From Candidatus Woesearchaeota archaeon (GTDB taxonomy: Archaea; Nanobdellota; Nanobdellia; Woesearchaeales; JAGVYF01): a stretch of DNA of 46,473 nucleotides. The notes beneath the pieces were generated by a model. That model saw nothing but the letters and a program-made list of their open reading frames with translations, had not been told where the DNA came from and did not search any database. Each line of letters begins with the position of its first letter. Position 1 is the first letter of the stretch. Shown here piece by piece: positions 1 through 46,473 of the stretch. The DNA lies in contig JACQSS010000006.1 in NCBI GenBank assembly GCA_016211195.1, positions 1 through 46,473 of the forward strand, given 5' to 3'. The translations under genes were made by a program, and so were the position numbers.

Positions 1-24
1 GAATTAAAGAAAATATTTATAGAA

Positions 25-1083
25 TTGGCTCTGCCATCATCGATTATGGATGCAGACATCAATTTGCGGTGCGGCTCATTAGGGAAGTTACCTGTGCTCA
101 GGACGATGCTCCGCGATGCCCTTAACGCAGTCGATCCGCATAGCCTCCTGACGTATGAAGCTGCTGCCGGACTGCCTGCTTTGCGCCGGGCAGTAGCACA
201 TCTGCATGGTGCCGCTGAAGAGAATGTTCTTATAACCTCCTCTGGACAGCAGGCACTGCAGCTTATCCTTGCAGACAGAAAGTCCATCATGATGCAGCAG
301 CCGGCTTATTTTGGCGCTATCCGGTTGGGGAAGCAGAAAAAAAGCATTTGTTTTCATACTCTCGATGAGCTCAAAGAAAAGCTGCAGGAAACCAATCACC
401 CCGTGATATACCTTACATCCAATTTCCACAATCCAACTGGGGAGACGCTCACGTCGCAGGAAAAGCGAGCTATTGCACAGGAAGTGGTAAGACGGAACGG
501 ATTGGTCATCGAAGACAATCCATATGACCAGATCTATTTCACGGACAAGAAACCAGACACGATTTATCAGTATGCGCCGACACATACCATCTACATCAGT
601 AGTTTCTCAAAAATGCTCGCACCAGGGCTCAGGGTGGGTTATATGCTTGCAACCCCAGCACATATTGAACGGATAAAAACCCAGAAGATAACAAATGATC
701 TTTTCACATCAACTCTGAGCCAACACATCTGCCTCTATGCGATGCAACGACCAGCATATCTGACACAGGCAAGGAAAGAATACAGGAAAAGAAGAGATCA
801 TGCACTCGCAGCATTGAACTACTACTTCAAAAACAAAAGAAGCATCTCATGGGCAATCCCCAAGGGGGGCATTTTCATTCAACTGCAGACCCCCATGATG
901 AAGGAATTTGTCCGTGCTGCGCAGGACAATCACGTAATCATGGATGATGACAGGTATTGGTATTGTGACGGGAAGAGCCGGAACCGCACACGGTTGAACT
1001 TTGTACAGCATGACAGAACTGTTCTCTCTGAAGCTATCAGAAGGCTTTCCGTGGCATATGATAAATGTCTGGAGACGAGATAA
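25..1083 (+). CDS. PLP-dependent aminotransferase, class I/II fold
   Basis: Fold-type I landmarks: 'TSNFHNPTGETLT', 'EDNPYDQIYF', and 'SSFSKMLAPGLRVGYM' containing the PLP lysine. ORF begins at TTG 25; ATG at 46 is an alternative start. Confidence 0.9.
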   Translation: MALPSSIMDADINLRCGSLGKLPVLRTMLRDALNAVDPHSLLTYEAAAGLPALRRAVAHLHGAAEENVLITSSGQQALQLILADRKSIMMQQPAYFGAIRLGKQKKSICFHTLDELKEKLQETNHPVIYLTSNFHNPTGETLTSQEKRAIAQEVVRRNGLVIEDNPYDQIYFTDKKPDTIYQYAPTHTIYISSFSKMLAPGLRVGYMLATPAHIERIKTQKITNDLFTSTLSQHICLYAMQRPAYLTQARKEYRKRRDHALAALNYYFKNKRSISWAIPKGGIFIQLQTPMMKEFVRAAQDNHVIMDDDRYWYCDGKSRNRTRLNFVQHDRTVLSEAIRRLSVAYDKCLETR

Positions 1084-1663
1084 TATGACTTATGCATTAC
1101 TGACACCAACACCGAAACAGTGGCTGGACAAGTGCAATATTCCGGATTACGCAAGGCGGCAAGCTGAATCGTGCTTATACCTGGAAAAGCTCTTTGCGCG
1201 GATTGAAAAAGAGCACCAGGAATTACATGACCTCTTTACATATTTGCTTAATGTTCACAAACGGCAGTATGATGACCTTGCTCAAGCGATTGATGTGACG
1301 TATCCGGAAAACAGGCGGTCATTCTACTTCGAGCAACTGTACGCTGCAGCAGGCATTGCATTGGATGGCATTAGTTATATCAGTGACGATATTCTCAGCA
1401 TTCTTGCGATTCAAGCTGTTTCCTATTTACGTGGACATGATCGGTACCGGTTGCTGAAAGAAGACGCCTCGGTGCAAAACACACCCTATCGGTGGATTTG
1501 GAACTGCTTTTATCAGGATGCTGGAAAGAATGCTGAGATGGTGTTTGAGACCATCAGGCGCCTGTACGGACCGACCGGCGATCAACGTATTCATGAGATC
1601 ATAGCGTATGAGGATATGGTCATTCATCGCATCTGGAGGAAACATCATGTCATCGGTCCATGA
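1084..1663 (+). CDS. Hypothetical, predicted largely helical protein
   Basis: ORF in the track starts at 1001, but ATG 1084 directly follows the aminotransferase stop; the ORF end overlaps the start of the next gene. No family recognised. Confidence 0.7.
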
Positions 1664-3629
1664 AGTCCTCATCACGAGCGGTGGCATTATCTCAAAGATT
1701 GACGATGTTCGCTCTCTCGGGAATATGAGCAAGGGCACAACCGGTGCACTCATTGCAGAGGGTTTCCTCACGAGAGGAATCATCGTACATTATGTCTGTG
1801 GGAAGAATACAGAAATGCCATTCAGAAAAGCCCTTGCTCTTGACCCCACCCAGCCAATTGATGACCTGATTAAAAAAGTACGTGACGCCCATGCACAATA
1901 CAACCAATTAAGCCATCTCCTGCATGTGCACATTACTGAGACTTTTAATGAGTATCTGAGTACGGTACAGCGCATACTTCTCACCCGACCAATTGACGCA
2001 GCAATCATGGCAGCAGCTGTTCCGGATTACAGCGTACCAGCATCTCCGGGCAAAATCAGTTCTGACTGTGAAACACTGACCATCCATTGTACAAGGAATC
2101 CAAAAGTTATCTCGCTTATCAAGCAATGGTGTCCCGGGGTTTTCCTTGTGGGCTTCAAACTCCTTGCGGACGCAGAACCTCAGACATTGATTGAAACCGC
2201 ATATCAGCAGGGCATAAAAAATAATGCAAATCTGACTGTAGCAAACACGATCTACCGGGGCGACTTCGGGCAACGTACCACCTATATCATTACACCCGAA
2301 AAAGGTATCACTCCGGTTTCAACGGGAGACATCGCAACAAAACTGACTGAAATGATCTGCCAGCGCGTGTCACAGCGACATTATGCGACGGAATTGACAA
2401 TTGACAAGAAATATCAGTCCACATATTCTGAGGACATCACAAGTTTCAGACAGATAGTGCAAAAGTTTTGGAGACTGAACCTGTTCGAGCCATACGCAGA
2501 AGCAGATGATATGCATTTCGGTTTTGTTGCCATGCGCCTGAAAGAAGGCTTTCTCATCACTGCGAGAGGCAGCAGTAAGAAAGATTTGCCACCGGAGGAC
2601 ATCGTCCGGGTGCGTGGTGTTGACTTTGACCGGCGTGTTGTTCATGTCATATCCGAAGGCAAAAAGGCCTCACTGAATGCGAACGTGGCTGCAATTATTT
2701 TTGCGCAACGGCCGGAGGTCTCCATCATTCTGCACGCGCACATCTTTCCCGGTACTGACAACAAGACAACTGTCGACTATGCACCGGGCACTGAAGAGGA
2801 TATGAGCGAGGTTATGAGTCATCTTCGCGACAAAAACATTGTGGAGGTAGTGAATCATGGGATGATTGCACTGGGAAAAACATCTGAAGATATTATTCAG
2901 CTGCTTGGAGAAGAACACGTGTATAAGCAATGCCCTCTGTGGTACGATGCGGTGTACAACAGGTTCCACCAGTCATCAGACTTTCTTGGGCTGGTCATGC
3001 AAACGGTCAGGAAGGAGGAAGCAATCCTTGATGTCGCTGCAGGTACAGGAGAAGTAACTGCCCATCTGGTGAACAATGGGTATACAACCATAGCCATGGC
3101 AGATAAGCGCTCCAGCATGCTTGCCATTGCACAGCAGAAAGCTCCCGGAAGTCAAGTCTATGAAGCTGACATGACAACCATGAGGCTTGGCAGAAGATTC
3201 AACACAATTGCCATTAGGCAGGCAATCAATTATGCCATGGATTATGCCGGGCTTGTGCAGACCTTCAGGACAATGCACACACATTTACGCCAGAATGGCA
3301 GGCTGATCTTTAACGCGCCGAATGCAGTGGCTGCAGAGTTCAGTGAAAAAATGTTTACCTACGAGATAAATGATTATGTGCTTCATGTGCGCGAAATGAA
3401 TACTGTTGAGAATGGCGTCGTGACGCATACACAGTTGTGCAGGGCAATAAAAAAAGATGGAACCGCCATAGAAAAGATATATGATCTGAATAGGTTTGGC
3501 CTGTTTAGCAAGGCTGACTTTGAAAAAGCATTGCATGAGGCCGGCTTCAGAACTGTTTCTTTCTTCGGAAAAGGGCTGAATACATACACGCCAGAATCAA
3601 AAAGTCTTTATTGTGTCGCGAGGAAGTAG
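1647..3629 (+). CDS. Three-domain fusion: CoaB-like (phosphopantothenoylcysteine synthetase-like), class II aldolase/adducin-like, SAM-dependent methyltransferase
   Basis: N-term 'VLITSGGIISKIDDVRSLGNMSKGTTG...AAIMAAAVPDYSV...GKIS...NPKVISLIK...VGFKLL...ANLTVANT' (CoaB-like). Middle 'LNANVAAIIFAQRPEVSIILHAHIFPG...VEVVNHGMIALGKT' (class II aldolase). C-term 'EEAILDVAAGTGEVTAHLVNNGY...MADKRSSML' (methyltransferase). Confidence 0.88.
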   Translation: MSSVHEVLITSGGIISKIDDVRSLGNMSKGTTGALIAEGFLTRGIIVHYVCGKNTEMPFRKALALDPTQPIDDLIKKVRDAHAQYNQLSHLLHVHITETFNEYLSTVQRILLTRPIDAAIMAAAVPDYSVPASPGKISSDCETLTIHCTRNPKVISLIKQWCPGVFLVGFKLLADAEPQTLIETAYQQGIKNNANLTVANTIYRGDFGQRTTYIITPEKGITPVSTGDIATKLTEMICQRVSQRHYATELTIDKKYQSTYSEDITSFRQIVQKFWRLNLFEPYAEADDMHFGFVAMRLKEGFLITARGSSKKDLPPEDIVRVRGVDFDRRVVHVISEGKKASLNANVAAIIFAQRPEVSIILHAHIFPGTDNKTTVDYAPGTEEDMSEVMSHLRDKNIVEVVNHGMIALGKTSEDIIQLLGEEHVYKQCPLWYDAVYNRFHQSSDFLGLVMQTVRKEEAILDVAAGTGEVTAHLVNNGYTTIAMADKRSSMLAIAQQKAPGSQVYEADMTTMRLGRRFNTIAIRQAINYAMDYAGLVQTFRTMHTHLRQNGRLIFNAPNAVAAEFSEKMFTYEINDYVLHVREMNTVENGVVTHTQLCRAIKKDGTAIEKIYDLNRFGLFSKADFEKALHEAGFRTVSFFGKGLNTYTPESKSLYCVARK

Positions 3630-3679
3630 TCAACAACCTATAAATACAAAGTTCTGCTAGCAAGCACGAGGCGAGAACC

Positions 3680-4435
3680 ATGAATGCTGCAAAAAAGGGA
3701 TTATTGTATGTCTTACTCGCGGGAACGCTGGGATCTGCCCAACCGCTGGCAGCCGAAGCATTGCCCGACAAAATCGAGAACTTGCGCAGGGTTACAGTGA
3801 CGGGGTCAGCACAGGTCGAGATCATGCCTGACGAAGCATCGGTCAGACTAAGTGTCAAGACAGAGAAGAAGGACTTACGGGAGGCACAGACAGAGAATGC
3901 CACTCTCGCAACACGCGTCACGCAGGAATTACGCGCTATCGGTGTGGGCGATATACAGACAGTGCATTATTCCCTTGATAAAATGGGTTACTGGGATTCA
4001 AAAACAAACGCGTTTATACAGACCGGTTATCAGGTGCAGAATACTCTCAAAGTCACGACGACAAAATTGGACACGGTCGGATATATTATTGATACGGCCG
4101 TCAAGGCTGGCTCAAATGACATTGATGGCATCGCTTTCGACCTGACGCGTGAGGCCAAGGCAAAGCTGCAATACCAACTGCTTACTGATGCGTGCAGGAA
4201 CGCCCGCGACAAGGCCACGTTGCTTGCCGAAGGAGTTGGTGGCGCTGTCGGAAAAGCCATCACTGTGCAAGAAACAAATTATGATTATGTCCGGCCTCAA
4301 TATGGAATAGCCAAGGCAGCCCGAGACAGTACACCAGTTCAACCGCGTCAGCTTACGGTGAGTGCGCAAGTGCAGGTCCTGTTTGAGATAGATTATGGTC
4401 CGACATGGGCGCTTCCGCCACCCGAGAAAAAATAA
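3680..4435 (+). CDS. SIMPL/DUF541 domain protein with signal peptide
   Basis: Signal peptide MNAAKKGLLYVLLAGTLGSAQPLAAEA, then 'RRVTVTGSAQVEIMPDEASVRLSVKTEKKDLREAQ...ATRVTQELRAIGVGDIQTVHYSLDK'. Confidence 0.85.
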   Translation: MNAAKKGLLYVLLAGTLGSAQPLAAEALPDKIENLRRVTVTGSAQVEIMPDEASVRLSVKTEKKDLREAQTENATLATRVTQELRAIGVGDIQTVHYSLDKMGYWDSKTNAFIQTGYQVQNTLKVTTTKLDTVGYIIDTAVKAGSNDIDGIAFDLTREAKAKLQYQLLTDACRNARDKATLLAEGVGGAVGKAITVQETNYDYVRPQYGIAKAARDSTPVQPRQLTVSAQVQVLFEIDYGPTWALPPPEKK

Positions 4436-4438
4436 GAG

Positions 4439-6331
4439 TTATCTCAGCCGTATCGTGTCCAGATTGCGAGGCGCAGCAGTCTCTATCTTGAACTGCTTAT
4501 GGATTCCGGAAGCGAGGTCAATGCATCGTGACGATTCACCATGGTTGACAATCACTTTCTTTGGCCGTGGAGAGCAGCGATTGACAAAATTGAACAACTC
4601 GCGCCGGTCTGCGTGTGCGGAAATCTCCAAAGCGCGATGAACCTCAAGCTTGAGTTCAACGACTTCCTTTTTTGGACCAACTGGGAAGACAACTTCACGC
4701 AAACCTGCTTTAATGCGCTGTCCCAGTGTTCCTTCTGCCTGATAGCAGGTGAAGACCATTGCATTATGAGGATTATCACCGAGCTGCCGTAGGTATTCCA
4801 TGATAGGGCCACCCTCCAGCATCCCGCTCGTTGCAAGGATAATGCATGAGCCAGTTTCTTCAATGACTTTCTGGCGCTCCTTTGCAGAGCCGATACGGTG
4901 GAAGATCTCAGAGAGGAACGGATTATTGTCCTTATGGAAAATCTGCTTCCGGATAGCGACGTTGAGAAACTCCGGATATGCTGTATGAATAGCTGCAATA
5001 TCCCACAACATGCCATCAATATAAACAGGCACTTTATCAAGCTGGCCAGTCCTGACAAGGGTTTCAATAAGAATCATAATCTCCTGTGCTCTGCCTGATG
5101 CCAGTGCGGGGATAAGGAGTTTTCCGCCGCGTTCAAACGTGGTCTTGATAATCGTCCTCAGATGCTCATCGCTGTCCCGCATTGGTGCAAGGAAGCAGTC
5201 CTTGCCCCCATAGGTTGACTCAATTAACACAGTTTCAAGGCGCGGGAAACGCGTTATGCATCCATCGAGAAGCCTGGTCCTGTTGAATTTCATATCCCCT
5301 GTATACATCATGTTGTGGAGACCATTGCCAATGTGCATATGCGCCATAGACGACCCAAGGATATGCCCAGAGTTATAGAATGTCAACCGGACATCGGGGG
5401 TGATATCAGTCACCTCACCCCAATCAAGGCAGATGGTCTGCTTCACCATGTTTTTAATTTCCTCAGAGGTATACAAAGGTTCCTTACCTTCATTCTTCAT
5501 CATCTTGACATAATCCAGGAGGATGAGTGCAGCGACATCCCGTGTGGGAGCTGTCATGTAGATCGGGCCTTTGTATCCCATCTTGATGAGATATGGAATC
5601 ATCCCCGTGTGGTCGAAATGTGCATGGGTGATAATGACTGCATCAACCTGATTCAGATCAAACTCAGGCGCCTCAAAGAAAGGGAATGCGTCCTTTTCTG
5701 ATGAGACATTAATACCGCAATCCATGAGGATCCGGGATTCGGATGTCTGGAGGAAAAGGCATGACCTGCCGACTTCACGACCCGAGCCAAGATACGAAAT
5801 GCGTATCCATTCATTCTTTTTCTCACGCATCCACCCATCATAAATGCGATGGCCAACCCGATCGAGGAACCGCCTACGCTCATCGCTGTTCTGATAGAGT
5901 ACTGCACGGATGTTCTCAATCAGTTGCGACCTGATGGGGGGTGTGCGTTTGATGATAGGGACCCAGAATGTCTTTGCCTTGATCTCTTGCAGGACAGACC
6001 CCATCTTCCCGATTGCAAGGCCCGGCTTTTCTGCGTGGATAATGACACGTGACCGCTTGCTGTCAAAGATAATATCTGAAACGCCGGCTTCAGCGGGGAT
6101 TGTTTCGCGAATGAGGATCTCTGCTTTCTCCGGATCGATGGTCAACGCAGCATCTGCACGCACTTCAATGCGTTTTTTCATTTGCTCGACCACTGCACGG
6201 ATAGTCCCTTGATTATCAAGGAAGTAGTCCCTGTCTTTAGTGTAGAGGACTATGTTTGCTGCTTCAAAGGCCGTATCGGATATTTTTCCGTCCGGCAACA
6301 GCTTCAGTATTTCTTTTAAGATGTCTGCCAT
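4439..6331 (-). CDS. KH / metallo-beta-lactamase / beta-CASP ribonuclease, archaeal CPSF1-like transcription termination factor (FttA/aCPSF1)
   Basis: N-terminal KH-like region, MBL motif 'HAHFDHTGMIPYL', beta-CASP features 'ESTYGGKD', 'ASGRAQEIMILIETL', 'ATSGMLEGGPIMEYLRQLG', 'SAHADRREL'. Confidence 0.95.
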   Translation of the reverse strand: MADILKEILKLLPDGKISDTAFEAANIVLYTKDRDYFLDNQGTIRAVVEQMKKRIEVRADAALTIDPEKAEILIRETIPAEAGVSDIIFDSKRSRVIIHAEKPGLAIGKMGSVLQEIKAKTFWVPIIKRTPPIRSQLIENIRAVLYQNSDERRRFLDRVGHRIYDGWMREKKNEWIRISYLGSGREVGRSCLFLQTSESRILMDCGINVSSEKDAFPFFEAPEFDLNQVDAVIITHAHFDHTGMIPYLIKMGYKGPIYMTAPTRDVAALILLDYVKMMKNEGKEPLYTSEEIKNMVKQTICLDWGEVTDITPDVRLTFYNSGHILGSSMAHMHIGNGLHNMMYTGDMKFNRTRLLDGCITRFPRLETVLIESTYGGKDCFLAPMRDSDEHLRTIIKTTFERGGKLLIPALASGRAQEIMILIETLVRTGQLDKVPVYIDGMLWDIAAIHTAYPEFLNVAIRKQIFHKDNNPFLSEIFHRIGSAKERQKVIEETGSCIILATSGMLEGGPIMEYLRQLGDNPHNAMVFTCYQAEGTLGQRIKAGLREVVFPVGPKKEVVELKLEVHRALEISAHADRRELFNFVNRCSPRPKKVIVNHGESSRCIDLASGIHKQFKIETAAPRNLDTIRLR

Positions 6332-6357
6332 CGGAATAAGAAATGCACAAAAAAAAC

Positions 6358-6996
6358 TTACGCTTCGATATTGGTTTCCAGCCGACGTGGCGGCTGTCGC
6401 TCAATTCCCCGTGGGGTGATCAGCACGACATCAATCCCGTTACCCGAGGCGATGTCCCGTTGCAATGCTGTATTCACTGCACGGACCGCAAGCTTGTGCG
6501 CTTCTGCAAGTGTCATCTCTTTTTTGTAATGGCTCTCAAGGGCACCGAGAGCAAAAACACTTCCGGACCCTGAGGACACGTAATCATCAATCTTTGTCAA
6601 TGATCCATCTGGGAAGAGATCATACAGATGCAATCCATCTTGATCATATCCACCAATGATGAACTGTGAGATACCAGGGATTAAGGAAAATTTCCTGATG
6701 TTCCCATAGACCATATCTGACAGGAGGTTTGCCGCCTCGCGCACTGTAACGCCTCTGTTGGTCCTATATCTCTTGAGGTTCAGTTCTGCCTTCAGCAGCT
6801 TAATAAGCAATTGGATATCTGAGACGGTGCCTGCGATGGTGACTGCGAGATTATCCGTCACCTGATGGATTTTCTGGGCATATTTATCAACAATCATATA
6901 GCCCGCAGTGGCGCGTGTGTCTGCAGCAAGGACAACGCCTTCCTTGCAGAGAATACCCACCGTTGTCGTACCTGTTTTCACAGTGTCTTCGCTCAT
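6358..6996 (-). CDS. psmB: Proteasome beta subunit
   Basis: Short propeptide MSEDTVKTG before catalytic TTTVGI; 'GVVLAADTRATAGYMIVDKYAQKIHQVTDNLAVTIAGTVSD' and 'SGSGSVFALGALE'. Confidence 0.95.
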   Translation of the reverse strand: MSEDTVKTGTTTVGILCKEGVVLAADTRATAGYMIVDKYAQKIHQVTDNLAVTIAGTVSDIQLLIKLLKAELNLKRYRTNRGVTVREAANLLSDMVYGNIRKFSLIPGISQFIIGGYDQDGLHLYDLFPDGSLTKIDDYVSSGSGSVFALGALESHYKKEMTLAEAHKLAVRAVNTALQRDIASGNGIDVVLITPRGIERQPPRRLETNIEA

Positions 6997-7081
6997 AAGT
7001 TATGTACCCCAGAACTCTTATTTCCTTCTAGAGAAGGATGGAATATATAAATGTTTCTTTTTTGTGAGAGTAAGGAGAGCA

Positions 7082-8311
7082 CTATCCAACAGCACCCCGC
7101 ACGCGCATCCGGGCCATTGCATGGGCAGCTGCATCCTTTACTGCAGAGGAGGCAGACTCATCTTTGACAATGGCTGAAAGCGTCTCATATGCAAGCCTGT
7201 CACCAAGCTCACCCAACACGTTGATGGCCACAAGGTCATGGTCCTGATATGCGAAACGAAGCAGCTCCTTGACCACCACCGGAGACTGGACGCCGACAGC
7301 AAGAAGCAGCTCACGGGCAGGCTGCGCAGGGTCCTGCAACAGGGGATTCCGTACACCCAACATAGCAGCCACTGCGGCTTCGGGATTATTCTTTGCCAGC
7401 AACGCCACCGCACGTGCTTTTTCCGGGTGAATCAGCAAAATACCCGTCACGCGGTTGAGGATTGGTTCTGAAGGTTCAATGCGCAACCAGATTTCATCTG
7501 CATACGGACCAAGATTCGGATCAGTCAGGATATCCAGCAGCCGAGGTATTGTATCTAGAGGGTCAACTGGAGCAAGACGAGCAAGAACATCGACAACCGG
7601 TTCCTTATCCGGCGCCTCTTTCAGGGTGGCGATCAGTGAAGGAAACATTGCCCTCGTTGTCGAGCTACTCAACAACCCTATCTCTACGAGGGATTCTGCG
7701 ACACTAGACCGGACACCTTTATTACTGTCTTTCAAGGCAGTTATGAGTTTCGTGACAGCCACCCCGGGAGTCACAGCGCCAAAGAATTCCCGCACACGGG
7801 TTACAAATTTTTCAACTTCGGGATACCGACCGGGGCCTGTGACAGTCATCAGCGAATCACGATACTCCCGGCCAATAAGCCGCAAAGAATCCGCGGCTGC
7901 TGCACGGATATCAGGCAACTCATGATCCAATCCTTTGACAAGATCTGACAAGCTGTCTGCTTTTACCTCGATTTCAAGGTCAACCTGAGGCACGATAAGA
8001 GAGACTTGTTTAAAGAGATGGTATTGATCCTTTGCCCAAGGAATCAGCTCGTTCAATGGTTCTTCCCTGATTGCATCAATATAGCGTGAAGCCACGTCTT
8101 TACCAAAGGATTCCAGTTCAGGCTTCGCAGCCCGCAAAAACCGGGCTTGCTCAGAGTTGTATAATGCAAATAACTCATCTGATGTCTTTGTATCCAATTC
8201 TTCACGTCCAAATCCAAGACCCACAAGGTCATCCTTTATCTTCTGATCATTGCATGCAGCCCATGTGACCTGTGCTGCGAGCAGAAAGATGATAACCATT
8301 GCAATTTTCAT
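7082..8311 (-). CDS. Secreted HEAT-repeat protein
   Basis: Signal peptide MKIAMVIIFLLAAQVTWAA; repeated HEAT-like segments ('LVKGLDHELPDIRAAAADSLRLIG', 'LITALKDSNKGVRSSVAESLVEIG', 'NVLGELGDRLAYETLSAIVKDE'). N-term resembles that of the upstream kinase-like gene. Confidence 0.8.
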   Translation of the reverse strand: MKIAMVIIFLLAAQVTWAACNDQKIKDDLVGLGFGREELDTKTSDELFALYNSEQARFLRAAKPELESFGKDVASRYIDAIREEPLNELIPWAKDQYHLFKQVSLIVPQVDLEIEVKADSLSDLVKGLDHELPDIRAAAADSLRLIGREYRDSLMTVTGPGRYPEVEKFVTRVREFFGAVTPGVAVTKLITALKDSNKGVRSSVAESLVEIGLLSSSTTRAMFPSLIATLKEAPDKEPVVDVLARLAPVDPLDTIPRLLDILTDPNLGPYADEIWLRIEPSEPILNRVTGILLIHPEKARAVALLAKNNPEAAVAAMLGVRNPLLQDPAQPARELLLAVGVQSPVVVKELLRFAYQDHDLVAINVLGELGDRLAYETLSAIVKDESASSAVKDAAAHAMARMRVRGAVG

Positions 8312-10266
8312 ATTGGGCAGCCCTCCGACGGTTTCTCTTCTTTGACTTTTTTCGCGATTTTCTCAAGCGCTGCAACAAGTTGCCGATTCTGTGCGGCATC
8401 TGTCTTGAGCGTTGCGACAGCGGTTGCAACTTGCGATTTTATAGTACCTGTCGGATCAAGAGCAGCTTCAATATCTATACCACCAAGGTGGCCATCCCTT
8501 AAAGGGGAACCCCGTGCTTCCTGATGCCGTTGCATTTCCTTTCTGATCTCCCCAGCACGATACAGGGCATCCTGCGATTTTTCACGTAAGATCAGTTCGT
8601 CTAAGGTCAATGTCAGCTTGGTTGCCAGCTGCCGCTGCTGGTCAAAAAGTGCGCTGGGGTCCTTTTTTGCTTTGAGCGCTTGCTCTAACTGGAGATTAAG
8701 TCGTTTCAGTTGCGAAAGGAAGGTATCTGCCTGTGTTTTGGGCAATATTTTCCCCTCACGCAGCTGCTGCTTGTAGCTGAGCGCATCCCGGACATCCTGA
8801 TAAGAGAGCAGTGTCTTCCCCAATTCTGCAAAGACCCGAGGACTTGCTACAGAGCCATATAATGTATTAAACTTGTCCATCATTTCAAGATGATGATACT
8901 TACGTGAGACGTCACTAAAGCCAAACAGGCCACTCACCTTCCGATACATGTCTTCCTTAAGCTTATCAAAAAAGAACCGCTCTTTGGGAAATTCTTTGGA
9001 AAGGACGTCCTGCGCAAGTCTATACCCGATGGTATCAGCAAGGATTTCTTCTATGCTTTCTGTCTCTGTGCCAAAGTCTCCCTTACGCCGGCCTCCCTGA
9101 CGGAAAAAGACATGCGATGCTTCATGGAATAATGTTGACATGGCCTCATAGATGTTCGACATCTTTTCATGGAGCTCAATATTGCGCAAGCCAGCATTGC
9201 CCAGTTCTCCACTTTCTGCACCCAAGTCCTTCACTTCGAGCCTTGGCAAATCAATGCCAAAGAGGGGCTGGAAGAAAGTAGCGAGCAATTCTTTATAGAC
9301 ACCTGCTGCCTTCTCCCGTGTTTGTGGCGTGAGTTCTTGGGGCAGAAGCTGATTGAGGTTACTGGCAAGCGCTTCCCGCGATTTCCGTGCAAGCTTATTG
9401 AATTCAGCCCGCAATTTTGTTGCGTCAGTATGCGCAACATCAAGCTGCGGCCTGCCTGCAAAGTCGCGCAGCACTAAAGTGCCGTCAGGCCGTACAAGGA
9501 TGTTATCTGGGTGGATATCTCCATGGAAAATGCCTGCCTTATTGGCTTCCTGCAGCAATTCTTCAAGAATCCTGAACTGTTCCCTGTATTTGGCAGCATC
9601 GCCCGGCCCAAATGCACGCAAGGGTTCACCTTCAACAAAATCAGAGAGCTGCACTTTCCTTGGCTTGCCATCAATGACCAATTCAGTCTCGCCAAAGTAG
9701 CGTTGCAGATGATCCCTGAATCGTCTGTTGGCAGGTTCATTCAGGAATGTCTCAAGTTTCTCGTGTGCACTTGCACTCTTTTCTGCAACATCTGCAGGAA
9801 CTTTTGGCTTGATAAGCTTGACTGCGACATCTGCCGTCCCGATTTTCATGCGATACACGTCTGCGGTTGTGCCTGTCCCAAGGCGTTTCTGTTTCAGAAT
9901 GGCGGCTGGGTCTGCTGCGATGGCATCCTTGACTACCTTTGTCCGTTTAGCAACATCCGCGTTCTCGGCAGCAACTTTTGCCTTCAGTGCAGTCTCATAC
10001 AATTGACGCTGTAACTCCGCTTGCAAGACCGCATCTCCAGCCGCTTCCTTTGCAGCAAAGCTCCTGATTGTCTCTTTCTGCTGTTCAAGAAATTGGTTGT
10101 CACGGGAAGTCCAGAGACGGCGGACTTCTTCATTACTGAGTGTGCTTAAGCGCTCTTGCGTGAGAAATCCACGTTCGAGCAAGTCTTTCTTCATCACATC
10201 CATAGTCGGGCAGGCTGCCTGCGCAAAAGGCATGAGCAACAGTATGAGAAGAAGTTGTTTCAGCAT
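8308..10266 (-). CDS. Secreted protein kinase-like (ABC1/RIO/APH-type fold) plus HExxH metallopeptidase-like fusion
   Basis: Signal peptide MLKQLLLILLLMPFAQAA; kinase motifs 'RLGTGTTADVYRMKIGTADVAVKLIKP', 'GIFHGDIHPDNILVRPDGTLVLRDFAG'; zincin-like 'MSTLFHEASHVFF...TESIEEILADTIGYRLAQ'. Confidence 0.82.
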   Translation of the reverse strand: MLKQLLLILLLMPFAQAACPTMDVMKKDLLERGFLTQERLSTLSNEEVRRLWTSRDNQFLEQQKETIRSFAAKEAAGDAVLQAELQRQLYETALKAKVAAENADVAKRTKVVKDAIAADPAAILKQKRLGTGTTADVYRMKIGTADVAVKLIKPKVPADVAEKSASAHEKLETFLNEPANRRFRDHLQRYFGETELVIDGKPRKVQLSDFVEGEPLRAFGPGDAAKYREQFRILEELLQEANKAGIFHGDIHPDNILVRPDGTLVLRDFAGRPQLDVAHTDATKLRAEFNKLARKSREALASNLNQLLPQELTPQTREKAAGVYKELLATFFQPLFGIDLPRLEVKDLGAESGELGNAGLRNIELHEKMSNIYEAMSTLFHEASHVFFRQGGRRKGDFGTETESIEEILADTIGYRLAQDVLSKEFPKERFFFDKLKEDMYRKVSGLFGFSDVSRKYHHLEMMDKFNTLYGSVASPRVFAELGKTLLSYQDVRDALSYKQQLREGKILPKTQADTFLSQLKRLNLQLEQALKAKKDPSALFDQQRQLATKLTLTLDELILREKSQDALYRAGEIRKEMQRHQEARGSPLRDGHLGGIDIEAALDPTGTIKSQVATAVATLKTDAAQNRQLVAALEKIAKKVKEEKPSEGCPI

Positions 10267-13200
10267 TGTGCTGCCTCCAATGGTTTTTGGGCTGCTTCTG
10301 CAAAGCGACCCTTCACCTCAGGCGTGTCGACAATTTTAACTGCTTTTTCCCTGACAGGGTCCAGCGCCTTCTTAACATCTTCCAGTTTCGCATCTATGTC
10401 TGCCTTTCTCTCCGGCAGTTTATCTGCCTGTTTCTGGAGCATGTCAAGGAGCTGGTCAGCCAGTCTCTCCAGTTCGGCCCGTTTCGCATCCTTCGTAATT
10501 GAAGTAAAGTCTGTCTTTTCTCCGGAGACTATTTTCTTGACGTCTTCGGCAATATTGATGCGTTGCTTTTCCACTTGATGGAAAAGGGCATCCTCAATGC
10601 CATATTTCCCTTCTAGACTCATGAGTGCCAGCTTATCCAATGCAAAGTCCTTAGCTGCCTGCTCAGAGACAACACTTTCCCGCTTCACTTTCCCCCCTTC
10701 AATGCATGGTCCCTTGCAGAGGACTATCTTTGTATCAGGTACAGCTTGTGCGCCCTTGACAAGATCAACCAACCCTTTGAGGAAGCTCCTCTGGTCGCTG
10801 CCTCTCAGCTTATATGAAGCAATGCCATACTGATTGGTTTTCAGGTTCTCAGGAGTGCACGGGCCCTTGCAGATGATGCCATCCTGCTCATAGAGCCCGA
10901 ATTCACCCGGCTTTCGGATAATATTACCAGCTGCATCGACACGAGCGAGATAATAGCGCTCTTTCGGCTGGTCAGCAGAGTATTCTTTTCCAAATGTTGC
11001 GTCCATGTCTGCCTTGCTGAGTGATTCCAGCATTTCAAAGAGACGCCCTTCCAGTTCACGGCGCGTCAGCTTGCCTTGTTTCGCCCGTTCCAGCATGCTG
11101 GCGCCCAACTCAGGCAGCACAATATCATCCAATGTGCGAATGTCTTTTGCCTCAAGGAATCTTGCCAGTTCCGGATATTTCGTCTTCACATCAGACGACT
11201 GAAGGTCAAGGTCACGCCAGACTTGATTATATTCCTCATGCCGTTTCAACTCACTCATCAGCGCATCCCTTGCTGTCGCCTTCTGTTCAGGTGACGCTGC
11301 AGATAATTTCTCCACCAAACCAGTAACTTTAGGCAGGACATTCATGTCTATTTTTGGCAGATGAGTTTTGATGGGGTCAGTCATGGTGACTGGCACTTCT
11401 ACCCGATGGCCTTCTACTGCTTTGACCACTGCATCATCCAATGTACCCTTTACATGTTTGCCCCTATCACGCAATTCCTTCAGCCCGTCAGGCGCCAACG
11501 CGATATCTGTAACACTGATGAGATTATCCGGTGTCACTTTGCCCCCGTCCAGAACCATCTGCTCCTTGGCACGTTGTTTGGTGGACGTTGCAAGTTCGTC
11601 ACTGACCTTGTTGAGGGAGAAATGAGACTTGAGTCCTTCGGATTTTATCAGATTGATAAAGTCAGCAGTGGCTCGTGCAACGCCCACCGTGATACTGGGA
11701 TGTGTTGGCATTTCAATGATAACCTTTCCTTCTTCACGTCTGATTCTGAATTCTTTACCGCCAACACGCACAACTTCCTCTCCTTTGGCATTTCTGCTTA
11801 TGGGCACTTCTTTGCCGGCCAAAATCACATTCCTTCCCTTGACAGCCACCTCAACATCGCCGATAATAGTCAACCCCTTTGCTTCAACATGCTGAGCGTA
11901 TTCCTTCATGATAGTGAGCATCATATCCTTCGGGTTTGCTCCTTCACGGAAAATGATAGCGAGTTCATCTCCGCCAGTACGGACAAGCTTTCCGTTATCT
12001 CCGAGATTCCTTTCAATAATATCGAGCAGTGACCGCAATAATGCATCTGCTACCTTATTACCCCGTTGCCGACCTGTCGTGCCAAAGAAATTCAGATCAA
12101 TATTGGCTACCTGCACTTTCTCTCCCTTCATAATCCTATCCTGAATAAAGAGATTTGCAGTATTGATGCCGGCAAGAAAGTCCTTGCCTTCAATGTTCTG
12201 CGTAGCGAGTTTCTCTACCACAGCGTCACGTACTTTTTCGAGTTCTACAGCCTTAGCGGCGAATTCAGGCGTTCCCGGCGTGAGCTTTTGCAATTCACCG
12301 ACATGTTTATTGTATTCGGCCACTGCCCTCTGGACACCTCGGTCTACGATATCCTGCCGGAAGAACTCATAATCTTCCTTCAGACTCTCAACACCCCGTG
12401 AGCGGGTAATGTAATCTTCAACCATTGCATCATGTTTCACAACTGCACTCTTTGCGTTTGCCTTGGCGGTATTTGCCTGCTCAGCAGTTGCCTTGGCCGG
12501 GTCTGTTATTCCCCCAATCTCACGAAACTGCGCCACCTTCCCGGCAGAGAGGGCATTCTGATTAATGTCATTAAGGGACTTTATTGTCCCATCGCTAACC
12601 CCTTCAGCAAGGCCAATGTAAGTATTGAATTCTTCTGGTCTCAGTTTATAGGAACTTACTAAGGGGTCATTTATCACTTGCTCACGGAATGCCCGCTCTG
12701 TGGCTTTTCTGACTACCTTCTCCAGCATCCCAAGCTCAAGGTTTTTCCCGGTCATTGAATAGGTTTTTCCAGCATCGTGATTGACAGTTATCTCGCCATC
12801 ACCTTTTATCTCGATAACCCGGATGCCATCACGTACCTGAACGCTGCCACGTCCGCCAAGCTCTTGGAGAACAAGGCGTTCAAGATTCCGTGCAGTGGCT
12901 TCAAGATAGGCATTCCCCCCTTCATGGCCAAACTTGCTGTTGATTTGCTTGAATGCCTGGATATCGATATGCGCTACGCTTACTTTGTCTCCGGCCCTGA
13001 TCGTATTGGCAAGATATTCATTACGCGCATCGATGTTGTTAATGCTCGTGAAACTTTTGAAGGACTGGTCTTGCAGAGCACGCTGAACCTCAAGTGATGC
13101 TTTAATCTCAGGAACCTCCACTTTCACTTCTCCCCCCAACTTCTTATTCGCTTGGTCATATTGCTCCTTCGTGATTTCTCCCCGGCCCAATTCGAAATCA

Positions 13201-16200
13201 AGCAGGTCTGATGTGCGGGCGTTGGCATCTTTGCCCAGTTCCTCAACAGATTTCTCCCCAGGCCGTGCCTCTTCACCAGCCGTCCTTTCCGCAAGTCGTG
13301 TCTCTACTTCATTGAGGCGCTTCAGCTTCTCCAGCTTTTCTTTTGCATTCGCCAATTGCCCCGGCAAGTCTCGGAGTTCCTGCTCAAGCCGTGCCTTCAT
13401 CTCCTGTGCAAAGACATCCTTCGGATTAACTTTCAACATCGCTTCTGCAGTTGCCAATGAGTCTTTGATTTCCTGCGTCTGCACTTGTTCACGTGCTTTC
13501 AGTTGCCTGTCCATTGCATCCAATTCAGAAGCCTTATTCTTCAGCCGCAAAGTCTCTGCTCTTGCTTGTTCAATAGCCGATTTTCCTCCAGCACCGGTGA
13601 TGATGTCTAGTTCACGCACTTCCGCCAGCTTAATGTCACGCTCCGCAGTAAGCAAATCCTTAACAGCCGGGTCTTTCCCGACAGTCAATTCATTGTTCTT
13701 ATGAGAGGCATCAACAAAATCACGCATGGTTTTCGTCAAGTCCTGTGCAGCTGTTTTCAATGCACTTTCGGTCTCCTTGGTCGCTGACTCCTTGTACTTC
13801 TTCTCAGCAGCGTCCAGTGCATTTTTTCTTATAGAGAGTTCAAGAGCAGCCTTCTGTGCGTCAAAGAATGCCGCTGCCTTTGCTTGTGTTTCTGCATCAA
13901 ACTTGCCTTTTTTGAACGTCGTCTCCATGATGCCACCCAACTCCCTACTCAACTCGATGTATGCAGGGTCATTAGGTGCTATACCGCCACGACGCAATTT
14001 CTCCACTTTGGACCTCCATTGAACCAACTCAGGCGCTTCCGGCAGGTCTTTAATGTCCAATGTTTTCTTGTACATGTATGAATTGGCCGTTGCCACAACG
14101 TTGTTTGCAAGGTGGAATATGCCTGCGGTCGCTACGCCCTGTGCAACACGCGTTGCAATATCCTCAACGGTAATGTCTTTTATCGACTGATGTCCAGTCA
14201 CGACATCCGCAAACAAGCCACCCTGCACAAGACTTTTGGCAGAGCGCATGAGTTCCAATGCCTCCTGGCGTGCACCTTCAGTCACTGGCCTTAGGCTGTA
14301 CTTTTCTGCAAGCTTTGCAAACTCTTTATGGGCCGCGGGCTTCCAGAAGGGCATGCCGCCAGCACCCATCATGAACAGGACACTGTGCACATAATCTTCA
14401 GGCTTGGACTCACGGCCTTCTGCAGTCGCCATGACGTGCTCGAAGACTGCACCTTCAACGCCCATCCGGACGCCATAATCCATTGTGGCCAAGATGCCGT
14501 TCCGTATTGCAGGATTGCTTAATGGAGTAAGGAAAGGAACTTTTGCCACGGTTTCAAGCAGACCCCCAGCATAATATGCAGTGGCACCGGCAGCAGCTTC
14601 TGCGATCTTATGTGCAACTGCCCCTGCAACCAGTGTTGCCACAAGGGTTTCAGTATTCAATGTCTGTTCCACAAATCCTTTCTGCAGACCCTCCAGATCA
14701 AATGCTTTTGACTTATCGGAAAATGTTGTTGGGTCAAAGGCAAACCGTGCTTCGGCGAAAATCTGCAACGCCGTGCTGCACTGCTCGGCTGTCTTCCCCA
14801 GTTTCTGGCAGATGGACGCAATCTGGTCTTTAGAGACACCTTGACGTATCTGGTCTGTGGTCACGCCATAGGTTATAGCGAGCTCTGTCGCCAGATTATA
14901 GATGTGTTCGCGTTCCCGTGCTTCCTGTACCATCCTGTCGGTGAATGCAAAGCGTTCCTGCATCTCGGGAGAGAGCACTGCACGGACAGAAGTCAGCCAG
15001 TCCGGACCCATATAGATTGTCTTTCCCTTGCCCAAGGCAGAATCTGCATATCCATACAACGCTTCCTGTGCCATGTCTGCCAGCAGCCGCTCTGCCCTGA
15101 CACCATCTCTAGAGAGCATGTCCTTGAAGGCGGTTTGCGCTGCAGGGTCTGTTATCTTCGTATCAGCAACATCCTTGATGTACCCGTTCATCTCCACAAT
15201 AAGAATGTCTTTCTTGCCCTTTAGCTCCTGTCCCAGACGGACCATTTCCTCCAGCTCATCCTTTTCCCCCGCACTTAAATCTCGCTGCTTCTTGAGCGCT
15301 TCCAATTCTTCTTTCCTTTTTTCCGTGCGACTGAGCAACATTTCTGTCTCCTTCAGCGAGCTTTTCATGCCAGTGAGTGTTTCACCAATCGGCTGGCCGA
15401 TGGTATCCTTCAGTTGCGGCTTGTCTTTGAGTAGCGCTTGCGAAGCAAACACCCGGTCAAGCATGTCCTTCTCTTTCTGAAGCTGTGCCTCAAGAGCTGG
15501 ATCTTTGCCACGCCCCTTGAACCAAAGAAGCTCATTTAATGTATCCACCCGTCCTTGCATTTCCTGTAACCGCTTTACCAGCTGCTCCGGTGTAAGCTTG
15601 GCCAGTTCTTCTCTCAGGTCATCTTCCTTCTTCCTACCAGAGTAATAATCACCAATATCAACAGCCCCATATTTCGCGCAAGCCGTGAAGTCACCTGTCG
15701 GCACTGCCTTGGCTTTAAACTCGGGTGGTAAGCTAGCAAAGATAGCATCCATTCTTCCCTTGGTCTGCTTCAGTGCATAGACTGCATCATTGTATTTTGC
15801 AGAAGCATACATCAGGTCAATCTTCGTATGGGTGTCATCTGTCAACGCTGCCTTTGCATTGTCAAAAGCAGTCTTTAATGGAGCGAGATTGCCGCAGGCG
15901 GACAGATATTGAGCCGCCAACTGCTCAAACTCCTTCAAGAGCTGCTCTGCATTTGCCTCGCAGTCTTTCTCATCCGTTTGTCCGTCACAGTCATCATCCA
16001 TGCCATTTTCGCATTTCTCTTTGGCATCGGGATGGACATTTGCATCTGCATCGTTGCAATCGCCAACGGCCTTGGTGATGGTGGGACACTCCTGCCTACA
16101 GGTCTTGAGGTCAGCACAGTCCTTTGTCGCATAGCTATCCCCATCCTGATCCCATACGCAACCGATGCAGCCGGGCTCGTCCACTTCGCCATTACAGTCA

Positions 16201-19200
16201 TCATCTATTTTGTTCCCACAGAACTCAGGGCTGTCACTGTCATCAGTTTTCCCATCGCAGTTGTCATCCTTTTTGTTGCCGCACATTTCCCTCATGGCAG
16301 GATTGATGGCCTTGTCATCATCATTGCAATCCGGCCCTGCATAGATACCAGGACATTGCTTGATGCAAGTGGCCGATGAAAGGCATGCTGAGGTAACAAA
16401 TTTATCCCCATCAATATCCCCAAGGCAGACTGGCTGAGCACAGGTCCCTTTTACCCGTTGCGTCACATCTCCCACCGTCACAAAACCCTTGTCTTCATCA
16501 TCAATAAATCCATCACAGTCATCATCTATCTTATTGCCACAGATGTCTACTGCCCCCGGGTTGACAGTCAAATCGCTATCATCGCAATCGCTTTTCTTGG
16601 CTGCCTGTTCAGGGCAGCTTGTCCTGCATTTTTCATTGGCAAGGCAAGCTGCTGTTGCATAGCCATCCTTGTCCCGGTCTCCTGGGCAAAATTCTTCCAT
16701 CTCAAATCCGAGTCGTTTCCTGCCAATGAAATGCTGGAATTTACCCTCGTCAATATTGACACAGTGGCCCACCAGACACATCTCTCCTGCCAGGCACTGT
16801 TTGACATTAACATTATTATCATTACAATCCGGGCTAAGCAGGGCATTGCTCGGCAGTGTTGCACTGCATTTCCCGTCAACACAATAGCCCCCTCGGCACT
16901 CCTGATGAGCAGTACAGGTTTGTCCATCGCCCTTTTCTCCCCCCTTTGCCGGTGGCTGTGGAGATACAGTCTTCTTTTGGTTCATGCAACTGATCATACA
17001 GCGCACGTCCCCAAGGCAGCGCGCAGATGGAACACCATCCTTATCATCGTCACGGCAGGCGCACGCCGAATGCTCTGCACAATAAGGCCTCTTCACCATC
17101 ACTCCATCCGGCTCGCCTTCCCAGAGAGGCACCTCCCGCTCTTTCACGACCTCATAATCTAGGCATTGCATATAGCCAGATTCTTGATGCGAAAATAATC
17201 CGGCATAAATCGGGAGAAGATCACCAATCTTCAGAGGGTGGCTTTGCGGTGTCGTCCCTTCTTCGGGATAGGGTATAAACAAAGTTGAGCCAGCCACTAA
17301 TCGAGGCACGAAATGGAAAGACCCAGCACATGCAGAAAGGGATTCTTGGTCTGGACGCTTGCCCATTTCCTGCGCCAGCTCCACGAAGAGGGATTTTGTT
17401 TCTGTCTCTGGTAACCCTTTGAACATGCCAGGTAGATATAATAGGGAAGGAACAGTCGATTCGTGCGGCGCTTTTGCCGGCAATGTCTGCTTAGGCAATT
17501 TATTGATGATCCCCATACCTCTATCAATGAGCAGTCGCCCCCAATCGGTACTTGTGTACGTCTGGGTATCGACGTATGATCGCGATGTCGGTTGGATAAT
17601 GACTTTTGTGAACCACCACCCAGCCTTTCTCGCTTTCGCCATCCTGTACTTAATCTCAGCGAGGGTATCCCCATAGATGGTACTTGTTTCTGTGAATGGA
17701 GGGACCGGATCTTCTTGAGCACAATAACGCGTTACCTTGCCCTGGGCGTCTGTGTGTTGACCCCACTGAACACATTTCCACCCAGCCGGAATACAACGGC
17801 TAGTTATTCCTCCCCCGATTTTCCATGCCATTTTCCAGTCGGCAACAGAAATCGTGCAGTACCGTTTCATCTCATTTTCAAAGGTAAAGATGGGCACCAC
17901 ATTCTTGTCTGCCTTCAGCACATAGGCGTTCGCCAATGGAGACACATCATGCACTTCAGCGACGCTTCCGCCGATGAGAGTATAGTATTCATTGAAGCGC
18001 AGGAAGGAGTCCTTGAATAGCAGTGAATAAAGCTTGGTGACTCCTTGCAGGACCTCTTCCTGGTCTGCCCGTGCTTCACTAAAGAGCTCAACTGGTTGTG
18101 CCCGTTCGGCAACAAGAGCCTCTGCAGTGAGAGAAGTGAGACGGTACACATCATTTGCATTCCACCCAGCGACCTGCTCTTGATATTTTCCGGATGCATC
18201 CTTAACAAATGTATAAACAAACCGTTTGCCATACCGCACATTTTGGACATTAATGGACTGGGCAAGGAGGTACCGGGCGAAATAGGACTGGAGGCGATAC
18301 TGCACAAAGGTTTGGAGCTGATTGACTTGCTTGGTTGACACGGTGGGTATATTTTTGGAAATGGCATCGGGGTTTTGCTCGAGCTCACTGAAATGCTTTA
18401 CTGCTTGAAGACTTGCTCCCGCCAACACAGCATCCTGAATCTGCAATGGTTCCTTAGCGAGAAGAGCAGCGACGGTTTCTGATTCAGTGTTAAACCACAT
18501 CACGTACGCGAGACGTGCTGGAAAAGAGAGTTGATAATAAAACGCCTCGACCTCGGCAGCCAGCACCACCCCTTTCTCCTTGGCCGTCGTGAGCAATGAG
18601 CGCATTTTCGGTATTGTCCCCAAGGGGATAATCAGTCCGTCATACTGGAGCTGCGTTGTTTCGGGGGCTGTTGCGTCCAGTGCACGGCGATAACCCTGAA
18701 GATCACGCAGGCGTCTGAGCGTCTCCTCATTTGCCTGCTGTCCTGCGTCCGGAGGATATTTCTGCAGAACAGCCCGCTTGATGGCATTCTCCAACTCTAC
18801 CGTGATACCTGCGTCAAACAAACGGTATGCAGTGAAATAGGATGCTGCCAGACGTGTCTTTTTTGATGCTTCCTGGGTGGCAAGAGCAAATGTGGCATAG
18901 TCATATGCCCGGACAGTATAACCTATAGCAGTCTGCAACGGCCGTGACATCATCCTAGTTTCCCACACATTCCAATCCAGCGTGCTTCTCGCTTGCTGTA
19001 TTGAGGAAAATGCCTGTTCCAGTGCAGTTTTTGCCTTTGCATATTTTTGTCCATATTCTGCATATGTTTGTACATAATTAAATGCGTTCTGTGCCGTAAG
19101 GAGTTTGATTTTTGCCTCACTTGATGGAGCAACAGCTGACCCGCATTTGGCACATCCACCAGCCCAGGCCAACGCGTTGTCAACTTCATCGATAGCATAC

Positions 19201-19394
19201 TTCATGCCAAGCGTCGCCTCATCACGCAAGGCAGTACTTGCCTTGGACTCTAACACCTTAACCTCTTGCGCAGTCTGGCGTCCTGTTGGCTCGGGGCCAG
19301 TCAGAAAGATAAGAAGTACTGCGAGTGCCACAGCAGACAGCACAATAACATCCCTCTTTTTCTGTCGTCTTGTTGCGTGAGTCATTGGAGACAT
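10260..19394 (-). CDS. Giant (3044 aa) membrane-anchored protein with MopE-like repeats, coiled-coil regions and two GGDEF-like domains
   Basis: N-term RRQKKRD + hydrophobic 'VIVLSAVALAVLLIFLTG'; 'CGNKIDDDCDGFIDDED'-type repeats; GGDEF-like 'VAHIDIQAFKQINSKFGHEGGNAYLEAT...IKGDGEITV' and 'VANIDLNFFG...KVADALLRSL...LVRTGGDELAIIF...SITVGVA'. Start could also be ATG at 19385. Confidence 0.88.
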   Translation of the reverse strand: MSPMTHATRRQKKRDVIVLSAVALAVLLIFLTGPEPTGRQTAQEVKVLESKASTALRDEATLGMKYAIDEVDNALAWAGGCAKCGSAVAPSSEAKIKLLTAQNAFNYVQTYAEYGQKYAKAKTALEQAFSSIQQARSTLDWNVWETRMMSRPLQTAIGYTVRAYDYATFALATQEASKKTRLAASYFTAYRLFDAGITVELENAIKRAVLQKYPPDAGQQANEETLRRLRDLQGYRRALDATAPETTQLQYDGLIIPLGTIPKMRSLLTTAKEKGVVLAAEVEAFYYQLSFPARLAYVMWFNTESETVAALLAKEPLQIQDAVLAGASLQAVKHFSELEQNPDAISKNIPTVSTKQVNQLQTFVQYRLQSYFARYLLAQSINVQNVRYGKRFVYTFVKDASGKYQEQVAGWNANDVYRLTSLTAEALVAERAQPVELFSEARADQEEVLQGVTKLYSLLFKDSFLRFNEYYTLIGGSVAEVHDVSPLANAYVLKADKNVVPIFTFENEMKRYCTISVADWKMAWKIGGGITSRCIPAGWKCVQWGQHTDAQGKVTRYCAQEDPVPPFTETSTIYGDTLAEIKYRMAKARKAGWWFTKVIIQPTSRSYVDTQTYTSTDWGRLLIDRGMGIINKLPKQTLPAKAPHESTVPSLLYLPGMFKGLPETETKSLFVELAQEMGKRPDQESLSACAGSFHFVPRLVAGSTLFIPYPEEGTTPQSHPLKIGDLLPIYAGLFSHQESGYMQCLDYEVVKEREVPLWEGEPDGVMVKRPYCAEHSACACRDDDKDGVPSARCLGDVRCMISCMNQKKTVSPQPPAKGGEKGDGQTCTAHQECRGGYCVDGKCSATLPSNALLSPDCNDNNVNVKQCLAGEMCLVGHCVNIDEGKFQHFIGRKRLGFEMEEFCPGDRDKDGYATAACLANEKCRTSCPEQAAKKSDCDDSDLTVNPGAVDICGNKIDDDCDGFIDDEDKGFVTVGDVTQRVKGTCAQPVCLGDIDGDKFVTSACLSSATCIKQCPGIYAGPDCNDDDKAINPAMREMCGNKKDDNCDGKTDDSDSPEFCGNKIDDDCNGEVDEPGCIGCVWDQDGDSYATKDCADLKTCRQECPTITKAVGDCNDADANVHPDAKEKCENGMDDDCDGQTDEKDCEANAEQLLKEFEQLAAQYLSACGNLAPLKTAFDNAKAALTDDTHTKIDLMYASAKYNDAVYALKQTKGRMDAIFASLPPEFKAKAVPTGDFTACAKYGAVDIGDYYSGRKKEDDLREELAKLTPEQLVKRLQEMQGRVDTLNELLWFKGRGKDPALEAQLQKEKDMLDRVFASQALLKDKPQLKDTIGQPIGETLTGMKSSLKETEMLLSRTEKRKEELEALKKQRDLSAGEKDELEEMVRLGQELKGKKDILIVEMNGYIKDVADTKITDPAAQTAFKDMLSRDGVRAERLLADMAQEALYGYADSALGKGKTIYMGPDWLTSVRAVLSPEMQERFAFTDRMVQEAREREHIYNLATELAITYGVTTDQIRQGVSKDQIASICQKLGKTAEQCSTALQIFAEARFAFDPTTFSDKSKAFDLEGLQKGFVEQTLNTETLVATLVAGAVAHKIAEAAAGATAYYAGGLLETVAKVPFLTPLSNPAIRNGILATMDYGVRMGVEGAVFEHVMATAEGRESKPEDYVHSVLFMMGAGGMPFWKPAAHKEFAKLAEKYSLRPVTEGARQEALELMRSAKSLVQGGLFADVVTGHQSIKDITVEDIATRVAQGVATAGIFHLANNVVATANSYMYKKTLDIKDLPEAPELVQWRSKVEKLRRGGIAPNDPAYIELSRELGGIMETTFKKGKFDAETQAKAAAFFDAQKAALELSIRKNALDAAEKKYKESATKETESALKTAAQDLTKTMRDFVDASHKNNELTVGKDPAVKDLLTAERDIKLAEVRELDIITGAGGKSAIEQARAETLRLKNKASELDAMDRQLKAREQVQTQEIKDSLATAEAMLKVNPKDVFAQEMKARLEQELRDLPGQLANAKEKLEKLKRLNEVETRLAERTAGEEARPGEKSVEELGKDANARTSDLLDFELGRGEITKEQYDQANKKLGGEVKVEVPEIKASLEVQRALQDQSFKSFTSINNIDARNEYLANTIRAGDKVSVAHIDIQAFKQINSKFGHEGGNAYLEATARNLERLVLQELGGRGSVQVRDGIRVIEIKGDGEITVNHDAGKTYSMTGKNLELGMLEKVVRKATERAFREQVINDPLVSSYKLRPEEFNTYIGLAEGVSDGTIKSLNDINQNALSAGKVAQFREIGGITDPAKATAEQANTAKANAKSAVVKHDAMVEDYITRSRGVESLKEDYEFFRQDIVDRGVQRAVAEYNKHVGELQKLTPGTPEFAAKAVELEKVRDAVVEKLATQNIEGKDFLAGINTANLFIQDRIMKGEKVQVANIDLNFFGTTGRQRGNKVADALLRSLLDIIERNLGDNGKLVRTGGDELAIIFREGANPKDMMLTIMKEYAQHVEAKGLTIIGDVEVAVKGRNVILAGKEVPISRNAKGEEVVRVGGKEFRIRREEGKVIIEMPTHPSITVGVARATADFINLIKSEGLKSHFSLNKVSDELATSTKQRAKEQMVLDGGKVTPDNLISVTDIALAPDGLKELRDRGKHVKGTLDDAVVKAVEGHRVEVPVTMTDPIKTHLPKIDMNVLPKVTGLVEKLSAASPEQKATARDALMSELKRHEEYNQVWRDLDLQSSDVKTKYPELARFLEAKDIRTLDDIVLPELGASMLERAKQGKLTRRELEGRLFEMLESLSKADMDATFGKEYSADQPKERYYLARVDAAGNIIRKPGEFGLYEQDGIICKGPCTPENLKTNQYGIASYKLRGSDQRSFLKGLVDLVKGAQAVPDTKIVLCKGPCIEGGKVKRESVVSEQAAKDFALDKLALMSLEGKYGIEDALFHQVEKQRINIAEDVKKIVSGEKTDFTSITKDAKRAELERLADQLLDMLQKQADKLPERKADIDAKLEDVKKALDPVREKAVKIVDTPEVKGRFAEAAQKPLEAAQC
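15955..17060 (-). repeat. Tandem MopE-like Asp/Cys-rich repeats inside the giant protein
   Basis: Four recurrences of C-x-N-(K/G)-x-D-D-(D/N)-C-(D/N)-G: CENGMDDDCDGQTDEKD, CGNKIDDDCNGEVDEPG, CGNKKDDNCDGKTDDSD, CGNKIDDDCDGFIDDED, interspersed with 'DCNDxDxxVxP' and 'DxDGD/DKDGY' units. Confidence 0.85.
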
Positions 19395-19531
19395 GCATGC
19401 TCTGTGCAGCAGGTTTTGAGTAAATCGGTAACTGGGCAGGGGTTATGAGCGATGTTCAGAATACGGAGCCATTGAGCTGGAGCGATTCGCCCTGCACACC
19501 GGGCCAGCTGTATGACCTCCTCCTTTTGCAT
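19382..19531 (-). CDS. Small 49-aa Cys-containing ORF immediately upstream of the giant gene
   Basis: Reverse-strand translation MQKEEVIQLARCAGRIAPAQWLRILNIAHNPCPVTDLLKTCCTEHACLQ*. Its TGA overlaps the giant gene's second in-frame ATG (19385) as ATGA. Below the size cut-off of the supplied ORF track. Confidence 0.5.
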   Translation of the reverse strand: MQKEEVIQLARCAGRIAPAQWLRILNIAHNPCPVTDLLKTCCTEHACLQ

Positions 19532-19570
19532 AGTATTCACTGACTAGCTGATTGCTTTATTAAGGGGAAG

Positions 19571-19582
19571 CAATATATAAGG
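19571..19582. promoter_or_regulatory. TATA-like box in divergent intergenic region
   Basis: 'caatatataagg' lies about 42-44 nt from both divergent starts (19625 + and 19531 -), consistent with an archaeal BRE/TATA position for either direction. Confidence 0.4.
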
Positions 19583-19624
19583 CTTGCCAAAAGACATAAA
19601 AAAGATACCACGTTTCTCTCCTCC

Positions 19625-21277
19625 ATGAAGAAGCACAGCACCGGCGCATTGACAAAGGAACAACACAAAAAGCAGGACACTATGTATGCGCAAGGGCATG
19701 CATATGATTATGTTATTATCGGCACAGGCATGTCTGCACTGACTGTCGGCTCATTGCTTGCACACAGCGGCAAGAAGGTCTGCATGCTTGAAGCGCACGA
19801 CGTCCCAGGCGGCATGGCACATTCTTTCAAAATGGGAGATTATACATTCTGTGCGCAGGTCCATTACATCTGGGGTTGTGCGCCTGGTGGCAGGATCCAT
19901 GAATTTCTCCGACGCATTGGTTTGGAAAAGGACATCACCTTCGAATTATTGGGTCCTGCCGGATACGATCGCATGGTCATGCCCGACGGAAAAAAGGTGA
20001 TGATTCCGTATGGTTTTGACAAGCTGGCTGACAACATTGACGCTGCCTATCCCGGACAAAGAGAGAAGGTACTGCATTTCACCAGCATCCTTGACCGTAT
20101 ACGCACGGAGTTACGAAACCTACCGGAACGTAACATCAGATGGTGGGAGAAGTTCACAAAAGGATGGCAGTTCCGCACGCTCCTGAAATACAAGAACAGG
20201 ACATTGCAAGATGTCTTTGATGAGTGCCACTTGAGCAGGGAGGCGCAAGCAGTCCTGATTGCAAATGCAGGTGACATGATGGCCCCCCCAAAAGACCTCT
20301 CCATCTTCTGCTATGCTGGGCTCTTTGGCGGCTACAATACAGGGGCTTATTATCCAACAAAACACTTCTCCCATTTCACAGAAAGGCTTGCAGAATTCAT
20401 CACCAGTCATGATGGATGCCATATTTATTACGAAACCTCGGTCACGAATATCGACACGCTGGAGGGCCGCGTGGTCGGAGTGAAAACGGCTGACGGCAAA
20501 CGGTTCACTGCAGACAAGTACATCTGCAACATGGATCCCCAGAAAGCATCCTACCTGATTGGCCGAGAGAAATTTCCTGATTCGTTTTTGCCGGCCCTGA
20601 GTTATAAATATTCACCCTCAGGAGTCATGGTTTATCTCGGACTGAGTGGCATTGACCTGAAGAAATATGGCTTTGGCAGTTTCAACACATGGCATCTTGA
20701 ACAGTGGGATATGAACCAGATGTGGCTGGAACAGGGTCAGCACCAGTTTGATCACCCGTGGATCTTCATTTCAACACCGACGCTTCATACGTCGAGCGGT
20801 GGAACAGCGCCACGTAGCGGTCACATCATGGAAATTGCCACATACACGGAGTATGAACCGTTCAAGAAACTGCAGGAAAAAAGCTATCAGGATTATGTCC
20901 ATGAGAAAAGCAGGATCGGCAACCTCCTCATTGACTATGTGGAGAAGAAATATGTACCAGACCTGCGTAAGCATATCAAGGTCAAAGTCATTGGCACGCC
21001 GGTCACGCATGAGGACTATTGCAATGCACCGATGGGCAATGCGTATGGATCGTATCTCGACCCGGCCCACATCGGACTGTCACGCTTGAAGGCCAAGACA
21101 CCATTCCCAAATCTGTGGTGGTGCAATGCATCCAGTGGCTACGGTGGTGTGCACGGGACGGTGAGCACCGGCATGCAACTGTACATGGATTTGACTGGTG
21201 ATGCGTTCTACGATTTCAGCAAAGCACCCACGGATGAAGAGCTTATTGCACAGCTTCCGAAGAAGTGGAGAGCGTGA
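19625..21277 (+). CDS. FAD-dependent oxidoreductase, phytoene desaturase/retinol saturase (CrtI)-like
   Basis: N-terminal dinucleotide-binding motif 'YDYVIIGTGMSALTVGSLLAHSGKKVCMLEAHDVPGGMAHSF', CrtI-like length and C-term 'LWWCNASSGYGGVHGTVSTGMQL'. ATG 19682 region is an alternative start. Confidence 0.85.
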   Translation: MKKHSTGALTKEQHKKQDTMYAQGHAYDYVIIGTGMSALTVGSLLAHSGKKVCMLEAHDVPGGMAHSFKMGDYTFCAQVHYIWGCAPGGRIHEFLRRIGLEKDITFELLGPAGYDRMVMPDGKKVMIPYGFDKLADNIDAAYPGQREKVLHFTSILDRIRTELRNLPERNIRWWEKFTKGWQFRTLLKYKNRTLQDVFDECHLSREAQAVLIANAGDMMAPPKDLSIFCYAGLFGGYNTGAYYPTKHFSHFTERLAEFITSHDGCHIYYETSVTNIDTLEGRVVGVKTADGKRFTADKYICNMDPQKASYLIGREKFPDSFLPALSYKYSPSGVMVYLGLSGIDLKKYGFGSFNTWHLEQWDMNQMWLEQGQHQFDHPWIFISTPTLHTSSGGTAPRSGHIMEIATYTEYEPFKKLQEKSYQDYVHEKSRIGNLLIDYVEKKYVPDLRKHIKVKVIGTPVTHEDYCNAPMGNAYGSYLDPAHIGLSRLKAKTPFPNLWWCNASSGYGGVHGTVSTGMQLYMDLTGDAFYDFSKAPTDEELIAQLPKKWRA

Positions 21278-21290
21278 CATCATCTTACCA

Positions 21291-21581
21291 ATGACTATTG
21301 AAGACAAAGTCAATGCCTTCCTGGCGCAATCAGTACCACCTGCAGGAACCACAGCATTTGGCCAATGGTCAGAACAGTGCAAGGCACTAGGGCAGGAAGC
21401 ATTGCCTTATTTTGTTAAAGAGTTGGAAGAGGATAGTAAGAACACATACGCCGCATTGCTTGGGATGAGGATTCTCGGAGGAGAAGCGTGGTATCGCGAC
21501 GACGAGACTGTGCCATTCTATGAAATTAGATACCCGGGGGAAACAAAATGGAGACGGATTACCCCAAAGGGGCCTGCGTAA
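21291..21581 (+). CDS. Hypothetical 96-aa protein
   Basis: ATG 21291 gives MTIEDKVNAFLAQSVPPAGTTAFGQWSEQC...; lies directly downstream of the CrtI-like gene. Confidence 0.55.
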   Translation: MTIEDKVNAFLAQSVPPAGTTAFGQWSEQCKALGQEALPYFVKELEEDSKNTYAALLGMRILGGEAWYRDDETVPFYEIRYPGETKWRRITPKGPA

Positions 21582-21601
21582 AGGGTTGCCTATAAACGAC
21601 A

Positions 21602-22915
21602 TCACTTCAATCTGTCTTTAATTAAGGTCGCAACCTTCTTCCCACAGAGGATGCTGCCTTCCACCCAAGGCGTGTTAAGATAATCACCACAGAAGAACAC
21701 ATTGTTGTCCCCTTGCCCGTCCCCCCAGAATTTCTTCACGAGACTGACATATCGGTAATCAAATTTGGGCATTGCCTGTGGCCAGCGCTGCAGATCATTA
21801 TTTTTTAGTAGTGACACATCCCCTTGCAATAGCGGGCAGACCCTCATGAATTCGTTCTTCACTAAGGCAAATATTTCATCGTCACTTTTGTCCATGATGC
21901 TGCGGGCGTAATCCTCATGGAGACCTATATTGACCAGCGTCTTTCCGTTATGTGTCTGCCCTTTCGTGCTTTCTTGCGTATATTCGGAAATCGCTTTGCT
22001 CTGGACATACGGCACCGTCACCGCCGCAATGTCCTTGAGTGTCCCCACGGGCACCTTAAAGGAGACATTAATCGTGGACGCGTATTTCACCGCATCGAGC
22101 AGCTTCCTTTGCGTCGGAGAAGGGTTCTGGTACATCTCCTTGGTGAAGTTCGCCGTGCTCGCGATGACGATGGCATCAATGGTCTCTTTGCCCCGTGCAG
22201 AAACAAGTGTCACATTCTTCCCACCAGTGACAGCAGTAACGGGTGTTTTCTTATAGACTGTAAGTTTCTTTGCCAGCGCCTCAGGCAGCGCGCTCATTTC
22301 ACCAATGGTATGACAGAGTTCAAAACCTTCTGCCTTATTGGCCATGAGCTCGAGGAGCGACAGCATAGCCGTAAGACTAATCTCTTTCGCTCCATGGAAT
22401 TGGTACGTGGATGTGAATCCATCAATCAGGTAATCGGCAACATCCTTCCCGGCAAGCCGCGCGGCGAAGTCGTATGCAGTCATGGAATCAAATTCTGTTG
22501 GCGCTGTGGAGAGGTCAAAGAAGTTTAGTCCCTTTGCCTGATGCTTCGCGTAGAGGAAGAGGAAGATCATCCGGCAGCGGGCAAAGAATGGCACCGAAGT
22601 GTAGTTGAGCGCCGACCAGAGACCGTTTAGTTCCAGATTATCATACCCCCCATCCTTAAAGGTATAATGCCGGCCATAGCCCATCGGCTGCCATGCAATA
22701 CCCAGCTCTTTGCAGTACTCATACGTGTTCCGGTAATGCCGCACAAAGAAATTGGCACCGATGTCAAACGCAAGGCCATCCTTGATCCGTGTTGCCATGC
22801 GGCCACCGACATAATTATTTTTCTCAAACACTTCGACTGCGTAGCCTGCCTTCTGCAGCTCATATGCGCATGATAAACCGGCAATGCCAGCCCCAACGAC
22901 TACGATGCGCGTCAT
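21602..22915 (-). CDS. FAD-dependent amine oxidase/protoporphyrinogen oxidase-like oxidoreductase
   Basis: 'MTRIVVVGAGIAGLSCAYELQKAGYAVEVFEKNNYVGGRMATR' and C-term 'VFFCGDYLNTPWVEGSILCGKKVATLI'. Confidence 0.87.
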   Translation of the reverse strand: MTRIVVVGAGIAGLSCAYELQKAGYAVEVFEKNNYVGGRMATRIKDGLAFDIGANFFVRHYRNTYEYCKELGIAWQPMGYGRHYTFKDGGYDNLELNGLWSALNYTSVPFFARCRMIFLFLYAKHQAKGLNFFDLSTAPTEFDSMTAYDFAARLAGKDVADYLIDGFTSTYQFHGAKEISLTAMLSLLELMANKAEGFELCHTIGEMSALPEALAKKLTVYKKTPVTAVTGGKNVTLVSARGKETIDAIVIASTANFTKEMYQNPSPTQRKLLDAVKYASTINVSFKVPVGTLKDIAAVTVPYVQSKAISEYTQESTKGQTHNGKTLVNIGLHEDYARSIMDKSDDEIFALVKNEFMRVCPLLQGDVSLLKNNDLQRWPQAMPKFDYRYVSLVKKFWGDGQGDNNVFFCGDYLNTPWVEGSILCGKKVATLIKDRLK

Positions 22916-22958
22916 ACCTCCCGAAAAAAAGGTGTTACTTTTAAGATTTACGCTCTGG

Positions 22959-24872
22959 CTACGTCCTCACGATATCACTAATCATCGTCACATCCACTTC
23001 ATCGAGGATAATGAACTCAGTCACTCCTTCTTCTCCCGTGACCCACCCACCATAATCATTCTTGTCATTGAGCATGCCCCTGCCGAGCCCGCCCCAGTCT
23101 GTCATCGTACTTGCACCAAGACCGGTACTGAAATCAACGTCAATGAGATTCTCGTCATGCGCGACAATCGCACCGCCGATATCGGCAATACGGCCTTTGA
23201 TCCATTGCCCGTTGGTCAATCTGGCTGCTGCAAAGTGGCCTTTGTATTTATCAAAAACAGCCCTCGGCACAGCAAAGTCAGCTTTCTCCAAGGTCCCTCT
23301 CACACCAGGACCACGCCAGCCCCTCTTACTCGCCTCGTACTTGAGGATATTGTTCCTGTCTGATGGGTCAATGATTTCACTGGTAACGTATTTCCCTTTC
23401 TTCCCTTGTTTTGTAAAGAAATGCCGCAGCTTTCCGTCCTTGCCATAGCCAATGCCTGCCCCTTCAGTATAGACACATCTCTCAAAGCTGGAGTAACTGC
23501 CATAATCCCCTTCAAGACAGGTATAATATCGTGTCATGGCCGCCTTATAGGTAGCAACAACATTCTCCGGTTTCTTGGCAAGCACCTGTATCGGTGTTCC
23601 GCCTTCTTCCAGTCGTGCTTTCAATTCCTGTACTTTCCTTGGCAATGGCCGTTCATAAGGAGGTGAGAGCAGCACATCTTCCTGCTCACTTCTACTGTCA
23701 TGAATCCTCACTGCCGGTTTTTTGGACACTGGGTCTCTGCGGAGACCAAAACTGCCTTTGTCATCATCGTAAGTTACTTCCCCAGCGCGATAGAGCTCTG
23801 CTTTTCCCTCCTTTAGGGCATTAAGGAGTTTCACGTTCTGGTCTGCATTATTATAGGACTTATATTTCTCCCCGGGAAACAACTTTTCATAGAACGCCTT
23901 TCTGGCATCTTTGTTCTTCTGCCCACTGCCATAGCCGGCATCCGCAAAAAGGTCTGCAATCGAATTATACTTTGCAGCGTCCGCAGCAGTGAATGGCTTT
24001 GCGCTCTCCTTGCCTTGATAACTATATGTCAGTTGGGTATTTCCCTTTGTGGCAAACAAGCTTGGTACGACCTGAAGCTTTCCATTATCAGCCTTGTAAT
24101 ACCCATTGAGATTGAAGGCACCGTCATTCATTTGGGAGACCATGAACTGGTCACCTTTTTTTGTCATCTTGTTGCCGCCGGCTTTTGCATAGAGCCCTTC
24201 ATCAGCAAAGTAGGTGAATGTCCCCTTTGACACCGAGAGCGCATCCTTGTCAATAAGCATCTTTGCCGGATTTTTCTCATCCGCCGACAATGCAATGCTC
24301 TGCAGTTTACCTTCCTTAATGGTAAATGCAGCACCCTTTGCTGTATCAAAAGCATATTCATGATTGTCAAGGAAAACCTTTCCTTTGCCAGTACCCAGTA
24401 TGCCTTCTTTTGTCTTTTCCACTGCACCTTTGCCTTGTTCAAACTGCATCTCAACACCATCTGCGATAATGGTATTCTTCTTTGAGTCTGCCTTAACATC
24501 ATCGAATCCCTTGAGCACAAGCTCTTCTTCCTTGCCTTCTTTCGTCTTGCGTGTGAAGGAGAAACCGCCTTCTGGTTTCAGGACCACTTTAGTGATGTCA
24601 CTACCCAACGTGGAAATATCAAGGCGGCCGCCTTTGGGATTAACGAGCACAGTCTTGCCATCCAGCTTGCTTTCCGGCAGCAGCTCAAATGCAGTATCAA
24701 CTTTCAGCTGTTTCTTGACATACGCATCAAAATCCGCCTTGTTCTTGTGCGCATCTTCCTGCGCTTTCTTCAGGGATGCATCCAAATCAGCTGGAGCTTC
24801 CAAAGCTACTTCCGCTGCAAGAACTATGCTGATGAGGGTCAGGAACATTACAGCGAGAGAGATTTTCTTCAT
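22959..24872 (-). CDS. Secreted hypothetical protein
   Basis: Signal peptide MKKISLAVMFLTLISIVLAAEVA; 637 aa, no recognised catalytic motif. Overlaps upstream gene by 4 nt. Confidence 0.75.
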   Translation of the reverse strand: MKKISLAVMFLTLISIVLAAEVALEAPADLDASLKKAQEDAHKNKADFDAYVKKQLKVDTAFELLPESKLDGKTVLVNPKGGRLDISTLGSDITKVVLKPEGGFSFTRKTKEGKEEELVLKGFDDVKADSKKNTIIADGVEMQFEQGKGAVEKTKEGILGTGKGKVFLDNHEYAFDTAKGAAFTIKEGKLQSIALSADEKNPAKMLIDKDALSVSKGTFTYFADEGLYAKAGGNKMTKKGDQFMVSQMNDGAFNLNGYYKADNGKLQVVPSLFATKGNTQLTYSYQGKESAKPFTAADAAKYNSIADLFADAGYGSGQKNKDARKAFYEKLFPGEKYKSYNNADQNVKLLNALKEGKAELYRAGEVTYDDDKGSFGLRRDPVSKKPAVRIHDSRSEQEDVLLSPPYERPLPRKVQELKARLEEGGTPIQVLAKKPENVVATYKAAMTRYYTCLEGDYGSYSSFERCVYTEGAGIGYGKDGKLRHFFTKQGKKGKYVTSEIIDPSDRNNILKYEASKRGWRGPGVRGTLEKADFAVPRAVFDKYKGHFAAARLTNGQWIKGRIADIGGAIVAHDENLIDVDFSTGLGASTMTDWGGLGRGMLNDKNDYGGWVTGEEGVTEFIILDEVDVTMISDIVRT

Positions 24873-25585
24873 GAGCTCACCTTCACAGCAAAGCGGTACA
24901 GGTACGGTGTCTCGTCAAGCTGGACATCCTCTTCCTGTAATGTCACAAGCATAATATCATCCGTGAGCAGCTCTATATCGACAGTGCCCGGCAATGCAGA
25001 CAGACCGCTGATATCGAGGTGCTGTGGGTCAGCAGCGAGCAAAGCGACTGCCTCTTCGACGTTGCCGTACAATTCCTTAAACGCAAAGGGTATCGTGACG
25101 CTCATTTCATCGACAAGCGTCTCCTGTGCACCCACCTTGTAATATAATGGCACGCTGGCTTTGACGAAGACATCACCTTCTGTGAAGGTGACGCTGATTT
25201 GTGTTTTTCCTTTCGTGATGTCACCTGGGAGCTCGCTCAGCGTTCCGATGCATTCGTCAAACGGTTTTGTCGCGATGAAGGCCGCTTCCTGCTGCAGTGT
25301 TTCGAGCGAAGGATGAACATCTTTACCATCCTCGACAAAGGCCGCAACCGGGCCTGCTGCAGTCGTGACCACTTTTTCCGGCTGCGTGGAACCCTGCTGG
25401 CCAATGACAAGCAGCGCGTCACTAACACTACTCTTGAGGCACTCGTTCACGACAGGAATGATTTCATCCTTGACAAGAGATGGCGGTGTATAGATAGAAC
25501 GTGGCTGGAACACAAGAAGCAGGAACACGACAAGCAGGATGATAATGCCCCCGATGATAAACAGATTTATCTGCCCTTTTTGCAT
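24869..25585 (-). CDS. Membrane-anchored protein with single N-terminal TM (pilin-like N-terminus)
   Basis: ATG 25585 gives MQKGQINLFIIGGIIILLVVFLLLVFQPRS...; hydrophobic N-terminal helix followed by extracytoplasmic-looking domain. Confidence 0.7.
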   Translation of the reverse strand: MQKGQINLFIIGGIIILLVVFLLLVFQPRSIYTPPSLVKDEIIPVVNECLKSSVSDALLVIGQQGSTQPEKVVTTAAGPVAAFVEDGKDVHPSLETLQQEAAFIATKPFDECIGTLSELPGDITKGKTQISVTFTEGDVFVKASVPLYYKVGAQETLVDEMSVTIPFAFKELYGNVEEAVALLAADPQHLDISGLSALPGTVDIELLTDDIMLVTLQEEDVQLDETPYLYRFAVKVSS

Positions 25586-25619
25586 GACAAATCCTAATGA
25601 CAAATATTATATAAAGATA

Positions 25620-25694
25620 TGGGGTGGGAGGGATTTGAACCCCCGACACCACGGTCTTCAGCCGTGTGCTCTCCCGGGCTGTAGCTACCACCCC
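25620..25694 (-). tRNA. tRNA-Phe (GAA)
   Basis: Minus strand GGGGTGG-TA-GCTACAGCCCGGGAGAGC-A-CACGG CTGAAGA CCGTG-GTGTC-GGGGG TTCAAAT CCCTC-CCACCCC-A. Acceptor 7/7 paired, anticodon stem 5/5, loop CTGAAGA gives anticodon GAA. CCA not encoded. Confidence 0.93.
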
Positions 25695-25742
25695 GTGCCG
25701 TGTGCAGAGTTGTCATCGGTTTTTAAGACTTTCTTTTCGGCA

Positions 25743-25907
25743 GGCTTCATCCAAAAAATCCGATTCGCTCTGGGTTGGCATCGGTTCGGCTCATCCTATA
25801 AACCGACTGAGTGGCACCTTCCCGTATGGAGCGACCCCTTCCGCTTGTCCATGTTACCCATTCTTTAGCCTCACAAAAATGATGCCAACCAATTTTTGGA
25901 TGGAGCC
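25743..25907 (+). mobile_element. MITE-like repeat copy A (165 bp)
   Basis: Imperfect terminal inverted repeats GGCTTCATCCAAAAAA...GGTTGGCATC / GATGCCAACC...TTTTTGGATGGAGCC; flanked by a perfect 9-bp direct repeat TTTTCGGCA (25734-25742 and 25908-25916). Second copy at 37085-37296. Confidence 0.75.
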
Positions 25908-25933
25908 TTTTCGGCATTGACAAGTCCCGATGA

Positions 25934-26542
25934 CTATCCCACCATCAGCAACATGAGCTTGTTGATATCAGCAAAAGCCTTGTCCGTTAGCTTATCCTGC
26001 TTTTTGACGAGGTTCCGATACACACCGTCAATGAACAATGCATTCATCTTCCATTTCGAGAAAACCTCACTACGGGAGAAGATATAGTGCTGATGGGCCA
26101 TATGGGAGAGTGCTACGCTGCAGAATGCAGCGACAGCAAGTGAATTGTCTGACCCAAGCCCGACAAGGAGAAAAGGAGCTGCTGCTGAGGCTGCATACCA
26201 TCCAAAATGTGAAAAGGGGCGAAGTTGTTCATGACCATCCAGTGGAAGGATTGTCCTCAAATCTTCCAGCTTTGGCACAAAATCCTTCTTATAGAGGTAG
26301 AACCGCAACGGATTTAATTTGCACAGATAAGGTTCATATGTTGTCCTATAATCTTTTTCCAGTGAGCAGACGAGAGGAAATGCACCGTGGTGTGCCGTAT
26401 CAAGATAGGTGTATTGTTCTGCTGCTGCAAAGGCATTGGTGTATGCACACCGAAGCTCCTGAGCACTTAACGAACTGGATGCGATAATTTTTTCGTAGAG
26501 CGTCTCAGATGTATTCTTCATCATCCATCGGTCTGTCTTCAT
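25934..26542 (-). CDS. Hypothetical protein with putative membrane segment
   Basis: Intact 202-aa ORF; hydrophobic 'WYAASAAAPFLLVGLGSDNSLAVAAFCSVALS'. Start may be 26524 or 26521. Confidence 0.6.
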   Translation of the reverse strand: MKTDRWMMKNTSETLYEKIIASSSLSAQELRCAYTNAFAAAEQYTYLDTAHHGAFPLVCSLEKDYRTTYEPYLCKLNPLRFYLYKKDFVPKLEDLRTILPLDGHEQLRPFSHFGWYAASAAAPFLLVGLGSDNSLAVAAFCSVALSHMAHQHYIFSRSEVFSKWKMNALFIDGVYRNLVKKQDKLTDKAFADINKLMLLMVG

Positions 26543-26876
26543 GCTCCTCAGGTGCAGGCGGTGCTGGTGCTTTCACATCTCCTGCTACCTTCCCAGTGAC
26601 CTCCATCTTGCCGAATTTGCCTGCAGAGAGCTGCAGCTCACCTTGCCACTCCTTGACATAGCCGTTTGTAATCTGGACAATGTCACCGACGTTAATAGCA
26701 TCCACCTCATCGTTCCAGAGCGTTAACTTCACCTGGCCCGAATCATCCTTCACGATTGCATTACAGACACGGCCGTCCTTGCCGAATTTTGAGAACGTAC
26801 GAATCGAATCCTTGCTGACTACTTCTACAGTCACGTCGACTTTCCCCTGATTTGATTGAAGTTCCTTTATTTTCAT
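26505..26876 (-). CDS. OB-fold single-stranded nucleic-acid-binding protein (RPA/SOSS-B-like)
   Basis: 'VDVTVEVVSKDSIRTFSKFGKDGRVCNAIVKDDSGQVKLTLWNDEVDAINVGDIVQITNGYVKEWQGELQLSAGKFGKME' is a typical single OB-fold. Confidence 0.85.
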   Translation of the reverse strand: MKIKELQSNQGKVDVTVEVVSKDSIRTFSKFGKDGRVCNAIVKDDSGQVKLTLWNDEVDAINVGDIVQITNGYVKEWQGELQLSAGKFGKMEVTGKVAGDVKAPAPPAPEEHEDRPMDDEEYI

Positions 26877-26877
26877 G

Positions 26878-28386
26878 CTACATCACCTTTCCCTGCCCCT
26901 CAAATGGAGCGCCGTCAAAGAGTGCACCAAGGACACGGAGCACGTCTTGCTCCGCAATGCGGATCTGCCTGCCCGAGTCCCTATCCCGTAAGGTTACCTC
27001 TTTCTTTGTGAGAGAATCGTAATCAACAGTTATGCAGAAGGGCGTTCCTGTTTCATCTTCACGGAGATACCGGCGACCGATGGTCCCGCTCTCGTCATAC
27101 TTTGCAACATACACCTTGCTTATGGTTGCATAAAGCTGCTGCGCGTGCTCAGCCAGCCCATCTTTTTTCATCAGGGGCAAAACTGCGACTTTAACTGGAG
27201 CAAGCACATAAGGAACCTTGAACATGGGTTTGCCTTCACCCTTTTCAGCAGCCTGATAGAAAAGGTCCATGACCGCAAAGGCAGGTCTGTCTGTGCCAAA
27301 TGCGATTTCGAGTATGTGCGGATGCATCTTGCCCCCTTCTTCTGCCTGCACAGACAATATGACACCGGACTTTTTTTCGTGTTGCTGGAGGTCATAATCA
27401 GTTCTGTCATGCACACCGCAGCATTCAGTCCAACCAAAAGACTGTAGTTCAATTTCAACATCCCATGCATCATCTGCATAAAAAGCCTTTTCATCTGGGT
27501 GGTGCTGCCGCAGCCTGAGCTTGTTTTGTGGAATCCCCATCCCGATGAATAACTCGAATGCGAGATGGAGCAGCCAGGCGTATGCTTTGCTTTTCATATA
27601 TCCCCGCGTCATCGCCTCTTCGACAGAAAGCCATACTGGTGCCTTTTTATCTACTTGCAACTGATGTGACCAGAATGGGAGGATATTATTCTTAACGGAG
27701 TCATATGCCGCGAATGTATTTTTCTGATGGGGAAACAGGAAGAGTTGCCCTTCAGCTTGTGTGAATTCCCTGCACCGCAGCAGATGCTGTCTTGGGGAAA
27801 TCTCGTTGCGATATGCTTTTCCAATCTGGAACACGCCAAATGGCAGTTTCTTACGGAAATGGTCATAATACCGGAGGAACGGAAGATATGTTGTTGTCGC
27901 TGTCTCTGGCCTGTTATAAGCTTCTGTGTCTACTCCGATGGTCGTGCGCATCATCAGGTTATGCTTGATAATGCGCTCTTCAAATGGGCCTTTGCAATTT
28001 GGGCATTTCATCTGCTTTTCCTTGACCAAAGAAAGCAGCTCATCATCATTAGTGCACTGAGGCGCATCCGGGAAAAACTCATGGATAAGCACATCTGCAC
28101 GGAACGCTGCCTTACAATTATAGCATTTAATCATTGGGTCGGTAAAGCCACCAAGGTGCCCGGAGGCTTCCCAGACCTCCTTCTGCATGACTGTCGGGCA
28201 TTCCACTTCCCAGAACTCATTGCGCTGGAAGATGTGACGGATAGCCTGCTCTATGTTATGCTTAAGCAGTTTCCCGTTTGGACCATAAGTATAGAACCCG
28301 GCAAGCCCCCCGTAAATCTCAGGGCTTGGACCCCAGACAAACCCTTTCTGCTGGAGAAAACTCATGAATTCCTTTGTATCAGCCAT
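26878..28386 (-). CDS. glyS: Glycyl-tRNA synthetase (archaeal/eukaryal alpha2 type)
   Basis: 'GFVWGPSPEIYGGLAGFYTYGPNGKLLKHNIE', 'EVECPTVMQKEVWEASGHLGGFTDPM', 'FRNEISPRQHLLRCREFTQAEGQLF', C-term anticodon-binding domain. Confidence 0.95.
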   Translation of the reverse strand: MADTKEFMSFLQQKGFVWGPSPEIYGGLAGFYTYGPNGKLLKHNIEQAIRHIFQRNEFWEVECPTVMQKEVWEASGHLGGFTDPMIKCYNCKAAFRADVLIHEFFPDAPQCTNDDELLSLVKEKQMKCPNCKGPFEERIIKHNLMMRTTIGVDTEAYNRPETATTTYLPFLRYYDHFRKKLPFGVFQIGKAYRNEISPRQHLLRCREFTQAEGQLFLFPHQKNTFAAYDSVKNNILPFWSHQLQVDKKAPVWLSVEEAMTRGYMKSKAYAWLLHLAFELFIGMGIPQNKLRLRQHHPDEKAFYADDAWDVEIELQSFGWTECCGVHDRTDYDLQQHEKKSGVILSVQAEEGGKMHPHILEIAFGTDRPAFAVMDLFYQAAEKGEGKPMFKVPYVLAPVKVAVLPLMKKDGLAEHAQQLYATISKVYVAKYDESGTIGRRYLREDETGTPFCITVDYDSLTKKEVTLRDRDSGRQIRIAEQDVLRVLGALFDGAPFEGQGKVM

Positions 28387-28408
28387 TGTGGGGAAAAACC
28401 AAGAAGCT

Positions 28409-28867
28409 TTATTTAAATGTTTGGTCGTTCACTTCCTGTAGATTCAGATACGGCGGCAAATCATCGGTCAGGTCAATCAACGCAAAGGAGAATGGCTCTT
28501 CCTGACCCATATAATATGGCACGTGGATGACTTTTATGCCGGCTGCAAGAGCGTCATCAAGGTCTCCTCCCCCGTCAGTGATGAAGACGGTTTTTTCTTT
28601 TGGCACGCCAAAGTCTGAGCAGATGCATTGAAAATCTTTGCAATGATTGACCATCTGTTCCCGCGCATACACCGCAGCGATGTTGTCCTGAACAGCAAGC
28701 CGTTCAATGGCTGGCAGGACACCATTTCTGAGTGGGGCATCGGTTGCAATGACGAATGTCCTGTCTGCATACTTGTCCAGGAATTCATAAAAGCCATTGC
28801 GTGGAACGGCAGCATCTCCTGCAGCAACGATAGTGCCATGCAAGTCAAAGATTATCAGTTCAATCAT
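28409..28867 (-). CDS. HAD-family hydrolase
   Basis: 'IELIIFDLHGTIVAAGD' (DxxGT motif I) and 'VFITDGGGDLDDALAAGIKVIHV' motif IV region. Confidence 0.75.
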   Translation of the reverse strand: MIELIIFDLHGTIVAAGDAAVPRNGFYEFLDKYADRTFVIATDAPLRNGVLPAIERLAVQDNIAAVYAREQMVNHCKDFQCICSDFGVPKEKTVFITDGGGDLDDALAAGIKVIHVPYYMGQEEPFSFALIDLTDDLPPYLNLQEVNDQTFK

Positions 28868-28893
28868 GCCACAACGAAAAGAGGTTCACTACT

Positions 28894-29700
28894 TCAATGT
28901 TTCTCTATAAAGAGTCGCATATGCTCAACAAAATCATAGGCTTCCTTGTACAATTCTTCATATTCTTTCCCGTGAACTTCTTTCTTTTCACGGTGAAGGA
29001 TTGCCTTTGAGAGTGCATAGAACTTCGCTGGGACATGTGCATGCTTCTTGTTCATGAGACCTGGCCTGACCAGCTTATCCTGCATCATGTCTGCTATGTG
29101 TTCCGGCGACGGCGGGACTGCACCAAGCTTCATCAAGGCTGCATGAGCAGCGTCAATGACTGCCCAGTAGAGGTCAAGGGTTGCCTGCATCAGATGCCAC
29201 CTGCTGTTAACCAATGTTCTGGGCGCCCTGCCATAATAGGTCCAGACACTTTCCTGTGTCGGCCTGATACGGCCCATGAACAGCAACGCCTGCAATGGAT
29301 CAAAGAAGCCTGTATCGACGACTGCAATCCCATCACGCAGGATATTGATGGCAACTGGATCTGAATTCCGGACATAATCCCAGAATGCGGACAGTTTGAG
29401 GGTAGTGACGTGAAGACGCGGGCTTGTGTCAACGATGATTTTCTCGACAATGATACGATATGCCTCAACAATCTCCGGTGTGAGGCGCATGGAGACATCA
29501 TCAACAATGACCATGATGTCGATGTCATTGTATTTTTCTTTCTGGAAGGAGCGTGCAACGGAGCCAAAAATCACCACAGCCTTAAGAAATTCCTTGAATT
29601 CAGTATAGAGGCGCTTTGCAAACTCATACGCAGTCTTCATGTCCTCTTCCCTGTATTTGGAAACGTTCTTGTGCACGGTCTTTTTGAGGTCAAACTGCAT
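28894..29700 (-). CDS. Nucleotidyltransferase-domain protein
   Basis: 'KAVVIFGSVARSFQKEKYNDIDIMVIVDD' = GS-x(n)-DxD of the NTase/MNT superfamily, plus helical C-terminal region. Confidence 0.85.
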   Translation of the reverse strand: MQFDLKKTVHKNVSKYREEDMKTAYEFAKRLYTEFKEFLKAVVIFGSVARSFQKEKYNDIDIMVIVDDVSMRLTPEIVEAYRIIVEKIIVDTSPRLHVTTLKLSAFWDYVRNSDPVAINILRDGIAVVDTGFFDPLQALLFMGRIRPTQESVWTYYGRAPRTLVNSRWHLMQATLDLYWAVIDAAHAALMKLGAVPPSPEHIADMMQDKLVRPGLMNKKHAHVPAKFYALSKAILHREKKEVHGKEYEELYKEAYDFVEHMRLFIEKH

Positions 29701-29756
29701 ATGTCTCTCGAGGGGAAGTGACTATATTAAGATTTGTAACTATTAGAGAATAGGAA

Positions 29757-31334
29757 CTATAATAACCGTATCTCGTCATACTCCTTGTTGCTGGATGCAA
29801 GCAGCCGCGGCAGAAACCGGTCTTTCAATGCCACATATTCTGGCCGTGTCGTGTGCTGTAGGACGACGGCTCCCAGTTCGTAATTGACCAGCAATCGCGC
29901 AAAGCGCTCAGCATGAAACTGTGCACCTTCTTGACCTTTCTTTGCCAAAGCGAGCAAGGCTGAGCCGACAAGCTGTTCCATCTCTCCGAGCATACGCGTG
30001 GACCTCTCTGGAGAAAGGCGCCTCTTCAGCCCGCCCGTGTAATAGCCAAGCGCCGCTTTCCAGCCGCCTTTCCCGACGAGCTTGAGGGCAGTGAGTGCCT
30101 GTATCTGGGACGTCCCTTCATAAATAGGGAACACCAGTGCATCGCGTGCGAATTGCTCAACGAGATAATCTTTCATGAAACCGCTGCCACCGTGCACCTG
30201 CACAGCCAGCCTGCAGAGACGGACACATTCCTCAGCCAGGTAATATTTAGACAGCAGTGTCAATGTCCGTGCGCGCCGTTCGTACATTTCAGGCTGATGG
30301 GTCTTCATGTCAACACAGTATGCCGCTTCATAGAGCAGGGAACGCATGCCGAGCAATGTCAGAGACATATCCTCGAGCAGATTAGCCATTGCCGGGAGTT
30401 CCCTGAGGCTTTTGCCAAACTGATGACGCTCTTTTGCATAGCGCTGTGCTTCGATAACAGCAGCTTGTGCCACCCCAAGCGCCTGTGCGCAGACACCAAG
30501 CCGGGCACTGTACATAAGATGGAGCATTTGCTCAAGGCCAGCACCTTTCTTGCCAACAAGATGCGCAACTGCATTATCATAAACAATTGTTCCGGTCAAC
30601 GATGCATGCAACCCCAGTTTCTCTTCAACCTTGGTATTCTGCACTTTTCCGGCATTCTCAGCAGACGAGACAAGATACATGCTCAGTCCCTTCATCGTCC
30701 CATGCGTTTCCTTAAACGTCTCTGCGTCGCGTGCGAGCACAAGATGGACGGTCGCATCGCAATTTGAGATGAATTGCTTGTTGCCTGACAGGAAGATACC
30801 TTGTTCTGTCTGGACTGCTTTCGTAATGATCTGCCGCAGGTCGCTTCCTGCTCCGGACTCTGTCAAGACCATTGCACCTATCTCTGAACCATCCAGCAAG
30901 CCGGGCACATGGTTATCATATAATTCCTGCCCACCAAACAAATCAATGGTTTCCGCAACCCCGTCGCTTAAGCCATAACGCACCATGAGGGCTGGATCTG
31001 CCTGTGCCATCAATTCATAGACGGCCATTGACGTAAAGAATGGGAAATGCAACGTTTTCATGAGCGTCATGCCGATAAAGCCTGCTTCGGCAAGCTCTTT
31101 GTACGCTTGCGCAATCCCGGGAGCAAGCCCTTTTGCGTATCGATCATTCTCACTGACACCAGTGCTAAATTTGCCTGCGAGGTCTCCTGCCAATTCACAA
31201 AGAAGCGCGCAGTCATCCAGCGTCTTATCATTGTAATGACAGAGGATACCGGGCAGGTACGCACTTTTCTCCATCATCCAGACAAGGTCTTCATTGACCT
31301 TGTAGAGATTCTTTTTCTTCCTGACTGCGACCAC
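29757..31334 (-). CDS. Acyl-CoA dehydrogenase
   Basis: 'GAMVLTESGAGSDLRQIITKAVQTEQGIFLSGNKQFISNCDATVHLVLAR', 'AQRYAKERHQFGKSLRELPAMANLLEDM', 'VQVHGGSGFMKDYLVEQFARDALVFPIYEGTSQIQ'. Confidence 0.95.
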   Translation of the reverse strand: MVAVRKKKNLYKVNEDLVWMMEKSAYLPGILCHYNDKTLDDCALLCELAGDLAGKFSTGVSENDRYAKGLAPGIAQAYKELAEAGFIGMTLMKTLHFPFFTSMAVYELMAQADPALMVRYGLSDGVAETIDLFGGQELYDNHVPGLLDGSEIGAMVLTESGAGSDLRQIITKAVQTEQGIFLSGNKQFISNCDATVHLVLARDAETFKETHGTMKGLSMYLVSSAENAGKVQNTKVEEKLGLHASLTGTIVYDNAVAHLVGKKGAGLEQMLHLMYSARLGVCAQALGVAQAAVIEAQRYAKERHQFGKSLRELPAMANLLEDMSLTLLGMRSLLYEAAYCVDMKTHQPEMYERRARTLTLLSKYYLAEECVRLCRLAVQVHGGSGFMKDYLVEQFARDALVFPIYEGTSQIQALTALKLVGKGGWKAALGYYTGGLKRRLSPERSTRMLGEMEQLVGSALLALAKKGQEGAQFHAERFARLLVNYELGAVVLQHTTRPEYVALKDRFLPRLLASSNKEYDEIRLL

Positions 31335-31365
31335 AGAAAATCCATGATGTCTGGTTATAAAAAAG

Positions 31366-33465
31366 TTACTGCGAGATCACCAATTTTACTGTGCCAAGCA
31401 TCTGTGTCTGTGGATAATCTATCTTCAGGTCCTTTTTGGTGGAGCCAGAGACCTCATAGACAGCCCCATAAGCCGTCATGCCCTTGAGAAGGTCTGTACC
31501 GACGCTTTCAAGATGCAATCCGTTCTGATCGGGGACAGTCAGCGTTATCTCACTTCCCTTCGTAACCGTTACTTTCATCACTTCGTCGCCAGACGATTCT
31601 TTCAGATTGTTCGCGGCAGTAGTCAACAGGACGTCGTGAGTGCTCTTGCCTGAGATATCCTGCACGCCAAGGTCAATCATCAGGCCGCCTTCGGTGACAA
31701 TGATGACTTTATCAGTGCCCACATTACCGTTTCCGTTCAGGTCAACACCTATCTTGGTACCATTTGCCGGAACCGCAAAATTGAACGTCTTGCCGCTAAA
31801 GCTGAAGCTCCCTGCGCCTGCGCCGTTCCCATCAATATCATATGTTGCATCGCGCGTGACACCTGCAAGGTCCTTTATCTGCACTTTCTTATTATCCCGA
31901 TCCAGCGAGAGAAGCTGGTAGACATAGGTCAGTCCTTTCTCGGAATTTGAGTCCGTCAACACGAAATAGTCATCACGGGCGATGTTGCCCGCACTGTCTT
32001 CGGTGAAAACAAGGCTACGGCTGTCGTCGCCAAACCGGAACGTATTGGTGGAATCCATGAATGGTACCGTATAGCTCTTGCCTTGCGTATTCGTGAAACT
32101 CAACTCATAATTGCGGGCATTGCGATGACGGAGCTCAACGGTGCTTGTTTTCTGCTTTGCAAACCCATCATAGACAAGCCCCCAATTCGGCGCCAGCAAG
32201 CTCTCTGGTTCCAGAAGATGATTACGGACGTCTTCACCGACGGGCACATAGACATCATTTTCCGTCCCTTTGGCATCGGCGCGATATTTGAGGAGGTCTA
32301 TGTGCATCAAACCGCCACGACTGGTCGCCCGTATCATGACACGACCTCTGTCCAGCGAGATATCATCTACCCGGACATTACGCTCGAACTGATTATTACC
32401 CGCATCATTATCGGTTAGCTCCACTTGACCAGCGCCGATGAATAGCTCTACCCGATCATCTTCTTCATCATTAAGAATGTCCTTGACTGCGAGACTCAAT
32501 GCATCATCGACCTTAAAAAGGTCACCAATCCTCAAGTCAGGAGATGATTTGCCATTGACAGTAAGCCGTGCCTTGTTGTTCCGCGAATCAACAAGAGTTG
32601 CCTCTACCTCGTATTCCTTGTCTCCGCGCATGAACGTCTGACTGCTGCCCTCTACCAGCAGCGCACTATCGCTGCCACGCAATAATTTCAATGAGACTCC
32701 TTTCTTATCTGGATCAGTCTGTGCAGCAACAATAGTATAAGGTGTTCCAAAGAAGGACATGCGTACCCCAACCATATCATCAAGTCGGTTGTCAGTGCTT
32801 ATCCTGCTTTCGAACCCCCGCGCAAAGTCAATGACATATTCGAACAGGTCATCACCTTGCGTGAACTTGAGGTAATCTGCGACTTTATTAGCACGGTTTT
32901 TTTCATAGGCAAGCTTGCCGGATTCTATAGCATCGTCTGCATCGCCCCCAAAGCGTAGCAGGTATTTCATTTCAATCAAGCCATTTGGCCCGGACACCTT
33001 GGTTGTCGACAGTGCTTTAAGGTCATTCTCGCTCAGCACCTGCTTCCTGCTACCCAGGGCCTTGCCGACATAAATATCTTGGAAGAGGAACTCTTCTGCG
33101 CTGAGCTTTTTCTCAACGCATTGAGCATCCTTGCAGAGATCCGGACAGGTGATATTGTATATGGCTTTGCCCAGCACACATTTCTGGAGGACATTGCCTG
33201 CACAAGCATCTTTCTCGCACACAGGCTTTTTTTCCTGGGGCGTTTCCGCTTCCTCTTTTTCTGGTTCCTCTTCCTTCTCTTCCGTTGGAGCCATTTCCTT
33301 TGGTTTCTCTATTTTCTCGACTTTTTCTTCAGGCGCACCGACTTCGACTGGCTTCGCTACGTCCTGTTCTTCAACTTCAACAGGAATCTCTTCTTCTGCT
33401 TCGAAAAAGACGCAGCCACCAAGAAACAGCATGACGACAAAAAAGAAAAGAGACTTATGAAACAT
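31366..33465 (-). CDS. Surface lipoprotein, S-layer-like beta-rich protein with Pro/Glu/Lys-rich linker
   Basis: Signal peptide with lipobox 'FLGGC', acidic E/P/K linker, Cys cluster 'CEKDACAGNVLQKCVLGKAIYNITCPDLCKDAQC', then 'SFFGTPYTIVAAQTDPDKKGVSLKLLRGSDSALLVEG...VNGKSSPDLRIGDLFKVDDALSLAVKDI'. Confidence 0.7.
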   Translation of the reverse strand: MFHKSLFFFVVMLFLGGCVFFEAEEEIPVEVEEQDVAKPVEVGAPEEKVEKIEKPKEMAPTEEKEEEPEKEEAETPQEKKPVCEKDACAGNVLQKCVLGKAIYNITCPDLCKDAQCVEKKLSAEEFLFQDIYVGKALGSRKQVLSENDLKALSTTKVSGPNGLIEMKYLLRFGGDADDAIESGKLAYEKNRANKVADYLKFTQGDDLFEYVIDFARGFESRISTDNRLDDMVGVRMSFFGTPYTIVAAQTDPDKKGVSLKLLRGSDSALLVEGSSQTFMRGDKEYEVEATLVDSRNNKARLTVNGKSSPDLRIGDLFKVDDALSLAVKDILNDEEDDRVELFIGAGQVELTDNDAGNNQFERNVRVDDISLDRGRVMIRATSRGGLMHIDLLKYRADAKGTENDVYVPVGEDVRNHLLEPESLLAPNWGLVYDGFAKQKTSTVELRHRNARNYELSFTNTQGKSYTVPFMDSTNTFRFGDDSRSLVFTEDSAGNIARDDYFVLTDSNSEKGLTYVYQLLSLDRDNKKVQIKDLAGVTRDATYDIDGNGAGAGSFSFSGKTFNFAVPANGTKIGVDLNGNGNVGTDKVIIVTEGGLMIDLGVQDISGKSTHDVLLTTAANNLKESSGDEVMKVTVTKGSEITLTVPDQNGLHLESVGTDLLKGMTAYGAVYEVSGSTKKDLKIDYPQTQMLGTVKLVISQ

Positions 33466-33495
33466 AGATAGTCACCCCAATTTGCATGCAACTGT

Positions 33496-34845
33496 TCAAG
33501 GCATTGTATTATTTAAATGTTGCCCGAACATGCCCATCCCGCCCAGAAGTGTATGGTCACGACCAGCATACAGCTGCAGACCTACGGGAACTTTATCGAT
33601 AAGACCACAGGGAACAACGCCTGCGCAGATGCCAGCAAGATTTGCGGGAATAGTGAATGCATCATAGGCATATGCTGCTTCGGGGGATGGCAATTTCCCG
33701 AGCAGGTGCGGCAGTTCCGGCGTTGTCGGCATCGCCAGCAGGTCAACAATCTTAAACGCTTTTTCAAACTCGTCGCGTATCGCTCGGGCAGCGCGTAGTG
33801 CCTTGCGATAGTACCGGCCTTCATGCTCTGCGCAACTGATGATGCGTCCGCCAAGAATGCGACGGAGCACTTCTTCGTTGCACGCTTCTTCGATGCGCCG
33901 ACCATAGCGCCGGCCATCAAATTTCCGCGTGCCGGAGAAGAACTCCGTATACACTATGGGATAATATGCCTGCACCGCAAGCGTGACGTACCTGAAATCA
34001 AGCTCGACGAGCTTCAAGTGCTTTTCTTTTGCAACGGCCAGCACCTTTTCCTTAATGAGGCGATAGATTTTCTTGTCTGTACACAATGCTTCAAACGCAG
34101 GGGAGAGCGCAATGGTTTTCGGCAGCTGCTGCACATGGACCGGCTCCGATAGTGTCATGGGATCATTCTCACTCCGACCAGCAATAACATCAAACAGCAA
34201 TGCACAGCCAAAGGTATCGGGTGCCAATGGGCCTATCTGATCAAGGCTCATGGACAGGTCAATCAATCCATACCGCGAGACACGACCGTATGATGGTTTC
34301 ATGCCCACGATGCCGCAATGCGATGCCGGGTTCCGGATGCTGCCCCCGGTATCAGAACCCAGGGCAAGGTCACAGAAGCCCACAGCCACTGCTGCTGCGC
34401 TTCCTGATGATGAACCACCCGGAACGCGTTTCGGCGCAACGGGATTTATTGTCGGGCCAAAAGCACTGGTCTCACCCGAAATGCCGCAGGCGAATTCATC
34501 CATATTTGTCATGCCCAGCACAATGCCCCCTTCGGCAATGATCCGTTCAATAACATCTGCATTGTATGTTCCCTTGTACGCGTCCAGCGTTCGCGATGCG
34601 CATGAAATCGGCATGCCCTGCACATTGATGTTGGCTTTTACACCGAGAGTTAACCCGAACAACTTACCTTTCCTCGATCCCTTGTCCAACTCAAGCGCGC
34701 GGACCAGCGCTTCCTTTTCTGCCACGTACAGAAATGCATTGATGCGCGGATTCTCTTTCTTGATAAGAGCCAATTGGGTGCGCACATGCTCAACGCATGA
34801 CAGCTTCCCCGTCTTCAAATTTTCAAGTAACTCCTGCGTTACCAT
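33496..34845 (-). CDS. gatA: Asp-tRNA(Asn)/Glu-tRNA(Gln) amidotransferase subunit A
   Basis: Amidase signature 'GMTNMDEFACGISGETSAFGPTINPVAPKRVPGGSSSGSAAAVAVGFCDLALGSDTGGSIRNPASHCGIVGMKPSYGRVSRYGLI'. The more upstream start 34869 gives 8 extra residues. Confidence 0.95.
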   Translation of the reverse strand: MVTQELLENLKTGKLSCVEHVRTQLALIKKENPRINAFLYVAEKEALVRALELDKGSRKGKLFGLTLGVKANINVQGMPISCASRTLDAYKGTYNADVIERIIAEGGIVLGMTNMDEFACGISGETSAFGPTINPVAPKRVPGGSSSGSAAAVAVGFCDLALGSDTGGSIRNPASHCGIVGMKPSYGRVSRYGLIDLSMSLDQIGPLAPDTFGCALLFDVIAGRSENDPMTLSEPVHVQQLPKTIALSPAFEALCTDKKIYRLIKEKVLAVAKEKHLKLVELDFRYVTLAVQAYYPIVYTEFFSGTRKFDGRRYGRRIEEACNEEVLRRILGGRIISCAEHEGRYYRKALRAARAIRDEFEKAFKIVDLLAMPTTPELPHLLGKLPSPEAAYAYDAFTIPANLAGICAGVVPCGLIDKVPVGLQLYAGRDHTLLGGMGMFGQHLNNTMP

Positions 34846-35063
34846 TTCTTCTTCTCTGCAACGATGCAATTGTCTTTTATTTTTGGCGCATTTTCCAGCA
34901 TGCGGCTGCTGAAACCATTATCGGTCTGTGTAGCACCATCCTTCCGCATTGAAGAGGGCCGTTCTGTGCCCAGCTCATAGGGGAGCTGGTCGATTTTCCC
35001 CAGCACCAGTAGGAATTCATCCATTATTTTTTTTGCTTGTTGTTCAATCTTTGTTTTGTCCAT
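34839..35063 (-). CDS. gatC: Amidotransferase subunit C-like
   Basis: Small ORF between gatB and gatA on the same strand; 'FLLVLGKIDQLPYELGTERPSSMRKDGATQTDNGFSSRMLENAPKIKDNCIVAEKKKW' ends with a GatC-like interaction tail. Confidence 0.75.
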   Translation of the reverse strand: MDKTKIEQQAKKIMDEFLLVLGKIDQLPYELGTERPSSMRKDGATQTDNGFSSRMLENAPKIKDNCIVAEKKKW

Positions 35064-36432
35064 GTGCAATCCTCTGCTTCAGCAGCATTTTGACCGTGTC
35101 CGGCTTTGCCTTGCCCTTGCTCAGTGCCATGACTTTGCCCATCAGAAAATTAAGTGCTTTTTCTTCGCCAGCCAGATAATCCTTCACAGCGCTCTGGTTT
35201 TCAGCAATAACCTTCTCTGCGAGCACACCAAGTTCATCCTCCTTGCTGATAATACCCAGCCCTTGCCTGGCGACATATGCACGCGGGCTGAATGATTTTT
35301 CAGTAAGCTGCAAGAGAAGCTGCGCTGCTATCTGGTCTGTGACCTCTTTCTTCTCCACCATCTGCAGGAGTTCAATGATATACCCTTCATCCAGACCCAA
35401 TTCATGGAGCGCCTTTTCGGACGCATTGACTACTTTGAGCAGCTCGTGACGAAGCCATTTTGCTGCAAGGATGGGGTTAATGACTTTTGCAACCCTTTCG
35501 AACAATTCAGCCAATGCAAGGTCACTTGCCAGAATTCGCGCATCGATAGGCGACAAGCCCATTTTCTGGAACTTGACCACTTTGAGATGTGGTTTCTCCG
35601 GGAGGGTCTTCTGTATCGATACGAGCAGGTCTTCTGGAATGTGCAACACCGGCAAATCTGGTTCGGGAATGAACATGTAATCCAGTGCCGTCTCTTTTGA
35701 CCGCATGAAGTGTGTCATGCCATGCGCGTCCGGCGGGCTGCGGGTATGCGAGAAAACTTTCTCGCCACTGGTCACGGCATCGTGCTGGCGGCGTATCTCA
35801 CCGTCAATTGCAGCGACAATGGCCCTTATGGAATTGACATTCTTGATTTCAACCCGTGGGTGATGATCGGTACTGACATTCACATCGCATTTGATGCCTG
35901 CATTCCGGGAGACTGCCTTGATGTACGATAGTGTCGTCAGGAGACTTTCAAGCCAGAGTTTGACCTGCTCAGAGGAAGTAAAGTCTGGTTCTGTCACAAT
36001 CTCGATAAGCGGATACCCACTGCGGTTATAATCCACCAAGCCCGTTTCCGGGTCCCATCGTGCCGGGTCTTCTTCGAGATGGCACTCGCGGATGCCAATG
36101 TCCAAGTAGGAGCCATGTTCTCCCACAGGATGCGAGTAGCTGCCGGAGATAGTCATTTGATACCCTTTGGGCAAATCAGGCCAGTCATAATGCTTGCGCT
36201 GGAAGATGAGTTTCCTGTTGACAGTACAATCAAGCATCAACGAGCAGGCAAGTACCTTTTCGACTGCCTCGCCATTGGGCAACATTGGTTTGGACCCGGG
36301 CTGGCCTGTGCACCGGGGACAGACAATTGTATTAGGTAGCGCATCAGCGGCAATGGGACAGCAGCAAAAGAGTTTCTGACGTGTCCTGTTCATCGCCAGA
36401 TAACCATGTATCTCAAGCCCGATTTTTACCAT
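35044..36432 (-). CDS. gatB: Asp-tRNA(Asn)/Glu-tRNA(Gln) amidotransferase subunit B
   Basis: 'IGLEIHGYLAMNRTRQKLFCCCP', 'HYDWPDLPKGYQMT', 'LEEDPARWDPETGLVDYNRSGYPLIEIVTEPDF', 'EIKNVNSIRAIVAAIDGEIRRQ'. Confidence 0.95.
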   Translation of the reverse strand: MVKIGLEIHGYLAMNRTRQKLFCCCPIAADALPNTIVCPRCTGQPGSKPMLPNGEAVEKVLACSLMLDCTVNRKLIFQRKHYDWPDLPKGYQMTISGSYSHPVGEHGSYLDIGIRECHLEEDPARWDPETGLVDYNRSGYPLIEIVTEPDFTSSEQVKLWLESLLTTLSYIKAVSRNAGIKCDVNVSTDHHPRVEIKNVNSIRAIVAAIDGEIRRQHDAVTSGEKVFSHTRSPPDAHGMTHFMRSKETALDYMFIPEPDLPVLHIPEDLLVSIQKTLPEKPHLKVVKFQKMGLSPIDARILASDLALAELFERVAKVINPILAAKWLRHELLKVVNASEKALHELGLDEGYIIELLQMVEKKEVTDQIAAQLLLQLTEKSFSPRAYVARQGLGIISKEDELGVLAEKVIAENQSAVKDYLAGEEKALNFLMGKVMALSKGKAKPDTVKMLLKQRIAHGQNKD

Positions 36433-36433
36433 G

Positions 36434-37015
36434 TTATGCTTTCGCTTTCAGCTTCAGATCAAAGCAGACGTCTTCCAGCTTGTTCAGGTCGTATTTGATA
36501 CTGTCGAATTTCCTGCGCAGTTCACTTTCGCGAATGTCAAACCGGAGCAGCTCTTCATAGATTTTGTCAAGAAAATCCTTGATAACAAAAGGCTCCTTAT
36601 AGTTGCCCTTGCTTGCTGCCGCGATTGCCTTGCGGACAAGTTCACCAGACAAGTCGCACAGCCCGAGAAGGTAATAATCTGTTTCAACGCCAAGGTCTGC
36701 ACGAGTCATGAGGCGTTTGTCCCGGACGAAGTGGTAATACAACATTGCCTCGACAAATTCCTGTATGGCGACTTTGTAACTGCCCTCATGGTACATCTTC
36801 TTGTTCTTTGTCACATACTCATTGAGCAGCTTGAGCTGCCTCTGCATCTCCCTGACCAGCGCGTCTGCCTCTTTCATGTCATCCCGATGGACAGCATAGA
36901 TGACCTGCTTGGTCAGCTTGAGCACATCACGCGACTTCTTAATGAGTTCCTCACGTTGACTATCAAATTCCTTGGACTCAGCCAGCATATCTACAAAATC
37001 ATGTTTATCAAGCAT
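36434..37015 (-). CDS. Translin-family protein
   Basis: Start ATG 37015 (MLDKHDFVDML); 'QREELIKKSRDVLKLTKQVIYAVHRDDMKEA', 'YKVAIQEFVEAMLYYHFVRDKRL', 'YYLLGLCDLSGELVRKAIAAASKGNY' are translin-like. Confidence 0.88.
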   Translation of the reverse strand: MLDKHDFVDMLAESKEFDSQREELIKKSRDVLKLTKQVIYAVHRDDMKEADALVREMQRQLKLLNEYVTKNKKMYHEGSYKVAIQEFVEAMLYYHFVRDKRLMTRADLGVETDYYLLGLCDLSGELVRKAIAAASKGNYKEPFVIKDFLDKIYEELLRFDIRESELRRKFDSIKYDLNKLEDVCFDLKLKAKA

Positions 37016-37084
37016 AGGCAGAAGGAAAGCGTGGTCTATATATAGGTTTCGAGTGTCATTGCGGTAAAGCAGAATCCGTGGACA

Positions 37085-37296
37085 GGCTCCATCCAGAAAT
37101 AGGTTGGCATCTTTTTTGTGATGCTCTAAAAAGGAGGAAAACAAAACGGAAGGGGATAGCTGTTAGCGAGCGCATCGAAGCTGACCACTGAAGACGCAGT
37201 CTGACTGTGCCTACGGGAGGGACCCGCTTCGTGCAAACACAACAATGAGCCGAACCGATGCCAACCCGAAGCGGAGCGGAGTTTTTGGATGGAGCA
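37085..37296 (-). mobile_element. MITE-like repeat copy B (about 212 bp), opposite orientation to copy A
   Basis: Contains reverse complement of copy A ends: 'ATGAGCCGAACCGATGCCAACCC' (identical 23 bp to copy A) and 'GGCTCCATCCAGAAATAGGTTGGCATC'. Flanking duplication not evident. Confidence 0.7.
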
Positions 37297-37341
37297 GTGC
37301 ATCCGCAAATATTTATAACATGACCTCTGTTTCCCTTCGCG

Positions 37342-38010
37342 ATGGGCAAAGAGAAAAAGAAGTTATTTGTTGAATGGGTAGAAATTACAAAGGACATACG
37401 CGGTTTTTCTCGGGGTTTTTCACTTGATTTTACTGCTCCGCTCACGATTCTTGTTGGGGAAAACGGAACAGGGAAATCGACGCTCCTGGACTTGATAAGA
37501 AGTCACTATACTTCATCTGGGCTATGGCAAGACGACCTAAAGGAGTACGCAAGAGTAACCGGCCTGCAAAGCCCATCTGTAAAATACTTTAATTTTCATA
37601 GCGATGATTTCAAGTATAGCACTCTCTTTGGGCCCAATATGGACGCACAGCTTGCAGCAATGAGGCGATCATCTGGTGAAGGAGTCACTCTTCAGCTGGT
37701 TGCTTGTGGCATTCTTGCTGCCAACAATTCCTTGCTTTTGCTTGATGAAGTTGCACGTGGTTATTCTCCAGCGTTCCAAGCACGCTGCGCCCAAGGGATT
37801 TACTCACTTGTTAGTAAGGGAAACCAGCTCATTGTGGCAAGTCATTCAGAATATGTCATGGAGCTTGGTTATATGCCGGACTGTAAATTGTATTCGGTAG
37901 AGCACAGAAGATATATGACTCCCAAAGAATTTTTGACAGCGCATCTTACACGTAAAAAAAAAGTAAGTGAGCTACCCTGCAGAAGCTCTAGGAAATCCAT
38001 AAAGCAGTAA
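37342..38010 (+). CDS. AAA/ABC-type P-loop ATPase
   Basis: Walker A 'LVGENGTGKSTLLDLI', signature-like 'RRSSGEGVTLQLV', Walker B 'NSLLLLDEVARGYSP', H-loop-like 'LIVASHSEY'. Confidence 0.9.
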   Translation: MGKEKKKLFVEWVEITKDIRGFSRGFSLDFTAPLTILVGENGTGKSTLLDLIRSHYTSSGLWQDDLKEYARVTGLQSPSVKYFNFHSDDFKYSTLFGPNMDAQLAAMRRSSGEGVTLQLVACGILAANNSLLLLDEVARGYSPAFQARCAQGIYSLVSKGNQLIVASHSEYVMELGYMPDCKLYSVEHRRYMTPKEFLTAHLTRKKKVSELPCRSSRKSIKQ

Positions 38011-38107
38011 AACGATTTTTGTGCCGCGGCTATCCCAATCGCAGCAAGCTGCGGGGAATTAAACCCAGAAAGTATTAAAAACCGCGTGCTGTTGCCAGGG
38101 GTATTCT

Positions 38108-38620
38108 ATGAGAGTAAAATTACTAATAGTTGTAGCAGTACTCATGCTAATAGGTTGTGCAGGGAAAGAAAAACAGCTGCGGCACGATATGAGTAGTGAG
38201 AATGTTTTTCTCATTTCAAACATAACGGCTGAGAATGTCAGCATCAATGGCATCGGCCTTGGAGCCAGCGTTTTGGATGTTCTCAACGTCTTCGGAGAGC
38301 CAGATAACAGGAAAGAATACATCCTTGAAGGGGAGACTAATCTCGAATACGGCGTAAAGATAAATCTCAGCGATAATGGACTTATCTTCCATTTTGATAA
38401 CGGCACATTGACACGGTTTACGCTCAAGCAACCCTATACAGACCATTATCAGACAGCAACGCAACTGAATTTCACCAAGCGGGAAGTCTATGATTGGTTT
38501 GGCTTGCCTGACAAGCAGACGCCAGTACTGAATTATATGGTCTATACTTATAAGGAAAAGGGCATCGACATCTTCTTGAAAGGCAGGAACGTGAACCGGA
38601 TCAGTTTCTTCCGGGAGTGA
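38108..38620 (+). CDS. Putative lipoprotein
   Basis: Signal peptide with lipobox 'LMLIGC' followed by a small predicted domain. Confidence 0.7.
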   Translation: MRVKLLIVVAVLMLIGCAGKEKQLRHDMSSENVFLISNITAENVSINGIGLGASVLDVLNVFGEPDNRKEYILEGETNLEYGVKINLSDNGLIFHFDNGTLTRFTLKQPYTDHYQTATQLNFTKREVYDWFGLPDKQTPVLNYMVYTYKEKGIDIFLKGRNVNRISFFRE

Positions 38621-38621
38621 A

Positions 38622-38885
38622 CTACCACTTATATGCCACGACTTTTGGAAGCTCCAGATATTCGTCTTCCTTGGTTGCGGCAGTTTCTGGCTGCACTGGC
38701 GGGCTTTTCTGCTCAGGCGTGTCAAAGAGTTGTGAAAACACATCCGTTGCCTGCGGAGAGACATTCATCTCTGTCGGCGGGGGATTTTCCTGAACTGGCA
38801 CTTTGTTGATCAGACTGGATAAAAAAGCAATTACCTTTCCAATCTCTTCTTCAGAATCCCGTGTCGTGTCAATGGTAATAATCAT
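38622..38885 (-). CDS. Hypothetical protein translationally coupled to histone gene
   Basis: 'MIITIDTTRDSEEEIGKVIAFLSSLI...'; 4-nt overlap with upstream histone ORF. Confidence 0.65.
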   Translation of the reverse strand: MIITIDTTRDSEEEIGKVIAFLSSLINKVPVQENPPPTEMNVSPQATDVFSQLFDTPEQKSPPVQPETAATKEDEYLELPKVVAYKW

Positions 38886-39085
38886 TGTGACAACCGCAGG
38901 TCTTCCCCAAGCAATGTTTTTCTATTACAGTTCTTCATGACCTGCACAGCCTTGGCAATCAACCGCCCAGCTTCCTCTTCCAATGTCTGCATCAGCGCAA
39001 TCTTGGCTTCCATGCTGACCCGCCTTGCACCCGCTTGTTTCAGCATCCGTTCAGCTGGCGCATAGGGAAGGACATTTTTTCTCAT
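38882..39085 (-). CDS. Archaeal histone (HMf-like)
   Basis: 'LPYAPAERMLKQAGARRVSMEAKIALMQTLEEEAGRLIAKAVQVMKNCNRKTLLGEDLRLS' matches the single histone fold. Confidence 0.9.
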   Translation of the reverse strand: MRKNVLPYAPAERMLKQAGARRVSMEAKIALMQTLEEEAGRLIAKAVQVMKNCNRKTLLGEDLRLSQ

Positions 39086-39136
39086 CCCCTAAATCAAGAC
39101 AAGCAAATTAATAAAGCTTTGTTTCTTCGTCATGGG

Positions 39137-39814
39137 ATGCATGACATACTCATCGAACTTGAGACTCTTTTGACAACAGTTCCAAAAGACGATAAGTTGA
39201 GCGACTACAAGAAGGAACGATTCAACAGGTGGCGGAACCGCTTGGGAACACTCTTCTCCGCACTGGAAGAAGAACGGGACAAGCTCCAGCAGATAATCAT
39301 CGCACAGGAAACAGAGCAGCGAAAGATGAAACTCATCAACGAGCTGTTCATGCATTATGGTCATCTGGACATACAGCAGATGAAACGTCTTTGCAGTCTC
39401 CTGAGAGGACAACACGCTCCGCCGAGGAAACAAAAGCTCGTGCTTCCTGAGGCCATCAGCCCGGAGATTAATGCGGACTACGATGAATTGCAGCGCTGCT
39501 TTGACGCTGGTTGTTACCGTGCTGCCATCATTCTCTGCGGTCGGATTCTGGAAACTGCACTGCATCGCAAATATTTCGAGCTCACGGGAAAGGACGTGCT
39601 GGAAACCAATCCAGGAATGGGGCTGGGCAAGGTACTGGCCAAGATCAAGGAACTGAATTATGACTTCGGGCCGGGAATAACAGAACAGATACACCTCATT
39701 AATCAGGTGCGCATCAACTCAGTGCATCAGAAACAGAACGCATTCCTGCCCACCAAGGAGCAGGCACAGGCAACTGTTTTGTACATGCTCGACGTGCTGA
39801 AAAAATTATTTTGA
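39137..39814 (+). CDS. Hypothetical protein with coiled-coil and DUF4145/HEPN-like helical C-terminus
   Basis: ATG 39137; 'CYRAAIILCGRILETALHRKYFELTG...INQVRINSVHQKQNAFLPTKEQAQATVLYMLDVL'. The track start (39035) overlaps the histone gene and is unlikely. Confidence 0.65.
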   Translation: MHDILIELETLLTTVPKDDKLSDYKKERFNRWRNRLGTLFSALEEERDKLQQIIIAQETEQRKMKLINELFMHYGHLDIQQMKRLCSLLRGQHAPPRKQKLVLPEAISPEINADYDELQRCFDAGCYRAAIILCGRILETALHRKYFELTGKDVLETNPGMGLGKVLAKIKELNYDFGPGITEQIHLINQVRINSVHQKQNAFLPTKEQAQATVLYMLDVLKKLF

Positions 39815-39913
39815 CCGCCTGAGGAAAGATTTTGTTCTACTGTTTATCAAGGGATTTGACACAGAGTGAATAGTGATTATAATTTACTATCAACAAGTAA
39901 CAAAAGTATAGAA

Positions 39914-39925
39914 AAATATATATAT
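39914..39925 (+). promoter_or_regulatory. TATA-like box upstream of PHPT-like gene
   Basis: 'aaatatatatat' about 30-40 nt upstream of ATG 39955. Confidence 0.45.
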
Positions 39926-39954
39926 GACCACCCATCACCCAAACAGTGATCCAT

Positions 39955-40317
39955 ATGACACAAACACTTGAAGAGCTTGTTGATGTTGACCTTCCAGCAT
40001 GGGGAACATATAAGTTCATCTTAGTGAAGGTCGGAGACAACAAATCAGAAAAATCAGTCCTAGTTGGACGACCTGGTTTATCCTACCATGATGACGTCTT
40101 GGCTGCGTATGCAAGAACGCTACCAGGAGGAATACAGGTTCAGAACGTCCTTGGTGGCGGCAGAATCAGAGTCAGCAGTGAAGAATTGTATGCCTACGGA
40201 TACAGCGGTTCTTTTGGAGAAGCCCCGCAAGAGGAAGTGGAGAATATCCTAAAGCAATACATAGAGCAGAACAAGCTTCCAGCCAAGCTAAAAGTTGAAA
40301 TGGGCAAAGGTTACTGA
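39955..40317 (+). CDS. Janus/Ocnus-family protein-histidine phosphatase (PHPT1-like)
   Basis: 'DVDLPAWGTYKFILVKV', 'LSYHDDVLAAY', 'VQNVLGGGRIRV', 'YAYGYSGSFGEA' align collinearly with recalled human PHPT1 'DVDIDSDGVFKYVLIRV', 'AEYHADIYDKV', 'CECLGGGRISH', 'HVYGYSMAYGPA', including the active-site His in YHxD. Confidence 0.85.
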   Translation: MTQTLEELVDVDLPAWGTYKFILVKVGDNKSEKSVLVGRPGLSYHDDVLAAYARTLPGGIQVQNVLGGGRIRVSSEELYAYGYSGSFGEAPQEEVENILKQYIEQNKLPAKLKVEMGKGY

Positions 40318-40346
40318 TTTTATTTTTTTTATTTCCTCTTGTTTTA
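40318..40346 (+). terminator. T-rich archaeal-type terminator
   Basis: 'tttatttttttttatttcctcttgtttta'-like T tracts immediately after the PHPT-like stop codon. Confidence 0.4.
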
Positions 40347-40433
40347 GTAACCAACTGCTTCACTTGCAACGTCACCAGACTGCCCCTGGGAAGCTTTATT
40401 AACTGCTGACACTGGGTATTGGTGGTGATAGGC

Positions 40434-40817
40434 ATGGATCAATTGTCATTGGATGATGTTGTTTTTCTTGCGACACGATTGACCAATATACAACGGGAAG
40501 AAAATCTGTTTCAGAAAGGACCTTCAGGTGATGGCAGGAAGGTCATCACGTACCGTGCATCTTATAATGACCTGTACATGAGTGCGTTTTCCCACCCTTA
40601 TCCGGGATACGATTGCATGTATGAAGTAGTGGTACAATGCGGTGAAACAACCGTCGCCGAATATGTTCTGTTTTACGGCCCAAAAGCAAAGGATACCCGC
40701 GTGCGTGACGCGTTCCTTATGCTGGAAACAACGTATAAGACAGAGAAGGGAGACCGGGCAGAAGATGCCAAAGAGGCAATAGCCCGCGCGCGACAGCTAT
40801 TGAAGGAATTGGCGTAG
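40434..40817 (+). CDS. Hypothetical protein
   Basis: ATG 40434 (MDQLSLDDVVFLATRLTNIQ...), 127 aa, directly upstream of mutS on the same strand. Confidence 0.65.
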   Translation: MDQLSLDDVVFLATRLTNIQREENLFQKGPSGDGRKVITYRASYNDLYMSAFSHPYPGYDCMYEVVVQCGETTVAEYVLFYGPKAKDTRVRDAFLMLETTYKTEKGDRAEDAKEAIARARQLLKELA

Positions 40818-40857
40818 ATATTTATATCCCCAGTACCAACCTTACCCGCGAGGGGAA

Positions 40858-43311
40858 ATGGACGGATTTCATGAAGAACATCTCACGCCGGCAATGCACC
40901 AGTACGCGGCAGTGAAGAAAAAGCACCCGGACTGCATCACGCTGTTCCGCATGGGGGATTTTTATGAAACATTCTATGACGACGCAAAAGTGTGTGCCAG
41001 GGAACTTGAGATAACATTAACGAGCAGGGGGAAAGGCGAGAAGCGAGCTCCACTAGCCGGCATCCCCTATCATGCACTGGACAACTACCTTGCCAAACTT
41101 GTCAAAAGAGGATACAAGGTTGCCATTGTTGAACAAATGGAGGACCCGAAAAAGGCAAAGGGCATTGTCAAGCGGGACGTTGTCCGCATTGTCACTCCCG
41201 GCACAGTGATTGAAAGCAACCTGCTTGATGCCCGGGCGAATAATTACATTATCTCACTGTACCAGCACGATGACAAATATGGTCTGGCGTGCGTTGACAT
41301 TTCAACGGGGGAATTTACGGTCTTCAGCACCGCGGAGCAGCAACTCGACGCAGAGCTCGCACGACTGCAGCCTGCGGAGTGCCTGATTCCTGCCTCTTTA
41401 GGAATGCACACAGCACACATCAAAAAATGTGGCACGGTTATCCAGGCATACCCAGACCCATTCTTTACTGTGAAAAGTGCGACAGAAGCACTGACGACGC
41501 ATTTTAATGTGGCATCGCTAACGGGCTTAGGGCTTGACGATTCTCTCCTCGTGCAGGCAGCTGGCGGCCTGCTGCACTACCTGAAGGAAACACAGAAATG
41601 TTCACTTAACCATATCACCAAGGTACGACAGCGTTCAGAATTCATGCATCTCGACAGCAGCACAGTGCGCAACCTCGAGATTTTCCGGAACATCAGGGAT
41701 AACGGCCAGCAGGGAACGCTCATTGCCGTTATGGACAAGACACGCACATCCATGGGCGCCCGCCTCCTCAAGAAATGGATAATGTATCCTTTGCTGGAAG
41801 AGCAGAAGATAAATGCACGGCTGACTGCAGTGGACGAGCTTGTGCACCAGCAGGCCGTGCGTCAGGACCTTGCACGTGCCTTGCAGCAGATACAGGACAT
41901 TGAACGTATCACCTGTAGAATAACGTACGGGACAGCATTACCAAGGGAACTGTTATCATTGGCACAATCACTTTCGGTGATACCTGACCTACGTGCAACG
42001 CTGGACAGGACACAGTGCACATTGCTTCGGGAATTCATCGCTTGTGACCCGTGCACTAATGTCGTCTCTGCACTAACTGCATTGTCATCTGACCCACCGG
42101 CAACAATCCGTGAGGGCCATATTTTCGCAGCAGGCCATAATCCAGAGCTTGATACCCTCCGGCAGTATGCGGGCGAGAGCAAGGAATGGATTGCTGCCCT
42201 AGAGCAAAAGGAGAGGGAGCGGACCGGTATCAAGAACCTGAAAATTGGTTATAACAGGGTTTTCGGCTATTTTATTCTGCTCAGCAAAGGACAGATGGAC
42301 AAAGCCCCGGACGATTACATCCGCAAGCAGACAATTGCCACAGGTGAGCGTTATGTCACCCCAGAACTGAAAGAAAAAGAGGAGTTGCTCCTGCATGCAG
42401 AAGAACGGATGCACGAGCTTGAGTACACACTATATATGGACCTTCTCGCACGATTGCAGAAGGAAGCAGCGGCAATGCAGGCACTGGCCGCAGCAGTTGC
42501 ACAAGTTGATGTCTTATTGAGCTTTGCCGAATGCGCACGTGAATACCGCTACTGCAGGCCGATGATAACAACAGACGGACTCCTTCGCCTGGAAGGGGCA
42601 AGGCACCCGGTCGTTGAGCAACTGGAACGGCGCTATGTGCCCAATGATCTTCTTCTGTCATCAGTGGACCGGACCATCATTATCACCGGCCCCAATATGT
42701 CCGGGAAGAGCACACTTATGCGCAGCATTGCCCAGATCCAGCTCCTTGCGCAGGTCGGGAGCTATGTCCCATGTGCTGCTGCGTCAATAAGTCTTGCCGA
42801 CCGCATTTTCACACGTGTCGGTGCATACGACGACTTGACCCATGGGCAAAGCACGTTCATGGTCGAGATGGCGGAAACAGCCAATATCATGAACAACGCA
42901 ACTGCACAATCACTCGTTATTGTCGACGAGCTCGGCAGAGGGACAAGCACATTTGACGGCATTGCACTTGCCTATGCAGTTGCCGTTCACCTGCATCAGC
43001 ACATCAAGGCAAGGACACTCTTTGCAACCCATTATCATCAGATGAACAAGCTTGCCGAGGCGTTGCAGGGAGTACGCAATTACCACATGCAAATCAAAGA
43101 AAGTGGTGATGACATCATTTTCCTACGGCAGTTCGTGCTTGGCGGAACAGACAAGAGCTATGGCATCCATGTCGCAAAGCTTGCGGGCCTACCATTGCCA
43201 GTGCTTGAGACTGCACAAGCCATCATGAAGCAGCTGGAGGCAGAAGACAAGATCGCAGGAAAGATGGGACAGCGCAAAGACACTCCGACAGCCTTGACAA
43301 ACTATTTTTGA
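40858..43311 (+). CDS. mutS: DNA mismatch repair protein MutS
   Basis: N-terminal mismatch motif 'RMGDFYETFYDDAK', Walker A 'ITGPNMSGKSTLMRS', 'FTRVGAYDDLTHGQSTFMVEM', Walker B 'SLVIVDELGRGTSTFDG'. Confidence 0.98.
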   Translation: MDGFHEEHLTPAMHQYAAVKKKHPDCITLFRMGDFYETFYDDAKVCARELEITLTSRGKGEKRAPLAGIPYHALDNYLAKLVKRGYKVAIVEQMEDPKKAKGIVKRDVVRIVTPGTVIESNLLDARANNYIISLYQHDDKYGLACVDISTGEFTVFSTAEQQLDAELARLQPAECLIPASLGMHTAHIKKCGTVIQAYPDPFFTVKSATEALTTHFNVASLTGLGLDDSLLVQAAGGLLHYLKETQKCSLNHITKVRQRSEFMHLDSSTVRNLEIFRNIRDNGQQGTLIAVMDKTRTSMGARLLKKWIMYPLLEEQKINARLTAVDELVHQQAVRQDLARALQQIQDIERITCRITYGTALPRELLSLAQSLSVIPDLRATLDRTQCTLLREFIACDPCTNVVSALTALSSDPPATIREGHIFAAGHNPELDTLRQYAGESKEWIAALEQKERERTGIKNLKIGYNRVFGYFILLSKGQMDKAPDDYIRKQTIATGERYVTPELKEKEELLLHAEERMHELEYTLYMDLLARLQKEAAAMQALAAAVAQVDVLLSFAECAREYRYCRPMITTDGLLRLEGARHPVVEQLERRYVPNDLLLSSVDRTIIITGPNMSGKSTLMRSIAQIQLLAQVGSYVPCAAASISLADRIFTRVGAYDDLTHGQSTFMVEMAETANIMNNATAQSLVIVDELGRGTSTFDGIALAYAVAVHLHQHIKARTLFATHYHQMNKLAEALQGVRNYHMQIKESGDDIIFLRQFVLGGTDKSYGIHVAKLAGLPLPVLETAQAIMKQLEAEDKIAGKMGQRKDTPTALTNYF

Positions 43312-43313
43312 TT

Positions 43314-43787
43314 CTATTTCTTCCAGAGATAACGGAATATCACTGAGACCTCTTCCACCTTGGCTGAGGCATGCAAATCCAGCAAGCCAAGAAACGATTC
43401 GAGCCTTGTCGGCTCAATGCAATCGATCACATCTGCCAGCCCCTTAATGTGAACGCCGGCTTTGTTCGAGATGACAAGTGTCTTGTCCCTCAACTTTACC
43501 AGCTGCTGCTCCGTCGGCCGCAGCCCTGCATATTTGTCGACGACCAATCCAACACAGTCGACCGGTAGCAAGGGACTAATGATGCCTTCAACAGAACTCA
43601 TGGTATTGCTATTGATGATGTAGTCACTTAAGTCCATTGTAAGCGGATGATACGACGCCTTTGCTTTGAGCCGGTGGGCTCGCCTCAAATTTACCATATC
43701 ATCCCGTGTTTCCAGGACGAGTGTGTACCTCTTTGAGCGCTCTGCAGCGACCGGCACAAGGACAGGCAAGCTATAGTATGTCTGCAT
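43314..43787 (-). CDS. Hypothetical protein between mutS and mutL
   Basis: ATG 43787 (MQTYYSLPVLVPVAAERSKRYTLVLETRDDMVNLRRAH...), 157 aa. The 378-aa ORF in the track extends antisense into mutL and is not supported. Confidence 0.6.
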   Translation of the reverse strand: MQTYYSLPVLVPVAAERSKRYTLVLETRDDMVNLRRAHRLKAKASYHPLTMDLSDYIINSNTMSSVEGIISPLLPVDCVGLVVDKYAGLRPTEQQLVKLRDKTLVISNKAGVHIKGLADVIDCIEPTRLESFLGLLDLHASAKVEEVSVIFRYLWKK

Positions 43788-43926
43788 AGGTATCACGACT
43801 GGCCAGATGATACAGCTATTTATTCCTTTCGGGCAGAAAAAATCACCAAATGGAGACGACAATTTGATGTAGAGTCTGTTTTTATTTACCATAAAAGATA
43901 AATAGCAAGGAGCTCCTGTTGCCGCC

Positions 43927-45606
43927 ATGCCGAAAATCAGGTTCCTTGACGACGCACTCATCAGCAAGATTGCTGCTGGCGAGGTGATTGAACGGCCAAG
44001 TTCAGTGGTTAAGGAACTTATTGAGAACAGCCTTGACGCGAATGCGCATGCAATCTCTGTGTCCATCGAAGACGGAGGAAGAGCACGCATCACCGTGACC
44101 GATGATGGTGAAGGGATGGATGAGGAAGACTGCAAGCTCTGCATTGGGCGGCATGCTACCAGCAAATTACGGACACAGGCAGACCTTTTTTCGATTGGGA
44201 CATTAGGGTTCCGGGGAGAAGCTCTTGCAAGCATTGCAGCTATTGCAGATATGACTATTACCAGCAGGATACGTTCATCTCCCGAAGCAACTATCGTACG
44301 GGTTTCCCGCGGACAAGCCACGACGCAGAAAGCCGGCGCACCCACTGGCACGGAAATTACGATACAATCACTTTTTTCCCATACACCCGCACGCAAGAAA
44401 TATCTGAAATCTGCAAGCACAGAAGCAGCCATGGTCGCTGATGTCGTCACGCGATTTGCCCTGTTCTATCCCCAGCACCATTTCCAGCTTTTCCACAACA
44501 ACCATTGTCTCCTGAACACAAGCCCAGCAAATGAGTGGATAGAGCGCATTGCCGACCTCTATGGACACGACCTTGCAAAAGGGTTGCTTCCAGTCTACCA
44601 CCAACAGGACAAGTACACCATTAGAGGATTTGTGTCAAAACCTGCACTGACACGGCAGGACAGACGGTGTCAGCACCTCGCAGTCAATGCGCGATGGGTA
44701 AAAAGCAAGGTCGTGAGTGATGCGATCCAGACCGCGTATGGCCGGCTGCTCTTCCATGACCGGTACCCCCTCTTCATCCTGCAGATAGACCTTCCCTTCC
44801 AGCAAGTGGATGTGAATGTCCATCCAACCAAGAAAGAAGTCAGGTTTCTCGAAGAGCAGAAACTATGTGACTTGCTTGTAGCGGCAGTCTCAACCACGCT
44901 GCAGGCATATGATCTAACACCATCAACGACCATTGCGGCAGACCACATAAAGCCAACCCCTGCAGCACACTTTGTTCCGGATACGACGCGGCAAGAGACA
45001 CTCTCATTTGTTCCAGAGGAAGAGACATCTTTTCCATTTGTTATCAAAGGATGCATCCATGACTGTTTTTGGATTGTCGAAGATGAGCATGGCATGATGT
45101 TGGTTGACCAGCACGCAGCGGATGAGCGCGTCAACTATGAAACATTGGCCAGTCAATTCAATACTGGGGGTATTGCAGCACAGCAATTGCTCGAGCCAGT
45201 CATGATAACAGTACCACCACATGAGGTACTCCTCTTTTCGCAGAAACTGCCTGAGCTCGAGCAGTTCGGTTTTATTGTAGAAGCCTTCGGCACAAACACA
45301 CTCATTGTCCGCTCAAGCCCGGTTGTTATGGGCAGGCAACAAACAAAGGATCTTTTGCTCGATTTAGTCAGTGAGCTGTCACATATCGAAACAGGCCGCA
45401 TCAATGAGATCAAAGACAATATCATTGCCCGCATGGCCTGCAGGAAGTCAGTAAAAAAGGGGGATAAGGTTGAACCACGTGAGATGTATGCTATCATGAA
45501 AAGGCTGCTGCGCACCAAAACACCGTACACGTGCCCGCATGGCCGCCCGACGATGATAACCTTATCTGAGCATGACCTCGAGAAAAAGTTCAAGCGGTGC
45601 GGCTGA
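43927..45606 (+). CDS. mutL: DNA mismatch repair protein MutL with endonuclease motif
   Basis: 'IAAGEVIERPSSVVKELIENSLDA', 'DDGEGMDEEDCKLCIGRHATSKL', 'GTLGFRGEALASIAAIADM'; C-term 'DQHAADERVNYE' and 'CPHGRPT'. Confidence 0.97.
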   Translation: MPKIRFLDDALISKIAAGEVIERPSSVVKELIENSLDANAHAISVSIEDGGRARITVTDDGEGMDEEDCKLCIGRHATSKLRTQADLFSIGTLGFRGEALASIAAIADMTITSRIRSSPEATIVRVSRGQATTQKAGAPTGTEITIQSLFSHTPARKKYLKSASTEAAMVADVVTRFALFYPQHHFQLFHNNHCLLNTSPANEWIERIADLYGHDLAKGLLPVYHQQDKYTIRGFVSKPALTRQDRRCQHLAVNARWVKSKVVSDAIQTAYGRLLFHDRYPLFILQIDLPFQQVDVNVHPTKKEVRFLEEQKLCDLLVAAVSTTLQAYDLTPSTTIAADHIKPTPAAHFVPDTTRQETLSFVPEEETSFPFVIKGCIHDCFWIVEDEHGMMLVDQHAADERVNYETLASQFNTGGIAAQQLLEPVMITVPPHEVLLFSQKLPELEQFGFIVEAFGTNTLIVRSSPVVMGRQQTKDLLLDLVSELSHIETGRINEIKDNIIARMACRKSVKKGDKVEPREMYAIMKRLLRTKTPYTCPHGRPTMITLSEHDLEKKFKRCG

Positions 45607-45615
45607 AGCGCGCAT

Positions 45616-46416
45616 TCAGAAATTCTGGGTGCGCAAGACAGGAACCCCAAGCTCTGCAACGATCCCCTTTATCCGTTCTTTCTGTTCGCCAAGGCCTTTC
45701 CAATCCAACACCACAAGCTCAGCTTTTGGCTGTGTCCGCACGAGCGCCTGCTCGAGCATCACCCGATTCAAATGGGCAAGATTGTATTTTGGGCAAATAT
45801 GGCCAAGGGCAATATCGCTCGAAAGCTGAATCTTTTTGAAACTCGGGGTGTGATGCAAGCCGCCGATGCCAACCGCTGTTTTTACGGTATGGGGTTTCCA
45901 TGACAGGAGATCAATGACTGTCTCGGCAATGATGCGTCCTGCATCCGTAGCATGATACTCCTTGTCCGACGAACCTATCTCAATGAACAGAAGCGGCCGC
46001 TTACTTGCTGGTCCATGGTGGGTCGCTTCCTGAAAGACCTCATAGCCGATAGTGTTTTTTTCTTCCAATAGTTGCACTGCGCGCTTCAGATACTGTGCAG
46101 GCGCAACTCCGAGTTGTACAGGTGCGCCGCCCAACTCAGCGTTTCCCCAGTTTCCGACGGCATGTGTACAAAGGGAAGGCACACCTGCTTTTGATTGATG
46201 CTTGGTTGCAAAGATAAAAAAGTCAGCAGCAACAGTATCACATTCCTCGAAGAAGACAGATTCCTTTGCAACCGTGTACAGTTTTGTCCCCTGCCATTGC
46301 AACACCGGATAACTGTGATAGCATTCATCTGTCGCTGCAAAACCCAAGGTGCACAGTGCTTTTTTGATTGTCTGCCCTGCAGGATCAGATGCGCTCACGA
46401 TAATGGCAAACTGCAT
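45616..46416 (-). CDS. dtdA: D-aminoacyl-tRNA deacylase, archaeal/plant GEK1 type
   Basis: 'FFIFATKHQSKAGVPSLCTHAVGNWGNAELGGAP', 'EVFQEATHHGPASKRPLLFIEIGSSDKEY', 'AVGIGGLHHTPSFKKIQLSSDIALGHICPKYNL'. Confidence 0.95.
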   Translation of the reverse strand: MQFAIIVSASDPAGQTIKKALCTLGFAATDECYHSYPVLQWQGTKLYTVAKESVFFEECDTVAADFFIFATKHQSKAGVPSLCTHAVGNWGNAELGGAPVQLGVAPAQYLKRAVQLLEEKNTIGYEVFQEATHHGPASKRPLLFIEIGSSDKEYHATDAGRIIAETVIDLLSWKPHTVKTAVGIGGLHHTPSFKKIQLSSDIALGHICPKYNLAHLNRVMLEQALVRTQPKAELVVLDWKGLGEQKERIKGIVAELGVPVLRTQNF

Positions 46417-46473
46417 GGCGCACTGAACAGCATTTTCTTTTTATGTTTTTCTGCTCAAATATAAGTATTAATA

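Follow-up and report, generated by a model that had tools for sequence, protein, structure and literature searches.

How an archaeon uses a single protein that joins a CoaB-like domain, a class II aldolase-like domain and a methyltransferase domain, and whether such a protein belongs to coenzyme A (CoA) metabolism at all, is the question raised by this locus. The window, the whole stretch of 46,473 nucleotides that was analysed, is contig C65 of a 1.11-Mb archaeal genome that is 91% complete. The frame of the fusion is open and uninterrupted from 1608 to 3629 on the forward strand (673 codons), and its likely start is the ATG at 1647, which renders a protein of 660 aa whose gene shares 17 nt with the preceding one. 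The fusion is the third gene of a tight operon read in one direction throughout, where an aminotransferase gene is followed after 1 nt by the gene of a 192-aa protein, which in turn overlaps the fusion (Table 1). As the contig starts at base 1, the operon is visible only from there and the N-terminus of the aminotransferase may be longer than annotated. The aminotransferase was recognized by Pfam (Aminotran_1_2, 96.7 bits), with LysN as the best PDB match (2egy, E 8e-34). The Pfam scan of the 192-aa protein gave nothing above cut-off, and this protein is missing from the related G269 and G017 loci.

Table 1. Coordinates of the operon, of the domains and residues of the fusion, and of related loci (aa positions refer to the 660-aa protein)
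Feature	Position	Strand	Basis or remark
Fold-type I PLP aminotransferase, LysN / alpha-aminoadipate type	46..1083	+	345 aa from ATG 46; Pfam, PDB
192-aa protein, no recognized family	1085..1663	+	between aminotransferase and fusion
CoaB-aldolase-methyltransferase fusion, 660 aa	1647..3629	+	Pfam, NCBIfam, PDB matches; the main finding
CoaB (phosphopantothenate-cysteine ligase-like) domain, aa 1-240	1647..2366	+	2gk4; conserved Asn26, Lys136
Class II aldolase (FucA/AraD-like) domain, ~aa 275-418	2469..2900	+	Pfam Aldolase_II; FucA profile match
Asn344, aligned to FucA catalytic Glu73	2676..2678	+	alignment
HxH metal pair His363/His365	2733..2741	+	alignment
Third metal ligand His404	2856-2858	+	alignment
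Class I SAM methyltransferase domain, aa 429-660	2931..3629	+	Pfam Methyltransf_25
[RK]QA[IV]NY..D motif	~3219-3242	+	common to window, G017 and phage methyltransferases
Amidohydrolase loci	L123:7709-8545, L071:6891-7724, L072:2984-3682, L108:5346-6278, L025:10164-11003, L063:7565-8449, L067:4149-5006		
CoaBCs without CoaC flap Cys	L028:2396-3592, L025:8849-10105, L071:5713-6894, L123:5437-6630		alignment

A sequence-only reading of this stretch had described three enzyme-like domains in one ORF, and all three Pfam profiles do exceed their cut-offs (positions in 673-aa numbering): DFP (PF04127), by which the CoaB fold is recognized, with 93.8 bits (cut-off 22; best stretch aa 105-225), Aldolase_II with 40.9 bits (cut-off 22.2; aa 305-378) and Methyltransf_25 with 39.7 bits (cut-off 27; aa 473-564). 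Every equivalog cut-off of NCBIfam was missed. The same reading did not recognize the combination, and we likewise found no annotation of the architecture in Pfam or NCBIfam and no paper on the three-domain fusion in PMC literature searches; neither the operon nor the recurrent association with CoA genes turned up in these sources. Each single domain is of a known kind, and their combination in one protein is real, rare and, as far as these sources go, new. An AlphaFold model of the 660-aa protein from a 3-row alignment (pLDDT 42.5) was too poor for fold searches.

The closest family and PDB match to the N-terminal domain is the stand-alone Streptococcus-type CoaB (TIGR02114/PRK06732; 2gk4, E 9e-20), with which it shares the GGxxxxIDxVRxxxN and KISS motifs and the C-terminal AN. 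It differs from that family in carrying two extra domains, in coming from a genome that also has a bifunctional CoaBC, and in scores well under the cut-offs (TIGR02114, coaB_strep, 115 against 217 bits; PRK06732, 130 against 265 bits), as is also the case for TIGR00521 (83 against 220 bits). The latter profile describes CoaBC (Dfp, bifunctional PPCS/PPCDC), which has the CoaB fold in common with the window protein but adds a CoaC (flavoprotein) domain that the window protein lacks; the CoaC-CoaB pair of G310 is itself fused to an aldolase of the same type. Asn26 (1722-1724) and Lys136 (2052-2054), which correspond to the catalytic Asn210 and Lys289 of the E. coli ligase, are invariant across the aligned fused and stand-alone CoaBs. 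In the CoaB tree, the fusions of the window and G269 group with the stand-alone CoaBs of G274 and G275 (support 100/99), of which that of G274 lies immediately behind a CoaC gene, and the fusions of G310 and G311 pair together on the CoaBC side. The CoaB-aldolase fusion is therefore found on two CoaB lineages, the stand-alone type (window/G269) and the CoaBC type (G310/G311), and the strongly supported branches require the fused label to change at least twice, so that the tree suggests the fusion probably arose more than once. Phage branches are long in the trees, and the phage placement is unsure.

The central domain matches FucA through its family profile (1fua, E 6e-9) and has the metal histidines and the overall profile in common with the class II aldolases FucA, AraD and MtnB (PF00596). 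Every one of the eight aligned members, the phage protein among them, has the HxH pair, and the third-ligand xHG is found in all seven whose C-terminus is present, at identities of 15-60% among members. The position of the catalytic Glu73 of FucA holds Glu in G310 and G311, Asp in G280, G338, G005, G275 and G453, and Asn in the window, G017, G269 and the phage, so that, of the two features to which the earlier reading had pointed, the metal-binding histidines stand (His363, His365 and His404) and the catalytic Glu does not. The domain also departs from FucA in several phosphate-site residues (PSSE is ASLN, and the phosphate-binding motifs GN and SS read GF and SL), in having ~20 residues fewer between the second and third metal His, and in its fusion to CoaB. 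With the zinc site kept and the FucA-type base lost, the alignment suggests that the domain does not have to act on a sugar phosphate. In the aldolase tree, none of the fused or operonic members belongs to the main clade formed by stand-alone, MtnB-like aldolases, and the tree leaves their origin unplaced.

The C-terminal SAM-binding GTG motif that had been noted earlier lies within LDVAAGTGE, in agreement with the Methyltransf_25 match. The closest PDB relatives of this domain include the N-methyltransferases 5bsz, DesVI (3bxo) and TylM1 (3pfg), and its nearest named relatives are daptide and deoxy-sugar N-methyltransferases (NF041820). Unlike the daptide methyltransferase, the window domain scores 60 bits against a curated cut-off of 175 bits and has its own [RK]QA[IV]NY motif; it is 38% identical to the methyltransferase of G017 and 21-22% identical to that of the phage (E 6e-9). 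With a LysN-like aminotransferase in the operon and neither sugar nor RiPP genes seen nearby, we rejected a pathway to a deoxy-sugar or a daptide.

Independent records show the parts of the fusion again, in an unchanged order. In G017, from another family of the same order (L025/L027), the genes run amidohydrolase, CoaBC, aminotransferase, aldolase and methyltransferase, the aldolase protein (286 aa) retaining CoaB only as its C-terminal end; the aldolase is ~40% and the aminotransferase 36% identical to those of the window, and the methyltransferase comparison is given above (~38%). G269 (L059) carries Nudix, aminotransferase (40% identical to that of the window) and CoaB-aldolase genes up to the contig end, and the 485-kb phage LR745208.1 encodes a CoaB-aldolase (371 aa) and, behind it, a methyltransferase that bears the [RK]QA[IV]NY motif. 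BLAST against phages and plasmids gave no further three-domain match and no second phage with the set, and in the scan of genome contigs the record of G017 was the sole match. In both G017 (L027) and the phage, the aldolase stop and the methyltransferase start overlap by 4 nt (ATGA), so the loss of one stop suffices for a fusion of the window type. The sequence-only reading had named ORF joining as one thing that would undo its interpretation, and the window does come from a contig of a draft genome; with the order repeated in genomes independent of this one and in a phage, with the split genes overlapping as ATGA and with a clean 660-codon frame, an assembly or joining artefact is extremely improbable. 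Judging from the copy in the phage, the CoaB-aldolase-methyltransferase set seems to act as a portable unit. Near these phage genes, a proteasome/Ntn-hydrolase-like protein was seen by eye only (L024:14182-14730).

An order-wide profile search (359 genomes), extended by a second search and by inspection of loci to proteins in which the aldolase follows a Rossmann-like N-terminal domain, placed the same aldolase type repeatedly among CoA genes. The operon of G310 runs Nudix, CoaC-CoaB-aldolase (617 aa), GNAT and CoaD-CoaE, and that of G311 Nudix, PanD, CoaB-aldolase, GNAT and CoaD-CoaE. The Rossmann-aldolase proteins share an operon with an amidohydrolase in G275, and with an amidohydrolase and CoaBC in G280, G338 and G453, the last being a genome of another order in which the amidohydrolase, aldolase and CoaBC genes show 4-nt overlaps. 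The N-terminal domain of the G280, G338, G005, G275 and G453 proteins is weakly CoaB-like (HHalign probability 32%, 65 columns). The suggestion that the fusion serves an unfamiliar pathway rather than standard CoA synthesis is thus not supported in that form: its CoaB groups among stand-alone CoaBs, one of them behind CoaC, and aldolases of this kind recurrently share a protein or an operon with CoaB/CoaBC, CoaD-CoaE and PanD.

Several other arrangements were observed around these genes. An amidohydrolase (PF04909 where scanned) often adjoins the fusion-related CoaB/CoaBC lineage in PanB-less genomes, and may act in the same pathway as a lactonase or decarboxylase. In G005, two tandem Rossmann-aldolase proteins (L107:3352-4431 and 4428-5642) adjoin a PhoU/AbrB-like regulator, which also neighbours CoaBC operons in other genomes. 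In the PanB-less genomes, the CoaBCs show no CoaC flap Cys (xGEGKAK for ACGxxGxGR) and have PTMH or PAMH for PAMN/PSMN. The missing Cys of these 'clade B' CoaBCs was dropped as a clue to altered chemistry, as the alignment with M. smegmatis CoaBC (6tgv) also shows none evident. CoaBC and pantoate kinase (PoK) form a single ORF in G354 (L064:5986-8013) and G352 (L040:592-2592), within PanB-(PanD)-CoaBC-PoK-(PPS) clusters, and a HAD hydrolase and a class II aldolase form one in G269 (L109:4094-5416) and G356 (L110:4129-5424).

PanB was found in 41 of the 359 genomes of the order, and in 35 of the 52 with a CoaB match. All nine carriers of a CoaB- or Rossmann-aldolase protein in the order are CoaB-positive and PanB-negative, whereas PanB is present in 35 of the 43 other CoaB-positive genomes, a difference computed with relatedness accounted for only crudely (Fisher p=6.6e-6 by genome; by family, carriers in 0/7 PanB-positive versus 8/10 PanB-negative families, p=0.002). 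A further eight CoaB-positive, PanB-negative genomes have no such aldolase-bearing protein. The window genome has the separate CoaBC (C14) for which the sequence-only reading had advised looking, together with CoaD-CoaE (C66). PanB, PanC, PanE, PoK, PPS, PanD, and type III and PRK-type PanK were not detected in it, PoK, PPS and PanD having been searched by tblastn only and the PanK search covering type III and the PRK type. Downstream CoA synthesis is therefore kept, with the tested sources of 4'-phosphopantothenate undetected. A PanE-like protein is present in G269 and G310, and PanD in G311. In canonical genomes of the order (G354, G010), PanB, CoaBC, PoK and PPS lie in or near one cluster, the archaeal PanB pathway (PanB-PanD-CoaBC-PoK-PPS clusters) being a full set there; the carriers hold only its downstream half, PanB is in none of them, and the putative functional replacement has another fold.

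Our data suggest that the fusion has some link to CoA metabolism, probably as a non-standard feed into CoA synthesis, which we regard as somewhat likely, and there is about an even chance, judged from gene content and alignments, that it is a fused, operon-encoded piece of an unrecognized CoA-precursor module on the pantoate/phosphopantothenate side. This reading draws on the set being found again in a huge phage and two further Woesearchaeales-like genomes, on the two CoaB lineages that bear the fusion, on the same aldolase type in operons with CoaBC and amidohydrolase, CoaD-CoaE and PanD, on the nine of nine PanB-negative carriers and the undetected upstream enzymes of the window genome, and on the position of the fused and operonic aldolases outside the main stand-alone MtnB-like clade. 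In such a module the CoaB domain, with its ligase residues kept, would activate a (phospho)pantothenate-type carboxylate with CTP and ligate cysteine, and the aminotransferase, aldolase-like and methyltransferase parts would make or remodel the acid for ligation, most plausibly its pantoate half. The aminotransferase could supply a branched 2-oxo acid, e.g., 2-oxoisovalerate from valine; the zinc domain could hold this 2-oxo acid and form or cleave the adjacent C-C bond, for example by adding a one-carbon unit to give ketopantoate, normally the step of PanB; and the methyltransferase could alkylate an intermediate. Ketopantoate-type chemistry is a working guess that we consider unlikely to be correct. 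Equally speculative is the broader proposal that PanB-less Woesearchaeota-like archaea and a huge phage obtain the pantoate/phosphopantothenate half of CoA by a new route: a zinc class II aldolase-type enzyme physically coupled to CoaB would act, with aminotransferase, methyltransferase and sometimes amidohydrolase, in place of PanB and of the downstream steps that form pantothenate. Making pantoate here would also call for a reductase, a kinase and a beta-alanine ligase, and the known ones were not found in the window genome, which argues against its having the whole de novo route to pantothenate; a plain replacement of PanB is weakened by the same inventory, as PanC, PanE, PoK, PPS and PanD are likewise not found. 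Salvage of pantothenate or phosphopantothenate is the simpler explanation for the window genome. Some small DPANN archaea apparently rely on their hosts for a CoA precursor (PMC6650551). Also counting against a CoA-precursor module are the Asn at the Glu73 position in the window group and the changed phosphate-site residues, the truncated CoaB part of G017 and the weakly CoaB-like N-terminal domains of the Rossmann-aldolase proteins, an aminotransferase and methyltransferase near other CoA genes in G017 only, the presence of CoaBC and CoaDE with the aldolase absent in G221 (98% complete), and the draft state of the genomes (71-97% completeness).

The alternatives differ in which of these observations they leave unexplained. 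A CoA-independent small-molecule pathway, as the sequence-only reading had it, in which the CoaB-like domain joins another acid and amine and its partners tailor the product, would account for the second, complete CoaBC of the window genome, for the low CoaB equivalog scores and for a phage with the set but no adjacent CoaBC; we nevertheless judge it unlikely, as stand-alone CoaBs, one adjoining CoaC and amidohydrolase genes, are the tree neighbours of the fused CoaB, and sister aldolases lie within CoA operons. The loss of the FucA base (Asn344), the broken Ser-Ser phosphate motif and the shortened stretch between HxH and the third His would instead be expected of an adducin-like, non-catalytic domain with a scaffolding or regulatory role, in a protein that is mainly CoaB plus methyltransferase, with pantothenate salvaged, and the lack of detected pantothenate synthesis genes fits this too. 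The HxH pair is nevertheless invariant in eight members and the third His wherever the C-terminus is intact, despite 15-60% identity, and other members hold Glu or Asp at the Glu73 position, so a scaffold seems quite doubtful.

Salvage of methionine/SAM by-products, with an aldolase-like domain resembling MtnB or a methylthioribulose/deoxyribulose-phosphate aldolase, a methionine aminotransferase, a SAM methyltransferase and a CoaB fused by chance, has in its favour that Aldolase_II includes MtnB and that stand-alone relatives in G034 and G265 adjoin an MtnA-like gene. MtnB (human APIP) also has a neutral residue at the Glu73 position, and LysN-type aminotransferases are of broad specificity. 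This very unlikely explanation was set aside on the evidence of the aldolase tree, in which the stand-alone clade with the MtnA-linked G034 protein (100/99) includes none of the fused and operonic aldolases. Phosphate-site residues are lost, MtnA is not near the fused or operonic aldolases (none was found when sought at the window locus), the MtnB equivalog TIGR03328 gives 19 against 137 bits, and the repeated CoaB linkage is left unexplained. Returning to the CoA-precursor module, CoA is needed by essentially all cells, and with the downstream enzymes kept, the tested upstream ones missing and unexplained proteins sharing an ORF or an operon with the downstream ones, the fusion and operon partners are concrete candidate genes for the missing upstream step.

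Elsewhere in the window, a 3044-aa ORF on the reverse strand (10260-19394) combines MopE-type metal-binding repeats with two GGDEF-domain stretches, a domain that is uncommon in archaea, and its neighbour on the same strand (8308-10266) has a weak ABC1/kinase-like domain.

What the first reader, a model, noticed from the sequence alone, without database searches (positions are those of the whole stretch)
11560..12200. Second GGDEF-like domain keeps an intact GGDEL signature but has an insertion
Seen: 'GKLVRTGGDELAIIF' (GGDEL at 11961-11975), preceded by 'VANIDLNFFG...GNKVADALLRSLLDIIERNL' and followed by 'SITVGVA...KVSDELATSTKQRAKEQ', matching the order of GGDEF core motifs. Between them sits about 45 aa ('VEVAVKGRNVILAGKEVPISRNAKGEEVVRVGGKEFRIRREEGKVIIEMP') not typical of the family. 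The substrate-contacting 'ND' in the FKxxND motif is altered. It may be an active cyclase with changed specificity.
Basis: partly seen in the sequence, partly recalled or inferred. Interest (0 to 1): 0.72.

Follow-up and report, generated by a model that had tools for sequence, protein, structure and literature searches.

The report
Twin-cyclase cargo in giant archaeal protein
A giant, probably exported protein of a tiny-genome archaeon carries a swappable block of two diverged signalling-enzyme (GGDEF) domains, the second of which still has its metal and phosphate-gripping residues; this looks like cargo of a modular effector rather than a standard signalling enzyme, but no activity has been shown.

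Summary
At 11550-12179 (minus strand), inside a 3044-aa ORF (10260-19394), lies a GGDEF domain with GGDEL at 11961-11975, FKxxND changed to FGTTGR, and about 50 extra residues (11706-11855). Against 40 ordinary GGDEF domains the metal Asp, GG-D-E, the guanine-contacting Asp344, the AD-motif Asp and Lys442 (PleD numbering) are kept. Lys332, Asn335, Asp336 and the RxxD inhibitory site are lost. AlphaFold2 gives a GGDEF core plus a beta-rich insert (pLDDT 84.6). The insert sits in a loop that already varies from 25 to 84 residues in related archaea, so it is not evidence of new chemistry. The context is more informative. A first, degenerate GGDEF domain lies just upstream. The pair (residues 2104-2666) is a discrete module: the preceding 1300 residues match a second giant protein of the same genome that lacks it, while the pair itself matches a 10,066-aa protein of another Woesearchaeota lineage on an unrelated scaffold. 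An N-terminal anchor, Cys-rich MopE repeats and two downstream genes with signal peptides suggest export. Best reading: exchangeable nucleotide-binding, possibly catalytic, cargo of a modular giant surface/effector protein. Activity, product and delivery are not shown.

The parts
10260..19394 (-). Giant ORF, 3044 aa (P0001)
   Evidence: the ORF listing and translate; Pfam GGDEF x2 and MopE x4
19293..19349 (-). Only strong transmembrane segment (res 16-34), after RRQKKR; predicted N-terminal anchor with the rest outside
   Evidence: Kyte-Doolittle scan; topology inferred
15969..16688 (-). MopE putative metal-binding repeats, Cys-rich (about res 903-1142)
   Evidence: PF11617 E 2.8e-24; Cys map
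13092..16991 (-). Scaffold, res 802-2101, shared at 32% identity with the paralogous 3732-aa giant ORF in the same genome (L090:987-12185)
   Evidence: blastp E 2e-165
11397..13085 (-). Exchangeable tandem-GGDEF module, res 2104-2666; matches only the 10,066-aa ORF of another Woesearchaeota genome (L052/L053 = L086)
   Evidence: blastp 29.6% over 615 columns, E 1e-51; A1 profile
12504..13055 (-). GGDEF domain 1, degenerate: keeps D..FK..N..GH..G and AGK; GGDEF loop replaced (HDAGKTYSMTG); Asp344 -> Asn
11550..12179 (-). GGDEF domain 2 (the finding)
11961..11975 (-). GGDEL signature
11706..11855 (-). 50-aa insertion between helix alpha3 and the SIG-type strand; predicted beta-meander, pLDDT about 91-96
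10263..10421 (-). C-terminal tail (res 2992-3044, ...KPLEAAQC) shared with the paralogous giant protein (...KPLEEAVC)
   Evidence: blastp E 5e-4
8308..10266 (-). Downstream overlapping gene: hydrophobic signal-like N-terminus, ABC1/APH kinase-like domain, HExxH zincin-like region (weak Tox-MPTase2 match)
7082..8311 (-). Next overlapping gene: HEAT-repeat protein with signal-like N-terminus

Best explanation
The domain is the second half of a tandem of diverged GGDEF domains that forms one exchangeable module in a giant, probably exported, modular protein of a Woesearchaeota-type (DPANN) archaeon. Domain 1 has lost the GGDEF catalytic loop but keeps a nucleotide-pocket side. Domain 2 keeps the metal- and phosphate-binding residues. 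The most likely working model is an intramolecular pseudo-dimer: the two domains face each other as two cyclase monomers would, domain 2 holds Mg-NTP and is the only possible catalytic centre, and domain 1 is a partner or sensor. The module travels as cargo on a surface scaffold, as in polymorphic-toxin or polyvalent proteins, and would act where NTPs exist, in a contacted cell. Shown: sequence, signature conservation, module boundaries, N-terminal anchor sequence. Inferred: pairing, nucleotide binding, export, delivery, any product.
For: Two GGDEF hits. Alignment with 41 others: invariant Asp64 (Asp327), Phe68, Gly76, Asp81 (Asp344), Gly105, Gly106, Glu108, Asp230 and Lys237 (Lys442). The same residues are kept in the G242 homologue at 35% identity. 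AF2 core with pLDDT 84.6, and the PDB fold hits listed are GGDEF-family structures. Module swap: scaffold homology stops at 2101 and resumes in the tail at 2992, while module homology to a different giant protein runs 2104-2666. Anchor, Cys-rich MopE repeats and signal-like N-termini of the two overlapping downstream genes. C-di-GMP partners are scarce in the order: GGDEF in 36/60 genomes, EAL in 1/60, PilZ in 0/60.
Against: Only one full homologue of the tandem was found, so conservation rests on two sequences plus one rearranged one. Export rests on one hydrophobic segment; no secretion route or recipient is known. Asn335 is lost. The AF2 model of domain 2 used canonical GGDEF sequences, so its fold match is not independent; the tandem model without them was poor (pLDDT 46), so pairing is not supported structurally. 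No immunity gene was identified.
Confidence: 0.5

Rival explanations
1. Both domains are catalytically dead. The pair is a nucleotide-sensing or purely structural spacer in a giant surface adhesin, and the surviving GGDEL reflects fold constraints.
For: Domain 1 has no GGDEF loop. Domain 2 lost Lys332, Asn335, Asp336, the RxxD site and Arg446 (Lys here). An extracellular place would offer no GTP. The genome has no EAL or PilZ match.
Against: The metal- and phosphate-contacting residues are kept in both homologues at about 35% identity. Fold constraint alone should not need the acidic pair and Lys442.
Confidence: 0.33
2. An ordinary intracellular diguanylate cyclase of the archaeon with relaxed base specificity.
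For: Intact GGDEL, Asp344 and Lys442. GGDEF domains are common in the order.
Against: Sits behind an N-terminal anchor and Cys-rich MopE repeats on a swappable scaffold. Partner domain degenerate. Receptor and hydrolase families almost absent.
Confidence: 0.12
3. Gene remnant or assembly artefact: decaying GGDEF domains in a chimaeric ORF.
For: Both domains are diverged and the homologue set is tiny.
Against: 3044 codons without a stop. The module reappears with the same order and linker motifs in an independently assembled genome, and the scaffold reappears in a paralogue.
Confidence: 0.05

Closest known systems
GGDEF diguanylate cyclase domains (PF00990; PleD, WspR, T. maritima tDGC 4URG)
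   Same: Fold, Asp327, GG(D/E)E, Asp344, AD-motif Asp and Lys442 equivalents in domain 2
   Different: Tandem in one chain with a degenerate partner; Asn335 and FKxxND lost; no I-site; 50-aa beta insert; giant-protein context
Polyvalent proteins of phages and conjugative elements (PMC5512222)
   Same: Very large multi-enzyme proteins; the paper describes a gigantic one with GGDEF, zincin and ART domains and suggests nucleotide-signal interference
   Different: Here chromosomal, among housekeeping genes (FttA, proteasome subunit, tRNA-Phe); no phage match and only a weak partial plasmid GGDEF match to the module
Polymorphic toxin systems, including DPANN examples (PMC6393860)
   Same: Conserved N-terminal scaffold with swapped C-terminal modules
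   Different: No recognised trafficking domain, immunity gene or known toxin domain in the module
SPEARE giant surface proteins of nanohaloarchaea (PMC10266531)
   Same: Giant exported-type surface proteins of DPANN archaea, proposed to act on host cells
   Different: SPEARE carry Ig-like and VirB4/TraG-like ATPase domains; none detected by Pfam here
Cas10 / type III CRISPR polymerase (two palm domains)
   Same: From general knowledge: paired palm domains with a single catalytic GGDD
   Different: No sequence relation tested or found; resemblance in layout only

Membership tests
GGDEF domain superfamily | Profile match over the curated cut-off | tested here: met
   57.6 bits against 23.8; domain 2 alone 36 bits in the genome search
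Catalytically competent diguanylate cyclase | Metal-binding Asp327 and GG(D/E)EF acidic pair | tested here: met
   Domain 2 Asp64 and GGDEL aligned with the motif in A6
Catalytically competent diguanylate cyclase | Guanine contacts Asn335 and Asp344, both present | tested here: not met
   Asp344 kept, Asn335 -> Gly; the homologue has both
Catalytically competent diguanylate cyclase | Lys442 / Arg446 phosphate contacts | tested here: inconclusive
   Lys442 kept, Arg446 position is Lys
Catalytically competent diguanylate cyclase | Two competent monomers facing each other | tested here: inconclusive
   Domain 1 lacks a GGDEF loop; tandem model too poor to judge pairing
Catalytically competent diguanylate cyclase | c-di-GMP synthesis from GTP | not testable with these tools
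   Needs protein and assay
Polymorphic toxin-like protein | Conserved N-terminal part with exchanged C-terminal modules | tested here: met
   Boundary at res 2101/2104
Polymorphic toxin-like protein | Known toxin domain at the C-terminus and adjacent immunity gene | tested here: not met
   Pfam finds none in res 2591-3044; the next gene looks like an exported kinase/zincin
Polyvalent protein | Encoded by a phage or conjugative element | tested here: not met
   No match to the module in phages; one weak partial match (28%, 25% of query) in plasmids; chromosomal neighbours
SPEARE giant proteins | Ig-like domains plus VirB4/TraG-type ATPase in the chain | tested here: not met
   Pfam finds only MopE and GGDEF in P0001

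The most novel reading that the evidence does not exclude
A DPANN archaeon exports or injects a fused GGDEF pseudo-heterodimer, with one catalytic and one partner domain laid out like Cas10, that makes a nucleotide signal inside a contacted cell: an archaeal second-messenger effector carried as a swappable cargo module.
Probability: 0.15. Interest if true: 0.8.

Novelty: new variant of a known kind. Interest (0 to 1): 0.5.

Why it matters
GGDEF domains are reported as nearly absent from well-studied archaea, with uncharacterised hits noted in Asgard and DPANN genomes (PMC5847659, PMC8646023). Here they are common in one DPANN order but almost without EAL or PilZ partners, and a diverged pair serves as a swappable module of giant, probably exported proteins. 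If the module is active it would be a concrete, testable way for a host-dependent archaeon to alter nucleotide signalling in another cell. If inactive, it shows GGDEF folds recruited as parts of surface proteins.

Tried and rejected
Insertion as evidence of new chemistry: rejected, since relatives have 25-84 residues at the same place. First genome-contig scan with the single tandem sequence: nothing; repeated with an alignment, one hit, the G242 counterpart. Viral contigs with the tandem alignment: nothing. Phages: nothing; plasmids: one weak partial match to an ordinary diguanylate cyclase. Scaffold profile across the order: only this genome. A domain-1 profile across the class: besides this window only short matches to frames of ordinary size. 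AF2 on the tandem with two sequences: too poor to interpret. Homology between the downstream kinase-zincin gene and the G242 giant ORF: not significant. Literature for the phrase 'diguanylate cyclase toxin': none.

Full report
WHAT WAS REPORTED AND WHETHER IT IS THERE. They lie on the minus strand in a single 3044-aa ORF at 10260-19394. GGDEL is at 11961-11975 as stated, and the 50 extra residues are at 11706-11855. Pfam's GGDEF model hits the protein twice (E 1.7e-15); a search of the window's own genome gives 3.6e-9 for this copy and 2.2e-7 for the one upstream. NCBIfam TIGR00254 also matches over its cut-off. The feature is not chance.

RESIDUES. Domain 2 was aligned with its one close homologue and 40 ordinary GGDEF domains. 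Nine of the ten columns invariant across all 42 belong to the catalytic core or its structural motifs: Asp64 (Asp327 of PleD, metal), Phe68, Gly76, Asp81 (Asp344, guanine), Gly105, Gly106, Glu108 (GGDEL), Asp230 (AD motif) and Lys237 (Lys442, phosphate); the PleD correspondences are from general knowledge of that structure. Lost in the window copy: Lys332 -> Gly, Asn335 -> Gly, Asp336 -> Arg, His -> Asn in the GH motif, Arg446 -> Lys, and the RxxD inhibitory site (GDNG). The homologue keeps Asn335 and Asp344.

INSERTION. In 35 GGDEF domains from the same order the stretch from GGDEF to the SIG strand is 25-84 residues, median 38 (sequences). The window has about 87. Two relatives with intact signatures have 75 and 84. 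The homologue of the module has no insert. The insert is therefore an enlargement of a naturally variable hairpin. AlphaFold2 folds it as a beta-meander with pLDDT about 91-96 in a domain of mean pLDDT 84.6 and pTM 0.75. The PDB matches listed for the model are GGDEF-family structures, led by 4URG from T. maritima. Caution: the alignment behind this model contained canonical GGDEF domains, so the fold match is not independent of the sequence call. A model of the whole tandem from two sequences was poor (pLDDT 46) and says nothing about how the halves pair.

THE PARTNER DOMAIN. Immediately upstream (12504-13055) is a first GGDEF domain. It keeps DIQAFKQINSKFGHEGG and a C-terminal AGK, but the GGDEF hairpin is replaced (HDAGKTYSMTG), and Asp344 is Asn in both homologues. 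The pair is thus lopsided: domain 1 keeps the FKxxN side, domain 2 the GGDEL side. A fused pseudo-dimer with one possible catalytic centre is a reasonable inference, no more.

MODULE BOUNDARIES. This is the strongest new result. A second giant ORF in the same genome (G000:C31, L090:987-12185, 3732 aa) matches the window protein at 32% over residues 802-2101 and again over the last 53 residues (2992-3044), but has no GGDEF pair in between. Conversely a 10,066-aa ORF, open at its contig end, in another family of the order (G242:C7; the same contig in the named collection is JAGVYH010000068.1, Candidatus Woesearchaeota archaeon RIFCSPHIGHO2_02_FULL_33_21) matches only residues 2104-2666 (29.6%, E 1e-51). 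The GGDEF pair is therefore a cassette that has been placed on different giant scaffolds. The scaffold itself was found nowhere else among 353 genomes of the order. Tandem-profile hits below 1e-10 were only the window and G242; viral contigs and phages gave none, and plasmids one weak partial match to an ordinary cyclase.

WHERE IT ACTS. The only strong hydrophobic segment in the window protein is residues 16-34, after a basic stretch; the Cys-rich MopE repeats follow. The next two genes overlap the giant gene and each other (10260-10266, 8308-8311) and both begin with signal-like hydrophobic stretches: a kinase-like/zincin-like protein and a HEAT-repeat protein. This suggests that the C-terminal half is outside the cell, where GTP is not available. 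Either the module is delivered into another cell, or it is not catalytic. The window is otherwise chromosomal and archaeal: an FttA-type beta-CASP factor and a proteasome subunit lie just downstream, and tRNA-Phe, GatB-type amidotransferase and MutS/MutL genes farther along.

GENOMIC BACKGROUND. GGDEF matches occur in 36 of 60 relatives, many with full canonical motifs, but EAL in 1 of 60 and PilZ in 0 of 60, with controls ringing in E. coli and others. HD-GYP and other receptors were not tested. Published surveys call GGDEF nearly absent in archaea (PMC5847659) and mention more than 300 hits, many of them in Asgard and DPANN genomes (PMC8646023).

COMPARISON. It works most like cargo of polymorphic-toxin or polyvalent proteins; PMC5512222 describes a gigantic prophage protein with GGDEF, zincin and ART domains. 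It is not filed as a member: no mobile element, no known toxin domain and no immunity gene were found. SPEARE proteins of nanohaloarchaea (PMC10266531) are comparable giant DPANN surface proteins, but their Ig-like and VirB4-like domains were not detected here.

VERDICT. Observation confirmed; interpretation partly supported. The domain keeps the residues needed to hold Mg-NTP, may or may not be active, and its unusual feature is not the insertion but its use as half of an exchangeable tandem cassette in giant, probably exported archaeal proteins.

Noticed in passing
L054 (G016:C138), whole contig 5988 bases, minus strand, 1996 aa open at both ends: A third, distant tandem: domain 1 like the window's, but in domain 2 the VGGDEL hairpin comes before the ARIDINNFG strand, as if the domain were locally permuted.
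   Followed up: partly
L003 (G000:C72) and L055 (G001:C30): ABC transporter of exporter type with a C-terminal GGDEF-like remnant lacking the GGDEF signature, shared by two species of the genus.
   Followed up: no
L004-L087 (relatives in the same order): Canonical GGDEF domains are common in this archaeal order, yet EAL is found in 1 of 60 and PilZ in 0 of 60 genomes.
   Followed up: partly
L052:8938 onward plus L053 (contig JAGVYH010000068.1): A 10,066-aa archaeal ORF, cut by the contig end, with TPR, tandem GGDEF, calcineurin-like phosphoesterase and several HEAT arrays.
   Followed up: partly
L090:987-4841 (minus): The 1284-aa C-terminal part of the paralogous giant protein that replaces the GGDEF pair has no Pfam match; by eye it contains a nucleotidyltransferase-like GSG...SDRD motif and a C-terminal nuclease-like EVDFVV...VKAE stretch.
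   Followed up: no
window 8308-10266 (minus): Signal-bearing protein combining an ABC1/APH kinase-like domain with an HEASH zincin-like motif.
   Followed up: partly
window 22959-24872 and 31366-33465 (minus): Two long ORFs (637 and 699 aa) without any Pfam match at 0.01.
   Followed up: no
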